DNA of 64,000 nucleotides, taken from Chlorobaculum limnaeum. Its GTDB lineage: Bacteria > Bacteroidota > Chlorobiia > Chlorobiales > Chlorobiaceae. A program made the translations under genes and the position numbers. Below the pieces are notes generated by a model. That model saw only the letters and a program-made list of their open reading frames with translations, was not told the DNA's origin and made no database searches. Shown one piece after another: positions 1-64,000 of the stretch (positions within the stretch are counted from its first letter, which is position 1; every line of letters begins with the position of its first letter). The DNA lies in assembly GCF_001747405.1 (NCBI RefSeq), contig NZ_CP017305.1, positions 2,188,001 to 2,252,000 on the forward strand, given 5' to 3'.

Positions 1-2
1 TC

Positions 3-68
3 GTCGGCCGGCAGGAGCTGATCCAGGCATTCCCCGGCCATGCCCGGATCATCGAAAAACTGAGCTGA
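3..68 (+). CDS. C-terminal end of an unidentified protein (partial)
   Basis: One reading frame open from the window edge ends with residues GRQELIQAFPGHARIIEKLS and a TGA stop. The other two plus-strand frames give poorer candidates: one stops after a few codons and the other runs through the hairpin that follows. The stop codon lies inside the hairpin, as expected for the last gene of a transcript. Too little is visible to name the protein. Confidence 0.45.
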   Translation, partial: VGRQELIQAFPGHARIIEKLS

Positions 69-81
69 ACAGCTCAGTTTT
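55..81 (+). terminator. Intrinsic terminator overlapping the stop of the first gene
   Basis: An 11-bp perfect stem (AAAACTGAGCT paired with AGCTCAGTTTT) encloses the loop GAAC, with an A-run on the left and a T-run on the right. The TGA stop of the partial gene lies in the stem and loop. The symmetric A and T runs mean it could work in both directions. Confidence 0.7.
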
Positions 82-233
82 CCGCAACGCTTCGGCAACG
101 GCGACAGTGAGATTCACCTCATTTTTATTACCTTCCACAGGTTACGCCCGATGAGAGCATCTTTGCCGTAACTGACCTGACTGACTGATATCTTCGCCAG
201 AAGTTGTGAACTAAACATGAGAATTTGACAGAG

Positions 234-1526
234 ATGAAAAAAAGGGTCGTGATCGTCGGCGGCGGCTTTACCGGTCTGAACGCCGCAAGAATCCTCAGTA
301 ACAGAAAAGATGTCGAAGTCACGCTCATCGACCGGAAAAACTATCACCTTTTCCAGCCGTTGCTCTACCAGGTCGCCATGGCCGCGCTCGGCGAGGGGGA
401 CATTGCCACGCCACTGCGCAACATGCTGGCCGGGCAGGACAACGTGACGGTCTTCAAGGGCGCGGTCTCCAACGTCGATCTCGACGCGAGAAAAGTCATG
501 ACTGACTTCGGCGATATCGAGTACGACTATCTCGTGCTCGCCTGCGGAGCGCAGCACCACTACTTCGGCAACAACCAGTGGGAGGAGTTCGCCCCCGGCC
601 TGAAAAACCTCGCCCAGGCATCGGAAATTCGCCGCCGGGTGATGGAGGCCTACGAAGCCGCCGAGCGCACCAGCGATCCAAAAGAGCGCAAGAAGCAGCT
701 CACCTTCGTCATCGTCGGCGGCGGCCCGACCGGCGTGGAACTTGCAGGTTCGATCGGCGAGATGAGCCGTTATACGCTCTCGAAATTCTACCGCCACATC
801 GACCCGAAGCTGACCCGCATCTTCATCGTCGAAGCCGCCGAGCGCATTCTCGGCACCTTCTCGCCAGAACTGTCGAGCAAGGCGACCCGCGAACTCGAAA
901 AGCTCGGCGTGCAGGTCTGGACGTCGAGCATGGTGAGCGACGTGGACGCCGACGGCGTGCAGATCGGGCGCGAACGCATCGAGGCCGCCACGGTGCTCTG
1001 GGCGGCAGGCGTCAAAGCGTCGGAGATCGGCGCGAACATGGGGGTCGAAACCGACCGCAGCGGGCGCATCATCGTCGAGCAGGATCTGAGCTTGCCCGGC
1101 CATGCAGAGGTGTTCGTCGGCGGCGACCAGGCGTGCTTCATCCTCAAGAACGGCTCGACCCTGCCGGGCATGGCTCCGGCGGCGATGCAGGAGGGCAACG
1201 CCATCGGACGAACGATCCTCGATGACCTCAATGGCAAGCCGCGCAAGCCGTTCAAATATCGCGACAAGGGGCAGATGGCCACCATCGGGCGTAACCGGGC
1301 GATTGTCGAGATCGGCAACCTGAAGTTCAGCGGCACGCTGGCCTGGTTCACCTGGCTGCTCGTGCATATCTATTATCTCTCGACCTTCAAGCACCGGGTT
1401 TTCGTGCTGATGCAGTGGGGCTGGTCATACTTCACCTTCGGCCACGGCGCGCGGCTGATCGTCAACAAGGACTGGCGCTTCTACCCGGAGCGGAAAACCG
1501 CGCCTTGCGATGAGCGCGACTCCTGA
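234..1526 (+). CDS. ndh: Type II NADH dehydrogenase (NADH:quinone oxidoreductase)
   Basis: Single-subunit flavoprotein of about 430 residues that passes electrons from NADH to the quinone pool without pumping protons. The FAD-binding Rossmann motif VVIVGGGFTG is at the N-terminus. A second dinucleotide motif, FVIVGGGPTGVELAG, for NADH lies near residues 158-172. The segment APAAMQEG resembles the conserved AxxAxQ quinone-site motif. The hydrophobic C-terminal stretch AWFTWLLVHIYYLSTF probably anchors it to the inner face of the membrane. I chose the ATG at 234; an in-frame TTG lies 9 nt upstream. It overlaps the next small membrane protein gene, so the two are probably co-transcribed. Family assignment is firm; the physiological acceptor (menaquinone or chlorobiumquinone) is inferred. 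Confidence 0.9.
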   Translation: MKKRVVIVGGGFTGLNAARILSNRKDVEVTLIDRKNYHLFQPLLYQVAMAALGEGDIATPLRNMLAGQDNVTVFKGAVSNVDLDARKVMTDFGDIEYDYLVLACGAQHHYFGNNQWEEFAPGLKNLAQASEIRRRVMEAYEAAERTSDPKERKKQLTFVIVGGGPTGVELAGSIGEMSRYTLSKFYRHIDPKLTRIFIVEAAERILGTFSPELSSKATRELEKLGVQVWTSSMVSDVDADGVQIGRERIEAATVLWAAGVKASEIGANMGVETDRSGRIIVEQDLSLPGHAEVFVGGDQACFILKNGSTLPGMAPAAMQEGNAIGRTILDDLNGKPRKPFKYRDKGQMATIGRNRAIVEIGNLKFSGTLAWFTWLLVHIYYLSTFKHRVFVLMQWGWSYFTFGHGARLIVNKDWRFYPERKTAPCDERDS

Positions 1527-1776
1527 GCACGGATCGGAGACAAGCGGAGAGATGCAAAAAAAGCGGCGTTTCTCCGTCACGATGGCGCTCGACGCGCTTC
1601 TTTCCGTCACATTTCTCGTGCTCGCCGCGTATATTGGCTTCTATGCCCGGAGTATCGATGGCGACAATGGCCGCGACCTCTTCTGGTTTTCGATGCTCCT
1701 CGGCGCATACGGCATCTGGCGCGGAATCCGGAGCATGATTCGCCATCGCCGCCGCGAAGAGGACGAGGCGCACTGA
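1510..1776 (+). CDS. Small two-helix membrane protein, function unknown
   Basis: An 88-residue protein whose start overlaps the 3' end of ndh by 17 nt in another frame. It has a charged N-terminus, a transmembrane segment around residues 24-44 ([20 protein letters not shown]), a short loop, a second hydrophobic segment ([16 protein letters not shown]) and a basic tail. I recognise no family. The overlap suggests translational coupling to ndh, so an accessory role at the membrane is possible but only inferred. Confidence 0.65.
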
Positions 1777-1814
1777 CTGTTTGCAGTAAACATTTTCTCT
1801 ATCAAACTATTACG

Positions 1815-3023
1815 ATGAACACTCCTGCAATAAATCTCGAAACTGAAAAGCAGCTTTTCTTCCACAACTACGCAAGGCTGCCACTCGACATCGCTTACGG
1901 CAAAGGCTCGTTCCTCTACACGGCCAGCGACGAGCGCTATCTCGACATGATCGCCGGAATCGGCGTCAACGCCATCGGTTACGGCGACAAGCGCCTCGAA
2001 CACGCCATCACCGAACAGGCCGCCAAATACATCCACGTCTCGAACCTCTTCATGCAGAAGCCGCAGTTCGATCTGGCGGCGAAGCTGCTCGAAATTTCGG
2101 GGCTGTCGAAGGTCTTCTTTTGCAACAGCGGCACCGAGGCAATCGAGGCGGCCATCAAGCTCGCCAGAAGATTCGCCTCGCGTGACGGCGACGCCAGCAA
2201 AACCCAGGTGCTCTCGCTGACCAACTGCTTCCACGGCAGAACCTACGGCGCGCTCTCGCTGACCGCCAAACCGAAGTACGTCGGCGGCTTCGAGCCGCTC
2301 GTGCCCGAAACCGGCATGATCGACTTCAACGACGTGGAGGATCTGGAACGCAAGGTCTCCAGCCGCACGGCGGCGGTGTTCGTCGAGTTCGTGCAGGGCG
2401 AGGGAGGCATCCACAAGGTGAGCGAGGCGTTCATCGCGAAGCTGAAAGAGCTGGCGGCGAAGCACGATTTCCTCATCGTGGCCGATGAAATCCAGGCCGG
2501 TTGCGGACGCACGGGCGCGTTCTTCAGCTACATGCCCTTTGACGTGCAGCCCGACCTCGTCTGCTCGGCCAAGCCGCTCGGCGGTGGACTGCCGCTCGGC
2601 GCGATCATCGGCTCGGAGAAGGTCGCCGAGGTGTTCACCCCCGGCAGCCACGGCACCACCTTCGGCGGCAACCCGGTCGCCTGCGCGGCGGGTCTCGCCA
2701 TGATCGAGGCGATCCACGCGGACGGCCTGATGCAGAACGCCCTTGAAATCGGCGCGATGATGCGTGCGGCATTCGAGAAGATGGCTGAAAAGCACGCGCA
2801 GATTCTCGAAATCCGCCAGTACGGCCTGATGGTCGGCGTCACGGTGCACCGCGAAGCGAAGTATTACGTCGAGGAGGCGCTGAAGAGGGGCGTCCTCGTC
2901 AACGCCACCAGCAACAATGTCATCAGGCTTCTTCCGCCGCTCTCGATCAGCAGGGAGGAGGCGCAACTCTGTCTCGATACGCTCGATGCCATCTTCACCG
3001 AAGAAGCAAAAGCGGAAGCCTGA
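1815..3023 (+). CDS. argD: Acetylornithine aminotransferase (class III PLP aminotransferase)
   Basis: 402 residues, full length for class III aminotransferases. It would convert N-acetylglutamate semialdehyde to N-acetylornithine in arginine synthesis, using glutamate and PLP. Visible hallmarks are [18 protein letters not shown] (phosphate-binding region), [12 protein letters not shown], the PLP ring-binding [14 protein letters not shown], and [14 protein letters not shown] with the Schiff-base lysine, followed by [14 protein letters not shown]. Related class III enzymes such as succinylornithine or GABA aminotransferases share these motifs, so substrate is assigned by overall resemblance. 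No other arg gene is adjacent. The downstream DUF3098 gene overlaps its 3' end. Confidence 0.8.
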
Positions 3024-3261
3024 GCCAGCGGCCAAGCAGCCGCCAGCAGCCGCAAAACCGGAGCCAGCCACGATGCCGCTCGGCGCGATGAACTACCTCT
3101 TCATCGCGCTCGGCGCAGCCGTCCTCGCCCTGAGCTACGCCGCGATGTACATCGAAAAATCAGTAGACGGATTCTTCGCCCTCGACATCGCGCCGTTCAC
3201 GCTTGTAGGCGCATATGCGTGGATTCTCTTCGCGATTTTCTACCGGCCTAAGAAGAAATAA
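2986..3261 (+). CDS. DUF3098-like small membrane protein
   Basis: About 91 residues beginning at the ATG of [14 protein letters not shown], which lies inside the end of argD in another frame; a shorter start at 3073 ([10 protein letters not shown]) is possible. A basic, proline/alanine-rich N-terminal tail is followed by two transmembrane helices ([20 protein letters not shown] and [17 protein letters not shown]) and a basic end. Size, the NYxFIxLG start of helix 1 and the second helix fit the DUF3098 family of Bacteroidetes/Chlorobi. Function is unknown. Confidence 0.65.
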
Positions 3262-3295
3262 AGCCGATCACTCCTCTACTCGAATAACGAGCATT

Positions 3296-3323
3296 CGTCA
3301 TCGCGAGTCCCGACCTGTCGGGA
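3296..3323. repeat. TCCCGAC/GTCGGGA-type intergenic repeat copy
   Basis: The segment reads CGTCATCGCGAG followed by the hairpin TCCCGACCTGTCGGGA. Related copies in either orientation occur near 6175-6214, 50646-50665, 53302-53337 and 57745-57786. It marks the border between GC-rich core DNA and the AT-rich accessory segment. The remaining DNA from about 3324 to 3676 shows no convincing gene, only a TATAAT at 3376-3381 and a short hairpin CGCTAC/GTAGCG near 3550. Confidence 0.6.
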
Positions 3324-3616
3324 CAAAAACATGACTTGCTTTTGCTTGTGATCCGTTACAAATTATTTACATTCGTATAATGTGTTAGCTGAAGTGCAAG
3401 GTAGTTTCACCTTTTCCTCTACTGAAAATGCATCACGCAAGCAACGCCATACGAAGAAGTCCTCTCGAACGCAACGGGGCAATGGTTTACAGCAAATTAA
3501 AAAACCATCCAATGCTTTGTAACGAGAACAATGCGCCGGGCAATAACACGCTACGTTGTAGCGTTTATTCATCCAATACAGGATGTAAGGTGCAATAGAG
3601 TAGCGCAGATAAAAAA

Positions 3617-3626
3617 GTTGTGTGCA
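3617..3626. repeat. Left arm of 10-bp inverted repeat flanking the Shedu gene
   Basis: GTTGTGTGCA here is an exact inverted copy of TGCACACAAC at 5039-5048. The pair brackets the low-GC nuclease gene, like boundary sequences of a gene cassette. Whether it is a recombination site is not shown. Confidence 0.5.
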
Positions 3627-3676
3627 ATGAAAACAAAACTGAGCGTAGCCGATTGAATTTAAGAAAAGAAATAGAT

Positions 3677-5032
3677 ATGGATGATATTTTTTCTGATTCA
3701 CTTCCTTTAACAGATGAGCTTTCACTAAATAATATGCAAGAACTTACAAGTCAAATCAAGATAGACAGTGATGAAGAGAAAGTTCTTTGTTATTATATTG
3801 ATGCAAAGACAAGAAAAGAACATTTACTAGCAGAAATTAACATCCAAACAAACATTTCTATAATTTATCCTACCAATACAATAGAAGGCTCAACGTATTA
3901 CTTAGAGCCAAAATATGAAGTTCGAGAGTTCGTATTTGAGGGATATAAGGTTAAAGTTGATAAAACAGATTCCTACGAAGATGCTATGTATGGTCTTCCT
4001 AATGGTTTTACAAAAACATTAAAATTTGGACTTGGACTTGAAAAAAAGTATAAAGTAATTATTGTTACTTTATTTGAATATTTTAAAGAATGTGAGAGAA
4101 TTATTCTATCAAAAACAAGAGAGACTGGAATAGAAAATACGGAAATCATCATAAATGATACAGATTTCGATAAGATTCGTAGGGGAATTGACCGAAATCA
4201 AGATTTGTTTCAAAAAGAAGCAATGTTAGCGAAAGAATCATTTGTCTATGACAGTATTCTAAACTATACAAACCCTGAAAAATATCCAGAATTAAAAAGA
4301 AAGCCTCAAAAGGATGTAATTTATAAGGTTTTAAGAAATACCGATTTTAAGAATTTGTCAAAACAAGATAAACAAAGCCTCTCTGAATTAAAAGACAACA
4401 CAGATTTGAGTTATTTATCAATTTTGACAACAGAATTTGAACAGAAATTGAGTCAAAATCACATTGAATCATCATATCAATTATTCTTTGAGGAAAACCC
4501 ATTGTTATTGACCATGCTTGCAGGCTCTCCTTATGTCCAATTTAAAAATCAGGCATATGTAGGCGGGAAATCTTTTGATAATTCAAACGGACAATATCCT
4601 GATTTCTTACAAAAACACAAAATAACGAATAACACATTTATTGTTGAAATAAAAACTCCTCAAACCTTATTGTTAGAAAAGACACCATATCGTAAAACAG
4701 GTGTTTATTCTGCTTCAAAAGATTTGTCAGGTTCAATTTCTCAAATTCTTACTCAAAAATATCAACTAGAAACTGATATTGCATCATTAATGAAAAATGC
4801 AGAAGATAGAGAAGTTGAAGCTTATAATGTTCAAGGCTTAGTAATAATTGGAAAATTATCTAGCTTAGAGGAAAAAGAAATGAAAAGGTCATTTGAATTG
4901 TTTAGAAACAATCAGAAAAATTTAAGGATTGTAACTTATGATGAATGTTTGGAGCAATTAAAATCATTTGTTGACTTGTTGGAAAAAAGCAAAGCTATTG
5001 AGAAAAATGAAAAATTTGATGATGAACAATGA
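3677..5032 (+). CDS. Shedu-type anti-phage nuclease (DUF4263, SduA-like)
   Basis: About 451 residues from the ATG of MDDIFSDSLP, preceded by a purine-rich AAGAAAAG; an in-frame ATG at 3620 would add 19 residues. The C-terminal third shows the DUF4263 nuclease signature: YPDFLQKH (about 307-314), then IVEIKTPQT (about 322-330) as the D...ExK catalytic core, and SGSISQILTQKY (about 351-362). A segment FFEENPLLLTML precedes it, as in Shedu proteins. The N-terminal two thirds would be the sensor part and are not recognisable. Shedu systems are single-gene phage defences with a PD-(D/E)XK-like nuclease. Codon use is strongly AT-rich compared with neighbours, indicating recent transfer. Target specificity cannot be read from sequence. 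Confidence 0.78.
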   Translation: MDDIFSDSLPLTDELSLNNMQELTSQIKIDSDEEKVLCYYIDAKTRKEHLLAEINIQTNISIIYPTNTIEGSTYYLEPKYEVREFVFEGYKVKVDKTDSYEDAMYGLPNGFTKTLKFGLGLEKKYKVIIVTLFEYFKECERIILSKTRETGIENTEIIINDTDFDKIRRGIDRNQDLFQKEAMLAKESFVYDSILNYTNPEKYPELKRKPQKDVIYKVLRNTDFKNLSKQDKQSLSELKDNTDLSYLSILTTEFEQKLSQNHIESSYQLFFEENPLLLTMLAGSPYVQFKNQAYVGGKSFDNSNGQYPDFLQKHKITNNTFIVEIKTPQTLLLEKTPYRKTGVYSASKDLSGSISQILTQKYQLETDIASLMKNAEDREVEAYNVQGLVIIGKLSSLEEKEMKRSFELFRNNQKNLRIVTYDECLEQLKSFVDLLEKSKAIEKNEKFDDEQ

Positions 5033-5038
5033 AATCAC

Positions 5039-5048
5039 TGCACACAAC
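5039..5048. repeat. Right arm of 10-bp inverted repeat flanking the Shedu gene
   Basis: TGCACACAAC is the exact reverse complement of 3617-3626 and begins 7 nt after the nuclease stop. The following roughly 150 bases to the Fic gene contain no ORF; they hold TTGTAGCCCGC and ACGTTACCTGCAAACG patterns that look like non-coding boundary DNA rather than a gene. Confidence 0.5.
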
Positions 5049-5204
5049 ACACAATATAGCCAATAAGGGTTTCAGTGGTATGCGAAGGTTTGTAGCCCGC
5101 TTCAACTTTTCGTGTAACCTGATAGGAAATCGCCCGCAATCCCTTACTGGCCAAATTGTCAAACGTTACCTGCAAACGTAAGACATTGATAGGAGAACAG
5201 AATT

Positions 5205-5804
5205 GTGGAAGCCAAAGTTCAATTGTATGCCATGAAAAATATTGATAAAAAAAGTCTGGAGAATGCTTATCACTTGTTTGATACAGACGATATTGCAAAA
5301 ATTGAAATAGGAACAACGAAAGGATTACAACAAGTCCACTTTTATCTCTTTGATAAACTATTTGAATATGCTGGAGAAATACGCACCAAAAGCATATCAA
5401 AAGGCAGTTTCAGATTTGCAAATTCATTGTATCTGAAAGAGATTCTTGTAAAAATCGAACAAATGCCAGAAAACTCATTTGAAGAAATCATTGCCAAATA
5501 TGTAGAAATGAATATCGCCCATCCATTCATGGAAGGCAATGGCAGAACGATGCGTATCTGGCTGGATATGATTTTAAAAAACAGACTAAAAAAAGTAGTA
5601 AACTGGCAATTTGTGGATAAAGACCTGTACTTGCAGGCAATGGAAAGAAGTCCTGTCAATGACCTGGAAATCAGAACACTGCTTCAGGAATATTTAACAA
5701 GTGACATAGATAATCGAGAAATCATTTTTAAAGGAATCGAGCAATCCTATTATTATGAAGGGTATAAAAAAAAGATGATGAATAAATGCCTGCTGAAATT
5801 TTGA
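5205..5804 (+). CDS. Class III Fic protein (AMP-transferase) with C-terminal inhibitory helix
   Basis: 199 residues from a GTG start with AGGAGA 8 nt upstream; an ATG nine codons later is the alternative. The Fic motif HPFMEGNGR (residues 106-114) supplies the catalytic histidine and the nucleotide-binding loop. The beta-flap region [13 protein letters not shown] is present. The C-terminus carries [13 protein letters not shown] with the SxxxEG inhibitory motif (181-186) that defines class III Fic proteins, whose helix self-inhibits until the protein autoadenylylates. Length and residue order closely match Neisseria meningitidis NmFic, for which DNA gyrase has been reported as a target. No separate FicA-like antitoxin is adjacent, as expected for this class. 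The gene is AT-rich like the Shedu gene upstream, so both were probably acquired. The target here is inferred. Confidence 0.88.
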
Positions 5805-5840
5805 ACTATTAATAATCGAGGCAAATAGGCTGACATTTCG

Positions 5841-6140
5841 TTATTGATTACAAGAATGTTCGACTTTGCGCATCTGTGATGCAAAAGCCTTGACATGTTC
5901 ATCCCACGTGTAAAGCAAGTCAGGGTCGAAGTCTGCTCCATTTGGCCATACGACTGTCCCCACTTCATCGTCAACCATCACCTGTCTGAAAAAATCAGGA
6001 TCGCGAAGCGGTTCATAAAGTTCACCATACAAAACGGATTCCAGATCGATTTCCTTTACCGTACCATTATCGAAATGTACGCGCAAATAATAATTGTCGA
6101 GTACATCCACCCCAATGATCTTTACAAATTCATGTTTCAT
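5841..6140 (-). CDS. DUF2442 family protein
   Basis: 99 residues starting MKHEFVKIIGVDVLDNYYLRVHF. The DUF2442 pattern is visible: an N-terminal beta hairpin describing 'value along a strand' (VDVLDNYYLRVHFDNGTVKEIDL), then LRDPDFFRQVMVDDEVGTVVWPNGADFDPDLLY. Members are small soluble proteins, often beside DUF4160 or antitoxin-like genes. No partner is visible here: Fic lies convergent to it and a repeat follows upstream. Three more DUF2442 genes occur at 51.1-52.7 kb. A role in a toxin-antitoxin-like pair is only a possibility. Confidence 0.75.
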   Translation of the reverse strand: MKHEFVKIIGVDVLDNYYLRVHFDNGTVKEIDLESVLYGELYEPLRDPDFFRQVMVDDEVGTVVWPNGADFDPDLLYTWDEHVKAFASQMRKVEHSCNQ

Positions 6141-6174
6141 CGTGCGTTATTGTATTGGGTGATGACAGTTAAAG

Positions 6175-6214
6175 ATGGATCGCCACGTCCCGACTTGTCG
6201 GCACTCGCGATGAC
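6175..6214. repeat. TCCCGAC/GTCGGG-type intergenic repeat copy
   Basis: GATGGATCGCCACG, then TCCCGACTTGTCGG, then CACTCGCGATGAC, a fuller copy of the repeat at 3296-3323 in the opposite orientation. It marks the right edge of the accessory segment before bchY. Confidence 0.55.
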
Positions 6215-6244
6215 ATTGTCAGCGCTGTTTCAAAAGACGGAATT

Positions 6245-6270
6245 GCGGTCCCGAAAGTTTTCGGGACCGC
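6245..6270 (-). terminator. Strong hairpin downstream of bchY
   Basis: A 12-bp perfect stem (GCGGTCCCGAAA with TTTCGGGACCGC, 2-nt loop) lies 18 nt beyond the bchY stop on the minus strand. No long T-run follows directly, so it may act as a terminator or as a 3' end stabiliser. Confidence 0.5.
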
Positions 6271-6287
6271 GTTCCCAGGCCATTCCC

Positions 6288-7550
6288 TCACGCCGACGTC
6301 GGCATGAAATACTCCTTCATCCTTCCGTAAATCTCCCGCTTTTCGATCAATCCGGCGATCATGCCGAGTACCGAGGCTGCGCCAGAGGCGAAGAATATCG
6401 GGCGGGCGGAGATGTTGTTGGTGTAGTAGATCGCCGGGATGCCGTGCTCCTTGGCAAAGCTGTCGAGCGAGGTGGTGCCGATCACCAGGTCGGGCTTGTG
6501 CTCCAGCACCGCCTCCATGTCCTCTTCGAGATATTTGCGGTAGCGCACCTCGGTGCCGAGCATCGAGAGCAAACGGTGATCCTCCTCGCCGAGCGCGGTG
6601 CGGGCGATGGAGGTCGAGGCGTATGGCACGTCGAGGCCCGCTTCGAGCAACAGGCGCACCAGCGGCAGCTCGTTGCCCTCGTAGCCCGCGACGATCACCG
6701 AGCCGTGCATCCGGCTCTCGAATCCCGCCATCACCTGCCGCGCCTTCTGGCGCTCTTCGTCGGCCACCTGCTTGACCGTCGCCGGATCGAGGTCGAGCGC
6801 CTCGCCGATCCGCTCGATCCACTGGCCGGTGGCGTTCGCGCCGATGGGATTGCCGCCCACGATCTTCACCCCCGCCGACTCGAAAAGCGCCGCCGTGCGC
6901 TCGTAGAAGGGGTGCAGCACCGCGCAGGCCGAGGCGCGTCCGGCCTGCACGTAGTCGTCGAGATCCGCGCCGGGCAGCGTGATGACCGACTCGACGCCGA
7001 TCTTCTGCAACACGCCGCCGATCATCATCGCATCGACCGGAAAGATTTCGCCAAGCACCACGAGCGTCTTGCCCTTTTTCGGCTCGCCGAACGCGCCGAA
7101 CCGCTTCACGAGCGACGAAACCGCCACATCCTTCGCCTCGGGGTGCGTCCTGATCTGGAACGCCGGAAGCCGCACAAGCAGCACATCGGCGTTGCCAACC
7201 CGCTTCGGCAGCAGCTCCTCGGCGATTCCGGCGGTCTCGGCGACGCAGGTGCTCACCACCGGAATGAAGCGCACCGCCGGATCTTCGGCGATCTTTTCGA
7301 TGGCGCGGCGCAAGTCGTCGATCATCGTGCCGCCCGAAATCTGCACGTTCATCAGCTCCGGCGAAACGACCGAGCGGCGAGCGGCGTAGAAGTGCGACAC
7401 GAAGGTGAGTCCGTAGAGGCAGCCTTGGTCAGCCGCCATGCAGACCTGCGCGCCGTCGATGCGCAAGAGGATGCGCAGGCCGCCGAACGCGGGGCACATC
7501 GATTGAGGATGCAGTTTGTTACAAGCCTTGTTCTCCATACAAAACGACAT
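6288..7550 (-). CDS. bchY: Chlorophyllide a reductase subunit Y
   Basis: 420 residues, nitrogenase-like NifD/NifK fold. With BchZ it forms the catalytic component of chlorophyllide a reductase, which receives electrons from BchX and reduces the C7=C8 bond of chlorophyllide a in bacteriochlorophyll a synthesis. Cysteine-containing motifs typical of the cluster site are visible: QSMCPAFGG, AQVCMAADQGCLYG and PVVSTCVAETAG. The C-terminus has DLVIGTTSLDSFAKEHGIPAIYYTN and the end YGRMKEYF. The start is either the first ATG (7550) or the one 12 nt downstream (MENKACNK). The reading frame overlaps the end of the upstream HU/SPOR gene by 32 nt, suggesting co-transcription. bchX and bchZ are not in this window. 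Confidence 0.88.
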   Translation of the reverse strand: MSFCMENKACNKLHPQSMCPAFGGLRILLRIDGAQVCMAADQGCLYGLTFVSHFYAARRSVVSPELMNVQISGGTMIDDLRRAIEKIAEDPAVRFIPVVSTCVAETAGIAEELLPKRVGNADVLLVRLPAFQIRTHPEAKDVAVSSLVKRFGAFGEPKKGKTLVVLGEIFPVDAMMIGGVLQKIGVESVITLPGADLDDYVQAGRASACAVLHPFYERTAALFESAGVKIVGGNPIGANATGQWIERIGEALDLDPATVKQVADEERQKARQVMAGFESRMHGSVIVAGYEGNELPLVRLLLEAGLDVPYASTSIARTALGEEDHRLLSMLGTEVRYRKYLEEDMEAVLEHKPDLVIGTTSLDSFAKEHGIPAIYYTNNISARPIFFASGAASVLGMIAGLIEKREIYGRMKEYFMPTSA

Positions 7551-8568
7551 TTTTTTGTGCTTGCTGAATATATCCGTTGCGCGAGACCTCCCACGGCATC
7601 GCCTTCATGCTGTCGAGCGCCGCGGGCCGCGTGTCGAAATCGCCGGTGACGAGCCGGTAATAGCGTACACCGCCGGACTTTACCGGCCAGATCATAACCC
7701 TGCGTCCGCCCCCGGAAAGCCGCGCCATCTCCTGCCGGGCCACCTTTTTGGTACTGAAGGTCGCCACGATCACCGTGTATCGCCCTTTCTGAAGGATGAG
7801 CGAATCCGGCGATGACGATCCATTTTGCGAAGTTGCCGAAGCCGACGGCGCTTTTTCCGGCGCTACGGCAGTTACCGGCGATGGTGATTCAACGGACGCC
7901 GGAGCGCTCGTCCTCGCGACGTCACTGCCGGACGGCAGCTCGAATCCCGCTGACGCAAACTGCCGGTAGAGAAACCAGCCGCTTGCAAGTATCGAAACCA
8001 CAGCGACAAACAGCGCGACCTTTTTCAATCCTCCCGGCCTCTCCGGAACCGGCGACCTCTGCTTATCCGGCTGCTTTTCGGGAATGACGATCTCCTTCAA
8101 GTCGCCATAACCGATGTTGAGCAGCGCTTCGAGCGAGGCTTCGGGCTGGAAGCGCAACGCGCCGGAGACCAGCGTCAACGACCCGAAGCCGCGCAGCTCA
8201 AGCCTGCCCGGCCCCTTTTTCACCGCCTCGACCATCTCGCCGAGCGCTTTGGCGAATCGCCGCGCCTCGCTCGCCTCCATGCCGAGCCTGCCGGTCGCGA
8301 TGCGTTCGGCGTCGCCCGTCCGATCTTTCCGCGCCTCGAAGGCTACGCGGTTTCTCGGTGGCTGGTAGCGCGTGCCTGCGGAAGTCGCTTGCCTCGTCGC
8401 CTGCTCGTGCACCACGGAAAAAACGCCCAGCCCCCCGATGGCGAGACGCTTGCGGTCGAGCAGCTCCGCCGCCATGCCTCCGGCAAAGCGGTCGAGACGG
8501 CGCTGCGCCTCGTCGGGCGCGATGCCGAGAAGCCGGGCGAGAATATCGGATGCAGTATCAGCGGCCAT
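7519..8568 (-). CDS. HU-like/SPOR-domain membrane protein
   Basis: 349 residues from the ATG at 8568, which has GGGGGAA a few bases upstream. The N-terminal half has two HU-like (HU-CCDC81-type) repeats: one around 1-80 with RLAIGGLGVFSVVHE, and one around 80-165 with GRLELRGFGSLTLVSGALRFQPE. A transmembrane helix follows (LKKVALFVAVVSILASGWFLY), then a low-complexity serine/proline periplasmic linker. The C-terminal SPOR domain (YTVIVATFSTKKVARQEMARL ... YYRLVTGDF) should bind denuded septal peptidoglycan. Such fusions are characteristic of Bacteroidetes/Chlorobi and probably act at the division site. Its 3' end overlaps bchY, an unusual partner for a cell-envelope gene. Confidence 0.78.
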   Translation of the reverse strand: MAADTASDILARLLGIAPDEAQRRLDRFAGGMAAELLDRKRLAIGGLGVFSVVHEQATRQATSAGTRYQPPRNRVAFEARKDRTGDAERIATGRLGMEASEARRFAKALGEMVEAVKKGPGRLELRGFGSLTLVSGALRFQPEASLEALLNIGYGDLKEIVIPEKQPDKQRSPVPERPGGLKKVALFVAVVSILASGWFLYRQFASAGFELPSGSDVARTSAPASVESPSPVTAVAPEKAPSASATSQNGSSSPDSLILQKGRYTVIVATFSTKKVARQEMARLSGGGRRVMIWPVKSGGVRYYRLVTGDFDTRPAALDSMKAMPWEVSRNGYIQQAQKNVVLYGEQGL

Positions 8569-8706
8569 CGCGTTTCCCCCGAAATGCAGAGTTGACCAAG
8601 CTTGAACTTCACAGCTCGAATATAACATATCGGAATCAAAGGCGCTTGTTCACGCGGAAAGGGATTACGGGCGGAAAACCGTATTTTGCCGAAAAACCGT
8701 GACCCT

Positions 8707-9903
8707 ATGACCGAAACCGCACAAAGCGTTGGCGAGCTGACCCGCGCCATCAAGAACGAGCTGGAGAGCCTTTTTCCCTACGTGCGGGTGAAGGGCGAGC
8801 TATCGAACGTCAAGCTGCACAGCTCGGGCCACGTCTACCTGACGCTCAAGGACAGCGAGGCGCAGATTCCGGCGGTGATCTGGAAAAGCGTGCGCGCCCG
8901 CTCTCCGCTGGAGCTGCGCGACGGCCTCGAAGTGGTCGCCGAGGGGCGCCTGGAGGTCTATCCGCCCGCCGGGCGCTACCAGCTCATCTGCACGGCGCTC
9001 TTCGAGAGCGGCGAGGGCGAGCAGCGACTCGCACTCGAACGGCTCATCGCCAAACTCGCCAAGGCGGGGTGGTTTGACGCCGAGCGCAAAAAGCCGATCC
9101 CGCGCATTCCGCGACGCATCGGCATGATCACTTCGCCCACCGGCGCGGTGATCCGCGACATGAGCGACGTCTTCGCGCGGCGCTTTCCGGCGGCGGAGCT
9201 GCTGCTCTACCCGGTGCAGGTGCAGGGCGATCGGGCCGTCGAGTCGATCGTGCGCGCGCTCGACTACTTCAACGACCCCGCCAATCCGAAGCACAAGCCC
9301 GACGTGCTGATCGTGGCGCGAGGCGGCGGCTCGTCGGAAGACCTGCACGCCTTCAACACCGAAGCGGTGGCCGAAGCGATCTACCGCTCGAAAATCCCGG
9401 TCATCAGCGCCATCGGCCACGAAACCGACCTTTCGGTGGCCGACATGGTGGCCGACCTCCGCGCTGGAACGCCCTCCATCGCCGCCGAACGCGCCGCACC
9501 CGACCGCGAGGAGCTGCTGCGCCTGATCGACGGACTGAGGCAACGGCAATCGATCTTGATGGATGGAATGATTTCGGGAGCGCAACTCCAGGTGGACTCC
9601 ATCACCAGCAGCTACGCCTTCAACCGCCCGGTGCAGATGCTCGGCCAGTTCGAGGAGCGCCTGGCGCTGACGGAAAAAGAGCTGAAGCGAGCCATCGCCG
9701 ACAAACTCCGCGACCGCGAGCAGCAGCTCACCGCCGCCGCCGACCGCCTCGCGATGCTCGACACGCAGCGAGTGCTGAAACGCGGCTTCGCGCTGGTAAC
9801 GCAGGACAACCGCTACATCACCTCAGCCGCGACGCTTGAAGCGGGGGCGGAGATCGCGCTCACGTTCCATGACGGACGGCGCGAGGCGCGGGTTGGGGGG
9901 TAG
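8707..9903 (+). CDS. xseA: Exodeoxyribonuclease VII large subunit
   Basis: 398 residues from the ATG at 8707; an in-frame TTG seven codons upstream is less likely. The N-terminal OB-fold (SVGELTRAIKNELESLFPYVRVKGELSNVKLHSSGHVYLTLKD) binds single-stranded DNA. The central catalytic region includes RIGMITSPTGAVIRDM, DVLIVARGGGSSEDLHAFN and ISAIGHETDLSVADMVADLRAGTPSIAAE. A helical tail ends in KRGFALV. With XseB it degrades single-stranded DNA. No xseB is adjacent; the gene stands alone, divergent from the HU/SPOR gene across about 140 bp that must hold both promoters. Confidence 0.93.
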   Translation: MTETAQSVGELTRAIKNELESLFPYVRVKGELSNVKLHSSGHVYLTLKDSEAQIPAVIWKSVRARSPLELRDGLEVVAEGRLEVYPPAGRYQLICTALFESGEGEQRLALERLIAKLAKAGWFDAERKKPIPRIPRRIGMITSPTGAVIRDMSDVFARRFPAAELLLYPVQVQGDRAVESIVRALDYFNDPANPKHKPDVLIVARGGGSSEDLHAFNTEAVAEAIYRSKIPVISAIGHETDLSVADMVADLRAGTPSIAAERAAPDREELLRLIDGLRQRQSILMDGMISGAQLQVDSITSSYAFNRPVQMLGQFEERLALTEKELKRAIADKLRDREQQLTAAADRLAMLDTQRVLKRGFALVTQDNRYITSAATLEAGAEIALTFHDGRREARVGG

Positions 9904-9975
9904 AGTGGGACGTGAGGATCGATGGTAAACCGTTTGGCGGGCTTCCAGAAGATGAGCTTTACTGCGACAGAGGGT

Positions 9976-10761
9976 TCAGTTAAGCCGGGCTTTTTTCTCC
10001 AGTTTTCGGCGGAAGTCGGATTCAGCGTCGAGCGATGAGATCATGTCATTGCCCACATTGGATAAACGAGCCAAATCGGTTCGAGGCAAGGACTTCTGAT
10101 CGGAAAAAACCAGAATGCTATCGAACTTTGCCTGCGCTCTTAGCAGATGTTCGAGGATGATGGTGACCGTTTTGGCTTTGTCGGGATTGGGGATACCAAA
10201 AAGAAAAATCTGCTCGTCCTTCCCGTCGATTTTGTAGTCGATCGGATAGTCCGATGCATTTTCCATCCCTTCGTACAGATAATCCCTGCTCACTTTTTCC
10301 GATGGAACAATCCTGTAAATCGATTCCCTGAGGTCTTCGTAAAACGTTGAATCAACCCGATTCCTTTTCAGAAAGGTCAGATCGAAGATTTCGGTAATGG
10401 CTTGGCCAACATGAAAAATGTCGGCAGCAAGCCGTTCCGGAGTGGTGTCGATGAACAGTACGCCTTCCCGTTCGTCCACTGAGGTATGCGCCTTGATCTT
10501 TTCAAACAGCTCGCCTCTGGTTCCATCCCTGAACTTGTCGATATCGTGCTCATAACTGAGATGCATCAGTGTGTGGCCCATATCGGTAAGCCTGAGGAGG
10601 CCGCCGGGCAGGATTTGAATGTACAGTTGATACTGATCCCCATCCGGAAAAAGAAAGGGCGTATGAACGGCAAGCAGCTCCGGCGATTTTTCCCGAATCC
10701 GAACCTCGGCGCACATTGCCCGGCATAGCGTATCCTGCAGTATGTTGATATCTATCGTCAT
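9976..10761 (-). CDS. DUF1828/DUF1829 protein
   Basis: About 261 residues; the ATG at 10761 or an immediately preceding GTG is the start. The N-terminal part (CAEVRIREKSPELLAVHTPFLFPDGDQYQLYI, GGLLRLTDMGHTL) fits DUF1828, and the C-terminal part (YPIDYKIDGKDEQIFLFGIPN ... ILVFSDQKSLPRTDLARLSNVGNDMIS) fits DUF1829. Such proteins turn up in phages, plasmids and genomic islands, without known biochemistry. The start overlaps the stop of the gene upstream, so the two form a coupled pair. The GC content is moderately lower than in xseA and kdsB on either side, consistent with an accessory insertion. Confidence 0.72.
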   Translation of the reverse strand: MTIDINILQDTLCRAMCAEVRIREKSPELLAVHTPFLFPDGDQYQLYIQILPGGLLRLTDMGHTLMHLSYEHDIDKFRDGTRGELFEKIKAHTSVDEREGVLFIDTTPERLAADIFHVGQAITEIFDLTFLKRNRVDSTFYEDLRESIYRIVPSEKVSRDYLYEGMENASDYPIDYKIDGKDEQIFLFGIPNPDKAKTVTIILEHLLRAQAKFDSILVFSDQKSLPRTDLARLSNVGNDMISSLDAESDFRRKLEKKARLN

Positions 10762-11255
10762 CACTTGAAAAGATCAAGCTGGTTTTTTCTTGAATTTGAC
10801 CCTAATCCATCGATATTACAATCACTTATGAGACATATCAGTGCTTTGTCGAGGGTCTGGTAACGGTCGGTTTCGTACGCGAAGCCATCCGGATTCTGGT
10901 TAGCTGCAATGTATTTTTTCGTGGCTCTGTGTATATGGAAAACAAGATTAAGGGTTTTGTCTTCGATTTTGTTCCTGTGTATGTGTGACGCGCCATTGTA
11001 CCGGCAAAGAATCAGTGTTTCGCCATTCGGAGCATCCCAAAGAAGTCCGCAACTGAAATCATCTTCCATTCCGGCGGCCAGATTCTGCCGGACAAACAAC
11101 TGGAACTCATGCCCGGATTCATCGAGAGCATGAGCAATGTAATTGATCTGTTTATGACCCGGTTTCAGCACCTCCCTCGCTTTGGGATTGATAACTCTTT
11201 TCGGGCAACTGATCAATGCTTCGATGAACTCATCGGTGAGACTTTCAAACGCCAT
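10761..11255 (-). CDS. Hypothetical partner of the DUF1828 protein
   Basis: 164 residues, starting MAFESLTDEFIEALISCPKRV. A conserved-looking core covers FQLFVRQNLAAGMEDDFSCGLLWD, ILCRYNGASHIHRNKIED, then a histidine-containing strand LNLVFHIHRATKKYI. No transmembrane segment or signal peptide. I do not recognise a characterised family. Its stop overlaps the start of the DUF1828 gene (GTGATG junction), the arrangement typical of two-gene toxin-antitoxin or immunity modules, but neither role is shown. Confidence 0.6.
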   Translation of the reverse strand: MAFESLTDEFIEALISCPKRVINPKAREVLKPGHKQINYIAHALDESGHEFQLFVRQNLAAGMEDDFSCGLLWDAPNGETLILCRYNGASHIHRNKIEDKTLNLVFHIHRATKKYIAANQNPDGFAYETDRYQTLDKALICLISDCNIDGLGSNSRKNQLDLFK

Positions 11256-11379
11256 AATTGCAAGGGGTTGGAGGCTTTGAACAGTATCGTGAGGCCTACA
11301 GCGTCAGGCTATCTTATGTGGATAAAATACGCCTTTTGTTGAATATGTCTGAGAGCAGATACGCTTCGGCTGTAATTAT

Positions 11380-12126
11380 TCACCCCCCATACCGCGCCCT
11401 GAACAGCCTCCGCACCTCTTCCAGCTCCTCCTCGGTGTTCACCCCTGGCGTGTCCGTCGTCGTTTCGATACAGCGGATGCGGTAGCCGTTTTCGAGGAGG
11501 CGGAGTTGTTCGAGGGATTCGGTGCGTTCGAGCATCGAGGGGGGAAGCGCGACGAACGCTTTGAGCACGTCGGCGCGGAAGGCGTAGAGGCCGATGTGGC
11601 GGTAGTATTTCGTTTCCGGCACGGTTTCGCGGCGGTAGGGAATCGGGCAGCGCGAGAAGTAGAGCGCGTGGCCGCGAGTGTCGAGCACCGCCTTGACGAC
11701 GTGCGGGTCGTCGATGATGTGCCTTTCCTCCGGTTTCAGCGGAAAGACGAGCGTGGTGCAGTCGGGCGGCGGGCCATCCTCAAAAAATGGCGCAATGGCA
11801 AGGTCGATGGTCGCCGGGTCGATCAGCGGTTCGTCGCCCTGGAGGTTGACGAACACGTCACCGCCCACCTGCTCCGCCGCCTCGGCAATGCGGTCAGTGC
11901 CGCAGGTCAGATCGGGCGAGGTCATCACCACCTCCGCGCCGACCTCGCGAAGCACCGCGAAGATGCGCTCGCTGTCGGTCGCCACCACCACGCGGCTCGC
12001 AAGGCGCGATTTCGTCGCCTGCTGCCAGGTGCGCACGATGAGCGGCTCGCCTTCGAGGTCGGCGAGCATCTTCTCTTTCAGGCGGCTGGAGCTGAGACGG
12101 GCGGGAATGACGATGACGGCGTTCAT
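11380..12126 (-). CDS. kdsB: 3-deoxy-manno-octulosonate cytidylyltransferase (CMP-Kdo synthetase)
   Basis: 248 residues, full length. It activates Kdo with CTP to CMP-Kdo for lipopolysaccharide inner core synthesis in the cytoplasm. Motifs: the nucleotide-binding [24 protein letters not shown] region at the N-terminus, [52 protein letters not shown], and [19 protein letters not shown]. It lies in a minus-strand row with dtd, the DUF167 gene and gatC, separated from dtd by about 210 bases of hairpin repeats. Confidence 0.95.
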
Positions 12127-12166
12127 GTGTGGTGTATCAGGATCGATTATCGATGCTTCCGAAAAT

Positions 12167-12249
12167 GGGCAACCGCAAGGGATTGCCCCTACAGGTCGGG
12201 ATTAAGAGGTTTGTCAAAGATTGTGTAGGGGCGGGTTTTACGCCCGCCC
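12167..12249. repeat. Pair of hairpins of the GGGGCGGAC-type repeat family
   Basis: Two stems stand between kdsB and dtd: GGGCAA...TTGCCCCTAC at 12167-12191 and GTAGGGGCGGG TTTTACG CCCGCCC at 12224-12249. They face each other as an inverted pair around about 35 nt. Related single hairpins occur at 31349-31375, 32495-32517, 44433-44455 and 63467-63492. Confidence 0.6.
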
Positions 12250-12335
12250 ATATCCGAAACATCCACGATGGTTTGTGCGGAGGTCGATACCGACCTCGAT
12301 CCCGGTTTCAACGCAGAACGCATTCGCAACTACCC

Positions 12336-12785
12336 CTACTTTTTCGGTGATTCGAGAATGATGGTGACCGGGCCGTCGTTGATGAGCGAGACCTGCATAT
12401 CAGCGCCGAAAACGCCGGTCTCGACCGGGCGACCGGCCTCGTGGCGGATCAATTCGACGAAGCGGTCGAACAGCGCTTTGGCGATCTCCGGCGGCGCGGA
12501 TTCGGAAAAGCCGGGGCGGTTGCCACGGCTGGCGTCGGCGTAGAGCGTGAATTGTGAGACGACAAGCAGTTCGCCGCCACTATCCCTGAGCGAGCGGTTC
12601 ATCTTCCCCTCCTCGTCCTCGAAGATGCGCAGATTTGGAATCTTGCGACTCATCCAGGCGAAATCGTCCGGTGTGTCGTCACGCGAGATTCCGGCCAGCA
12701 CGAGCAGCCCCGCGCCGATGGCGCTGTGCACGGCAGCGCCGATGGTGACGCTCGCCTCGCGCACCCGCTGCACCACCGTTCTCAT
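12336..12785 (-). CDS. dtd: D-aminoacyl-tRNA deacylase
   Basis: 149 residues, the usual length. It hydrolyses D-amino acids (and glycine mischarged on tRNA-Ala) from tRNA as translational quality control. The N-terminus [15 protein letters not shown], the SQFTLYAD motif (SxQ catalytic region) and the [18 protein letters not shown] motif (here [18 protein letters not shown]) are clear. The start overlaps the stop of the DUF167 gene by 4 nt. Confidence 0.95.
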
Positions 12786-13099
12786 GCGCCAGCCTCCGCT
12801 TCATCGCCAAGCACGGAAGAGAGAGCTTCGCGGACGGCGGACGGCGTGAGGCCCTCGGCCTTCAGCACCTTGCTGCGGGAGCTTGCGCCGTTCATCACCG
12901 ACACGCTGGAGCGCGGTACGCCGAGCGCCTTGGCGAGCAGTTCGCAGCACTCCTTGTTGGCCGCGTTATCGACCGGTGCGGATTTGAGGCAGATTTTGAT
13001 CTGCTCGCCATGCATGCCCGCAACCCCGCTTTTCGACGAGCGGGGCTGCACGCGCACAGCGAGGCAGACGGCGTCGCCCTTCTGGCTGATTGGCGACAT
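12782..13099 (-). CDS. DUF167 (YggU-type) protein
   Basis: 105 residues. The family core is visible: [47 protein letters not shown], then [20 protein letters not shown]. Members are small, conserved, uncharacterised cytosolic proteins. The reading frame overlaps dtd downstream by 4 nt and follows gatC by 7 nt, so it is part of a gatC-DUF167-dtd operon. Confidence 0.85.
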
Positions 13100-13106
13100 G
13101 GCGGGT

Positions 13107-13394
13107 TCAGCCGATAACCTTTGGCACCTTGAAGAAGCGATCCTGCTTGTCGGGCGCGTTTCTCAGCGCCTCCTCGTTCGAAAGCGGCGTGTGCTCGACA
13201 TCCTCCCTGAGGACGTTGATCTGGTCATGAATGGTGCTCAGTGGCGCAACACCCTCGGTATCGACCTCGTTAAGCTTCTCGATGTAGTGCAGAATCATGT
13301 TCAGCTCGCTGGTCATCTTCTCCTGCTCGGCGTCGGTGAACTTCAGGCGGGCGAGTTCGGCGATGTAAGCGACGTTTTCTTTCGTGACGGACAT
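13107..13394 (-). CDS. gatC: Asp-tRNA(Asn)/Glu-tRNA(Gln) amidotransferase subunit C
   Basis: 95 residues, standard GatC length. It stabilises the GatA-GatB complex that amidates misacylated Glu-tRNA(Gln) or Asp-tRNA(Asn). The typical beginning ([19 protein letters not shown]), the middle ([22 protein letters not shown]) and the end ([16 protein letters not shown]) are all present. gatA and gatB are not adjacent. It heads the small operon with the DUF167 gene and dtd. Confidence 0.95.
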
Positions 13395-13445
13395 ATCGTA
13401 AATCCAATAAATTAAACTGAATACTTTTTTCTGTAATGGCCCGGC

Positions 13446-14789
<1,344 letters not shown>

Positions 14790-15006
14790 GAGCTTGTGGC
14801 ATTTTGCGTTTACAGAAAATATACGCCGCAGGAAGCGGAGGTTACCGTCACTACGGCTGTAAATTTAAAAAACTCCCGGCATTATCCGTATTCCCGGCGC
14901 TCGGTTCTTCCCTTCTGCCGCAAACCGACGGCGATTGATGGCGAAAATGAAAATTTTGTTTGGAAACAATGATCCTGTTTTCTACATTTGTCCACCCATC
15001 AGGAAC

Positions 15007-15081
15007 GGAGCTGTAGCTCAGTCTGGTTAGAGCGCCTGCCTGTCACGTAGGAGGTCGCGGGTTCGAGCCCCGTCAGCTCCG
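15007..15081 (+). tRNA. tRNA-Asp (anticodon GTC)
   Basis: A full cloverleaf can be drawn. The acceptor stem is GGAGCTG with CAGCTCC plus discriminator G, and the D-stem is GCTC/GAGC. The anticodon stem CCTGC/GTAGG encloses loop CTGTCAC with anticodon GTC at 15042-15044. The T-arm has TTCGAGC. The terminal CCA is not encoded. The surrounding 14790-15153 gap holds nothing else except the terminator that follows. Confidence 0.96.
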
Positions 15082-15096
15082 CACCGTTTCCCCCCG

Positions 15097-15127
15097 AAAA
15101 GCCTCTGGAAAACCAGAGGCTTTTTTT
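15097..15127 (+). terminator. Intrinsic terminator after tRNA-Asp
   Basis: AAAAGCCTCTGG, loop AAAA, then CCAGAGGCTTTTTTT: an 8-bp GC-rich stem extended by A/T pairs and ended by a 7-T run. The A-run on the left lets it serve the minus-strand HMA gene too. Confidence 0.88.
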
Positions 15128-15153
15128 ATTTCAGAATTTACGACACTCGCCCT

Positions 15154-15360
15154 TCAGGCAGTCACTCTGAATCCCTGCCCCTCGATCACCTTCTTTATCG
15201 AATCGAGATCGGCCTTCGACTCGTCGTATTCGACCATAACCACGCCGGTCTGGTGGGAGGCGCTGGCTTTTTCCACCCCCTCCATCTCTTCGAGCGCTTC
15301 ACTGACCAGCATTTCGCAGCCGGAACAGCGCATTCCGCTGACATGTATTTCCGTTTTCAT
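15154..15360 (-). CDS. Heavy-metal-associated (HMA) domain protein, CopZ-like
   Basis: 68 residues, a single ferredoxin-like HMA domain. The metal-binding GMRCSGC motif (MxCxxC) is at residues 9-15, followed by the LVSEALEEMEGVEKASASHQTGVVMVEYDESKADLDSIKKVIEGQGF fold pattern. It probably carries copper(I) or a similar ion in the cytoplasm. No P-type ATPase gene is near, so the partner is unknown. It is divergent from the TPR lipoprotein gene, with a 160-bp shared promoter region. Confidence 0.85.
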   Translation of the reverse strand: MKTEIHVSGMRCSGCEMLVSEALEEMEGVEKASASHQTGVVMVEYDESKADLDSIKKVIEGQGFRVTA

Positions 15361-15527
15361 GACTCTGTTGTTTATTGTTGAATTGAAGCATCAGGCGCTT
15401 TCAGAAAAGTGTGTAAAAAATCGGCCCCCGCCAACATCGCGTTTCGACCTGAGCAGAGTGCCAAACGAAAACAGCAAGGGAATGCGGGGGTTAGCAGAAA
15501 AATAAACCAGTCGCTATATTGAAGCTT

Positions 15528-16142
15528 ATGATACGAAACCCGAAACCATACCGCAACGTCGTGGCCCTCTTCCGCCCGTTCCTCATTCTGCTTTGCCTTG
15601 CCGGTCTTTCGGCCTGCCAGAACAAGGAGGCCCGCATCAATGAGTTGCAGCAGGAGGTATGGAAAAACCCGGAAAATGCGAGAGGCTATCTGAATCTCGG
15701 CAAGGAGTACGCCCGCCAGCAGCGTTACGACGACGCCATCCAGGCATACCGTCGTGCTATTGGCCTCGAACCCGGTCTCGACGAGGCCTATTCGGCGCTT
15801 GGCGCGGCCTGGTTCGACAAAAAGGATTTCAATGCGGCGCTGCCATGGATGCAGAAACGGGTCGAAATCGCGCCGGATGACTCGCTCCGCCAGTTCGACC
15901 TCGGCAACGTCTATTTCCAGCTCCACCGCTACAACGATGCGATAGCCTCGTACCAGAAAGCGATCGACAACAGCTACTCCTTCCAGGAGGCGTACTACTC
16001 GATGGCGGTCTGCTACATCAAGCTTGGAAAAATCGAAGAAGCCCGTAAAATCCATAAATGGCTTCAGTCTAAAAACAATTATCTTGCCGCCTCCCTTGAA
16101 CGGCACCTGCAGAACGATGTGCCTGAAAAGGCTGGAAAATGA
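15528..16142 (+). CDS. TPR-repeat lipoprotein
   Basis: 204 residues from the ATG at 15528. The N-terminal signal (FLILLCLAGLSAC) ends in a lipobox, with Cys near residue 30 followed by Gln, predicting a lipidated exported protein. At least four tetratricopeptide repeats follow: RGYLNLGKEYARQQRYDDAI, EAYSALGAAWFDKKDFNAAL, LRQFDLGNVYFQLHRYNDAI and EAYYSMAVCYIKLGKIEEAR. It would act as a protein-protein interaction scaffold at the periplasmic side. It ends 13 nt before menF, so it may share that transcript, with no evident functional link. Confidence 0.8.
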   Translation: MIRNPKPYRNVVALFRPFLILLCLAGLSACQNKEARINELQQEVWKNPENARGYLNLGKEYARQQRYDDAIQAYRRAIGLEPGLDEAYSALGAAWFDKKDFNAALPWMQKRVEIAPDDSLRQFDLGNVYFQLHRYNDAIASYQKAIDNSYSFQEAYYSMAVCYIKLGKIEEARKIHKWLQSKNNYLAASLERHLQNDVPEKAGK

Positions 16143-16155
16143 ACTATGTAATCCC

Positions 16156-17562
16156 ATGCCGGCGGACGACAGTATCCTTATGATGCAAAAGGCGCTTCAA
16201 CTCCTCGAAGAATCGGTGAAAGCCGCGATACGGCACAAAGACGGGCCATCCGCCAGGAGCGGGCAGCCTGTGCTGGAGCGCTTCTCGGCGCCGCTCGGCG
16301 AGGTTGACGCCACGCGGTGGCTGTCGGCGCAGAGCCTTTTCCCGAAGCTCTTCTGGATGAACCGCGAAAAGAGCGAGTGGATTGCCGGCATCGGCGAGTC
16401 GGATCGCATCGAGATTTCCGAAACCGGCCCCAACGACCGCAGCTTCCTTGTGCTCGACGAGGCCATGCAGCGGAAGAATCCGCAAGCGAGGTACATCGGC
16501 GGCTTCTGCTTCAACAATCTCCAGAAACAGAACAGACTCTGGAGCGCGTTCAGCCCCGGGCTGTTCATCCTGCCACTCGTCAGCGTGGAGTACCGCGATG
16601 GCCAGGCCTCGATCTCCTGCTCGCTGTGGCTGAAGCCCGGCGACGACCGGCAAAAGGCGCTCGAACAGCTCTTGCTGACCCTCTCGGAGCTCTCTGCCGG
16701 TGACACGCCGGAGGCGGCCCCGATACCGGAGATGACGCGGGTCGATTACTGCCCCGACAAGGCGCAATGGATCGAGAACTGCGAGACCATCCTGAGAAAT
16801 TTCGACGAAGGCAAGCTCGACAAGGTGATTCTCGCCCGCCAGACCGAGCTCTCCTTCGCGGGCAAGGTTCCGGCCATCCGCTTCCTGCTCGACTATCCCT
16901 TTCCCGAGAACACCGCATACCGTTTCTACTTCGAGCCGGTCGAGGGGCACGCCTTCGTCAGCTTCACGCCTGAACGCCTCTACCGCCGCGACGGCGACAT
17001 GCTCGAAACCGAAGCGCTCGCTGGCACCGTCACCAAGGAGGCGCTCAAGGCGGACGACATCGCCGCTTCCGAGCTGCTGCTCAACTCCGAAAAGGACATA
17101 CGGGAGCACCGCTTCGTCAAGGATACGATCTATCAGGAGTTGCAGCCGGTGTGCAGCCACATTGACATGCAGGAGGAGGTCGGCGTGCTCCAGCTCAACC
17201 GCCTCGCCCATCTCCTGGCCAGATGCAAGGCCAGACTTCTTCCGGAGTTCAGCAACGACAGCACCGTGCTGCGCCAGCTCCATCCGACCCCGGCGGTCGG
17301 CGGCGTGCCGAGGGAGAAGGCGATGTCGCTGATCCTGTCGATCGAGCCGTTCTGCCGTGGCTGGTACGCCGCGCCGGTGGGCTGGCTCAGCCACGACGCC
17401 GCGGAGTTCGCCGTCGGCATCCGCTCGGCGCTCGTTAATGACGACAAGGTCTATCTCTATTCCGGCGCAGGGCTGGTTCGGGGATCGAATCCGGAGTCGG
17501 AGTGGGAGGAGGTCGATCAGAAAATCGGGGACATTCTGGCCATAACGCAGCAGACCTCATGA
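16156..17562 (+). CDS. menF: Isochorismate synthase (menaquinone type)
   Basis: About 468 residues from the ATG of [13 protein letters not shown]; a start 24 nt further is possible. It converts chorismate to isochorismate, the entry into menaquinone synthesis. The C-terminal chorismate-binding domain is conserved: [35 protein letters not shown] (with the catalytic glutamate region), [25 protein letters not shown] and the [37 protein letters not shown] end. The stop overlaps the menD start by 4 nt, which supports the menaquinone role over salicylate or siderophore enzymes. Confidence 0.92.
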
Positions 17563-19313
17563 ACAGCAAGCAGATCACCACGCTCTGGTGCGCGGTCATC
17601 GTCGAAGAACTGATCCGGCAGGGCGCCGGATTTTTCTGTATCTCCCCCGGCTCCCGTTCGACGCCACTGACCCTTGCCGTGGCCTCGAACCCGAAAGCGC
17701 GATTCCGCATGTTCCCCGACGAGCGCTCGGCGGGATTTTACGCGCTCGGCTACGCAAGGGCGACCGGAATGCCTGCCGCGCTGGTCTGCACCTCCGGCAC
17801 CGCCGTGGCCAACTACTTCCCCGCCGTCGTCGAAGCGTCGGCGGACGCGCAGCCGATGCTCGTGCTCTCGGCTGACCGCCCCTTCGAGCTGCTCGAATGC
17901 GGCGCGAACCAGACCATCCGCCAGCAGGATATGTTCGGTTCCTATACGCGATGGAGCTTCGAGCTGCCCGAACCCGGCATGGCGACACCGCTCGCCTCGC
18001 TGCTTTCGACGATCGACCAGGCGGTCAAGCGGAGCCTCGGCTCCCCCGCTGGCCCGGTGCACCTGAACCTGCCGTTCCGCGAGCCGCTCGAACCCGAAGC
18101 GCCCGACTACTCGCATCCGTGGGCCGCGCCGCTCGAAGCGTGGCGAGCCTCCGGCGAGCCGTGGAGCCGCTTCGCGCTTCCACTGCACGAGCCAGGCGCA
18201 GAGAGTATTGTGGCGCTGCGGGAGATTCTCGCTGGAGCCGAGCGACCGCTCCTCGTCGCCGGAAACATGTCGAACGCGGCGGATGGCGAGGCGGTGGCGG
18301 CGCTCGCCGACTCGCTCGGCGTACCGCTCCTGGCCGATCTCACCTCCGGCATCCGGCTCTCGGCGAACCGCTCGCCGTGGCAGCTCGCCTTCCAGAACGA
18401 AGCCTTTACGGACAGCTTCAGGCCCGATGTGGTGCTCCACTTCGGCGGCCCGCTCATCGGCAAGCAACCGGCGCTCGCCATCCGCAAACATCCGCCGATG
18501 CACTACGTAATTGTCCGTGAGCATCCCGGACGCTTAGGCCCCGATCACAACGTCACGCTGACCATCGAAGCCTCGCCCGCCTCGGTCGCTTCGGCGCTCG
18601 AAGCGTGCCGCGTGCCGCTGACCGGCCTCGAATGCAGGGACGCTTTTTCGGCGGCCTCCGGCATCATCGACGAAATGGTCTGCAAACCCGGCGAAGCGGT
18701 CAACGAAATCTCTGCGCCGCGCATCGTCTCGTCGCTCGCAGGAGACGGGCACGCGCTCTTCGTCGCCAACAGCATGCCCGCGCGGGACATGGATCTGTAC
18801 GCCGCGCCGGTAGCACAGAAACCGTTGCAGGTGGCGCTCAACCGGGGCGTCAGCGGCATCGACGGCATCATTTCGACCGCCGCCGGATTCTCGGCGGGCC
18901 TCCGCAAACCGGCCACGCTGTTCATCGGCGACATCTCCTTCCTGCACGACCTGAACGCCCTCTCGCTGCTTGGCCACCCGTGGAACCCGCTCATCGTCAT
19001 CGTGCTGAACAACAATGGCGGCGGCATCTTCTCGTTCCTGCCCATCGCCTCCGTGACCGACCGGCTCGACGAATGCTTCGCCGCGCCGCAGAATTTCAGC
19101 GTCGAACTGGCCGCCCGCACCTTCGGCCTCGACTACGCCTGCCCGCCGACAAACCGCGATTTCACAAGCGTTTACGCCGAAGCGCTCAAGGCAAACCGGA
19201 GCCTCGTCATCGAAGTCAAAAGCGACCGCCAGCAAAACTTCCTCCTGCATCGCGCGATCAAGGCGCAACTCGACCCGATTTTCGGCAACGCCGGCTGCAT
19301 CGGCGCGCGCTGA
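17559..19313 (+). CDS. menD: SEPHCHC synthase (2-succinyl-5-enolpyruvyl-6-hydroxy-3-cyclohexene-1-carboxylate synthase)
   Basis: 584 residues from the ATG that overlaps the menF stop (ATGA). A thiamine-diphosphate enzyme that adds the succinyl-semialdehyde unit from 2-oxoglutarate to isochorismate. The N-terminal GAGFFCISPGSRSTPLTLA carries the catalytic Glu/Ser region of the family, ALVCTSGTAVANYFPAVVEA follows, and the C-terminal ThDP/Mg site is GDISFLHDLNAL...LNNNGGGIFSFLP. Domain order (Pyr, central, PP) is complete. After menD the pathway genes are interrupted for 10 kb before menH. Confidence 0.95.
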   Translation: MNSKQITTLWCAVIVEELIRQGAGFFCISPGSRSTPLTLAVASNPKARFRMFPDERSAGFYALGYARATGMPAALVCTSGTAVANYFPAVVEASADAQPMLVLSADRPFELLECGANQTIRQQDMFGSYTRWSFELPEPGMATPLASLLSTIDQAVKRSLGSPAGPVHLNLPFREPLEPEAPDYSHPWAAPLEAWRASGEPWSRFALPLHEPGAESIVALREILAGAERPLLVAGNMSNAADGEAVAALADSLGVPLLADLTSGIRLSANRSPWQLAFQNEAFTDSFRPDVVLHFGGPLIGKQPALAIRKHPPMHYVIVREHPGRLGPDHNVTLTIEASPASVASALEACRVPLTGLECRDAFSAASGIIDEMVCKPGEAVNEISAPRIVSSLAGDGHALFVANSMPARDMDLYAAPVAQKPLQVALNRGVSGIDGIISTAAGFSAGLRKPATLFIGDISFLHDLNALSLLGHPWNPLIVIVLNNNGGGIFSFLPIASVTDRLDECFAAPQNFSVELAARTFGLDYACPPTNRDFTSVYAEALKANRSLVIEVKSDRQQNFLLHRAIKAQLDPIFGNAGCIGAR

Positions 19314-19582
19314 AACATCCGCCGCCGCCATCCATCATCATACCCGCCTGACGCTTCTCCCGCAACTCCGTTAACAGCGAGCCATCCATTTTTATGCGTT
19401 TTTTCGTCACTTGACGTTTTGAAATAACTGAATATTTTTCCATATATTTGCGTGATATTTACGCACCATTCTGCACAGAATTCGCCCCGACACTGCCTGT
19501 CATAGCAGCAAAACTCCCTTACGATGCGCTCTCACTGTTCATATTCGCAACAACGTTCATTCAAACAAACCAGCGTACTCTC

Positions 19583-20158
19583 ATGAAAAAAATCCTCTTT
19601 CTGCTCGTTACGCTCTTCATTGCGACGAGTCAACTTTACGCGGCTGCGTTCGATGCAAGCCAGCTTCCGAAAAACAAGCAAACCATTGCCGGAAAATATC
19701 TTTCGGCACAGGAAGCTTACGAGATGGTCGTCAAAAATCCCGGAAAGCTGCTTTTCGTCGATGTGCGCACTCCTGCTGAAATCGTGTATGTCGGCATCGC
19801 CGATCAGGTCAGTCTGAACATTCCTTACGAGCTTGACGATTTCTCGACCTGGGATGGCAAGAAGAACCTCTACCGTCTGAACCTCAATCCCGCATTCACG
19901 CAGAAGGTCGCCGAAGCGCTCGCCGCCAAAGCTCTGGGAAAATCTGATCCGGTCATCCTGATGTGCCGTTCTGGCGGACGAAGCGCCTCGGCTGCCGACC
20001 TTTTGACCAACGCCGGGTACAGCAACGTCTATTCGGTCTATGACGGCTTCGAAGGTGATATGAGCAAGGAAGGACGCCGGGCGGTAAACGGCTGGAAAAA
20101 CGCCAACCTGCCCTGGGGCTACAAGCTCGACCCTCAGAGGGCATACCTGCCGAAGTAA
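19583..20158 (+). CDS. Exported rhodanese-like protein
   Basis: 191 residues from the ATG of MKKILFLLVTLF, a clear Sec signal peptide with a cleavage site near QLYAAA. A single rhodanese domain follows: SAQEAYEMV, LLFVDVRTPAEI, then the active-site loop MCRSGGRSASAADLL with the catalytic cysteine, and NVYSVYDGFEGD. It would act on sulfane sulfur in the periplasm, plausible in a sulfur-oxidising phototroph. The long spacing (270 nt) after menD suggests its own promoter; that gap holds no other gene. Confidence 0.85.
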   Translation: MKKILFLLVTLFIATSQLYAAAFDASQLPKNKQTIAGKYLSAQEAYEMVVKNPGKLLFVDVRTPAEIVYVGIADQVSLNIPYELDDFSTWDGKKNLYRLNLNPAFTQKVAEALAAKALGKSDPVILMCRSGGRSASAADLLTNAGYSNVYSVYDGFEGDMSKEGRRAVNGWKNANLPWGYKLDPQRAYLPK

Positions 20159-20263
20159 GATTTTACGCCGCTCGCCGGAGGCGTCGCGCTGACGATGCCT
20201 CCGGAAAGGGCTGACTGGATATTACTCCGTCCACAATAAATCGCTATCATTCCTAAAAAATGA

Positions 20264-20359
20264 AATTGGCCTAAAGCCCTGATTTATTATGTTTTATCCA
20301 TAAACCCCGGGCTGAAGTCCGGGGCAATTGTTTGACAATTTTAATGGCCGGATTAATAA
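20264..20359 (+). repeat. Palindromic repeat A, left direct copy flanking the accessory block
   Basis: The half-element reads ATTGGCCTAAAGCCCTGATT, a 24-nt AT-rich stretch, CCCCGGGCTGAAGTCCGGGG at 20305-20324, then CAATTGTTTGAC...TTTTAATGGCCGGA. A copy in the same orientation lies at 28342-28437. The two bracket the acetyltransferase, DinB, restriction and HigBA genes. Confidence 0.8.
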
Positions 20360-20362
20360 CTA

Positions 20363-21136
20363 TCATCGACCGCCATCCAGCAAAAACCGCTTGCGCAACA
20401 GCTCCTCGACCTCCTCCGGCCTGACGACGATCTCTTCGACCCGCCCTTCCGAAAAATTCCTGAAGCGCTCGCCGCTCAGTACCAGCTTGCCCGACGGATG
20501 CTGCAAGACGACGATCAGCCCTTGCGTGAAAATCGTATCGGGATGGGTCGCGTTGAGCCAGTTTGCCGGTTCGAAGTCCACCATCTCCTGCGGGCAGAGG
20601 TTGAACTCGTAGAGCCTCTTCCACTCGCCATCGATAAACGACTGCAACTGGTAATCGCGCTCCGACGCCATCGTCAGGCGGAAGGTGTCGAAATCCTGCC
20701 GCAACTCCCTGTCGAGCCAGCGGAGATCGATCGGCTCGCGAATGCCGAAACTCCCGAAGCCGAGGTCGCAGAGCCACTCCGCGCCATCGACGGCGGCGAT
20801 GATCGCCACGTGGGTTTTCGGACGCCGGACGGCGTAGGTCATCGGACGCGCCGCCACCAGCCGGTACGGAATGCCGAGCGCTTCGAGCGCCATCGCGAAG
20901 AGGCCGTTCACCTCGTAGCAGTAGCCGCCACGCCGTCGCTCGACGATCTTGGCGTACATCGCTTCGGGCGCGAGCGATGGCACCCGGCCCGCCTGCACGT
21001 CGAGATTCTCGAACGGCACCGAACAGAGCTGGCAGCGCATCATGCGCTTCAGCGTCTCGAAACCGGGCGACGGATCGCCCTCGAAGCCGATGCGAGCGAG
21101 ATATGATGGAAGATCGAAATTGGCGGCTTTCATCAC
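20363..21136 (-). CDS. Arylamine N-acetyltransferase
   Basis: 257 residues (start at the first or second of two adjacent ATGs). The Cys-His-Asp triad of the NAT family is visible: RRGGYCYEVNGLF (Cys73), KTHVAII (His109) and WLCDLGFGS (Asp124). The N-terminal CQLCSVPFENLDV and the later FNLCPQEMVDFEPANW match family blocks. It would transfer acetyl from acetyl-CoA to arylamines or arylhydrazines; the natural substrate in this organism is unknown. It is transcribed against the men genes, convergent with the rhodanese gene. Confidence 0.9.
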   Translation of the reverse strand: MMKAANFDLPSYLARIGFEGDPSPGFETLKRMMRCQLCSVPFENLDVQAGRVPSLAPEAMYAKIVERRRGGYCYEVNGLFAMALEALGIPYRLVAARPMTYAVRRPKTHVAIIAAVDGAEWLCDLGFGSFGIREPIDLRWLDRELRQDFDTFRLTMASERDYQLQSFIDGEWKRLYEFNLCPQEMVDFEPANWLNATHPDTIFTQGLIVVLQHPSGKLVLSGERFRNFSEGRVEEIVVRPEEVEELLRKRFLLDGGR

Positions 21137-21192
21137 TTATCCGAATTTTTTTAACAAAATACTGAATCTGAGAAATCTGCTGTCGTGCTGCG

Positions 21193-21717
21193 TCACTCCC
21201 GGTCATCGCCAGGCCACGCCGGTTCCGGCTTGTGCCGCCAGACCCAGGCGATAAAGTCGGTCATGGGCGGATCGACGCCGAGTTCGCGCAGCCGGGCGGC
21301 GACCTGCCCGCGATGGTAGGCGCTGTGCTGCGGCACCTGCACGAGCGCTTCGGCAAGCGTGTGCGCGGCGACCTCGAAGCCGAGCTTTGCGGTCGCCGTT
21401 TTCGACCACGGCAGCTCGACGACGCGCTCCAGCTCCGCCGGTGTCAGCGCTTCGAGAAAGCGCATCGATTCCTGATGGACGCCACGCGCGAACGCGCAGA
21501 GAGCGCGAAGATCGAGATCATCGGCCACGCGCGGATCGAGCGGACGGGCGAGCCACACGTCGAGAAAAATCCGCTGCACCGCGTACAAGTGCCGCAATCT
21601 GGCGAGGATGCAGTCATCCGCCGCCGCCACCGGATTGCCGGTGATCGTCGTCAAAACCAGCGCATCAGCCCAGGCCATGTGCCGGAACTGATCGATGAGC
21701 AGAGACAGGGCGTCCAT
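21193..21717 (-). CDS. DinB-like protein
   Basis: 174 residues with the DinB/YfiT four-helix layout: LIDQFRHMAWADALVL at the N-terminus, LRHLYAVQRIFLDVWLARP containing the first metal-ligand histidine, and VPQHSAYHRGQVAARLRELG containing the other two. Members bind a divalent metal; some are thiol transferases, many are uncharacterised. It lies upstream of the acetyltransferase gene on the same strand with a 56-nt gap. No SOS box was recognised. Confidence 0.75.
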   Translation of the reverse strand: MDALSLLIDQFRHMAWADALVLTTITGNPVAAADDCILARLRHLYAVQRIFLDVWLARPLDPRVADDLDLRALCAFARGVHQESMRFLEALTPAELERVVELPWSKTATAKLGFEVAAHTLAEALVQVPQHSAYHRGQVAARLRELGVDPPMTDFIAWVWRHKPEPAWPGDDRE

Positions 21718-21751
21718 AACGAGTCGGCTTGTCTATGAAAAATTCAGCTAC

Positions 21752-22243
21752 TCAAAGTATCGAATTCAAAACACTTTTTTCGATACACCTGATTCCGGCC
21801 CGCTCTGCCTTGCAGAACACGCAGTCCGGCGGCCAGGCCGCGCAGAGTTCGAGGTATTTCCCGCTCACCATCGAGGCGATGAAGCGATGGCGCGACTGCC
21901 GGGTGACGATCCTTTCAGCCTCCGCCGCCGTGACGATCTCCGCCTTTTCGACACCCGCCATCGCTTCGGCAAGCTCGTCAAGAAACACCGTCTGCGTTAC
22001 CGGCGACTCCGGATGCAGCGCCCGGCAAACCCGCTCGCCAACCGCAGCCATCTCCGCCTGCCGGATCAGTTCGACCGCCTGTTCCGACGTGATCCAAACG
22101 GGCCTGAACGCCACAATCTTCTCCCGGATACGCTCGAGCGCAGGATCGCCAATCGGGTACGTCGCCCTGTTGTCGAGAACCATCTCGGCCTTTCTGATCC
22201 CCTCGACAATCTTGCCGGTGCGATAATCGTCTGTGGTGGACAT
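21752..22243 (-). CDS. Hypothetical protein with C-terminal cysteine cluster
   Basis: 163 residues, mostly helical by eye, without signal or membrane segment. The C-terminal part has LELCAAWPPDCVFCKAERAGIRC, four cysteines in a 23-residue stretch that could bind a metal or iron-sulfur cluster. I do not recognise a family. It starts 26 nt after the restriction subunit gene on the same strand and may be co-transcribed with it, but its GC-rich codon use is like the host core. Confidence 0.6.
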   Translation of the reverse strand: MSTTDDYRTGKIVEGIRKAEMVLDNRATYPIGDPALERIREKIVAFRPVWITSEQAVELIRQAEMAAVGERVCRALHPESPVTQTVFLDELAEAMAGVEKAEIVTAAEAERIVTRQSRHRFIASMVSGKYLELCAAWPPDCVFCKAERAGIRCIEKSVLNSIL

Positions 22244-22269
22244 AGCCGTAAAACCTTGCGTTTACTGGT

Positions 22270-24957
22270 TCATTTCAATTCAAACAAACCGGCCAGATAC
22301 CCGAAGCTCGAAGTCGTCGCGACCTTGTCGTGCGGAATCAGCAGGTATTTCCACGGTTTGCCGTTGTTCGATGTGGTGAATGCGGTGGCATGAGCGCAAA
22401 AGAGCAACGCGGCGGCGGCTTTTTCGCGGACTTCGGGAGCGTCGAGTTCGTTGGCGGCTTTCGTTTCAATCATGCAGATCGCCTCAGCGGTTTCGGCAAT
22501 AAAATCGGGTTCGTACAGCTTTGTGTTGTTGCTCCAGTAGATTCTGAACTGGTTCAGCGCCGGACGCAGCCATTTGATGATTTCGTCATCGTGTTCGAGC
22601 ACGAAAGCAAAATCTTTCTCGGCTTTGGAGTCGAACTTGTACTCGAAGTGGCAGGCTTTCGTGAATCCACGATAGACATATTTCGGAATCGCACTGACCG
22701 GACTTACCGGATCGCGATAATCACGATAGCCGTTTTCGGCAAGAGCCGAGAAGTTCCACGGTTCGATTCTGACGAACGGCAACACGTTGGGTTCACGGTA
22801 TTCCGGCTCGCCCATCCGGAAGTGTGCCCGCATCTGGTCGCAGATCTTGAGCGCGATGATTTTCCGGTACTGACGAACCAGCCAGCGCAACTTCTCTTTG
22901 TCATCGAGGCCCTCTTCGAGTTTGACAAGAGCCTGTCCGGCCAGCTTGTGCAGCAGGTCGGCGTTGCTGTCGTAATCGACCTCGGTGCAGCAGTCGAGCA
23001 CTTCCGAAACAAGCTGGTTCTTCGGACTGTCCGGTTCGCCTGCTCCCTGCCGGACGCCGACCATATCGACCTCGTCGTTCCGGAGGTTCCGCCGGATGAT
23101 CTCTTCGTCCATGAGCCGGAACTCGAAGCCCCGCGCCACGTCGAGATCGAACTCCTCGAACCAGACCGGCACCTCGCCCTGCACGAGATCGATCCGGGGA
23201 ATATCGATGGTGTGCTTCAGAAACCCGGCAACCGTCTCTTCATAAATCGCCGCCGCCTCTTCGAGAATCTCCCCGGCAAAGACGTTGAGCTGGCCCCGGC
23301 CAAGATCGCTTTCGACCTTTTCCATGACGAGCTGCCGGATTTCCGGTTTCAGGCTATCGGCGCTGCCGGTAACACCTTGAGTGGTGCTGATGACGGGCAG
23401 CGCCCTGATGATCGCTTTGCGCGCATCGAGCGTCCGCGTGGCATTCCGTTGCTCTTCGACGTTCTGCATGGCGGCGATCTTCCGCTCCTCCTCCTGCACC
23501 TCGGCTTCGATGCGCGTGACGGAGGTAACGGGAACCGTTCGCGTCGCGAGATCATCGTTTGACAGCTCGATAACGCTGAACTTGTTGAGCACCGAATCGG
23601 GATTTTTCGCCGCTTCGATCACCTTGTCGAAGTTGTCGTGCGCGATGACCGTCAGCGTATCGACCTTTTTTTCGCCGGTACGCTCGCCGTTGTAGGGCAG
23701 GCGAAGCCCGCGCCCGATAGTCTGCTCGATCAGCACGGCGGCATTGGCCGCGCGCAGCGGCACGATGGTGTAGAGGTTGCGCACGTCCCACCCCTCCTTG
23801 AGCATGTTCACATGAACGACGATTTCGATGCCGTTGTCGCTCTCTTCCAGCTCGACGAACTGCCGCTCCACTTCGTCGTCCCTGCGGGTCGAGGAGTCGA
23901 TCTGAAGCACCTTGTCGCTGAACTCGCCGTTGAAAAAGGCCGCCGACCGGAGGTACTCCGCCGTCTCCTGCGCATGGGCAATGTCGCGGCAGACCACGAG
24001 AATGAAGGGCTTGACCGCTTCGACGCCGTTGGTGCGGGCGTAAACTTCGATGGCGGTTTTGGTGTCCCAGTGGAGATTGACGGCGTCTTCGAGCTTGATG
24101 ATCTCGATCTCTTTGTCGGAAAGTCCTTTGGGCTGGAAATTCCTGCGTGTGGCCACGGCGGGTTCCTTGACATAGCGCCCGTCCGACAGCGCTTTGGCCA
24201 GCGTGTATTCATAGACGACGTTCCGGAACGGGTTACCTTTTTCGTCGGTCGGCGTGGCGGTGAGTTCGAGGCCGAGCACCGGGTTCAGCTCGTTGATGGC
24301 GTTGCGCGAGGCGTCGGCATGGTAGCGGTGCGCCTCGTCCATGAGAATGACCAGATCGTCGAGACCGGAGAGGTACTCCCAGTAGGATTGGCCGAGGTAT
24401 TCCGAGAGCCGTTTCATCCTCGGCAACTGCCCCTTCTCCTTGCCCCTCGTGGCGCTGGCGGCGTCGCGGTTGAACTTGGAGATGTTGAAGATGTTGATGC
24501 GGATTTCCTCTTCGCCGAACAGCGCCCCCTGCTGGGCGTAGTTGTCGCCGGTGATGATGACCGGGCGGTTGTGCACGAACTCCGAAATGCCGTTGAAGAC
24601 GTACTTGGCGTAGTTGGGATTGCCGAAATCTTCGATCAGCTTTTCGTAGATGGTGAGGTTCGGCGCGAGCACGAAGAAGTTGCGGATGCCTTTGCGCAGA
24701 TAGAGATACGCGATGCAGGCCCCCATGAGCCGCGTCTTGCCGACGCCGGTGGCGATGGAGAAGCAGAGCGAGGGAAAGGCCCGCTCGAAGTCGGTGCAGG
24801 TGGCGTAGCGTTCTGAAACCACTTCCAGCGCATCCGCCAGATTGGCCTCCTTTTGCAGCGGCAGCAGGTCGGCAAGTTCGGCCACGATGTCGAGCGCTTC
24901 CCGGAGCGGCTGGCGCAGCGAGAGGCGCTGCTTGATGTATGAAGCCTTCTGGTTCAT
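22270..24957 (-). CDS. Type III restriction endonuclease subunit (Res)
   Basis: 895 residues from the ATG at 24957, 7 nt after the methyltransferase stop. An SF2 helicase with Walker A ATGVGKTR (69-76), DEAH box (207-210), LELTATPTDEKGNPF as motif III, and QTIGRGLRLP as motif VI near residue 435. The C-terminal nuclease domain has YEPDFIAETAEAICMIETKA, the PD-(D/E)xK core. With Mod it cleaves unmodified DNA after ATP-driven communication between two sites. An in-frame extension upstream would read into the mod gene and is unlikely. It is intact and full length. Confidence 0.93.
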   Translation of the reverse strand: MNQKASYIKQRLSLRQPLREALDIVAELADLLPLQKEANLADALEVVSERYATCTDFERAFPSLCFSIATGVGKTRLMGACIAYLYLRKGIRNFFVLAPNLTIYEKLIEDFGNPNYAKYVFNGISEFVHNRPVIITGDNYAQQGALFGEEEIRINIFNISKFNRDAASATRGKEKGQLPRMKRLSEYLGQSYWEYLSGLDDLVILMDEAHRYHADASRNAINELNPVLGLELTATPTDEKGNPFRNVVYEYTLAKALSDGRYVKEPAVATRRNFQPKGLSDKEIEIIKLEDAVNLHWDTKTAIEVYARTNGVEAVKPFILVVCRDIAHAQETAEYLRSAAFFNGEFSDKVLQIDSSTRRDDEVERQFVELEESDNGIEIVVHVNMLKEGWDVRNLYTIVPLRAANAAVLIEQTIGRGLRLPYNGERTGEKKVDTLTVIAHDNFDKVIEAAKNPDSVLNKFSVIELSNDDLATRTVPVTSVTRIEAEVQEEERKIAAMQNVEEQRNATRTLDARKAIIRALPVISTTQGVTGSADSLKPEIRQLVMEKVESDLGRGQLNVFAGEILEEAAAIYEETVAGFLKHTIDIPRIDLVQGEVPVWFEEFDLDVARGFEFRLMDEEIIRRNLRNDEVDMVGVRQGAGEPDSPKNQLVSEVLDCCTEVDYDSNADLLHKLAGQALVKLEEGLDDKEKLRWLVRQYRKIIALKICDQMRAHFRMGEPEYREPNVLPFVRIEPWNFSALAENGYRDYRDPVSPVSAIPKYVYRGFTKACHFEYKFDSKAEKDFAFVLEHDDEIIKWLRPALNQFRIYWSNNTKLYEPDFIAETAEAICMIETKAANELDAPEVREKAAAALLFCAHATAFTTSNNGKPWKYLLIPHDKVATTSSFGYLAGLFELK

Positions 24958-24964
24958 GGGGGTA

Positions 24965-26611
24965 TCAGTCGAAAAGATTGGTTTGCACGGATCGCGCCGG
25001 AGCGTCGTTTTCAGGGAGTTCGTCCGGCTCATCGGCGAGTTCATCGGGCGATTCTTCAACCGGAACCTGCACGATGTTCAGGCTGTAATCTTCGCGGCCA
25101 AACTCGCAGCGCCCGAGCAGCATGTGGGGGATTTTTTTGATGGAGATGTTGGCGTGGCGGTTCCGGCACTCACGCTGAAACGCCTTGCAGGCGATGAGCA
25201 GGCTCTCTTCGGGCTGCATTTCATCGTGGATTCCGTCGAGCATTTCGGCGGTGAGAAAGGCGGTCGTGGTGAAGAGGAAATCCTTTTCGCTGCTCCGCGC
25301 CTGCTTCCAGTAAACCAGCTCGTCCGGCTGATAGCGGAACCCCTCTTGCTTGGCCATTGCGGCGGCAAGCATGTCGGGGTTGTACTCCTTGCTGATGATC
25401 CAGTTGCCGTACTTGTCGCGATTGAGCAGCGACGGCGCGAGGGTGAAGTACCGGAACCCGCCGCCACCCTGCCAGCCGACCGCCTTGCTGATGCCGCCCT
25501 GATCCGAGCCGTCAACCACCTTTTTCAACCGCGGCTGGCAATGCGTCCTGGCATGGTCGCCAAGCTCGATCCCGATATACCGCCGCCCCATCTTCTGCGC
25601 CACAGCAGCAGTCGTGCCGGAACCGAGGAAAGAGTCAAGGACAAGGTCGTTCTGATTGGTAGATAAAGTGATAATTCTATGAAGAAGCCTTTCTGGCTTT
25701 GGAGTAGCAAACGCGGTATCTGCGCCAAACAAATCATTTATTTCTTTTTTTGCTTCCTGATTGTGTCCAACCTCGGCATTACTCCACCAAGACCATGCTC
25801 TAACGCCTTCATGTTCGCTTAAAAAATTCTTGGTTCGAGGTCTTGATTTACCGTCTTTTCCAAACCACACGCGATTATCACCTACCAGCCTCAGAAACTC
25901 ACTTTCTATATTTGCCCAGCAACGTCCTGGCGGGGGTTCGTATTCGACTCCTGCCGAAGTCGTAAGTTTATACATTTGATTCGGTCGCCAACCTTGCGCT
26001 GTAAAGTCTGTAGAAGTCCAAGGGCCGCGCGGGTCATTATCTGGATTCTTGAATTGTGCTGATTGGGAAGCGTTAAGTGGTACTCGATTTAATGCAAACT
26101 TAGGGCTGCTTTTCGAGTAAAGCAATACATGGTCGTGGGCGTCTCCGATATATAGTCTTGCATCTGGTGATGTCCTTTTTTGCCAAATAACATTCGCGAC
26201 AAAATTCCTCCTTCCGAAAATCTCATCCATCACAACCTTCAGATAATGCGCCTCATTATCGTCAATCGTCACCCAGATCGAACCATCCTCTGAAAGCAGC
26301 TCCCGCAAAATCCTCAATCGTGGAACCATCAGATTCAACCACTGGCTGTGCTCCAGCCCGTCGTCGTAATGCTCGAACGCGCTGCCGGTGTTGTACGGCG
26401 GATCGATGAAAATGCACTTGACCTTCCCGGCGAAATCCTGTTCGAGCGCTTTGAGGGCGAGCAGGTTGTCGCCCTGAATCAGCATGTTGCCGGTCGTGGG
26501 ATCGCCGTAGCTGAGTTCCGGCTGCTCGATGAGAATCCTCGGTTCGAGCTTCGGCTCCTCGCCCTTGCCAATCCAGGTCAGTTCGAGCTTCTGTTTCTGC
26601 TGCGGTTTCAT
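24965..26611 (-). CDS. Type III DNA adenine methyltransferase subunit (Mod)
   Basis: 548 residues. Motif order is that of beta-class N6-adenine methyltransferases: DPPYN (70-74) first, then VLDSFLGSGTTAAVA (about 324-338) for S-adenosylmethionine. The target recognition domain lies between them, about residues 135-325. That stretch is visibly AT-richer than both flanks (plus-strand 25.64-26.2 kb), the pattern of a swapped recognition domain. It determines the sequence methylated and, with Res, the sequence cut. The start overlaps the stop of the HigA/ImmA gene by 4 nt. The recognition sequence cannot be deduced. Confidence 0.93.
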   Translation of the reverse strand: MKPQQKQKLELTWIGKGEEPKLEPRILIEQPELSYGDPTTGNMLIQGDNLLALKALEQDFAGKVKCIFIDPPYNTGSAFEHYDDGLEHSQWLNLMVPRLRILRELLSEDGSIWVTIDDNEAHYLKVVMDEIFGRRNFVANVIWQKRTSPDARLYIGDAHDHVLLYSKSSPKFALNRVPLNASQSAQFKNPDNDPRGPWTSTDFTAQGWRPNQMYKLTTSAGVEYEPPPGRCWANIESEFLRLVGDNRVWFGKDGKSRPRTKNFLSEHEGVRAWSWWSNAEVGHNQEAKKEINDLFGADTAFATPKPERLLHRIITLSTNQNDLVLDSFLGSGTTAAVAQKMGRRYIGIELGDHARTHCQPRLKKVVDGSDQGGISKAVGWQGGGGFRYFTLAPSLLNRDKYGNWIISKEYNPDMLAAAMAKQEGFRYQPDELVYWKQARSSEKDFLFTTTAFLTAEMLDGIHDEMQPEESLLIACKAFQRECRNRHANISIKKIPHMLLGRCEFGREDYSLNIVQVPVEESPDELADEPDELPENDAPARSVQTNLFD

Positions 26612-27735
26612 TCCTGCTCTCCGCTGTTCAATTCAATCTTTTTGAAAAATCCAAAAGTATGCCCAACGCTGTCGTGAATCACGCCGAGCTTCGCCATCCG
26701 CCCGGCAACAATGGCCGGATGCGTACCAATCTCCGCGGCGAACCGCTCGAAATCCTCCTTGACGAACAGAGGAGTTTCAAGCATCCGCCGCTCATCCTTC
26801 CTGCTGACAAGATAATCGGCAGCCCAAGCGTCGGCCTCATCCTCCTTCTTTTTGCCGTCACACGAATAGTCCGTTCCCTCGATAAACACATCCCTCTTGT
26901 TGTGCTTCAGAATATGGGCGGCTTCATGGAAAAAGGTGAACCAGAAAATATCGTTGCGGTTGAAACGGCCGGAAAGCTGAATCAGCGGCGTGCCGTTCAA
27001 CCAGCGGGTCGAGCCGTTCAGCGGCGCTTTTTGCAGGCAGGGCGTGAACACCACCTTGACCCCGGCCCGGAGGCAACGCTCCTGCAACCCGGCAAGAAAA
27101 CCCTCATTCATCACCACAAGTGTCGATTTTATATCGAGCAACGCCTCCTCGAACGCCTTTTTATCGTACGCCGCCGCTTGCAGCGACTCCGCCTGCCGCT
27201 CCCCCTGCCGGAGCCACGCAGCCATCGCGTAGGGATCCTTGCTGCACTTCTCGCTCATGCGATACGCCGTGGCGTACAACTGCCTGTGGCAGACGCGCTC
27301 ATATACCTCTGGAGAAGCCACATTGAAAAAAGCGAGCAACGCCTGCGCTGTACTGACGACTCCATCCTCGAAACTGATCCAGCCAAGCTTCTTCATGGCT
27401 GCGAGCGGGAACTGTTTGGCCCACGCCTCCTTTTCCAGCAGCGCTTCCGCCGCATCGACCTCAGCGAGCCGCAAACGGTAGCTCCGTTCGAGGTTCATCC
27501 AGAAATCGGCAGGAATGCCGACAACCCGTTCGAGCTGGATCGCCGTTTCTGAGGTAATTTCGGACTTGCCTTTTATGATTTCGTTGATCGTTTTTTTCGG
27601 CCTGCCCATGCGGGCAGCCAGTTCGGCCTGGCTCATGCCGGTGTATTCAAGCTGCTCGGCAAGCGTATCACCGGGGCATGAAATGACTTCACGCGCAATG
27701 GCGATATCCTCTTTCGTTCGGTAAACATTCTTCAT
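26608..27735 (-). CDS. HigA-like antitoxin fused to an ImmA/IrrE-type metallopeptidase domain
   Basis: 375 residues. N-terminal helix-turn-helix of the HigA/XRE type at about 22-75 (YTGMSQAELAARMGRPKKTINEIIKGKSEITSETAIQLERVVG, then FWMNLERSYRLRLA). The C-terminal half holds the zinc peptidase motif HEAAH (270-274) followed by KHNKRDVF and DEADAWAADYLV, the third ligand region of ImmA/IrrE peptidases. It follows a HigB-like toxin gene by 13 nt and overlaps mod by 4 nt. It probably represses the operon and neutralises the toxin; the peptidase could cleave a regulator. Roles are inferred from family and position. Confidence 0.85.
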   Translation of the reverse strand: MKNVYRTKEDIAIAREVISCPGDTLAEQLEYTGMSQAELAARMGRPKKTINEIIKGKSEITSETAIQLERVVGIPADFWMNLERSYRLRLAEVDAAEALLEKEAWAKQFPLAAMKKLGWISFEDGVVSTAQALLAFFNVASPEVYERVCHRQLYATAYRMSEKCSKDPYAMAAWLRQGERQAESLQAAAYDKKAFEEALLDIKSTLVVMNEGFLAGLQERCLRAGVKVVFTPCLQKAPLNGSTRWLNGTPLIQLSGRFNRNDIFWFTFFHEAAHILKHNKRDVFIEGTDYSCDGKKKEDEADAWAADYLVSRKDERRMLETPLFVKEDFERFAAEIGTHPAIVAGRMAKLGVIHDSVGHTFGFFKKIELNSGEQE

Positions 27736-27748
27736 GGTTGGTGCAGTA

Positions 27749-28084
27749 TCAATGGTAATCGACAGCGATTTCAGTAATAACGATGGCGGTTACCAGCTTC
27801 CAGTCAAGTCCGCCATCCGCCTTTTCAGGAAGCGGGTCATGATCGGGTTCAAAAACAATTCGATGATTCGGGGAGATATCTACAGCAAGTTTACCGGCCC
27901 TGTCAACATGAAGCTCATGGCAACGAAGTCCGTTCAGATGGATGAGCTTTTCAAGATTCGATGCAGCCGAAAACTGCTGAAGCCGGATATCCACTTTTTT
28001 GGCCATCTTGCCATAGTGCCGCTGCATCGCCTTCGGGCACTCGACACTTTTCTCCAGCTTTTTGGTGTGGTAACGAATGTTCAT
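27749..28084 (-). CDS. HigB/RelE-like toxin
   Basis: 111 residues from MNIRYHTKKLEKSVECPKAM. The pattern of a ribosome-dependent mRNA endonuclease is seen: MAKKVDIRLQQFSAASNLEKLIHLNGLRCHELHVDRAGKLAVDISPNHRIVFEPDHDP, ending VTAIVITEIAVDYH. HigB toxins precede their antitoxin, as here with the HigA-like gene 13 nt downstream. It is the first gene of the operon that continues into mod and res. Expression is probably autoregulated through the palindrome upstream. Confidence 0.82.
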   Translation of the reverse strand: MNIRYHTKKLEKSVECPKAMQRHYGKMAKKVDIRLQQFSAASNLEKLIHLNGLRCHELHVDRAGKLAVDISPNHRIVFEPDHDPLPEKADGGLDWKLVTAIVITEIAVDYH

Positions 28085-28124
28085 CGGCAATGTAACATAT
28101 CGAAGAGAGAAAATCTATTATTCG

Positions 28125-28141
28125 TTAACCTTTTGGGTTAA
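28125..28141 (-). promoter_or_regulatory. Putative operator upstream of higB
   Basis: The palindrome TTAACC-TTTTG-GGTTAA lies about 40 nt upstream of the toxin start, in AT-rich DNA with TATGTTACATT closer to the gene as a possible -10. XRE/HigA antitoxins bind short palindromes at this kind of position. The remaining DNA to the repeat at 28342 has no supported gene. Confidence 0.4.
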
Positions 28142-28341
28142 TTAAAATCAGAAGATCAGTAAAAGGCACCTCTTCACTCAACGGAAGAAATGAGGTAAGC
28201 ATCGACCTGACTGGGTTTCTGATGGACTTTCGTAACACGAAACGGTGACAAGCTGCGAGAAACCGGATCGAAATCGTTTGAGCGCCGCTTCCCGGTTATT
28301 ACTCCGATAACAAAAGATCGCAATCTCCGCCATTGAAAGAT

Positions 28342-28437
28342 ATTGGGCTAAAGCCCTGATTTGTTTTGGTTTATCCACATACCCCGGACTGAAGTCCGGG
28401 GCAATTGTTTAAGATTTTAATGGCTGGAGCAATAAAT
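28342..28437 (+). repeat. Palindromic repeat A, right direct copy flanking the accessory block
   Basis: ATTGGGCTAAAGCCCTGATT, then CCCCGGACTGAAGTCCGGGG at 28382-28401, then CAATTGTTTAAGATTTTAAT. Same orientation and length as 20264-20359. Between 28438 and 28598 I see only the leader of the truncated menH copy. Confidence 0.82.
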
Positions 28438-28598
28438 TTATATTCAAAAAAACACACGAAAAAATAACGTAACAAATAAATACCGCACTCAAAACAGCCT
28501 GCCGATATGTGAGCAAAGCAACGAGGTTCCCGCCCTGACAAATCATCCTTCGAGTTCATATATTTCATTGGATAAACTCGATAATAACCTGCGCCATC

Positions 28599-28934
28599 AT
28601 GACATCGCTTCCGAAAACCACTCCTCTCCACCTCGCCACCGTCGGCGATCCGGCGTTGCCGAAGATCGTGTTTCTGCACGGCTTCCTCGGATCGGGAAGC
28701 GACTGGCTTCCGTTCGCCCGCAAGCTTGAGGAGCGCTTTTGCAGCATCCTCGTCGATCTGCCGGGGCATGGCGAAGCGGCGATTCCGGCGGACGGAGAGG
28801 CGGACGGATTTTTCATGCGCACGGTCGATGCGCTGGCGGGCGAAGTTCGGCGACTGAGCGCCGGGCCGTGCGTGCTGGTCGGCTATTCGATGGGCGGGCG
28901 GATCGGGAAAAATGTATCAACTTTTCGGGGATGA
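28599..28934 (+). pseudogene. menH: Truncated duplicate of menH (5' part only)
   Basis: From 28626 to 28907 this DNA matches 29890-30171 of the intact menH without gaps and with about eight differences counted by eye. The frame encodes the N-terminal third, including LPGHGEA and the nucleophile motif VGYSMGGRIG, then runs into unrelated residues KNVSTFRG and stops. It lacks the catalytic Asp and His, so it cannot make SHCHC synthase. A 22-codon ORF (28912-28980, MYQLFGDEMDRLIEEINEEL) begins right at the break and resembles the tail of some larger protein that I cannot identify. Confidence 0.88.
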
Positions 28935-28989
28935 AATGGATCGGTTGATTGAAGAAATAAACGAGGAGTTAGTGGCATGAGGCTTTTGG

Positions 28990-29190
28990 GAATCCCCCTC
29001 GGTCCCCCTTTTTCAAAGGGGAAGGGTGCAGGAGTGGCTATACTCCCCCCGTCCAAAAAGGAGGAGGGTAGAGGATAGAGGCTGCATCCCCCCTCAGAAA
29101 GGGGGGCAGGGAGGATTTTCGACAATATGCCAATGTTGAATCCCCCCCCTTTGAAAAAGGGGGGCAAGGGGGGATTAAAAGGGATCGAGG
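28990..29190. repeat. Cluster of CCCCCTTT/AAAGGGGG hairpins upstream of the DUF559 gene
   Basis: Successive units read GGAATCCCCC, CCCCTTTTTCAAAGGGG (29005-29021), CCCCCCTCAGAAAGGGGGG (near 29088-29106) and a C-tract/TTTGAAAAA/G-tract (near 29142-29165) followed by GGGGGGATTAAAAGGG. They alternate in orientation. The same units reappear after the DUF559 gene. Confidence 0.75.
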
Positions 29191-29235
29191 GGAATTCAGC
29201 GAAAAGGATGGAAGCTGAACGAAAATGCAAAAACG

Positions 29236-29667
29236 ATGGAAGCGTACAACAAAAAACTCAAAGAGCCATCACGAAGATTGCGCTGCGAAATGACCGATGC
29301 AGAGCAGCATCTATGGGGGCGTCTGCGTCGAAAGCAGATACATGGCGTGCAGTTCAACAGACAGAAACCGATTCTTGACTACATTGTCGATTTCTACTGC
29401 GCAAAAGCAAAGCTGGTGATTGAACTGGACGGCAGTCAACATTATGAATCCGAACATCGAGAGAAAGACCGGGTTCGGGATGAGACATTGGCGGAGTTGG
29501 GGTTGCTTGTGCTGCGTTACGACAACCGGCAAGCACTGTTGGAGACTGAGGCGGTGCTTGAGGATATTTATGCGAAAGTGGAAGAACGTTTAGGAATCCC
29601 CCTGGCCCCCCTTTTTCTAAGGGGGAGGCGTGTAGCCCCTCCTTTTTTCCAAGGGGGAGGCGTGTAG
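29236..29667 (+). CDS. DUF559 (Vsr-like) endonuclease
   Basis: 143 residues. The DUF559 core is complete: LKEPSRRLRCEMTDAEQHLW, LRRKQIHGVQFNRQKPI, YIVDFYCAKAKLVIELDGSQHY and LRYDNRQALLETEAVLEDI. The D..E.D-type acidic residues in VDFYCAKAKLVIELDG fit the PD-(D/E)XK fold related to Vsr mismatch endonuclease. The last 24 or so residues (GIPLAPLFLRGRRVAPPFFQ and on) are encoded by the flanking hairpin repeat rather than by the conserved domain. It sits between the two menH copies, with repeats on both sides. Biological role of DUF559 proteins is unknown. Confidence 0.82.
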   Translation: MEAYNKKLKEPSRRLRCEMTDAEQHLWGRLRRKQIHGVQFNRQKPILDYIVDFYCAKAKLVIELDGSQHYESEHREKDRVRDETLAELGLLVLRYDNRQALLETEAVLEDIYAKVEERLGIPLAPLFLRGRRVAPPFFQGGGV

Positions 29668-29790
29668 CCCCTCCTTACCCTCCCCCTTTGAAAAAGGGGG
29701 ATCGAGGGGGATTAAAAAATGGAGCATTTCCAAGTTGACAATGAGTCTGTAATCCCGCTGCCCCCTTTTTTTAAGGTGGAATGCCGCAAG
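29590..29790. repeat. Cluster of CCCCCTTT/AAAGGGGG hairpins downstream of the DUF559 gene
   Basis: GGAATCCCCC with CCCCTTTTTCTAAGGGGG (about 29606-29624), a tandem AGGCGTGTAGCCCCTCC unit used twice (near 29627 and 29659), CCCCCTTTGAAAAAGGGGGATCGAGGGGGATT (about 29684-29713), and a decayed copy near 29758-29780. The first units lie inside the 3' end of the DUF559 reading frame. Confidence 0.75.
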
Positions 29791-29862
29791 CCAAGGGACA
29801 AGCGCCCAGTCAACAGGCAGAGCCAAAACGGATAGCCAACAATACAACACAGACGCACCATC

Positions 29863-30672
29863 ATGTCGCCTGCTTCACACATGATCCCCCTCCACCTCGC
29901 CACCGTCGGCGACCCGGCGTTGCCGAAGATCGTGTTTCTGCACGGCTTCCTCGGATCGGGAAGCGACTGGCTTCCGTTCGCCCGCAAGCTTGAGGAGCGC
30001 TTTTGCAGCATCCTCGTCGATCTGCCGGGGCATGGCGAAGCGGCGATTCCGGCGGACGGAGAGGCGGACGGATTTTTCATGCGGACGGTCGAGACGCTGG
30101 CGGGCGAGATTCGGCGGTTGAGCGCCGGGCCGTGCGTGCTGGTCGGCTATTCGATGGGCGGGCGGATCGGGCTGGCGCTGGCGTTGCGGCACCCGGAGCT
30201 GTTCTCGAAAGCGGTGATCGTCTCCTCGTCACCGGGATTGCGGACGGAGGAGGAGCGGGTGGCGCGGCGCAAGAGCGACGAGGGCGTCGCCCGCAAGATC
30301 GAGCGGAATTTCGAGGGGTTCATCGAATTCTGGTACAGCCAGCCGCTCTTCGCGACGCTGAAAAGCCATACTCTCTTCCGCGAGGTCGAGGCGCAACGCA
30401 AGCAGGGAGCGCCGCAAAATCTCGCCCGCGCGCTGCGTCTGCTCGGTACGGGCAACCAGCCGTCATTCTGGAACGAACTGCCCGGCAACCGCCTGCCGAT
30501 GCTCTTCTGCGTCGGCGAAAAGGATGCGAAATACGTAGAGGTCGGGCGTCACATTGCGGAGCTGTGCCCCGAATCGCGCCTCGAATTCTTCGCCGGATGC
30601 GGCCACACGCTGCACATCGAGGAGCCGGAACGGTTTCTGGCGAGCGTGGAGCGGTTTGTGGATCAGTGGTAA
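29863..30672 (+). CDS. menH: SHCHC synthase (alpha/beta hydrolase, menaquinone synthesis)
   Basis: 269 residues, full length. It eliminates pyruvate from SEPHCHC to give SHCHC. The alpha/beta-hydrolase features are VFLHGFLGSGSDW (oxyanion region), LPGHGEA, the nucleophile elbow VGYSMGGRIGLAL, GEKDAKY with the acid and GCGHTLHIEEP with the histidine. Both this copy and the truncated one have CATCATG at the start, which favours 29863 over the ATG six codons later. Its 3' end overlaps the convergent ParE-like gene by 10 nt. Other alpha/beta hydrolases look similar, but the men context supports the call. Confidence 0.9.
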   Translation: MSPASHMIPLHLATVGDPALPKIVFLHGFLGSGSDWLPFARKLEERFCSILVDLPGHGEAAIPADGEADGFFMRTVETLAGEIRRLSAGPCVLVGYSMGGRIGLALALRHPELFSKAVIVSSSPGLRTEEERVARRKSDEGVARKIERNFEGFIEFWYSQPLFATLKSHTLFREVEAQRKQGAPQNLARALRLLGTGNQPSFWNELPGNRLPMLFCVGEKDAKYVEVGRHIAELCPESRLEFFAGCGHTLHIEEPERFLASVERFVDQW

Positions 30673-30962
30673 TCGTCTTCACGCTGATGCCGGACGGCAA
30701 GCACGGTAACGCTCTGTTGGCCGTCGATCTCGAACAGCATGACATAGCCCGATTGGCCGAACGGAATGAGCAGCTCGCGAAGAAATGGATTGTCCGCAAC
30801 TGCTTTCCGGCAACTGAACGGGAAGTCGCGCAACAGGTCAATCGCCTTTCTCAGTGCGGTCAGAGCCTGTTCGGCTGCGAGCATATCTTCTTGCAGAAGA
30901 AAGGAGTAGAGGCGAAGAAGGTCATCTTCGGCTTCAGGGGTAAAGCGAACGTTGAAGCTCAT
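30663..30962 (-). CDS. RelE/ParE family toxin
   Basis: 99 residues: MSFNVRFTPEAEDDLLRLYSFL, LRKAIDLLRDFPFSCRKA, ELLIPFGQSGYVMLFEID and VTVLAVRHQREDDYH form the usual ParE fold pattern (R, F, H near the end). ParE toxins poison DNA gyrase; RelE relatives cleave mRNA; the choice cannot be made here. The start overlaps the antitoxin stop by 4 nt, antitoxin first. Its 3' end runs 10 nt into menH from the other strand. Confidence 0.85.
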   Translation of the reverse strand: MSFNVRFTPEAEDDLLRLYSFLLQEDMLAAEQALTALRKAIDLLRDFPFSCRKAVADNPFLRELLIPFGQSGYVMLFEIDGQQSVTVLAVRHQREDDYH

Positions 30963-31228
30963 GAGCGCTGTTCTTTCACCTCGTTCAGCATCAGCTCCAG
31001 CCTGTCGAGAACCGCCCCGGCATCAACATACTCACCAGTCTGACGGGCGTGATCCCGCGAAGCGAGGCCGCGAGCGATAAACTCCTTCTGGCTAAGCCGC
31101 CGCTCGATGTTCGCCCTGAGCGAAGCCTCGATGAATGCGGAGAGCGTTTCGCCTTCACGTAAAACCTCTTCCGCCGCTTTGCGAAGCTCCGGCTCGACCC
31201 GCAGCGATGGTAACGATGCGCTTTTCAT
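30959..31228 (-). CDS. ParD-like ribbon-helix-helix antitoxin
   Basis: About 89 residues from MKSASLPSLRVEPELRKAAEEVLREGETLSAFIEASLRANIERR, an N-terminal RHH DNA-binding motif. The C-terminal part (LSQKEFIARGLASRDHARQTGEYVDAGAVLDRL) is the toxin-binding tail seen in related antitoxins. It is coupled by 4-nt overlap to the toxin gene and probably autorepresses the pair. Confidence 0.82.
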   Translation of the reverse strand: MKSASLPSLRVEPELRKAAEEVLREGETLSAFIEASLRANIERRLSQKEFIARGLASRDHARQTGEYVDAGAVLDRLELMLNEVKEQRS

Positions 31229-31348
31229 GACAGTCGTGGTTTGATAGTATTGCGTTGCATTTGCAATGCAAATTAGCGATTCAGCGGCGAACATGCAATC
31301 GCCAGTTGGCGCACGTCATGCGCATCATCCACTTTCTATGCTGAATCG

Positions 31349-31375
31349 GAGGGCGGACACACAGCTCCGCGCCTA
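31349..31375. repeat. GGGCGGACA-type hairpin repeat copy
   Basis: AGGGCGGACACACAGCTCCG followed by CGCCTAC, a decayed copy of the family best preserved at 63467-63492. It lies between the antitoxin gene and the end of the radical SAM gene. Confidence 0.45.
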
Positions 31376-31414
31376 CGGAAGATTACTCCAAACATTCCTC
31401 CCTTCCCTGCAACT

Positions 31415-32386
31415 TCATCCAATCGTCCGGGTTTTGTTGTTGTTCTGGTCGAGGGTGCTGAGGTGTGGAATGCAGAAGCCGGAGGTGGTGTTTTCGAGCT
31501 GCCGGATGAGCCTGCGGGCGCTCTCGCCGTCGAGCGTGAAGTGCCGGTTTCCGGGCGAAACGATGCCCCAGGTCGCGTAGTAGGGAATAGTGCGGTGCTG
31601 TACCAGCTTTTCATACAACGTTCTGAGCGTCTCCGCGTCGTCGTTGAGGCCCCTGAGAATCGGCCCCTGCTGAAGCAGCACGATTCCGGCGTCGGAGAGA
31701 CGGTCGAGTACGCTGCACGTTTCGTCGTTCAGCTCTCTCGGGTGAATGAAGGAGGTGATCAGGATGAGCGGTTTGAAACGGCTGAGCATCGCGATCATTT
31801 CGCCGGTGAAGAGTTCTGGCGCAAAAATGGGTGCGCGTGTCGTGATGCGAATAATCTCCACATGCGGAATGCTGCGGACTTCGGAGAGGGCGCGTTCGAG
31901 CCGTTCGGGTTTGCCATGCAGCGGATCGCCGCCGGTGAAGATGACGTCGCGGATCGACTGGTCGTTCCGGATATACCCGATGGCCTGGTCGAGCCGCCGC
32001 CCGTCGAGCGTGGTGGCGACCTTTTCCGAGCGGAAGCAGAAACGGCAGTGGGCGAAACAGGCCGTGGTGTACATCAGCAGCACTTTGCCCAGATAGCGAT
32101 GGATGATCCCCTCCACCGGCTGGTACTTCGCCTCGTCCTTGTGGGTATCGACCTCGGCGTCGTCGGAATAGCGCATGAGTTCTTCGAGCGACGGAATCAC
32201 GAGCTTCCGGAGCGGATCGTCGGGATTGTCGCGCTCCAGCAGCGCCGCGTAATGGCGGGTGATCTTCATCGGCATGATCGGGCGACACTGGCGGATGCCC
32301 TCCTTCTCGGCCTCGGTCAGCGTGACATAATCGGCAAGCTGCTCAGGCGTCGTGATGATCGTGCGTTCAGGCTGGATGTGTGTCAT
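31415..32386 (-). CDS. KamA-family radical SAM protein (lysine 2,3-aminomutase-like)
   Basis: 323 residues. The radical SAM cluster motif is CFAHCRFC (Cys110, 114, 117), preceded by HRYLGKVLLMYTTA and followed by FTGGDPL, typical of lysine aminomutase relatives. The C-terminus ends TSGFCIPHLSTLDQNNNKTR; the GGGK-type motif found after this point in well-studied lysine 2,3-aminomutases and EpmB is absent. It may be a variant subgroup with another substrate, or slightly shortened. It sits between the ParDE pair and menB on the opposite strand and has no evident link with menaquinone. Confidence 0.78.
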   Translation of the reverse strand: MTHIQPERTIITTPEQLADYVTLTEAEKEGIRQCRPIMPMKITRHYAALLERDNPDDPLRKLVIPSLEELMRYSDDAEVDTHKDEAKYQPVEGIIHRYLGKVLLMYTTACFAHCRFCFRSEKVATTLDGRRLDQAIGYIRNDQSIRDVIFTGGDPLHGKPERLERALSEVRSIPHVEIIRITTRAPIFAPELFTGEMIAMLSRFKPLILITSFIHPRELNDETCSVLDRLSDAGIVLLQQGPILRGLNDDAETLRTLYEKLVQHRTIPYYATWGIVSPGNRHFTLDGESARRLIRQLENTTSGFCIPHLSTLDQNNNKTRTIG

Positions 32387-32494
32387 GGGTGCTGCTGGTT
32401 ACGACGGTGAGCGGAATTCCTGAAATATAGGAAATACCGTACACTTATTTTTTATCTCAGCTATCGACATAAAAGGGACAAGGCCGGGGAAGAA

Positions 32495-32517
32495 GGGCGG
32501 ACACGCAGCTCTGCCCC
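32495..32517. repeat. GGGCGGACA-type hairpin repeat copy
   Basis: GGGCGGACACGCAGCTCTGCCCC forms a short stem of the same family as 31349-31375. It is the only notable element between the radical SAM gene and menB besides two adjacent CCCATACGTCCCAT-like short repeats. Confidence 0.5.
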
Positions 32518-32659
32518 TGCAAAAAATCCATCCCGGAATCCGTCCCGTCCCATCTGTCCTATAAGTCCCATACGTCCCATTCCCCCGCCACGAATAAACT
32601 GAGATTGTTTATATTTGAACTCTTTTTCCGCCATCAACAACTACCATCGAAATTCCGAT

Positions 32660-33481
32660 ATGAGCACCGTCAACTGGATTGCAGCCGGGGAGTACTCCGA
32701 CATTCTCTACCACAAGGCCGAGGGGATCGCCAAGATCACCATCAACCGCCCGGAGCGGCGCAATGCGTTCCGCCCGCAGACGGTGGATCAGATGATCGAG
32801 GCGCTTCAGGATGCACGGAACGACGCAGAGATCGGCGTCATCATCCTGACCGGCCAGGGCGATCTCGCCTTCTGCTCGGGCGGCGACCAGAAGATTCGCG
32901 GCAACGCCGGATACGCCGACGAGAAGGGCGTGAACAAGCTGAACGTGCTCGACTTCCAGCGCGACATCCGCACCTGCCCGAAGCCGGTGATCGCGATGGT
33001 GGCGGGTTACGCCATCGGCGGCGGCCACGTGCTGCACATGCTCTGCGACCTGACCATCGCGGCGGAGAACGCCCGCTTCGGCCAAACCGGCCCGAAGGTC
33101 GGCTCCTTCGACGGCGGCTGGGGCGCGAGCTACATGGCGCGGCTGGTCGGCCAGAAGAAGGCCCGCGAAATCTGGTACCTCTGCCGCCAGTACAACGCGC
33201 AAGAGGCGCTCGACATGGGGCTGGTCAATACGGTCGTGCCGCTCGAAAGACTCGAAGAGGAGACCGTGCAATGGTGCCGCGAAATCCTCGCCAACTCGCC
33301 GCTCGCCATCCGCTGCCTCAAGGCCGCGCTCAACGCCGACTGCGACGGCCAGGCCGGTTTGCAGGAGCTTGCGGGCAACGCCACCTTGCTCTACTACATG
33401 AGCGAGGAGGGGCAGGAGGGGCGCAACGCCTTCGTCGAAAAGCGCAAGCCCGACTTCGGCAAGTTCCCGAAACGCCCGTGA
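32660..33481 (+). CDS. menB: 1,4-dihydroxy-2-naphthoyl-CoA synthase
   Basis: 273 residues from the ATG of [17 protein letters not shown], matching the usual MenB length. A crotonase-fold enzyme that cyclises o-succinylbenzoyl-CoA. Signature segments: [30 protein letters not shown] (oxyanion hole 1), [20 protein letters not shown] (oxyanion hole 2), [19 protein letters not shown], and [14 protein letters not shown]. The stop overlaps the GTG start of menC (GTGA). It heads the menB-menC-menE operon. Confidence 0.96.
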
Positions 33482-34569
33482 AGCCGCTTCATGCCGACAT
33501 CTGCCGGTATGAAGTCCCGTTCACCGCGCCAGTCACCGTTCGCGGAGTGCTCCTCGCCACGCGCGAGGGGCTGCTCCTGCGCCTGAAATGCGATGGCGCA
33601 ACCGCGTATGGCGAAGTCGCCCCTCTGCACGGCCTGCACACGGAATCGCTCGACGAAGCGATACAAGCGCTCACCGCCTTCATTCCCGAACTTTCGCGAT
33701 TTGACCTGAACAACGCCGACGACCGGCGACGCCTGATTGGCGAAGCAGCGCTGCCGCCATCGGTGGCGACCGGCATTGAAATGGCGCTCGTCAACCTCGA
33801 AGCCGTCGCGACCGGCTCGCTACCGTCGTTTCCCGACGCATTCCCGCCAGCGTCGAACATCCCCGTCAACGCACTGCTTGCCGGAGAGCCGCAGGCCGTG
33901 CTCGACCGCGCCGCGCAACGTTACGCCGAGGGGTTCCGCGCCTTCAAGCTCAAGGTTCGCAAAGGGCAGCTCGACGACGCCGTCGCCTGCATCCGCGCTT
34001 TTCACGAGGCTTTTGGCGACAAGGCGGAGCTGCGGCTCGACGCCAACCAGTCGCTCGATTTTGACGAAGCGGTCGAATTTGGCAAAGCCTTGCCGCCGGA
34101 TTGCATCACCTACATCGAGGAGCCGATGACGGATGCGGCGCTGATTCCCGACTTTCACGCCGCCACCGGCCTGCCGTCGGCGCTCGACGAGTCGCTCTGG
34201 CAACGCCCGGCGCTGCTTGACGAAATCGGCCCCGCCCCGCTCGGTGCGCTCGTCATCAAGCCGAACTGCATCGGCGGCATCACGAAGTCGCTCGATCTCG
34301 CGGCAAAGGCGCGGCGGATGGGGTTGCAGGCGGTCTTCAGCTCGGCCTTCGAGAGCAGCGTCAGCCTCGGCCTCTACGCGCTCTTGGCCGCCGTCTCGTC
34401 GCCAACTCCGGCGGCGTCTGGCCTCGACACGGCGAGCTTCCTCGCCAGCGACCTCACCGAAATGCCTTTTGCCGCGCCGGACGGTCTGGCCGATCCCGCC
34501 GCCGCATGGCGCGACAGCCAGCGCGTTAAGCCCGAGATGATCGAAACCATCGCGTCATGGACATTGTAG
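33478..34569 (+). CDS. menC: o-Succinylbenzoate synthase
   Basis: 363 residues from a GTG start overlapping the menB stop. An enolase-superfamily dehydratase converting SHCHC to o-succinylbenzoate. Conserved elements: [11 protein letters not shown] with the catalytic lysine, [11 protein letters not shown] (Asp ligand), ITYIEEPM (Glu ligand), SALDESLW (Asp/Glu ligand) and [13 protein letters not shown] with the second lysine. The 3' end overlaps menE by 13 nt in another frame. The open frame extends far upstream through menB; the GTG at the menB stop is the only start that leaves a standard length. Confidence 0.93.
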
Positions 34570-35945
34570 CCCAGGCCGCGCGAACCTTCGGCAACGCCCC
34601 GGCGCTTGTCACTGCCGGACGACGCTGGAGCTTCGCCGATCTCGACGGCGATACGGCTCGCATCGCCGCAGCACTCGAGGCGCAAGGCATCCGGCGCGGC
34701 GACATCGTGGCGCTCGTCGCGCCGAACAGCGCACCGCTCGTGCTCGCGCTGATGGCGCTCATGCGCATGGGCGCAGTCGCCGCGCCGGTGAACCACCGCT
34801 TTCCGGCAAGCCACATCGACGGTGTGCTCGCGCGGCTGAATCCAGTGATGATGCTTGACTCGGCGACACTCGAAGCGTTCGTCGCCGAAGCGCTGGCCGG
34901 AGGTAACTTGGCCTTCACCGCCGCTTCGGACATGGAGAGGCCGACATCGATCATCCACACCTCGGCCAGCTCCGGCAAGCCGAAAGCCGCCGTGCACAGC
35001 TTCTCGAACCACTGGCACAGCGCGTTGGGTTCGTCGACGAACCTGCCCTTTGGGCCGGGTGACTGCTGGCTGCTCTCGCTGCCGCTCTGCCACGTCGGCG
35101 GCTACTCGATGCTCTTCAAGAGCCTCTTCGGCGGCGGCGCGCTGGCCGTACCGTCGCCGGAGGCACCGCTCGCCGATGCGCTCGCAAGCTTCCCCGTCAC
35201 CCACCTCTCGCTGGTGCCAACGCAGCTCTACCGGATGCTCCGTGCCGACGGCGGCCCCGAACGTTTGCGACGCCTCGATGCCCTGCTGCTCGGCGGCAGC
35301 GCGGTCAGCGAGCCGCTGCTACGCGAGGCGATCCGCGAGCGCGTGCCGGTTTATCTCACCTACGGCTCGACCGAAATGAGCACACAGGTCACGACCTCGC
35401 CCGGACCGGTCACCTCGGCGCGGGGCGACAGCGGCGTGGTGCTGCCGTACCGGCAAGTCAAAATCGACACGGACGGTGAAATCCTCGTCAAGGGCGAATG
35501 CCTCTTCATGGGCTACCTCGACGAGGGCGGATTGCGCACGGCGCGGGACGCCAACGGCTGGTTCCACACCGGCGACATGGGCGAGCTGTCGGAGGAGGGG
35601 CGGCTGACCGTGCTCGGCAGGAGGGACAGCATGTTCATCTCCGGTGGAGAGAACATCCACCCCGAAGAGATCGAAAAAGCGCTCTCTTCGCTCGAAGGCA
35701 TCGAGGAGGCCGTGGTGGTTCCAGCACCGGATGCGGAGTACGGCGCGAGGCCGGTAGCGTGGCTAAAAGTGCGGGAGAACAACGGGCCGGACGACGCAAC
35801 GATCATGGCGAGTTTACGTAACACGCTCGGCAAGCTCAAAACACCGGTGGCGTACCATCGCGTCCGGGAGTGGCAAACCCTCCCCGGCTCACCCAAAATC
35901 GACCGGGGATGGTACCGCAAGCTGGGTGAATCGGAAAAAGGGTAA
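34557..35945 (+). CDS. menE: o-Succinylbenzoate-CoA ligase
   Basis: 462 residues, ANL superfamily. It activates o-succinylbenzoate with ATP and CoA. Motifs: IIHTSASSGKPKAAVHS (P-loop, with TSASSGKPK instead of the common TSGTTGKPK), LPLCHVGGYSML, YLTYGSTEMSTQV, GWFHTGDMGELSE, VLGRRDSMFISGGENIHPEEIE, and LPGSPKIDRGWYRK with the catalytic lysine region. It completes the menB-menC-menE operon. The context makes the substrate call secure despite the broad family. Confidence 0.93.
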   Translation: MDIVAQAARTFGNAPALVTAGRRWSFADLDGDTARIAAALEAQGIRRGDIVALVAPNSAPLVLALMALMRMGAVAAPVNHRFPASHIDGVLARLNPVMMLDSATLEAFVAEALAGGNLAFTAASDMERPTSIIHTSASSGKPKAAVHSFSNHWHSALGSSTNLPFGPGDCWLLSLPLCHVGGYSMLFKSLFGGGALAVPSPEAPLADALASFPVTHLSLVPTQLYRMLRADGGPERLRRLDALLLGGSAVSEPLLREAIRERVPVYLTYGSTEMSTQVTTSPGPVTSARGDSGVVLPYRQVKIDTDGEILVKGECLFMGYLDEGGLRTARDANGWFHTGDMGELSEEGRLTVLGRRDSMFISGGENIHPEEIEKALSSLEGIEEAVVVPAPDAEYGARPVAWLKVRENNGPDDATIMASLRNTLGKLKTPVAYHRVREWQTLPGSPKIDRGWYRKLGESEKG

Positions 35946-35955
35946 TTGTGTAAAA

Positions 35956-35977
35956 TCTTCATCCTTTAGGATGAAGA
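35956..35977 (-). terminator. Hairpin between menE and the convergent membrane protein gene
   Basis: TCTTCATCCT-TT-AGGATGAAGA is a 10-bp perfect stem. Read on the minus strand it is followed by TTTTA, so it best serves the membrane protein gene at 35994-36509, but it also sits right after menE. Confidence 0.65.
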
Positions 35978-35993
35978 CGATTCTGCCAAGCCC

Positions 35994-36509
35994 TTACTCC
36001 TTCCTCGCCTGCCTTTTCAGCACGAACACTGTCAGGCGACCGCCGAGGCCGGAGAAGGGGGCGTAAAACATGCCGGTCAGGAGCATGCTCATCAGGAGTT
36101 CAGAAAACGATATCTCTTTTGGCTCGGTCACGATTGCGAGCATCTGCCGGAACGTTCCGGCATCTTCGGGATCCAGGCGGGTTGCCCACGCAACCAGAAG
36201 CCGGAGACTTTCGAGACCCGGAATGTAACCGAACCACTTTTCGAGCAGGTATGCGGCAAGCACCGACAGCGCCCCACCGGCAAAGCCGCTCAGCGCGCCG
36301 AGCACGAACGCCTCGCCATACTCGATGCGAATCTGGTTGCGCATGATGTAGTACCAGGCCGCCACCACTCCGGAGGCGATGATACCCGCAAACAGAAACG
36401 CATTGATCAACGTCAGGTAGGGCAGCGTCGTCGTCAGCACGAGCGCTGCCGCTCCGAGGAGCAGCGCGGGTGCTTTCGATGGCCGGGCCGGTACGGATTC
36501 AGCTCCCAT
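35994..36509 (-). CDS. Multi-helix membrane protein, function unknown
   Basis: 171 residues with about four transmembrane helices: PALLLGAAALVLTTTLPYL, NAFLFAGIIASGVVAAWYYI, FVLGALSGFAGGALSVLAAYLL and LLMSMLLTGMFYAPFSGLGG. The loop EKWFGYIPGLESLRLLVAWATRLDPED would face one side. No family recognised with confidence. It starts 3 nt after the dapB stop, so it is the last gene of the parA-parB-dapB row. Confidence 0.7.
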   Translation of the reverse strand: MGAESVPARPSKAPALLLGAAALVLTTTLPYLTLINAFLFAGIIASGVVAAWYYIMRNQIRIEYGEAFVLGALSGFAGGALSVLAAYLLEKWFGYIPGLESLRLLVAWATRLDPEDAGTFRQMLAIVTEPKEISFSELLMSMLLTGMFYAPFSGLGGRLTVFVLKRQARKE

Positions 36510-36512
36510 CGT

Positions 36513-37262
36513 TCAGGCGGAAAAAAGATCGTTCAGGAAATCGTCCATCGTGTAGAAACCGGGCGCCGCGGCGTGGCGCTGCACGAGCCACTCTGCGGCG
36601 CGGACTGCGCCCGAGGCGAAGCTGGTACGATTTTTGGCCGTGTGGGTCAGCTCGATGGTGTCCGACTCGGAATCGATCAGCGCCGAGTGGACGCCGAAGA
36701 CCGAACCGAGACGGATCGAGGCGACCTGCAACTCGTCACTCTGCAACTTGCGGCCATCCTCAAGCTCGCGGACGACCTTGCGCTTGCGCGGATTCGACTT
36801 CAGAATCTCCTCGGCAGCCTTGATAGCCGTGCCGCTCGGAAAGTCCGCCTTGCCGGTGTGGTGCTGCTCGGAGAGCGCGATGTCGAACTGCTCGAACGGC
36901 GCGATCAGCCTCGCGGCCTCGCGGAGCGTCCGGAAGAAGATGTTGACGCCAAGCGAGTAGTTGGCGGAGTAGAACAGGGATGACCCTTCCACGGCAACCG
37001 CCTCCCGAACCTGCGGCATCACGTCGTCCCAGCCGGTGGTGCCCACCACGACCGGCACGCCCGAAGCGACGAGCGCCGGGTAGTTGGCGAGAAAGGCGCT
37101 CCTGACGGTAAAATCGATAATGACGTCCGTTCCCTCGAACGAACCGGCACTGATGGTATCGTTGACATCGAGCACGCGGTCGATAACGTGCGTTCCCGAC
37201 GCGGCCACGACATCGGCTATCTGACGGCCCATGCGGCCATTGCCGACCAATGTTATTTTCAT
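36513..37262 (-). CDS. dapB: 4-hydroxy-tetrahydrodipicolinate reductase
   Basis: 249 residues. It reduces HTPA to tetrahydrodipicolinate with NAD(P)H in lysine and diaminopimelate synthesis. Features: the N-terminal [16 protein letters not shown] Rossmann motif (GxGxMG), [36 protein letters not shown], and the active-site [16 protein letters not shown]. The protein lies between parB and the membrane protein; the functional link to chromosome partitioning is not evident. Confidence 0.95.
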
Positions 37263-37307
37263 GATCTCAGTTTGTTCTTGAAATTCCGGTTGCTGCTTCA
37301 GGCGCGG

Positions 37308-38192
37308 TCACTGACCGATAAGATCGAGGATGCGGTCGAGGTCTTCGCCTGAAAAATATTTGATGTGAATCTCCCCCTGTCCCCCCTTCTTTTCGACGAG
37401 GCTGACCTTGGTGGCGAGCCGTTCGCGGAGCTGCCCCTCGATCTGGTCGAGCTGCACGGCGCGCGGCTCGGCAGCCTGACCGGCCGCCTTCGGCTTGTCC
37501 TTGAACATGTTGTTGACGAGCGCCTCGGTCTGGCGCACCGAGAGCTGCCGCGCCATGATCTGCCGCCAGACCTTGAGCTGGAGATGCTCGCTCGGCAGGT
37601 TGATGAGCGCGCGGGCGTGGCCGGAAGAGATTTCGCGCGTGCGGATACTGTCCTGAATCTGGCGCGGAAGCTTCAGAAGGCGCAGGAAATTGGCGACCGT
37701 GGAGCGGTTCTTGCCCACCTTCTGGGCCACCTCGTCCTGCGTAAGGTTGCACTTGGTGACGAGACTGCGGAGCGCGAGCGCCACCTCGATAGCGTTGAGA
37801 TCTTCACGCTGGATGTTCTCGATGAGCGCGAGTTCGAGCTTGCTGGCATCCTCGTGCGCCTCGATGACGTAGGCGGGAATGAACTTGAATCCGGCGGACT
37901 TGACCGCCCGCAGCCTGCGTTCGCCGCTGATGAGCAGGTAACCGTCGCCGTCGCGGCAAACCGTCACCGGCTGGATCACGCCATTTTCGATAATCGAGTT
38001 ACGCAGCTCGTCGAGCGCCGTCTCCTCGAAGGTCTGGCGGGGCTGGAACGGATTGACCTTGATCTTCTCGACCGGAAGGCTGCCAATCGCGCCCACCTGC
38101 ATCTTTTCTGTTTCCTCAGCTTTTTCGGCGGCTGCAAAGCCCTCTTCGGAGATCAGCGCTTTCAGGCCTCTTCCCAGTGCTTTTTTCGACAT
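37308..38192 (-). CDS. parB: Chromosome partitioning protein ParB
   Basis: 294 residues. It binds parS sites, slides as a CTP-dependent clamp, and partners with ParA in origin segregation. Features: N-terminal MSKKALGRGLKALI, the ParB/sulfiredoxin domain KVNPFQPRQTFEE...LISGERRLRAVKSAG with the GERRxRA CTP-binding box, ENIQREDLNAIE, the helix-turn-helix LTQDEVAQKVGKNRSTVANFLRLLKLP, and SGHARALINL. It starts 23 nt after parA ends. No parS sequence was recognised in the window. Confidence 0.96.
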   Translation of the reverse strand: MSKKALGRGLKALISEEGFAAAEKAEETEKMQVGAIGSLPVEKIKVNPFQPRQTFEETALDELRNSIIENGVIQPVTVCRDGDGYLLISGERRLRAVKSAGFKFIPAYVIEAHEDASKLELALIENIQREDLNAIEVALALRSLVTKCNLTQDEVAQKVGKNRSTVANFLRLLKLPRQIQDSIRTREISSGHARALINLPSEHLQLKVWRQIMARQLSVRQTEALVNNMFKDKPKAAGQAAEPRAVQLDQIEGQLRERLATKVSLVEKKGGQGEIHIKYFSGEDLDRILDLIGQ

Positions 38193-38215
38193 ATCCTCAC
38201 AATTAACCGGCCACC

Positions 38216-39013
38216 TTACTGCTGCCGAACTTTGAATTTCCTGATGTTGCCATCGCGCTCGAATATCTCCTGCGCGAGATCGAGGTAGTCCTTCGAACCG
38301 ATGCTCTGGGCGTCATACAACAGCGCGGGCATACCATGGCTCGGAGCCTCCGAAAGCCTGACATTCCTGCGGATGCAGGTCTTGTAAACCTTATCCTTGA
38401 AGAACTTCTTGACCTCTTCGGCCACCTGCGTGGCCAGCCTGAGCCGCGCGTCGAACATCGTCACCAGCACCCCCTCGATTTCGAGCTTCGGATTCAGGTG
38501 CTTGCGCACGATGCTGATGGTGTTGAGCAGCTTGCCCAGCCCTTCGAGCGCGTAATACTCGGCCTGAACCGGAATGAGCACCGAATCGGCGGCGGTGAGC
38601 GAGTTGAGCGTGATGAGGCCGAGCGAGGGCGGGCAGTCGATGATGACGTAATCGTACTGGTCGCGCACCCCTTTCAGCGCCTTCTGCATGACGTACTCCC
38701 GCTCGCGCATGTTGACCAGCTCCACCTCCATGCCAACGAGGTTGACGTTCGAGGGCAGGACGTCGAGGTATTCGAGGCCGGAGGGCTTGATCGCGTCCCG
38801 GATCTCCCCGCCGTTCACCATAACATTGTAGAAGGTGTTCTCGATCTCGTCCCCGGTTTCGAGGCCGAAACCCGAGGTGGCGTTGGCCTGGGGATCGATA
38901 TCGATCAGCAAGGTCCTGAATTCGGATATCGCAATGGAAGCCGCAATATTGACCGCGGTGGTCGTTTTACCGACCCCGCCTTTCTGGTTTGCAATAGCAA
39001 TGACTCTACCCAT
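38216..39013 (-). CDS. parA: Chromosome partitioning ATPase ParA
   Basis: 265 residues from the ATG of [22 protein letters not shown]; the frame is open further upstream, but that part lacks conservation. Deviant Walker A KGGVGKTT at residues 11-18, [34 protein letters not shown] (Walker B) and [16 protein letters not shown] are present. With ParB it moves origin regions apart. The intergenic region to the divergent glycosylase gene is about 107 bp and carries TATAAT-like sequences. Confidence 0.96.
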
Positions 39014-39078
39014 GAACAGTAGCCAGCGAAATGGAAAATATTCAAGCGGTTGCTCTTCTTCGGCGACACGACCTATAG

Positions 39079-39084
39079 TATAAT
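39079..39084 (+). promoter_or_regulatory. Candidate -10 element for the glycosylase gene
   Basis: A perfect TATAAT is embedded in CTATAGTATAATAC, which is nearly symmetric and could also serve parA on the other strand. No good -35 is placed at standard distance. If this -10 is used, transcription begins near 39091, which argues that translation begins at 39121, not at the ATG at 39091. Confidence 0.35.
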
Positions 39085-39120
39085 ACTTGCATGACCTTTT
39101 ACAAACAGTTATATCGACCC

Positions 39121-39750
39121 ATGAAAAGGCTTGACGCCGATTTTTACCAGGTGCCGACACTCGCTCTCGCCGAGCGGCTTCTCGGCAAGATTTTTGTGCA
39201 CCGCGATGCATCGGAGCGGGTGACGCGGGGGCGGATCGTCGAAACCGAGGCCTACCTCGGCAACGGCGACGAGGCCTGCCACGCCTGGCGCGGGATGACG
39301 AAGCGCAACCGCGTGATGTTCGGCCCGCCCGGCCACCTCTACATCTACTTCTCCTACGGCTGCCACTACCTGGCCAACATCGTCTCGGAGCCGGAGGGGG
39401 TCGCGGGCGCGGTGCTGCTCCGGGCGATGGAGCCGGTCGAGGGCGTCGGGTGGATGCGTGAGCGGCGACGGACGGTGGACGAGCACGCCCTCATGAGCGG
39501 CCCCGGCAAGCTCACGCAAGCGCTCGGCCTCGGCCCGGCGCACTACGGCGAGAGCCTCATCGGCGACATCTGCTGGCTCGAAGAGGCTCCGGAGATCCCG
39601 CCGGAGCTGATTGGCACGAGTCCGCGCATCGGCATTTCGCGCAGCACGGAACTGCCATGGCGAAAGTTCGTCACCGGCTCGCCGCACGTGTCGAAAACGC
39701 AAAGTGGCGTTGCGTCGAAAAAGAGGAAAAAAGGGTTGGAAAGTAGCTAA
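39121..39750 (+). CDS. 3-methyladenine DNA glycosylase (AAG/MPG type)
   Basis: 209 residues from [23 protein letters not shown]; an ATG ten codons upstream is the alternative. It excises alkylated purines and hypoxanthine. AAG-family blocks: [27 protein letters not shown] with the catalytic glutamate, [30 protein letters not shown] and [13 protein letters not shown], then SPRIGIS. A lysine/arginine-rich tail ends the protein. It is a single gene between parA and mgtE. Confidence 0.92.
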
Positions 39751-39816
39751 ATTTTCCTTTTTTAGGCTCGTACGGTTACACGAGGGAACATCCATCAAGT
39801 CAACCTCAAGGCAGCC

Positions 39817-41199
39817 ATGATCGGCACTCCAATCCTTCCCGAAATCCGCGAGCTGATCGAGCAGAGGAACTTCAGCGCCCTGCAACGCCTCTTCGACGAC
39901 TGGCTGCCGGTTGATCTGGCCGAGCTGATCTCCGACCTGCCCGAAAACGAGCAGGCGATCCTCTTCCGGCTGCTCACCAAGGAGGCGGCCACAGAAACTT
40001 TCGAGTACCTCGACTTCGACGCCCAGCAGAACCTCCTCAACGCGCTGACGCAGAAGGATGTCACGCACATCCTCAACAGCATGTCGGCCGACGACCGCAC
40101 GGCGCTGCTCGAAGAGCTGCCCGGCCCGGTGGCGCAGGAGCTGATCAAGCTGCTCTCGTTCAAGGAGTTCAAGATCGCCAAAACGCTGCTCGCCTACGCC
40201 GAAGACAGCGTCGGACGTCTCATGTCGCCGGACTTTTTGAGCGTCAAGAAGGATTGGGAAATCGGCAAGGTGCTCGAATACATCCGCACCCACGGTCACG
40301 AGAGCGAGACGCTGAACGTCATCTACGCGGTGGACGACCACGGCAAGCTCGTCGGCGAAATGCTTGCCCGCGACCTGTTGCTCTCGCCGCTCGACAAAAA
40401 AGTCGAGGAGATCATCGACGAAGACAAGCTGATCACCCTCACGGCCACGCAGGATCAGAAAGACGCGCTCGAAGCCTTCAAGCGCTACGACCGGGTCGCC
40501 CTGCCGGTGGTCGATTCGAACGGCTACCTGATCGGCGTCGTCACGGTTGACGACATGCTCGACGTCGCCGAAGAGGAGGAGACCGAAGACATCCAGAAGT
40601 TCGGCGGTATCGAAGCCCTCGACGAACCCTACATCGACGTGCCGCTGCTCCAGCTCGTCAGGAACCGCGCCGTCTGGCTGGTGGTGCTCTTTCTCGGCGA
40701 GATGCTCACGGCCTCGGCGATGGCCTATTTCGAGGACGAACTGGCCAAGGCGATCGTGCTGGCCACCTTCATTCCGCTGATCATTTCGAGCGGCGGCAAC
40801 TCCGGCTCCCAGGCGGCCACGCTGATCATCCGCTCGCTGGCGCTCGGCGAAATCACCGTGCGCGACTGGTGGGCTGTGATGAAGCGGGAGATTCTTTCGG
40901 GCCTGATGCTGGGAAGCCTTCTGGGCCTCATCGGCGTTTTCCGGGTGGTGTTCTGGGCCACGCTCCTGGGCCACTACACCGTCATGTGGCTGCTGCTGGG
41001 CATCACCGTAGGGCTCTCTTTGCTCGGCATCGTACTGTGGGGAACGCTGGCGGGCTCGATGCTTCCGTTGTTGCTGAAGCGTCTCGGCATCGACCCGGCC
41101 ACCTCGTCAGCGCCATTCGTGGCGACGCTGGTGGACGTCACCGGCATCGTCATCTACTTCAGCTTCGCCTCGCTGCTGCTCAAGGGCGTGCTGCTGTGA
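39817..41199 (+). CDS. mgtE: Magnesium transporter MgtE
   Basis: 460 residues, full length. N-terminal helical regulatory domain about 1-125 ([20 protein letters not shown]), tandem CBS domains about 125-255 ([15 protein letters not shown]...[21 protein letters not shown]), then a plug helix and five transmembrane helices including [19 protein letters not shown] and [27 protein letters not shown], the conserved pore segment. It forms a dimeric Mg2+ channel gated by cytosolic magnesium. Magnesium supply is relevant for chlorophyll synthesis, but no link is shown. It stands alone. Confidence 0.95.
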
Positions 41200-41328
41200 G
41201 GGGTGCGGGCAAGCTGGAGTGGTTCCGGGCGGTTCACGACAGAGCGCATCGCTCCATTGTTCAGGTTTGAACGTTTCTCGATGTTTTTCGTTACTATTTC
41301 CATGTAAAGACAAATCAGCGAGCGTGAT

Positions 41329-41553
41329 ATGAACGAGTGGCAAAAGCGGATTTCCATCGATCCGAATCAATGCGGTGGACGCCCCTGCATCCGCGGATTG
41401 AGAATCAGGGTAATCGATATTCTCGACCTTCTTGCAGCAGGCCTCAGTCAGGATGAAATCCTTGAAGAACTCCCCGATCTTGAAAAAGAGGATATTCTGG
41501 CAGCTTTAAAATATGCCAGCCAGAAACTCAACCATCCGGTCATTGCCGCATGA
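41329..41553 (+). CDS. DUF433 antitoxin
   Basis: 74 residues: RISIDPNQCGGRPCIRGLRIRVIDILDLLAAGLSQDEILEELPDLEKEDILAALKYAS is the full DUF433 signature (D-P-x-x-x-G-G-x-P-x-I-x-G-T/L-R), a winged helix-like antitoxin. The stop overlaps the start of the DUF5615 gene (ATGA). Together they form a recognised toxin-antitoxin arrangement. Confidence 0.88.
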   Translation: MNEWQKRISIDPNQCGGRPCIRGLRIRVIDILDLLAAGLSQDEILEELPDLEKEDILAALKYASQKLNHPVIAA

Positions 41554-41894
41554 TACTCTGGATCGATGCGCATCTTTCGCCATCATTGGCAGCGTGGATC
41601 AACCGAACATATCCGGCCATTCAGGCCAAATCGTTGAGCAGCATGAATTTGCAACGAGCCCATGATCGAACCATATTCAAGGCTGCCAGAGAAGCGAACG
41701 CCGTCATCATGAGCAAAGATGCGGACTTCCTCAAACTTGTCGATCAATACGGTACGCCACCTCAACTGCTCTGGATCACGTGTGGCAATACATCGAATGC
41801 CAGAATGAGGGCGGTACTGGAAAAATCTCTCGATAAAGCTGCGGAATTATTGCTTTCGGGAGAGCCGATCATTGAAATCAGCGATTTGCGTTAA
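41550..41894 (+). CDS. DUF5615 PIN-like toxin
   Basis: 114 residues: ILWIDAHLSPSLAAWI (first acidic residue), SMNLQRAHDRTIFKAAREANAVIMSKDADFLKL (central acidic residues) and PPQLLWITCGNTSNARM match DUF5615, a PIN-like ribonuclease fold. It is presumably an RNase neutralised by the DUF433 protein encoded just upstream. Activity inferred from family. Confidence 0.87.
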   Translation: MILWIDAHLSPSLAAWINRTYPAIQAKSLSSMNLQRAHDRTIFKAAREANAVIMSKDADFLKLVDQYGTPPQLLWITCGNTSNARMRAVLEKSLDKAAELLLSGEPIIEISDLR

Positions 41895-41938
41895 GTCGCG
41901 CGTTCTGTTTCGTACCGTTTTTCCTCAGCGACAAACAA

Positions 41939-42625
41939 TCACCACAACTGCCAGTTTCCGGTTTGATAAACATAGATCGAGAGGCCGATATTCGTCACTC
42001 CGTGCGCCACGATGCAGCTCAGCAAATCCTTGCGCCACACATATAGACCGGCCATGAGCAGGCCGTAGGCGATGGATGCGGGCCACTCCGGCGTGGTGTG
42101 GCCGAGGGTGAAAACCAGCGTTGAAACGATGACGGCCACCCACGACCACGCTCCCGGCTGGACGTCGTTGACGGATCGTTCATCCATTGCAATGGACAGC
42201 GCGTCGGTCGCCTTGCTCTTCCGCGCCTCGTCCCACTGCAAGGCCACGCGGAAAACAAAACCGCGCATCAGCACCTCTTCAAAAACCGGTACCAGAACGC
42301 CCGCCGCCAGCAATCGCAGCACAAAAGCGCTTTGAGACCAGGGCTTTCCATCCGCAATCGAAACAAATGGAGTCAACAGTGCAATCCAGAGAATCAAACC
42401 GGCAACGCCAGCCAGAATCCCCACGAGAGTTGAAACGACAGGTGACTTTGGGCCTTTGAAGGAAAAGAACCACTGCCTGGCCGACAGCAGCGTGGCGGAG
42501 ACGATGACGATGCGAAGGAGATAATTCACCTCCATCGGCACGAACCGCTCGGCTACCGTAGCGATCAGCACATAGGCAAAATACGGAGCCGCGTATGGCA
42601 CCAGAAGCCTGTGATTAGGAATCAC
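41939..42625 (-). CDS. CPBP-family intramembrane metalloprotease
   Basis: 228 residues with several transmembrane helices. The CPBP motifs are EEVLMRGFVFR (116 on), FTLGH (172-176) and AHGVTNIGLSIYVYQTGNWQLW at the C-terminus, supplying the glutamates, histidines and asparagine of the active site. The W-ended tail and the spacing resemble the CAAX protease-related group associated with PEP-CTERM/exosortase systems, but no exosortase is visible here. Its start overlaps the stop of the small membrane protein gene by 11 nt, so the two are an operon. Confidence 0.82.
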   Translation of the reverse strand: MIPNHRLLVPYAAPYFAYVLIATVAERFVPMEVNYLLRIVIVSATLLSARQWFFSFKGPKSPVVSTLVGILAGVAGLILWIALLTPFVSIADGKPWSQSAFVLRLLAAGVLVPVFEEVLMRGFVFRVALQWDEARKSKATDALSIAMDERSVNDVQPGAWSWVAVIVSTLVFTLGHTTPEWPASIAYGLLMAGLYVWRKDLLSCIVAHGVTNIGLSIYVYQTGNWQLW

Positions 42626-42884
42626 TGCCTGTTACAGCCTTGCTGGCTGCCTTCGCTTTACGAGCCATTTCGATGCGGCGGGTGCGGATAAAATCAAATA
42701 CCGCAACAGGTATAAAGATTATGGCCATAATCCTGTTAAAATCCATATGTCGGAACATTTCGGGATCGGTCGTAAACCAACCGTCATACACGCACCAGAG
42801 GCCCAGCGCAAATAAAAACACAGACAAAAAATACGGCCCAAGCGCCGGCGGTGGTGGTTGCTGTGGTTTTTTTTCTTCAGTCAT
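42615..42884 (-). CDS. Small membrane protein, paralogue of 50720-50965
   Basis: 89 residues. A proline-rich N-terminus precedes GPYFLSVFLFALGLWCVYDGWFTTDPEMF, then DFNRIMAIIFIPVAVFDFIRTRR, two transmembrane segments with the conserved loop YDGWFTTDPEMFxHMDFNR. A second copy in the window shares this loop exactly. Unknown function; here it precedes and overlaps the CPBP protease gene. Confidence 0.7.
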   Translation of the reverse strand: MTEEKKPQQPPPPALGPYFLSVFLFALGLWCVYDGWFTTDPEMFRHMDFNRIMAIIFIPVAVFDFIRTRRIEMARKAKAASKAVTGSDS

Positions 42885-43070
42885 TGCAACTAAGTTATAG
42901 CTATTTCAGAAAGCGTAAAATTTACACATTATTTCACTTAAGCCCAAAATAAGATGCGGCCTGATTCTCTCGAACCGCTTTGCCATCTGTCTTTTGAACA
43001 GGCCAGTCAAACCTATCCGCACAATCCGGAAAAAACTGTAAGTTCCATCAAAACCAACAGTCCAAATCCT

Positions 43071-44180
43071 ATGACCTCACCACAACACGTCATCATCGGC
43101 CTTTCGGGGGGCGTCGATTCTTCGACGGCGGCATGTTTGCTTGTACGGCAGGGGCATCGCGTGACCGGGCTGAACATCCGCGTGCTCGACACGCCGGTGG
43201 ACGCGCCGGTGCTGGCGCCTTCGGCGATGCGCGTCAGCGACTCGGAAGAGTTTGATTTTCCGGTGTTTACGCTGAACCTGAGCGAGAAGTTCGCCCGTGA
43301 TGTGATCGGCTATTTTCATGACGACTATCTCGCCGGACGGACGCCGAATCCGTGCATGGTGTGCAACAAGACTGTCAAGTGGTTCGGGCTGTTCGAGGCG
43401 ATGCGCCTGCTCGGCGCGGATTTCGTGGCGACCGGCCACTACGCCCGCACGGAGTCGCGCGATGGCGTAACCAGGCTTCGCAAAGGGGTCGATCCGGAGA
43501 AGGATCAGAGTTATTTCCTCTGGATGCTCAGCCGCGCGGAGCTTGCGCAAACGCTCTTTCCGCTGGGCGGCTACACCAAGCCGGAGGTGCGGGAGCTGGC
43601 GCGGTCGTTCGGGGTTCATGCGGCGGAAAAGAAAGAGAGCCAGGAGATTTGCTTCGTGCCGCACGACGACTATTGCGCCTACCTCGCCGGGGCGATCCCC
43701 GGCCTCGAAGCGCGGGTCGCGGGCGGCGAGATCGTCGATCAGGCGGGCAAGGTGATCGGCCACCACCGGGGCTATCCGTTCTACACCATCGGCCAGCGTC
43801 GCGGCCTCGGTGTGGCGACCGGCGAACCGGTCTATGTGACCGAGATAGACGCCGCGCACAACCGCATCCGCGTCGGCGGCAAGGCCGATCTCGAATGCCG
43901 CAGCCTCATCGCCTCCGGCATGAACTGGATCGGCGTCGCCGCGCCGGACGCGCCCTTCGACGCCGAAGCGCGAATCCGCTACCGCGACCGGCAGAGCGCC
44001 TGCGCGGTCGAGCCGCTCGCAGGTAACGGGAGCGACCGGGCGCGAGTGACTTTCCGCGAACCCAAGCTGGGCGTGGCCTGCGGGCAAGCGGTGGTGTTCT
44101 ACGACGGCGACGAGGTACTCGGCGGAGGAACTATCACGGAGGTGAATCCTGAAACGCAGAATCAGAAGATATTGGGCTGA
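43071..44180 (+). CDS. mnmA: tRNA-specific 2-thiouridylase
   Basis: 369 residues from MTSPQHVIIGLSGGVDSS; the frame is open further upstream without conservation. PP-loop ATPase that thiolates uridine-34 of tRNA-Lys, Glu and Gln. Features: GLSGGVDSSTAA (PP-loop), NPCMVCNKTVKWF with the first catalytic cysteine, TGHYAR, DPEKDQSYFLWML, KKESQEICFVPHDDY with the second cysteine, and the C-terminal FYTIGQRRGLGVA. The last codons and TGA stop lie within a copy of repeat A (ATTGGGCTGAAGCCC), so a repeat insertion has set the C-terminus. Confidence 0.94.
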   Translation: MTSPQHVIIGLSGGVDSSTAACLLVRQGHRVTGLNIRVLDTPVDAPVLAPSAMRVSDSEEFDFPVFTLNLSEKFARDVIGYFHDDYLAGRTPNPCMVCNKTVKWFGLFEAMRLLGADFVATGHYARTESRDGVTRLRKGVDPEKDQSYFLWMLSRAELAQTLFPLGGYTKPEVRELARSFGVHAAEKKESQEICFVPHDDYCAYLAGAIPGLEARVAGGEIVDQAGKVIGHHRGYPFYTIGQRRGLGVATGEPVYVTEIDAAHNRIRVGGKADLECRSLIASGMNWIGVAAPDAPFDAEARIRYRDRQSACAVEPLAGNGSDRARVTFREPKLGVACGQAVVFYDGDEVLGGGTITEVNPETQNQKILG

Positions 44181-44386
44181 AGCCCGAATTTCTTTTTTGC
44201 CTGTCACCCCCGGCATGAATGCCGGGGCAATTGTTTAAGAGTTTGAATCACTTGAAGAGAGCGATAGACTCTGCCATATTCAGGAGGGATTTATCCCGAC
44301 GGACATTCATCACTCTTACATTCATATTGCCCCGGCTTTTAAGCCGGGGTTAAAGGACAATCAAAAAATCCGGGCTTCAGACCAAT
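44171..44386. repeat. Composite palindromic repeat A (full copy)
   Basis: Left half: ATTGGGCTGAAGCCCGAATT and CCCCGGCATGAATGCCGGGG, then CAATTGTTTAAGAG. Middle hairpin: GGAGGGATTTATCCCGACGG. Right half is inverted: GCCCCGGCTTTTAAGCCGGGG and CCGGGCTTCAGACCAAT. The 44181-44501 gap contains this element and the next hairpin, and no gene. Confidence 0.8.
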
Positions 44387-44432
44387 TTCTCATAGACCTT
44401 TACGAAAGATTATCAACAAACCACTATACTTA

Positions 44433-44455
44433 GGGCAGACACGCCGGTCTGCCCC
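44433..44455. repeat. GGGCAGACA-type hairpin repeat copy
   Basis: GGGCAGACACGCCGGTCTGCCCC followed by TACAG, the same family as 63467-63492. It lies 47 nt before the esterase gene. Confidence 0.6.
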
Positions 44456-44501
44456 TACAGGTTAATCATTTACCGGATTCACAACACCAACCCACCTCCC
44501 C

Positions 44502-45173
44502 ATGCTGACCCGCAATAACGACACCTTCACCTGGCTCGATTACAACCGCCGTTCCGATGAACAGAGTCCGCTGCTCGTCATGCTGCACGGGTATGGCAGC
44601 AATGAAAAGGATCTTGTCAGCCTGGCTCCGGCGCTCGATGCGCGGCTTCGCGTCGTGAGCGTTCGTGCGCCGGTCGTGCTTGGGCCGGAGATGTTCGGCT
44701 GGTTCCCGATCGACTTCACGCCCGGCGGCATCACCGTTGACCGCGAAGCGGCACAGAACGTGGCCGACAGGTTCGCGGCGTTCCTCGAACAGCTCCTCGA
44801 AACCCTCCGGCCAACCGGCGACAAGGTGTTTCTCATGGGCTTCAGCCAGGGATCCGTCATGAGCTACCTGACGGCGTTCCGCGCTCCCGCGCTCCTGCAC
44901 GGCGTGCTCGCCCTCAGCGGGCAGCTTCCCGATACGCGGCCCGAGGCGGAGGCGATGCCGACAGGACTGGCTGACGTGCCTTTCCTCGTACAGCACGGGC
45001 TGTTCGACGAGGTGCTGCCCATCGACCGGGGACGACAGGCCGATGCGTGGCTTCGCGACAGAATCGCCGACTACACCTACCGCGAATATCCGATGGCGCA
45101 CCAGATCGACCAGTCGTCGCTCGAATTCATGGCATCGTGGCTCTCCGGGCGCATCGACCGGGCGCTTTCGTGA
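44502..45173 (+). CDS. Phospholipase/carboxylesterase family alpha/beta hydrolase
   Basis: 223 residues. [15 protein letters not shown] carries the oxyanion part, [14 protein letters not shown] is the nucleophile elbow (GFSQGS), [17 protein letters not shown] holds the acid, and PMAHQI the histidine. Fits the carboxylesterase 2 family of small cytosolic esterases. Substrate unknown. The gene is 85 nt upstream of metH and may be co-transcribed. Confidence 0.85.
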
Positions 45174-45258
45174 CCTGGTCATCCATGCGGCGGGTGGGGA
45201 TTTGAGCGCTTTTTTGCTTACCTTGAGGATCATTTTTCCAACCAATTTCCGCCGCTGC

Positions 45259-48942
<3,684 letters not shown>

Positions 48943-48967
48943 GGGATTCGCAGAAAAAACAGTACAG

Positions 48968-49007
48968 CCGCCCGCTTACGATAAAACGTAAGCGGGCGGT
49001 GTGGTTT
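48968..49007 (+). terminator. Terminator of metH
   Basis: A 13-bp perfect stem (CCGCCCGCTTACG with CGTAAGCGGGCGG, loop ATAAAA) begins 25 nt after the stop and is followed by TGTGGTTTT. Confidence 0.8.
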
Positions 49008-49021
49008 TCCCCCCTGGGAAC

Positions 49022-49047
49022 GCCGAGCGCCTGCTCGGCATCTTTTT
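49022..49047 (+). terminator. Second hairpin with T-run after metH
   Basis: GCCGAGC-GCCT-GCTCGGC followed by ATCTTTTT. It is also the core of a 25-bp inverted repeat with 49140-49164. Confidence 0.6.
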
Positions 49048-49139
49048 GGCGATTAAATTTCGAATCTACTTCAGATTGACTTTATTATGCAATAAGTGAA
49101 CGGCTTTGAACCCAAATCATGTGGGGCCTTCAGCCCCAT

Positions 49140-49164
49140 TGCCGAGCAGGCGTTCGGCGCTCCC
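49140..49164. repeat. Inverted copy of the hairpin at 49017-49041
   Basis: TGCCGAGCAGGCGTTCGGCG and the following CTCCC match the reverse complement of 49017-49041 with two differences. The hairpin GGGGCCTTCAGCCCC stands just before it. The DUF2283 gene begins 24 nt downstream. Confidence 0.55.
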
Positions 49165-49187
49165 GGGGTAATCCAACCCCGACGCTC

Positions 49188-49394
49188 ATGAAAATCACCT
49201 ATTTCAAAGACACCGACACCGCATTCATCCAGCTCTTGGACAAGCCGGTTTTCGAAACACGGGAAATCAGCGACAACGTACTGATCGACGTCGATGAAGA
49301 GGGAAATCTGGTCAGCATGACGGTAGAACACGCCAAAGAAAAAGCTGGATCATCGGAGTTTTCGTATCAGGAGATCGCGAAGAAAACAGCTTGA
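49188..49394 (+). CDS. DUF2283 protein
   Basis: 68 residues from MKITYFKDTDTAFIQLLD. The DUF2283 pattern (Y-x-x-x-D-x-x-x-I-x-L, then DNVLIDVDEEGNLVSMTVEHAKEKAG) is complete. The family contains small proteins often encoded beside toxin genes, with unknown function. Alone here, after inverted repeats. Confidence 0.82.
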   Translation: MKITYFKDTDTAFIQLLDKPVFETREISDNVLIDVDEEGNLVSMTVEHAKEKAGSSEFSYQEIAKKTA

Positions 49395-49429
49395 TGCTCA
49401 ACCAACGACTTCTATTAGGATCGAAAACG

Positions 49430-49696
49430 CTATCGATGAAGACGGTTTCTTAGTGTGTCCAACACGCGATATACCAAGTAAATATCATGTTTGCCTCTAT
49501 CATTGATGAAACGCTCATGATTCTTGATGAATAGGTATACATCGTCAATGTTGTCACACTTTCCACCATTGGAGATCGCCTCATCAAGACAGGATACAAC
49601 GTAGTCCATATAGTGATCGTGACTGATTCCGTCCGCAGGATTGATGACATTTACTGCTCTATCGAGAGCATCTTCGAGTATCTTGTTGAGTGACAT
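49430..49696 (-). CDS. Hypothetical protein, AT-rich gene
   Basis: 88 residues, MSLNKILEDALDRAVNVINPADGISHDHYMDYVVSCLDEAI and so on, acidic and helical by eye, without membrane segment. No family recognised. Codon use is clearly more AT-rich than metH, in line with the rest of the 49.4-51.4 kb segment. Expression is uncertain but the frame has a standard ATG and reasonable length. Confidence 0.5.
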   Translation of the reverse strand: MSLNKILEDALDRAVNVINPADGISHDHYMDYVVSCLDEAISNGGKCDNIDDVYLFIKNHERFINDRGKHDIYLVYRVLDTLRNRLHR

Positions 49697-49772
49697 GATT
49701 AAAATGCTTTTGATTATTATATTTATTAATCGTTTTTTGAGTTAAATGGCTATAAAAACTAATACTATTTTT

Positions 49773-50393
49773 CTAACATTCGAACTCGATCGTCCTAATA
49801 TATCTATCTGCATGTATCAATGAATCAAAACGTATGGGTTCAACATTAACATTACCATGATTTATAATGTACAAAAGAATTGGCTCTGCAAAAGAATTGT
49901 TTTCAATCCATTCAACAGCATTTCTATGAACAGAAGCTAACATGTGTTCAGAGGCAAGGATTTCAGAAAATGTGTAACCAACGATACCAATTAAAATGAA
50001 TACACGTTTGTCATCATATGAAACGCCAACTTGCAGCATCGTAAGGCTGCGCTTTTTTTCCTTTGACATGTTGTTATCGACTTCACCCAACGCGCGTTTA
50101 ATCGCTGGACGAAACTTTGCTTCGTAGATTTCATCCAGAACCTTCTTTCCAAGCCAAGAAGTAAAAAACATGAAAATGCCAACAACTCCGCCAATAATCA
50201 CCGAGGCATCCGCCTGTGGTCGAGAATCAACATGCAGGAAATCCGGCAGTTTTTTCGTTTTCTTTACTGAATCATCTCCGCGCAATTCTTCTTCAAGCGC
50301 TGCTGTCAAAGGAAAGGCAACAGAGCTAAAAAAACAGCTGTCACCTCCAGCGAATACCGTGTATTCGCAATCATTCGATTCGCTTTCATTCAT
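49773..50393 (-). CDS. Hypothetical protein with one transmembrane segment
   Basis: 206 residues. N-terminal cysteine/serine-rich part (CEYTVFAGGDSCFFSSVAFPL), a charged linker, one hydrophobic segment ASVIIGGVVGIFMFFTSWLG, then a soluble domain (VLDEIYEAKFRPAIKRALGEVD; SLTMLQVGVSYDDKRVFILIGIVGYTFSEIL). Unrecognised. Strongly AT-rich. The layout (membrane anchor plus cytosolic domain) occurs in defence effectors and in sensors, but there is no further evidence for either. Confidence 0.55.
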   Translation of the reverse strand: MNESESNDCEYTVFAGGDSCFFSSVAFPLTAALEEELRGDDSVKKTKKLPDFLHVDSRPQADASVIIGGVVGIFMFFTSWLGKKVLDEIYEAKFRPAIKRALGEVDNNMSKEKKRSLTMLQVGVSYDDKRVFILIGIVGYTFSEILASEHMLASVHRNAVEWIENNSFAEPILLYIINHGNVNVEPIRFDSLIHADRYIRTIEFEC

Positions 50394-50502
50394 ATAATGT
50401 CACTAAAAATTAATTTAGAAATCATTGTTCCAATTGATTTTCAATGAGTCATAAAGATCGTGAATTAAACACCTGAATGAATCAAGTATAGCCAACACCC
50501 CT

Positions 50503-50610
50503 TCACACCTCATCAATCTGTCGCAGAATTTCGCTCAGCGAGTCGGCGGCGGTGAGCTTTTCTTCGTCGGTGGAGGCGTTGTAGAAGCGGATGATCGCTT
50601 GGCCACCAAT
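50503..50610 (-). pseudogene. Fragment duplicating the C-terminus of the 51999-52415 gene
   Basis: The encoded residues IGGQAIIRFYNASTDEEK and on to SEILRQIDEV repeat the last 35 residues of the 138-residue protein at 51999-52415 with few changes. Upstream of the match the frame reads through a TCCCGAC/GTCGGGA repeat (50646-50665), which has no counterpart, so this is a 3' remnant. It lacks its own conserved start. Confidence 0.8.
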
Positions 50611-50645
50611 GAGGAACATTCGATGAGCCTTTTGCTCAATGTGCC

Positions 50646-50665
50646 AATCCCGACAAGTCGGGATT
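50646..50665. repeat. TCCCGAC/GTCGGGA repeat copy
   Basis: AATCCCGACAAGTCGGGATT is a perfect 9-bp stem with AA loop, followed by GCGCTCCCAGGGTAATCC, which resembles GCGCTCCCGGGGTAATCC at 49158-49175. It marks the break of the duplicated gene fragment. Confidence 0.65.
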
Positions 50666-50719
50666 GCGCTCCCAGGGTAATCCAAAACGTTCCGTTTAAA
50701 AATCGGGTATTCTTTATCT

Positions 50720-50965
50720 TTAACGTTTTGATTTCTGCGCGATCCTAAAACGTAGAGTACGAACAAAATCAATGAGTGCTAATACGATAAATATAGCTGC
50801 TAAAGTTCTATTGAAATCCATATGGGCAAACATTTCAGGATCAGTTGTAAACCATCCATCATAAGCACACCACAGCCCAAATATAAACAAAAATCCAGAT
50901 AAAAAATACGGGCCAAACACTGGCGATCGCTGCCTTTGTCGATGTTGACTTTTCTCTTCTATCAT
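50720..50965 (-). CDS. Small membrane protein, paralogue of 42615-42884
   Basis: 81 residues: GPYFLSGFLFIFGLWCAYDGWFTTDPEMFAHMDFNRTLAAIFIVLALIDFVRTLRF. It shares with the copy at 42.6 kb the GPYFLS start, the loop YDGWFTTDPEMF-HMDFNR and the FxRT end, while its codons are much more AT-rich. Two transmembrane segments. Unknown function. No protease gene follows this copy. Confidence 0.72.
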   Translation of the reverse strand: MIEEKSQHRQRQRSPVFGPYFLSGFLFIFGLWCAYDGWFTTDPEMFAHMDFNRTLAAIFIVLALIDFVRTLRFRIAQKSKR

Positions 50966-51071
50966 TGCAATCAGTTATTATATATAAAATAAATACTCGT
51001 TTTAGCTTCTGATATTTTTTAATCGAGCAACTTTATCAACAAAAATACCATTATAATCCTCTTTTTCCCAC

Positions 51072-51359
51072 TTATGCGACATAGCCCCAAGCTTTAAATT
51101 GATCCTGCAATTCCGGATCATCCTTGAAAGCAAGAAAAAATAAGTATTCCGCAGCCAGCTCGAACTCGTCACCCCAGACAAGAGTGCTGTGCTCCACCTT
51201 GAACTTACTGAATTCTGACTTGTCTCGCAAAACGGCAAATGCAGCTCTCTTGTCATTGAACAACGATTCTTCAAGATTCACGTTCCCTGATCTGCCATTA
51301 TTAAAAGAAAGGTTGATCACATAATCCCCCAGATACTTCGCTTTGTTCACCTCTACCAT
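51072..51359 (-). CDS. DUF2442-like protein
   Basis: 95 residues: MVEVNKAKYLGDYVINLSFNNGRSGNVNLEESLF, then LVWGDEFELAAEYLFFLAF. The arrangement follows DUF2442 but the second block (usually W-P-x-G-x-D-x-x-P-E) is varied to WGDEFELAAEYL. It lies 30 nt after another DUF2442 gene in the same direction, so it is probably the third gene of the DUF2281-DUF2442 operon. Confidence 0.7.
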   Translation of the reverse strand: MVEVNKAKYLGDYVINLSFNNGRSGNVNLEESLFNDKRAAFAVLRDKSEFSKFKVEHSTLVWGDEFELAAEYLFFLAFKDDPELQDQFKAWGYVA

Positions 51360-51389
51360 AACAGCACCATTTATACCAGTGGTTCGATT

Positions 51390-51668
51390 TTAATGCGAAG
51401 CATCGGTTTGCACTGCATTGTCCGGCATCGTTTCAACCGGCACCATCTCCTCGATCAGCGTTTCCGGCGCAATATCCTGTTCGTGTGGCCAGGTCACAGC
51501 ACCAAACAGAATACCGACCTGATTGAAATAATGCTCATCCCTGAGTTCCCGGAAAACGCCGAAATCGAGATACGGCTTCATATCAAACACACCCCGACGC
51601 CCATCCTCGATTTCAACATAAAGCCGATAATCCGGCAACGGCTTCACAACTTTTGCATCCCAATACAT
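51390..51668 (-). CDS. DUF2442 protein
   Basis: 92 residues from MYWDAKVVKPLPDYRLYVEIEDGRRGVFDMKPYLDFGVFRELRDEHYF; the frame is open upstream but that part overlaps the DUF2281 gene. The block VTWPHEQDIAPETL is the family's second motif. It follows the DUF2281 gene by 25 nt. The DMKPYL-FGVF segment is nearly the same as in the DUF2442 protein at 52487-52741, so the two modules are related by duplication. Confidence 0.82.
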   Translation of the reverse strand: MYWDAKVVKPLPDYRLYVEIEDGRRGVFDMKPYLDFGVFRELRDEHYFNQVGILFGAVTWPHEQDIAPETLIEEMVPVETMPDNAVQTDASH

Positions 51669-51693
51669 ACCAGACCTCACATACTTTTTGTAT

Positions 51694-51903
51694 TCAACTG
51701 CGAGGTAAATGACGCTCAGGGAGAGGAATATTCTCCGCATCCAGTCCAGCAAAACGCTTGTGTATCCGTTCAGCGATATTGCCTGTTTTTGGAGCTTCTG
51801 CTGCTCTTTTCTGCTTGAGAAACTCGGCAAAATCCAGCACCTCATGAAGCATCGGCTCCGGAAGTCCTTGCACTGTTTTGTAAATCTTCTCGGCTGTATT
51901 CAT
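51694..51903 (-). CDS. DUF2281 protein (putative antitoxin)
   Basis: 69 residues from an ATG with GGGAGGAT upstream. MNTAEKIYKTVQGLPEPM and the following LHEVLDFAEFLKQK is the DUF2281 domain, a short helical region found at the start of VapB/RelB-like antitoxins. The first 32 residues match the second copy at 52936-53193 except for about three positions, and the upstream DNA is also alike. The C-terminus (AERIHKRFAGLDAENIPL) differs. Confidence 0.82.
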   Translation of the reverse strand: MNTAEKIYKTVQGLPEPMLHEVLDFAEFLKQKRAAEAPKTGNIAERIHKRFAGLDAENIPLPERHLPRS

Positions 51904-51998
51904 CAATCCTCCCGTTATCCGGCTTGTTAAATGCGGCGTCGAACTTTCGATTTTAACAAATTTATCACGGATTCTGTGCGCCTGATCCAGATGAGCGT

Positions 51999-52415
51999 CT
52001 ACCTCTCGTCGATCTGGCGCAAAATCTCGCTCAGCGAGGCGGCGGCGGTGAGCTTTTCTTCGTCGGTGGCGGCGTTGTAGAAGCGGATGATCGCCTGGCC
52101 ACCAATGCCGATCGGGGGATACTCCTTCCGGGCGAGCATCGGCATGACGGAGAGAAATTGCGTAACCATCGCTTGCTCCATGCCGTTGATCCGGGCGATC
52201 ACCTCTCCGGCAATGCTGTTCCAGTCATCCGCGCCAAGCCCGGCTACATAAGCCGCGCTCTGTACCGCGCCGTACTGAAAGCCCACCACGGCGAACACGA
52301 CATCCTGATTCGTACTCTTTTCAAGTCCGGCGGGACACTGCCCGACAGCTTCGGCAAGAAATTGCAGCGCCAGTTGCGTTACCGATTCGAGGCTCTTTTC
52401 AGAAAGGTCATTCAT
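51999..52415 (-). CDS. Hypothetical protein, source of a truncated copy nearby
   Basis: 138 residues: LESVTQLALQFLAEAVGQCP, DVVFAVVGFQYGAVQSAAYVAGLGADDWNSIAGEVIARINGM, and GGQAIIRFYNAATDEEKLTAAASLSEILRQIDER. Helical, soluble by eye. No recognised family. GC-rich codon use like the core genome, in contrast to the AT-rich genes around it. A 3' fragment of a near relative is at 50503-50610, so this gene has been duplicated. It lies between the two DUF2281 modules. Confidence 0.65.
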   Translation of the reverse strand: MNDLSEKSLESVTQLALQFLAEAVGQCPAGLEKSTNQDVVFAVVGFQYGAVQSAAYVAGLGADDWNSIAGEVIARINGMEQAMVTQFLSVMPMLARKEYPPIGIGGQAIIRFYNAATDEEKLTAAASLSEILRQIDER

Positions 52416-52486
52416 TGGTCAAGTGGCTTGAGCGTTGGCATGTTATGCCCTGAAGAAACTGAAATATTCCGCAAAAGCCAAGTTCA

Positions 52487-52741
52487 TCACGACTTGGCCG
52501 AACACGACTCCCTTACACATTTCTCATACACAAACTCAGGATCAAGATCAACGCCGTTCGCCCACTCCACCGTATCGAACGACACCTTTACCGAGCCGAA
52601 CACAGCCGGATCGGCAAGCTTTTTGAACACACCAAAATTCAGATACGGCTTCATATCCAGAATACCAGGTTCGTCATTATCAAACTCTACGACTATCTGG
52701 TAATCCTTTTCCGCCGTGACCTTTATTACTGAAGGATACAT
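52487..52741 (-). CDS. DUF2442 protein
   Basis: 84 residues: MYPSVIKVTAEKDYQIVVEFDNDEPGILDMKPYLNFGVFKKLADPAVFGSVKVSFDTVEWANGVDLDPEFVYEKC. Complete DUF2442 pattern, with W-x-N-G-x-D-x-D-P-E-F. It is the last gene of the second module, 9 nt after the 49-residue ORF. Confidence 0.87.
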   Translation of the reverse strand: MYPSVIKVTAEKDYQIVVEFDNDEPGILDMKPYLNFGVFKKLADPAVFGSVKVSFDTVEWANGVDLDPEFVYEKCVRESCSAKS

Positions 52742-52750
52742 AGTGTTCTA

Positions 52751-52900
52751 TCATTTCGTCGTCACACTCTTATCAGCCAATATCATTTTCATCGCCTCAT
52801 CATAGTCTATGTCTTCAGCAGTTCCCCCCTCGACAGCAAGAATCCTGTCGAGAATTTCTTGTTCCCAGGCGGCATCAATATCATCAATTACTTTTTGCAT
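52751..52900 (-). CDS. Small ORF between DUF2281 and DUF2442 genes
   Basis: 49 residues from the ATG of MQKVIDDIDAAWEQEILDRI, preceded by GAGGG at normal distance; an upstream start would overlap the DUF2281 gene. Acidic and helical. It resembles short addiction-module components in size and charge but I cannot assign it. Confidence 0.55.
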   Translation of the reverse strand: MQKVIDDIDAAWEQEILDRILAVEGGTAEDIDYDEAMKMILADKSVTTK

Positions 52901-52935
52901 ATATCCCTCTTCTTTTTCATTGTCCAATTGAACGG

Positions 52936-53193
52936 CTACTGAATACTCTCCCATACATTTTTGGGATCAGCGATTTTCGTAACTCTGCCCGCGTTGACAT
53001 CCTCCATGCCACGCTCGATGGCTTCAATAACCAACGGATTCGCGAAATATTCGTCCGTTTCGCTCTGGCTTTTGGACGGCGATGTTCTCCGCCTGTTTTT
53101 CTTTTGTAAAAACTCGACAAAGTCAAGCACTTCGTGAAGCATCGGCTCCGGAAGTCCTTGAACTGTTTTGTAGATTTTTTCGGCTGTGTTCAT
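52936..53193 (-). CDS. DUF2281 protein (putative antitoxin), second copy
   Basis: 85 residues from an ATG with AGGAG upstream (53193). The N-terminal 32 residues are nearly those of the copy at 51694-51903. The C-terminal part is different: SETDEYFANPLVIEAIERGMEDVNAGRVTKI, an antitoxin-like tail. It heads the module DUF2281-49aa-DUF2442. Confidence 0.82.
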   Translation of the reverse strand: MNTAEKIYKTVQGLPEPMLHEVLDFVEFLQKKNRRRTSPSKSQSETDEYFANPLVIEAIERGMEDVNAGRVTKIADPKNVWESIQ

Positions 53194-53301
53194 CGATTCT
53201 CCTGTTTTCCGGCTTGTCAAAGCGGCGTTGCACCTTCGATGTTAACAAATTTATGGCGGATTTTGTCAGCCTTGCCAGCAGGTCGCGCGATACCGGAAAA
53301 G

Positions 53302-53337
53302 AGTGGATTGCCGCGTCGCTGCGCTCCTCGCAATGAC
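53302..53337. repeat. TGGATTGCCGCG...CGCAATGAC dispersed repeat
   Basis: GTGGATTGCCGCGTCGCTGC followed by GCTCCTCGCAATGACA, a dispersed intergenic repeat related in its ends (GTCATTGCGAG) to 3296-3323 and 57297-57316. It lies between the SRPBCC gene and the DUF2281 module. Confidence 0.5.
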
Positions 53338-53373
53338 ACACAGCGACAGAACAACGTGCCATCGATAGGCCAT

Positions 53374-53844
53374 CTACCCCTTCTCGAACGCCTCTTGCAG
53401 GTTCGAGATGTATCGGTCGATCTTTTGGGTGAAGGCGAGTTCGATGAGTGGCGAGAGCAGGAATTGCAGGAATCCGGGGAGATCGACTTCGAGAGCGCCT
53501 TTGGTGTGGAGCTGAACTTTCGTGCCGGTTCTGGCGGGTTCGATGCGCCAGCCGCCTTCAACCCGTGCGTTGCCCTCGCCCTCCACGGGCGTCCAGCTTA
53601 CGCTCATCGCGGCCCGGTCGCTGCGATAGGCGCAGGCGTAGATGGTCTGCTGCAAGGTGTGGTCGCCAATGGCGATTCTCTCCGTGATCCAGCGGAACGT
53701 GTTGCCTCCGAGGGGTTCGAGTTTTTCGACATCGGGAAAATGCGAGGCCGACCGGGGCACGTCGGCAAGCAGCTCGAACACCTGCTCCGGCGAGGCGGAA
53801 GTCTCGAACTGCTTCGACACATCGATGGTGACGGTGAACGGCAT
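53374..53844 (-). CDS. SRPBCC (START/polyketide cyclase-like) protein
   Basis: 156 residues: VTIDVSKQFETSASPEQVFELLADVPRSASHFPDVEKLEPLGGNTFRW and TKGALEVDLPGFLQFLLSPLIELAFTQKIDRYISNLQEAFEKG follow the SRPBCC fold with an amphipathic C-terminal helix. Such proteins bind hydrophobic ligands; in this case none is known. It follows the L,D-transpeptidase gene by 36 nt on the same strand. Confidence 0.8.
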   Translation of the reverse strand: MPFTVTIDVSKQFETSASPEQVFELLADVPRSASHFPDVEKLEPLGGNTFRWITERIAIGDHTLQQTIYACAYRSDRAAMSVSWTPVEGEGNARVEGGWRIEPARTGTKVQLHTKGALEVDLPGFLQFLLSPLIELAFTQKIDRYISNLQEAFEKG

Positions 53845-53880
53845 AAACCGGCAGTTTAAGGTTCTGTCAGACGAAATCCC

Positions 53881-55617
53881 TTACCGGGCGGCCTCCTCCA
53901 CGCTGCGGCGATCTTTGCTGCTGTTGAGCGCGCCGAGCAATTCCTTGTCCCTGTCGTAAATGTCGTCCCTGAAACTGACCTTGCCGCCATCGGCGAAGAC
54001 TGTCTGGTACAGGAAAAAGACTGGCACCTTGACCGGAACCGGCACCGTGCGCGTCCTGCCGGTGTTGATCGCCGCCTGGATCTTGGGCAGGCTCCATGTT
54101 TCCTGATTGCGAAGCAGAAGCTCGGCAAGCTCGAAAGGCCGGTCAACCCTGACGCATCCATGGCTGTAGGCCCTGCGGGCTCTTTCGAAGAGCGGCTTGG
54201 TGGGGGTGTCGTGCATATAGACCGTGAAGCGGTTCGGCATGTTGAACTTGATCCTGCCAAGCGAGCCGTCATCGCCTGAAGCCTGCACCAGCCGGTACGG
54301 AAATCCGCCTTTACCGTACCAGTTGACACGGGACGGATCGACCGGCTTGCCTTTGCTGTCCACCACGGTCAACCGGTGTTTGCTGAGATAGCCGACATCT
54401 TTCCTGATGGCGGGAATGGCCTCCTTGGCGAGGATGCCCGAAGGAATCACCCACTGGGGATTGTAGATGACGGATTGAATCTGAGCGCTAAACACTGGTG
54501 TCTGCGTTTCGGGCTTTCCGACGATGACCCGCGAGTTCCAGCGAACAACGTTGTCCTGCACATATTCGACCGTGAATGCCGGAATGTTCACCATCACGTA
54601 GGTCCGGCCAAATATTCCGGAGTGCCAGCGCTCGCGCTCCAGATTGACGCGAATCTGATCGGCGCGAAGCTCAGCAGGATAGTTCATCGCATTGAGGGTC
54701 TCGATGCCGATGATGCCATCGACCGAGAGGCCGTGCCTTTTCTGGAAGGCCATCACGGCATCGAACAGATCCTGGGTATAAACCTGATCGGGAGGAATGA
54801 GCGGCGCTGGCGCGGCGCCGGAGGCCGAAGAGTCGGCGGGCAAGGCATCGATCTTCGGCAGCGGCGCATCTGGCGAAAGATCGCCCGACACAATGAGGCG
54901 TTGGCGGATGATCGGCATACGCCGGTCAACCTGACCGACCTTTTCGATCGTCGGCCCCTGATATACCGCTTGCCAGCCACCATCTTCGGCGATCTTGCGG
55001 TAACGCGCAAGCGCTTTGCGCATTGGCAGATAGCCTGGCGACGACCTCCTCAGCGACGAAATCATCTCGGGAAACTTGCCGCCCATGACCGCCATCATCA
55101 GCGTCTGGTCATGGTTCAGGCCTGGCTTTGGAGCGGGAATATTCCAGTTCGGATCGAGCGACCTGGGCATCACCTTGCCCGAACGCATGTGCGACAGCAG
55201 CGTGAAGATGGCATCGGTCATCAACAGGTCGGCGCGCGCCTTCAACGCTGGCGATTCGGGCGTATTCTCCACGAAACCCCTGATCTCGTCGTAATGGTAA
55301 TCGGAAGGTTTCAGCCCGTCATCGGCCGATTCACCGATAACCTCGACAAGACGCTCGATAGCGCGTCGATTGGTCCAGGCAGCGCGATAATCGAGCGCCT
55401 TGTAAAAACGCTGCAACTGTCCGTCAATCTCCAGCCGGGCAGAAGATGAAGACGCATCCAGCCGGTCGAGACGGTCGAGATAGCCCTTCAGATGCATCCT
55501 GACAGTCTGGTCAGGAAGTTCAAGGTTTCCGGCGCTTTCGGCTGCATGAACCTGAACCGGCGATACACTGATGATAACCGGCATCAGCGCGAGGCAAAGT
55601 AATATTAAAGGATCCAT
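53881..55617 (-). CDS. L,D-transpeptidase of the YcbB/LdtD type
   Basis: About 578 residues from MDPLILLCLALMPVIISVSPVQVHA, a signal peptide. N-terminal scaffold (VRMHLKGYLDRL), a peptidoglycan-binding-like helical domain (FDAVMAFQKRHGLSVDGIIGIETLNAMN), then the YkuD catalytic domain (VMVNIPAFTVEYV, TPVFSAQIQSVIYNPQWVIP) with the active-site motif RRAYSHGCVRVDRPFELAELLL. It forms 3-3 cross-links in peptidoglycan and/or attaches proteins to it in the periplasm. It follows the second transpeptidase-like gene by 13 nt. Longer starts would overlap that gene. Confidence 0.92.
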   Translation of the reverse strand: MDPLILLCLALMPVIISVSPVQVHAAESAGNLELPDQTVRMHLKGYLDRLDRLDASSSSARLEIDGQLQRFYKALDYRAAWTNRRAIERLVEVIGESADDGLKPSDYHYDEIRGFVENTPESPALKARADLLMTDAIFTLLSHMRSGKVMPRSLDPNWNIPAPKPGLNHDQTLMMAVMGGKFPEMISSLRRSSPGYLPMRKALARYRKIAEDGGWQAVYQGPTIEKVGQVDRRMPIIRQRLIVSGDLSPDAPLPKIDALPADSSASGAAPAPLIPPDQVYTQDLFDAVMAFQKRHGLSVDGIIGIETLNAMNYPAELRADQIRVNLERERWHSGIFGRTYVMVNIPAFTVEYVQDNVVRWNSRVIVGKPETQTPVFSAQIQSVIYNPQWVIPSGILAKEAIPAIRKDVGYLSKHRLTVVDSKGKPVDPSRVNWYGKGGFPYRLVQASGDDGSLGRIKFNMPNRFTVYMHDTPTKPLFERARRAYSHGCVRVDRPFELAELLLRNQETWSLPKIQAAINTGRTRTVPVPVKVPVFFLYQTVFADGGKVSFRDDIYDRDKELLGALNSSKDRRSVEEAAR

Positions 55618-55630
55618 CGATATATTTAAC

Positions 55631-56362
55631 TTATGCAGGATTTTCACTCTTCCCGCCGCCAAGCGCAAGCTCAGGATTGAGTACAACCGAACGGGAAGCA
55701 TAGTCCTCTCCGTTATGATAAATAAAGAGGCACGTGCCATCCTTGATCATATCGATCAACTCCTGGTGCAGATCCATCGACAGCGCAGGGCACCCGAGGC
55801 TGCGGCCCAGACGGCCGTTTTGCCGGATATACTCTTCGGAAACGTAATCCGCGCCGTGAATCACGATGCTCCTCGTCTCCGCCCTGTCGTTGATCCCCTG
55901 ATCGAGCCCCTTCAGGACAAGGGAGTAACCGTTGCTGCCGATATAGGTATTTTCGGTGAGATAGAACCCGAGGCTGCTCTTGTTCGAGCCGGGTTTGTTG
56001 GAGAAGCTGGTCGCCATGACATCGCCGCTTCCTCTTCCGTGGGCGACAAGCGCGGCCTGTAGCACGGTTCCACTATTGATATCGATGATAAAGAGACGCT
56101 TGCGGTCCGATGGTTTGTTGAAATCGATGAGGGTGATGAGACCTTCGCGGCGAATGAGCCCCTGGCGTTTGAGGTTGGAGTAGCCCTGCAGGGCGAGCTG
56201 AAGCGCTTTTGGATCGATGTCGCTGTTCTGCCCGATGACGTTGAATACCGAAGAGACCCGCCGGTGCATCGGCTGGTCTTCAAGGGTGATGGATTTACTG
56301 GTCACGGGCAGGGCCATGAACAGCATCAGGGATAATGCGATTCCTCTTTTTTTCATAGACAT
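55631..56362 (-). CDS. Exported YkuD_2-type murein L,D-transpeptidase-like protein
   Basis: About 243 residues; MSMKKRGIALSLMLFMALPVTSK is the signal peptide (start at the first or third residue). The catalytic region shows LFIIDINSGTVLQAALVAHGRGSGD, SNKPGSNKSSLGFYLTENTYIG, RSIVIHGADYV and GRLGRSLGCPALSMD with the active cysteine in SxGCPA. This family cleaves or transfers peptidoglycan peptides. Upstream (56363-56590) I see only a weak G-rich region and no gene. It is co-directional with the YcbB-like gene 13 nt downstream. Confidence 0.88.
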   Translation of the reverse strand: MSMKKRGIALSLMLFMALPVTSKSITLEDQPMHRRVSSVFNVIGQNSDIDPKALQLALQGYSNLKRQGLIRREGLITLIDFNKPSDRKRLFIIDINSGTVLQAALVAHGRGSGDVMATSFSNKPGSNKSSLGFYLTENTYIGSNGYSLVLKGLDQGINDRAETRSIVIHGADYVSEEYIRQNGRLGRSLGCPALSMDLHQELIDMIKDGTCLFIYHNGEDYASRSVVLNPELALGGGKSENPA

Positions 56363-56590
56363 GCTCCTCGTTGCGGGGTCGATGATCCCGCGTCATGGTG
56401 ATCGTTCTGTCATTTCACGTAGCCGACGACTTTCGGACAGGAGAGTAAGAATTGGTTCAAGCCCCTGTACGATAGCCGCGCCGGAGAGTCCGGCAAGCTT
56501 TTATTATAAAATCTCGTTAAGATAACCCTTTTTTCGTTGAGGCAAAACCTTGCGGCCAGAATAATACGGCATCGATGTAATTCGCCAGAT

Positions 56591-57178
56591 TCAGCGCCTG
56601 ACCTCCGGATGGCTCTGGAACCGTACCTCCGCGCTCGCGATCCGGGAGTTCAGGCCGATCCTCTGCCTCGCTGGCCACCAACTGAACATGAGATTGCTGA
56701 GCGACTCCCAAATGGACACCCAGGCCGCGATGGTCACGCCTTCGACCAGCACCCGCTCGTACACGAGCCTCCGCGCATCGGGGATGACGGAGGCCGAAAG
56801 CCATAAAGACAGGAAAAGCAATACCATGCCTGCCATGAGAAAAAGCAGGGATTTTCGCAGCAGCCGCTGCATCGAGGCCGACTCCAGCTCGCGCTGGTAG
56901 AGGAAGAACCTCCACAGGTTGTTCCTGATGCGCTCCTGAAGTTCCGTGGATGGAATGGCGTCGAGCGTGATGCGGATGATAAAATCGACCCGCCCGATTT
57001 CGCGCACGCAGTCGACCAGGTAGGCGGCCAGCTCTTCGTCGAGGTCTTTGCGGTGAAAGGGCGCCTGCTTGTCGAAATCCTCGTACAGCTCCTCCACTTT
57101 CGAGGCGTAGACATCGATGACGACGCGCCCGTCGTTCAGCCTGTCGTACCGCTCGAGAATATCCTTTTTCATAGCCAT
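56591..57178 (-). CDS. Membrane protein of unknown function
   Basis: About 195 residues; the start is one of GTG/ATG/ATG codons within 9 nt. An acidic soluble N-terminal half (ILERYDRLNDGRVVIDVYASKVEELYEDFDKQAPFHRKDLDEELAAYLVDCV; GRVDFIIRITLDAIPS) precedes two hydrophobic segments (SLLFLMAGMVLLFLSLWLSASVI and VEGVTIAAWVSIWESLSNLMFSW). Probably cytosolic domain anchored by two helices. No family recognised. Confidence 0.65.
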   Translation of the reverse strand: MAMKKDILERYDRLNDGRVVIDVYASKVEELYEDFDKQAPFHRKDLDEELAAYLVDCVREIGRVDFIIRITLDAIPSTELQERIRNNLWRFFLYQRELESASMQRLLRKSLLFLMAGMVLLFLSLWLSASVIPDARRLVYERVLVEGVTIAAWVSIWESLSNLMFSWWPARQRIGLNSRIASAEVRFQSHPEVRR

Positions 57179-57395
57179 CACGCATCATTGTCATGGAAGC
57201 AGACTTACTGCGAATTGCAATCGGACGGGCGCAAGCGGCCCGTGCTTCGCGCTCTCCTGCTTGTCAGGCAAATACCAAACAGCCTCGTGCATTTCCCGTC
57301 ATTGCGAGCTTCCCGTATCCGGCCCGATACCGCGCACGGACCTTGAACAGCGTGTATCTGCTCAGGGAAAAAGCGGAAACAACATTGAATAAGAA

Positions 57396-57618
57396 ATTGG
57401 GCTAAAGCCCTGATTTTTCTATTTCATCAACCCCGGACTGAAGTCCGGGGCAATTGCTGAGGAACATACGCAGCTCGCTCATGGACGTGGCAATCCAATT
57501 ATACTCAGGCCTCAGGCGGGCTTTAGCCCGTCGGACATTCAACTCTCTTACATTCACATTGCCCCGGCTTTCAAGCCGGGGAGAGCCAGTCAGAAAAATC
57601 CCGGGGCTTCAGCCCAAT
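57396..57618. repeat. Composite palindromic repeat A (full copy)
   Basis: ATTGGGCTAAAGCCCTGATT, CCCCGGACTGAAGTCCGGGG (57431-57450), a degenerate middle hairpin GGCGGGCTTTAGCCCGTCGG, then the inverted half GCCCCGGCTTTCAAGCCGGGG and GGGGCTTCAGCCCAAT. With the hairpin at 57745-57786 it fills the gene-free 57182-57817 gap; short GTCATTGCGAG (57299-57309) is also there. Confidence 0.82.
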
Positions 57619-57744
57619 CTCTTGCTGCCAACTTCCACCACATTACATGCGTTACCGATATAGTGAAATACTGGCTAAACAATCCATGTTCATGGAAAGC
57701 GAAGCGGCGCGGCAATCCATATAGAACCATCGAAGGCAGTAAGC

Positions 57745-57786
57745 GATGGATCGCCGCGCCCCGACAAGTCAGGACGCGGCGATGAC
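57745..57786. repeat. GATGGATCGCCGCG...GCGGCGATGAC repeat copy
   Basis: GATGGATCGCCGCGCCCCGA, then CAAGTCAGGACGCGGCGATGAC. It pairs with the copy at 6175-6214 (GATGGATCGCCACGTCCCGAC ... GCGATGAC) and ends near the SIMPL gene. Confidence 0.6.
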
Positions 57787-57817
57787 GAATCTACATCATT
57801 TGTATTCTGACGCCTCT

Positions 57818-58552
57818 CTACTTCCCGCTCGCCGGGACAAACTGCCAGCGGGAGCTGACCGAAACCGTGAGCTTCTGCTCGCCCGGCTCGACGTCGGTAG
57901 GCATCGGAGCCGCCTTGAACCCTTCGGCCATCGCGGCGCGCATTACGGGATAGTCGGACTGCGGCTGGCCGTACTGAAGCTCCAGTGGCTGGCCGAGACG
58001 CCCGCCCGCGGCTTTTGCCATCACCTCGGCATCATGCCTGGCGCTCTTCACGGCATTTTCCAGCGCCTGCGTTCGGAGGCTTTCGAACCTGGAGGAGGAG
58101 TAGCTGAGTCCATCGACCGTGCCCGCCCCCGCGCCGACCACCGCGTCGATCGCGCCGCCAAGCTTGCCGAGATCGCGCACCACGACCCTGACGACATGCC
58201 GGGCCTTGTAGCCTTTGAATACCCTTTTGCCGTTTGCACTGTTCCACTCCCACTCGGGACTCACCGTGTAACTTGCCGACGAAGCGTCGGCAGCGGGAAC
58301 GCCGGTCTTGCGCAGCGCCTGCTGGAGCGAACCCCAGAGCGTCGCGACCTTCGAGGCGGCTCGGGCCGCATCCTTGTCGGTCGCTTCGACCGTCGTCGAA
58401 AACTCCGCCGTATCGGGATCGTACGTTACCGTGCTCGACGCCGAAACCGAAATGCCGGTCTCAGCAGCCCGAAGCGACGTGGCGGGAAATGCGCAACCGA
58501 GCAGCGCCACGGCCATGATCGTCACGTTCCGGAAACCAGAATATCCTTTCAT
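57818..58552 (-). CDS. SIMPL-domain (DUF541) exported protein
   Basis: 244 residues from the ATG at 58552, which has AAGGAGAG 5 nt upstream. N-terminal signal (MAVALLGCAFPATSLRAAE); the Cys in LLGCAF might be a lipid site but the AxA cleavage fits better. The SIMPL domain covers ISVSASSTVTYDPDTAEFSTTVEATDKD, TVSPEWEWNSANGKRVFKGYKA, GLSYSSSRFESLRTQALENAVKSARHDAEVMAKAAGG and EQKLTVSVSSRWQF. Members are periplasmic or surface proteins of unclear role, sometimes linked to oxidative stress. Confidence 0.88.
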   Translation of the reverse strand: MKGYSGFRNVTIMAVALLGCAFPATSLRAAETGISVSASSTVTYDPDTAEFSTTVEATDKDAARAASKVATLWGSLQQALRKTGVPAADASSASYTVSPEWEWNSANGKRVFKGYKARHVVRVVVRDLGKLGGAIDAVVGAGAGTVDGLSYSSSRFESLRTQALENAVKSARHDAEVMAKAAGGRLGQPLELQYGQPQSDYPVMRAAMAEGFKAAPMPTDVEPGEQKLTVSVSSRWQFVPASGK

Positions 58553-58618
58553 ATCGCTCTCCTTGCTGATCGTTGAAAAACAAAGCATGACAAAAGATAA
58601 CACCGCATCGAAAAAAGC

Positions 58619-59248
58619 TCAAGTCTGTGCTTCGGCGACGCAGAAGCGCTGCGTGCTGAACTTGCAGAGAAAGGCCGCCACCGAGCCATCGTGCCGCTCG
58701 ACCATCACCGCTCCGTCCTGCCACGGGCCATTCTCCGCCGCCCAGCGGCTGTCGGGCGGATCGCCCTGGTTCTGGTGAATGTTGTGCACCCCCTTGCCAT
58801 TGCGGAACGGTTCGCCGAAGACGAAAATTCTGCGGTTGGACTTCAGGAGCGGTTCGAGATCGCGGAAAGCATCGTGCCCGGTGCCGTACTTCCAGCAACC
58901 CTCGACCGCCTCAAGCTCCTTGCCGGCGCGGACGCACTCCGCCGACGGCCTGAGCGCCGGAGTGCGGTAATAGTCGAGCGAGCCGGAGCCTTCCAACATG
59001 GCAAGCTCATGCCAGCCATCGCGGAACGAAGTCACTTCGCCGACCTCTTCGGTATCGAGTTCGACCACCTTCCACTGAAGCCCGTCCCGCCGGTGCTTGC
59101 TGTCCAGATCGACCGCGCAGGGATAGACCCCTTTCGGCGTCCGGACAAAGAGGTTGCAATGATAATAATGGGACTCGTCCTGCCGCTTGTCGCAGGCATA
59201 CCGGGAAAGCTTGCCGACAAGAACGCCATATCCGTCGAACAAAGGCAT
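58619..59248 (-). CDS. DUF2278 (YukJ-like) protein
   Basis: 209 residues from MPLFDGYGVLVGKL; a longer start has less support. Family blocks: HYYHCNLFVRTPKGVYPCAVDLDSK, FVFGEPFRNGKGVHNIHQNQGDP (the family's HNIHMNQG block) and WQDGAVMVERHDGSVAAFLCKFSTQRF. Cytosolic by appearance; function not known. It is upstream of the SIMPL gene on the same strand. Confidence 0.85.
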   Translation of the reverse strand: MPLFDGYGVLVGKLSRYACDKRQDESHYYHCNLFVRTPKGVYPCAVDLDSKHRRDGLQWKVVELDTEEVGEVTSFRDGWHELAMLEGSGSLDYYRTPALRPSAECVRAGKELEAVEGCWKYGTGHDAFRDLEPLLKSNRRIFVFGEPFRNGKGVHNIHQNQGDPPDSRWAAENGPWQDGAVMVERHDGSVAAFLCKFSTQRFCVAEAQT

Positions 59249-59317
59249 GGGCGAAAGGGGGTTGGGTTGAGGAAAAACGGAATGCAATCGAAAACAGGAT
59301 CGCCTTCGTTATAGTGC

Positions 59318-59543
59318 ATACCCCGGACTGAAGTCCGGGGCAACATTACATGTAAGATTTATGAGTATTATCCAGATGATTAAAACCATCCTGAATATAA
59401 GCCCCAGTTTCGACGCTCCATGTGTTTCGCCCGACAAATCTGAAGCATGACACCTTTTGTTCCTCTTACTCTAAAAACTCTTTTCAGTTGCCCCGGACTT
59501 CAGTCCGGGGTTAACAGACAAAAAATTCAGGGCTTTAGCCCAA
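59318..59543. repeat. Composite palindromic repeat A (variant full copy)
   Basis: CCCCGGACTGAAGTCCGGGG at 59321-59340 and inverted CCCCGGACTTCAGTCCGGGG at 59491-59510 followed by GGGCTTTAGCCCAAT at 59530-59543. The 150-nt middle lacks the usual central hairpin. This fills the gap between the DUF2278 gene and tkt; no gene seen there. Confidence 0.8.
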
Positions 59544-59716
59544 TCTCTTTTTGGGGTAACAATTGTGGCTCGTCGTTATCCTTACACTGAAACTCAGGAT
59601 TCTTCCGTCCAACCGCAAATAATGGCACTCCCCTCTGCGGAATTTTGACCTTGACGATGGAGATTGTTTTCTTTCAGAAACGTCCGCGTTCCGTCAACTC
59701 ATGACACGATACGACC

Positions 59717-61741
59717 ATGCATACTCGCTCCATCGATGATGAGGCCGTCGCCACCATCCGGCTGCTGGCGGTCGATATGGTTGAAAAGGCCCGCTCCGGC
59801 CACCCCGGCCTGCCGCTTGGCGCGGCTCCGATGGCCTACGCGCTGTTCACGAAAATCATGCGCTTCAACCCCGCCAGCCCGGCGTGGCCGAACCGCGACC
59901 GCTTCGTGCTCTCGGCGGGCCACGGCTCGGCGCTGCTCTATGCCATGCTGCACCTCTGCAGCTTCGGCCTCGGCATGGAGGAGCTGAAGCAGTTCCGGCA
60001 GCTCGGCAGCCGCACGCCGGGCCACCCGGAGTACGGCCACGCGCCTGGCGTCGAGACCACCACCGGGCCACTCGGCCAGGGCATCGCCACCGCCGTGGGG
60101 ATAGCCGCCGCCGAACGCTTCCTCGCCGCCAGGCTCAACACGCCGGAGCGCACGCTCATCGACCACTTCACCTACGTGATATGCAGCGATGGCGACCTGA
60201 TGGAGGGGGTCAGCTCCGAAGCCTCGTCGCTGGCCGGGCACCTCAAACTCGGACGCCTCATCTGCCTCTACGACAGCAACCACATCAGCATCGAAGGTTC
60301 GACAGCTCTCGCCTTCACGGAGGATGTCGCCCGCCGCTACGAGGCGTACGGCTGGCACGTCATTTCGCACATCGACGGCAACGACCTCGCCGCCATCGAG
60401 CAAGCCGTGCGCGACGCGCAGGAGATCGACGACCGGCCATCGATGATCATCGTCAAGACAACCATCGGCTACGGCAGCCCGAACAAGCAGGGCACGGCAG
60501 CGGCGCACGGCGAGCCACTCGGCCCGGACGAGGCGCGGCTGGTCAAGCGAGCGTTCGGCTTTCCGGAGGATGAATCGTTCAGCGTGCCGGATCGAGTGTA
60601 CGAACACTTCCGTGAGATAGCTGAACGCGGCGCAGCGCTCGAAGCCGAGTGGCAGGCGCGATGGCAGTCGTTCGAGCGAAGCGAACCTGCGCTTGCGGCG
60701 GCGTTGAGCGAGCTGCTCGCGGGCCGCTTCCCGGAAGCGTGGCTGCCCGATCTGCCGGAGTTTCCCGCGGGCGAAAAGCTCGCCACGCGGCAGGCGTCGA
60801 AGAGCGTGCTCGGCAAGATCGCCGCGCATGTGCCGTTGCTTGCCGGAGGTTCGGCTGACCTGGCCCCGTCGAACGGTACGCTCTACGGCGGCGCGAGCGA
60901 CTTCGAGGCGGGAAATTACGGCGGCGCAACCGTCCACTTCGGCGTCCGGGAACACGCGATGGGCGCAATCGTCAACGGCATGGCGCTGTCGAACATGGCG
61001 GTTCCCTACGGCGCGACCTTCCTCATCTTCGCCGATTACATGAAACCGGCGCTGCGCCTGGCCGCCCTGATGCAGTCGCCCTCGATCTTCATCTTCACCC
61101 ACGACAGCATCGGCCTCGGCGAGGATGGCCCGACCCACCAGCCCGTCGAGCAGCTCGCGATGCTCCGCGCCATGCCGGGCTTCGACGTCTATCGCCCGGC
61201 GGACGCCAACGAAACGACAGCGGCGTGGCTGCTGGCGCTGAAACGCCGCAAACCGGCAGCGCTCGTACTGACGCGCCAGAATGTGCCGGTGCTCGACGAC
61301 GCCGGCGGACGCCTCCGCGACGGCGTGGCGAAAGGCGGCTATGTGCTGGCGGATTGGGCGGATGGAGTGGATGACGACGCCCGGCGGGTGATCCTCGTGG
61401 CGACCGGCTCCGAGGTGCATCCGGCGCTCGAAGCGAAAGCGCTGATCGAACAGAAGGGATTCGCCGCGCGGGTGGTCTCGATGCCGTCTCGCGAGCTGTT
61501 CGCCGAACAGCCGCCGGAGTATCGCGCCGCCGTGCTCCCTCCGGCGGTGCGGGCGCGAGTCGTGGTCGAAGCCGCCGCGACCTTCGGCTGGCACGACATT
61601 GCGGGCGACGGCGGAATCGTCATTGGCCTCGACCGCTTCGGCATGTCGGCTCCCGGCTCGCAGGTCATGGAGCACTTCGGCTTCACGGCAGCCAACATCG
61701 CCACGAAAGCTCTGGAACTGCTCAACAACGCACCGAAATGA
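59717..61741 (+). CDS. tkt: Transketolase
   Basis: 674 residues, full length. ThDP enzyme of the non-oxidative pentose phosphate and Calvin-type sugar rearrangements. N-terminal DMVEKARSGHPGLPLGAAPMAYALFTKIMRFNP, VLSAGHGSALLYAMLHL, TPGHPEYGHAPGVETTTGPLGQGIATAVGIA, the GDG...N site ICSDGDLMEGVSSEASSLAG...YDSNHISIEGST, then REHAMGAIVNGMAL, HDSIGLGEDGPTHQPVEQLAMLRAMP and GLDRFGMSAPG. It overlaps pgl by 4 nt, placing both in one operon. Confidence 0.96.
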   Translation: MHTRSIDDEAVATIRLLAVDMVEKARSGHPGLPLGAAPMAYALFTKIMRFNPASPAWPNRDRFVLSAGHGSALLYAMLHLCSFGLGMEELKQFRQLGSRTPGHPEYGHAPGVETTTGPLGQGIATAVGIAAAERFLAARLNTPERTLIDHFTYVICSDGDLMEGVSSEASSLAGHLKLGRLICLYDSNHISIEGSTALAFTEDVARRYEAYGWHVISHIDGNDLAAIEQAVRDAQEIDDRPSMIIVKTTIGYGSPNKQGTAAAHGEPLGPDEARLVKRAFGFPEDESFSVPDRVYEHFREIAERGAALEAEWQARWQSFERSEPALAAALSELLAGRFPEAWLPDLPEFPAGEKLATRQASKSVLGKIAAHVPLLAGGSADLAPSNGTLYGGASDFEAGNYGGATVHFGVREHAMGAIVNGMALSNMAVPYGATFLIFADYMKPALRLAALMQSPSIFIFTHDSIGLGEDGPTHQPVEQLAMLRAMPGFDVYRPADANETTAAWLLALKRRKPAALVLTRQNVPVLDDAGGRLRDGVAKGGYVLADWADGVDDDARRVILVATGSEVHPALEAKALIEQKGFAARVVSMPSRELFAEQPPEYRAAVLPPAVRARVVVEAAATFGWHDIAGDGGIVIGLDRFGMSAPGSQVMEHFGFTAANIATKALELLNNAPK

Positions 61742-62547
61742 CGCACTGGATTACCGCACCGCTCGACGCGCTTCTCGAAAAAGCGGTCGCCTTCATCACC
61801 GACGCCGCGTACCGTGCGGTCGCCGAGCGGGGCCGCTTCACGCTGGTGCTCTCGGGCGGCAACACCCCGCGAGCGCTGCACAAGCAACTCGCGCGAGGCA
61901 TCAGCGAAAAGCGCTACCTCGAACTCGGCTACAAGCTGCCCGCCGACGTGCGCCGCTGCACCCGCGATCCGGAAAAGATCGTCCCGCCCTGGGCGCACAC
62001 CCTGCTCTTCCAGGGCGACGAGCGCTACGTGCCGCCGAGCCACCCCGACAGCAACTACGGCATGGCCCGCGAAACGCTCTTACGCCAGGTCTGCGTAAAA
62101 CCGGCGAACATCCACCGGATGCCAACCGAATCAGGCAATCCGGCAGAGGACGCCCGCCGCTACGAATCGCTGCTCCGGGGCCTGTTCCGCAAACGCGGCA
62201 GTGACGAAACCGCCCCGCCCTCGTTCGACCTCATCCTCCTCGGCCTCGGCGACGACGGCCACACCGCCTCGCTGATGCCCGGCGACAGGAAAGCGCTCGA
62301 CGAAAAAGAGCACTGGGTCATCGCCGTCAACGCCCCAAACGGCAAACCACCCGGAACGAGGCTGACGCTGACGCTGCCCGTCATCAACGAAGCCGCCAAC
62401 GTGCTCTTCCTCATCCCGTCGTCCCGCTACGACCTCGCCCGAAGCATCAGCAACAGCGAAAAGCCGGAGCTACCGGCGGGAATGGTGAAGCCGTGGCGTG
62501 GCGATGTGTGGTGGTTTGTGGAGGGGGAGGGAAGGATTCAGCCATAG
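61738..62547 (+). CDS. pgl: 6-Phosphogluconolactonase
   Basis: 269 residues. It hydrolyses 6-phosphogluconolactone in the oxidative pentose phosphate pathway. Motifs: FTLVLSGGNTPRALHKQL, LLFQGDERYVPPSHPDSNYGMARETLL, PANIHRMPTE, FDLILLGLGDDGHTASLMPG and RLTLTLPVINEAANVLFLI. The ATG overlaps the tkt stop. Its usual partner zwf is present only as a 3' remnant at 63502-63702, so the substrate supply is doubtful in this strain unless another zwf exists elsewhere. Confidence 0.94.
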   Translation: MTHWITAPLDALLEKAVAFITDAAYRAVAERGRFTLVLSGGNTPRALHKQLARGISEKRYLELGYKLPADVRRCTRDPEKIVPPWAHTLLFQGDERYVPPSHPDSNYGMARETLLRQVCVKPANIHRMPTESGNPAEDARRYESLLRGLFRKRGSDETAPPSFDLILLGLGDDGHTASLMPGDRKALDEKEHWVIAVNAPNGKPPGTRLTLTLPVINEAANVLFLIPSSRYDLARSISNSEKPELPAGMVKPWRGDVWWFVEGEGRIQP

Positions 62548-62619
62548 CGCAATCCGATTCCGTAAATAATTCTCATATAAAGAAACAACTTATCGAAAAT
62601 CATATTCATAGTTAACAGA

Positions 62620-63248
62620 ATGAAATTATACAAATACAAGTCTTTGCAGGGCGATGGTTTATTACATGCTCTCGAGATGATAGTCAACAGAAGGATTTAC
62701 CTTTCCACCTGTGATAAAATGAATGATCCGGAGGAAGGAAACTGGGAAATCAAGCAAAGAAATAAACAATATTTAGCCATAGCTGAAAAGGCACTAAAAG
62801 TCATTGAAAGTCAAAAATTCACATGTTTCACAAAATCAGCAACCGAGCCTTTACTATGGGCGCATTATGCGGGCGGATTCAGCGGAATTGCTTTCGAATA
62901 TGAATTGAATGAGAAAGAATATGATATTAGAATTGTCGATTATACAGGAAAAGCTTGTGTAACCCTTGAACAATTACAACAAATTGCTGACGGCATAAAT
63001 CCTCCTCAAGATTTTGGAATATTAAAGTCAAAGGCAAAATGTTGGAAATATGAGGATGAATACAGGCTTTTTGGGTCAAAAAAAACGATGAGCATTACCT
63101 GAATAATATTATACCTAAATCAATAATATTTGGACCTTACGACTCAATTCATTATGACATTCTTGAAGATATATCAAGAAAGTACGACATTCCAATATCA
63201 CATCTAAACAAAGATGAAGAAGATAAATACTGTATTGAAAAATTATAA
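62620..63248 (+). pseudogene. DUF2971 protein gene with a frameshift in an A8 tract
   Basis: The first frame (62620-63102) encodes MKLYKYKSLQGDGLLHALEMIVNRRIYLSTCDKMNDPEEGNWE, FTCFTKSATEPLLWAHYAGGFSGIAFEYEL and CWKYEDEYRLFG, the DUF2971 core, then stops after KKTMSIT. In the -1 frame from the A8 tract (63078-63085) the reading continues through NDEHYLNNIIPKSIIFGPYD and HYDILEDISRKYDIPISHL to a TAA at 63246-63248, giving a normal family ending. The tract AAAAAAAAC is slippery, so programmed frameshifting is an alternative to mutation. AT-rich, like other acquired genes here. Confidence 0.75.
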
Positions 63249-63317
63249 TGCAAACATGAATAATTATTATTACGGAAAATAAAATCATTCACTCTCTTCA
63301 GCAATAATCTCTGATCT

Positions 63318-63436
63318 TGTCATTCTGAAGCCGATTTGTCGGCTGAAGAATCCAGAAAAGTTACGTAAGACGATGAAAATTAGTCGGCTATCGCTATTCA
63401 CCGAAAACTGGATTCTTCACTTCGTTCAGAATGACA
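63318..63436. repeat. Inverted-repeat element of about 119 bp
   Basis: The left arm has TGTCATTCTGA (63318-63328) and GAAGAATCCAG (63345-63355); the right arm has CTGGATTCTTC (63408-63418) and TCAGAATGACA (63426-63436), the exact reverse complements in reverse order. An inner hairpin GCCGATTTGTCGGC stands in the left arm. It contains no ORF of note. Confidence 0.75.
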
Positions 63437-63466
63437 GACGCCTGCGATAGTATCCCCGACACGAAT

Positions 63467-63492
63467 AGGGGCGGACACGTAGGTCCGCCCCT
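63467..63492. repeat. GGGGCGGAC hairpin repeat, best preserved copy
   Basis: AGGGGCGGAC-ACGTAG-GTCCGCCCCT is a perfect 10-bp stem. Decayed copies are at 12224-12249, 31349-31375, 32495-32517 and 44433-44455. Confidence 0.75.
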
Positions 63493-63501
63493 ACAGTATA
63501 G

Positions 63502-63702
63502 TCAATCCATCCCCCCACCAATCTCACCCGTAAATCCGCGACGACTCCGCCCCCAGCTATGGACGGGATATTGCTCCGGAGCCTGTCCATCAATTGAATC
63601 TTTCAGGCTGTCGATGATGGCCCAGGAGTGTTCGACGCTGTCTTTGCGGACGAAGTTCATCTGGTTGCCTTCGATGGCGTCGAGTACAAGAAAGAGGCTG
63701 TC
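63502..63702 (-). pseudogene. zwf: C-terminal remnant of glucose-6-phosphate dehydrogenase
   Basis: The minus strand encodes 66 residues, DSLFLVLDAIEGNQMNFVRK, DSVEHSWAIIDSLKDSIDGQ, APEQYPVHSWG and a short basic tail. They match the conserved Zwf C-terminus (LLLDA-x-x-G-x-x-x-x-F-x-R-x-D-x-V-x-x-x-W ... Y-x-x-x-S/T-W-G). A TGA stands directly before the first residue and the upstream DNA is unrelated, with the sequence AGAGGCTGTCTCAGAAGC, which looks like an IS end. At least six sevenths of the gene is missing. Confidence 0.78.
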
Positions 63703-63789
63703 TCAGAAGCAAAATCAAGACATATTTTGGCATCAGTTCTTCTTCATTACTACGGCAATAATAAATCGCAAAAGCCAGCACAGCAAGAA

Positions 63790-64000
63790 ATTGGGCTAAA
63801 GCCCTGATTTATTATTCTTTATCTGGATACCCCGGACTGAAGTCCAGGGCAATTTTTTAAGAGTTTTAATGGTCGGAGCAATAACTTCGATTCCCATATT
63901 CAGGCGGGATTCATCCCGCCGGACATTTCGGCTTTGGTATTCATGTTGCCCCGGACTTCAGTCCGGGGAAGAAAGAGCCTCTCCTCCTCATGGGCTTCAG
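63790..64000. repeat. Composite palindromic repeat A (copy reaching the window edge)
   Basis: ATTGGGCTAAAGCCCTGATT, CCCCGGACTGAAGTCCAGGG, a middle hairpin CAGGCGGGATTCATCCCGCC, then GCCCCGGACTTCAGTCCGGGG and TGGGCTTCAG at the edge, where the inverted outer arm is cut off by the window. The preceding 63703-63789 has no gene. Confidence 0.8.

Follow-up and report, generated by a model that had tools for sequence, protein, structure and literature searches.

A DUF559 nuclease gene flanked by hairpin repeats in Chlorobaculum limnaeum and the association of this gene family with BoxC-type repeats across bacterial phyla

Introduction

The closest described counterparts of the locus analysed here are the REP/BIME/REPIN repeats and their RAYT (TnpA-REP) enzymes, together termed 'REPtrons', which consist of short palindromic, mostly intergenic, dispersed repeats and a single-copy gene with repeats of its own type on either side (PMC3733652, PMC3116915, PMC8266576). 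The repeat type is clade-specific, and some genomes retain the repeats after gene loss, the RAYT gene being deleted in many E. coli strains (PMC3733652). RAYT is a Y1 HUH transposase and its repeats carry a GTAG/CGTC tag; the relatedness of untagged repeat families has been raised as a question (PMC3733652). Orphan palindromic repeats without a known mover include BoxC in E. coli, since the 1990s, and untagged repeats in Chlorobi, Clostridia, rhizobia, cyanobacteria and others.

BoxC/PIT repeats have the design of a purine-type intrastrand triplex motif in E. coli (Holder et al. 2015, PMC4666352). This motif has 23 copies in MG1655, is present in more than 260 genomes and marks loci that are locally more variable than controls, by a mechanism that the authors called unclear; neither a mobility gene nor transposase remnants were reported near E. 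coli BoxC (Holder et al., PMC4666352). Triplex formation in solution has been demonstrated by others for the E. coli motif. The DUF559 protein VsrA of Caulobacter elicits a DNA-damage response when its cytosine methyltransferase is missing and has been read as a mismatch-repair nuclease (PMC12907096).

Here we analyse a window of 64,000 nucleotides (G000:C1:2188001-2252000) from the complete 2,797,276-base (2.80 Mb) genome of the Chlorobiaceae bacterium Chlorobaculum limnaeum, in which a DUF559 gene is embedded in hairpin repeats. Titles, abstracts and terms of the open-access literature yielded no paper linking DUF559 to such repeats; because the search was confined to open-access papers, the novelty of this link is provisional.

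Results and discussion

The DUF559 gene and its hairpin arrays

As the preliminary description had stated, hairpins of one family flank the DUF559 gene on both sides: six pyrimidine-first hairpins lie in two arrays between 28990 and 29716. The family has the form AATCCCCC...CCCCCTTT-nnn-AAAGGGGG...GGGGGATT on either side of the gene, with AATCCCCC feet at 28991, 29139 and 29595 and GGGGGATT feet at 29169 and 29706. The window gene is the sole stand-alone DUF559 copy of the genome, the second Pfam match being a domain within a 1520-aa protein. The locus comprises the following features:

28908..28982, + strand: hsdR 3' end remnant (translation ending in LFGDEMDRLIEEINEELVA and stop), matching the hsdR C-terminus of L044 ORF 6918-9746, which lies directly 5' of the same cassette there
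28991..29021, no strand: left array unit 1, foot AATCCCCC at 28991-28998 and imperfect hairpin CCCCCTTTTTCAAAGGGG at 29004-29021
29088..29117, no strand: left array unit 2, hairpin CCCCCC-TCAGAAA-GGGGGG followed by the degenerate foot CAGGGAGGATT
29139..29176, no strand: left array unit 3, foot AATCCCCC, hairpin CCCCCCTTTGAAAAAGGGGGG at 29144-29164 and third-strand foot GGGGGGATT after a 3-base linker (mirror match 9/9, offset 3)
29236..29667, + strand: DUF559 nuclease gene, 143 aa (PF04480, E=7e-37; conserved residues; AF2 model; PDB matches 3hrl, 3r3p and 1cw0)
29584..29664, + strand: C-terminal extension of the DUF559 ORF (ending in GIPLAPLFLRGRRVAPPFFQGGGV), by translation encoded by the right array and outside Pfam domain 7-115
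29595..29626, no strand: right array unit 1, foot AATCCCCCT and hairpin CCCCCCTTTTTCTAAGGGGG at 29606-29625
29637..29657, no strand: right array unit 2, imperfect hairpin CCCTCCTTTTTTCCAAGGGGG
29681..29713, no strand: right array unit 3, hairpin TCCCCCTTTGAAAAAGGGGGA at 29681-29701 and third-strand foot GGGGGATT at 29706-29713 (mirror match 9/9, offset 3)
29750..29782, no strand: degenerate repeat unit (AATCCCGCTGCCCCCTTTTTTTAAGGTGGAAT), by sequence

The ORF sits between both arrays, and its last approximately 27 codons traverse the first hairpins of the right array, which bears out the earlier claim that the 3' end of the gene is itself made of a repeat unit. Genome-wide hairpin counts were obtained by pattern searches. 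With up to two mismatches, CCCCCTTTN4AAAGGGGG occurs at two places only in the 2,797,276 bases, the DUF559 locus (four hairpins) and the cobU-cobT intergenic array (two hairpins), and the reversed control pattern has 0 matches in the same genome; the window arrays are therefore far above chance.

The cobU-cobT array (L014 5420-5620, G000:1126420-1126620) has orthologues in G006, G032, G034 and G038, in which internal repeats of approximately 35 bp with a GGGGGACAAAATTGAAATCC spacer vary in number; the arrays share common descent and differ in length. It is absent from G002, G008, G010, G014, G016 and G040, where intergenic divergence is too great for a base-exact boundary. The window also contains, at 28296-28436, a dispersed repeat of approximately 140 bp with CCCCGGACTGAAGTCCGGGG, of which a DNA search found dozens of copies here and in related genomes; this is a separate REP-like family with no tie to DUF559 here. 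Furthermore, the cassette is surrounded by a defence and toxin-antitoxin cluster (22270-28090 and 30663-31294) encoding a type III restriction system (Res, Mod), an HTH plus M78 peptidase gene, a small toxin-like gene, and a ParE toxin with its likely antitoxin.

The DUF559 enzyme

The window protein is predicted to be a Vsr-fold nuclease with an intact active site. It matches PF04480 over residues 7-115 with 126 bits (cut-off 20.6), and its AF2 model (mean pLDDT 89.6) resembles the solved DUF559 protein 3hrl (TM 0.88), the EDxHD homing endonuclease I-Bth0305I (3r3p, TM 0.74 by target length) and Vsr (1cw0, TM 0.54-0.70). Residues E20, D49, E60-x-D62, H66, D75 and R78 (numbered by the first aligned residue in the Pfam hit set) are intact; the E, D, ExD, H and D positions are at least 99% conserved in a set of 147 DUF559 loci described below, and the R is an invariant residue too. 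The protein thus shares the fold and the E-D-x-H-D pattern of invariant residues with I-Bth0305I and Vsr. It differs in lying in neither an intron nor an intein and in lacking, within the window, any link to a mismatch or a methyltransferase.

Repeat architecture and BoxC

The purine arm is often followed, after a 3-base linker, by its own mirror image with T allowed for A, as in AAAGGGGGG-CAA-GGGGGGATT in the window. Among 246 hairpins near DUF559 genes, 42% have a mirror foot matching at least 8 of 9 bases, mostly at offset 3, two window hairpins matching at 9/9, and the mean mirror match is 0.798 as compared with 0.655 for shuffled flanks. Where no mirror foot adjoins the hairpin, it is either missing or a second hairpin lies inside the linker. 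The succession of pyrimidine arm, loop, purine arm, 3-base linker and mirror-image purine third strand is common to these repeats and to BoxC/PIT, so on sequence architecture we place them in the known orphan class of BoxC, PIT or intrastrand triplex motifs; the view that they represent a new kind of repeat is not upheld. The C-TTT, CTTCCCC and CCTCC types flanking DUF559 genes widen this class. The difference lies in the gene: the published motif was described as DNA alone, with no mobility gene (PMC4666352), whereas here a DUF559 gene adjoins it.

In E. coli, BoxC-type motifs lie immediately downstream of ycjD, a DUF559 gene between sapF and fabI. BoxC was presumably first noted at this place, beside envM, which we take to be the old name of fabI. 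The ycjD gene and BoxC-like repeats occupy the sapF-fabI interval in approximately 3,400 of 5,426 E. coli genomes and are absent in approximately 2,000 (L143, L203, L205, L206). In genomes lacking ycjD, among them O157:H7, ST131 and ATCC 25922, the sapF-fabI interval is taken up by an RND/MFS efflux operon; the absence is thus a replacement and therefore gives no insertion boundary. No clean empty site for the cassette was found in the E. coli or Chlorobiaceae comparisons. A hairpin-spacer-hairpin unit borders the cassette on pSymB (L146); it is roughly as large as the rhizobial palindromic repeats called RIME, to which it may correspond.

Association of DUF559 genes with hairpins across phyla

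A first set of 80 DUF559 loci from named genomes, picked by similarity to the window protein, was combined with the window to give 81 loci and scanned for GC-rich hairpins whose arms are almost purely pyrimidine or purine, with stems of at least 8 and loops of 2-10. Such hairpins lie within 300 bp of the DUF559 gene in 69 of the 81 loci, compared with 27 of 524 control ORFs (150 aa or longer and over 1.5 kb distant) and 2.7% of random 345-bp pseudo-genes on the same contigs. Hairpin density is 3.46/kb near DUF559 and 0.064/kb more than 600 bp off on the same contigs, a 54-fold local enrichment (binomial p about 1e-166, with hairpins that are not independent of one another). Because this sample had been chosen by similarity to the window protein, an independent one was drawn from the DUF559 matches in 232 gammaproteobacterial genomes, and 26 of its 29 loci pass. 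The proposed enrichment next to DUF559 genes thus withstood comparison with the control ORFs in both samples.

In a merged non-redundant set from many phyla, a pyrimidine-first, GC-rich hairpin lies no more than 350 bp from the gene at 126 of 147 DUF559 loci. Most failing loci have, by eye, the same anatomy with shorter or imperfect stems (e.g. L054, L078, L100, L105, L108); L175 and L282 show no such anatomy by eye. Near the genes, 304 hairpins are pyrimidine-first, 6 purine-first and 45 mixed, as against 81, 8 and 286 far from them, so that purine-first hairpins do not form an alternative class in the 147-locus scan. A repeat common to the upstream and downstream flanks, scoring above the 95% null (null 5%), is present at 96 of 131 loci and is often a long, direct one. 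DUF559 genes are hence associated with these hairpins in many phyla.

A human gut phage scaffold (L145, MT835749, unverified) contains a DUF559 gene flanked by CCTCCCCT hairpins, and might be a vehicle for transfer between hosts. At three loci a second DUF559 gene lies less than 2.5 kb from the first (L056 8750-9049, L093 7881-8174, L269 1597-1815); these pairs are possibly tandem or decayed copies.

Repeat type and protein clade

The hairpins were sorted into four coarse types (C-TTT, CTCTCC, CCTCC and CTTCCCC) and mapped on a maximum likelihood tree of DUF559 (126 rows, 108 columns), in which many forks are weak and near-copies contribute. The labels require 29 changes, compared with 67.9 when shuffled (0 of 200 shuffles as low), and one branch of 20 rows, all C-TTT, unites Chlorobiota, Gallionellaceae, Chromatiaceae, Desulfobulbaceae and others. 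Repeat type matches protein clade even between paralogues of one genome, which have different repeats fitting their own clades in G157 (CCCTCTCCC and CCCCCCTTT), G193 (CCCTCTCCC and TCCCCCTTT), G235 and G198. All 15 genomes with a DUF559 gene of the C-TTT group contain exact copies of CCCCCTTTN3AAAGGGGG, 2-158 each, and the four genomes whose DUF559 has other repeat types contain 0. Likewise, C-TTT hairpins occur in 4/4 gammaproteobacterial genomes with a C-TTT-type gene vs 2/34 with other types only; of the latter two, G293 possesses a gene of the C-TTT clade accompanied by a CTCTTT arm.

Co-occurrence holds genome by genome as well, in agreement with the expectation of the preliminary description. 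Exact hairpins are present in 4/4 Chlorobiaceae genomes with the gene and 1/57 without it (Fisher 1e-5, relatedness uncorrected). Among Gammaproteobacteria, the CCCTCACCC-CCCTCTCCC repeat (at least three copies of CCCTCACCCNNNCCCTCTCCC, one mismatch) occurs in 29/53 genomes that have a stand-alone gene, against 15/179 of those lacking one (p 4e-12), and C-TTT hairpins in 9/53 and 6/179, respectively (p 0.0015), both with relatedness uncorrected.

A strong exception is the gammaproteobacterium G238 (3.4 Mb), which has 164 exact C-TTT hairpins and no detectable DUF559 even at E values up to 10; another mover is conceivable there. Other repeat-rich genomes without DUF559 are G298 (20 copies), G120 (32) and G122 (49), and in G120, G122, G159 and G225 the gene is absent while the other repeat type counted above is abundant. 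A search for DUF559 relics in repeat-rich genomes lacking the gene gave one weak relic, in G298 only. G006 contains 6 hairpins and no stand-alone DUF559. The RAYT/REP system shows like exceptions (PMC3733652).

Mobility of cassettes

Comparison of copies within genomes shows that whole cassettes move in two of them. The gammaproteobacterium G109 contains three cassette copies of 494-532 bp with unrelated flanks and DUF559 as their sole coding content, two of which are 98% identical over 534 bp. The element measures 532 bp in L262 and L263 and has 72-bp inverted ends, with one base different, that include hairpin and foot; both intact copies are bordered by exact 9-bp direct target duplications (GTGCAGATT and GTTTGTAAC), and the third (494 bp, one end partly deleted) by a duplication of 8/9. 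A 9-bp target duplication is typical of DDE transposition. The 532-bp element has room for the DUF559 ORF alone and hence for no DDE transposase, and no partner transposon is seen in G109, since the terminal sequence occurs nowhere in that assembly beyond the three DUF559 copies. In Cyclobacterium jeungdonense, two cassettes of approximately 830 bp, 91% identical, lie at different loci. Among 17 other cassettes with inverted ends no consistent target duplication was found, and in the window no terminal inverted repeats with a target duplication could be made out, G109 being the sole genome in which such duplications could be read.

A candidate two-part mobile system and its alternatives

We favour the view, with a probability of roughly 0.6, that the DUF559 gene works together with the hairpins around it as a two-part mobile system, which resembles RAYT/REP and is built on an unrelated enzyme. 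The repeat would be a hairpin with a pyrimidine 5' arm and a purine 3' arm, whose frequent mirror-image purine foot permits an intrastrand triplex, and the gene would be placed between two copies of its own unit. The Vsr-fold nuclease would recognise its cognate hairpin in a repeat that has become single-stranded or extruded and would make a cut, either at the foot or at a target; through repair or strand transfer, a copy of the unit, alone or together with the gene, would then reach a new site. DUF559 would thus recognise and cleave its own repeat and drive its spread. Because the enrichment and co-occurrence checks held, the analogy to RAYT/REP drawn in the preliminary description is well supported as anatomy, to which cassette mobility elsewhere adds; like REPtrons, these loci combine short palindromic, mostly intergenic, dispersed and clade-specific repeats with a single-copy gene that lies among repeats of its own type, and some genomes retain the repeats after gene loss. 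The analogy does not extend to enzyme class and tag. A Pfam search gave no Y1_Tnp match between the window repeats, the enzyme being a Vsr-fold (EDxHD-like) nuclease and not a Y1 HUH transposase, and the GTAG/CGTC tag is absent from the hairpin feet, which are AATCCCCC / GGGGGATT and equivalents, the repeats having homopurine arms and a mirror-image foot instead. Since these two defining features fail, the DUF559 system is not a member of RAYT/REP.

An unlikely alternative is that the repeats pre-exist as targets and that DUF559 is a free-standing homing-type endonuclease, which cuts empty units and is copied in during repair from the gene-bearing copy, inserting the gene between half or duplicated units and thereby spreading itself while making no new repeat sites. 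I-Bth0305I and Vsr are the closest enzymes with a known role, the gene is flanked mostly by long direct repeats of its own unit, and repeat-rich genomes without the gene exist. Such homing does not account for the G109 cassettes, which have complete inverted ends and lie at non-repeat sites bordered by target duplications, or for the Cyclobacterium cassette at unrelated loci, and it leaves the multiplication of repeat families in step with the DUF559 clade unexplained. The inverted ends and 9-bp duplications of G109, together with the great excess of non-coding repeats over genes, would also fit MITE-like cassettes that carry DUF559 as cargo and depend for their movement on an ordinary DDE or HUH transposase acting in trans. 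We regard this as improbable, as the G109 inverted repeat is confined to the three DUF559 copies with no partner transposon visible, DUF559 and no transposase is always associated across phyla, repeat type tracks DUF559 clade, and Holder et al. detected no transposase remnants around E. coli BoxC (PMC4666352).

It is highly improbable that DUF559 serves the host as a very-short-patch-like repair or anti-mutator nuclease, or as a restriction accessory, with terminators or fragile sites collecting nearby. Caulobacter VsrA triggers DNA damage signalling without its cytosine methyltransferase, and the cassettes of Chlorobiaceae are part of type I restriction islands, both of which suit a host role; terminators, on the other hand, would be neither homopyrimidine-first (304 to 6) nor clade-tracking, such hairpins lie near 5% of control ORFs only, and the neighbouring genes vary among loci. 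The low complexity of the motifs, and nothing further, speaks for chance or an annotation artefact, with GC-rich hairpins near any small intergenic gene; the 54-fold enrichment, the 69/81 vs 27/524 loci and the pyrimidine-first bias of 304 to 6 already refute this, and its probability is negligible.

Under the favoured two-part system, a Vsr-fold nuclease that recognises and propagates triplex-capable hairpins could represent a second, chemically unrelated form of REP-type mobility that explains BoxC and many orphan palindromic repeats and makes DUF559 a pan-bacterial family of mobile-element enzymes; we advance this wider proposal tentatively, at slightly less than even odds. One widespread, poorly understood nuclease family now adjoins orphan repeats with matching specificity, and the question of their mover becomes directly testable in E. 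coli K-12 with ycjD. If the proposal is true, DUF559, present in thousands of genomes, gains a likely role.

The menH duplication and the restriction island

The window contains a 285-bp duplication of menH (28623-28907 and 29887-30171, 96.8% identical), and the single intact menH of G032 confirms that it is a duplication. In Chlorobiaceae relatives, the cassette occupies the junction of hsdR and hsdS in a type I restriction island within the men cluster, and approximately 34 bp of the hsdR end are repeated on its far side. The gene order in L044 is menF-menD-...-hsdR-[repeats-DUF559-repeats]-hsdS-hsdM-menH-menB, whereas the window has truncated menH, the hsdR tail, the cassette and menH, with hsdS, hsdM and most of hsdR missing. 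The hsdR remnant represents the ancestral left neighbour of the cassette. Because the L044 cassette lies in an island next to menH and the window retains the hsdR tail, the duplication is probably better explained by a type I restriction island carrying the cassette that inserted beside menH and then decayed. The duplication itself is real, and the earlier idea that it is a scar of the repeat element is not supported, given that the L044 cassette belongs to an island adjoining menH.

In L151 (G038:C417, 2950-3340), the hsdR end is present on both sides of a gene-less repeat array and is followed by the start of another array, a layout that suggests tandem growth of the unit plus its flank.
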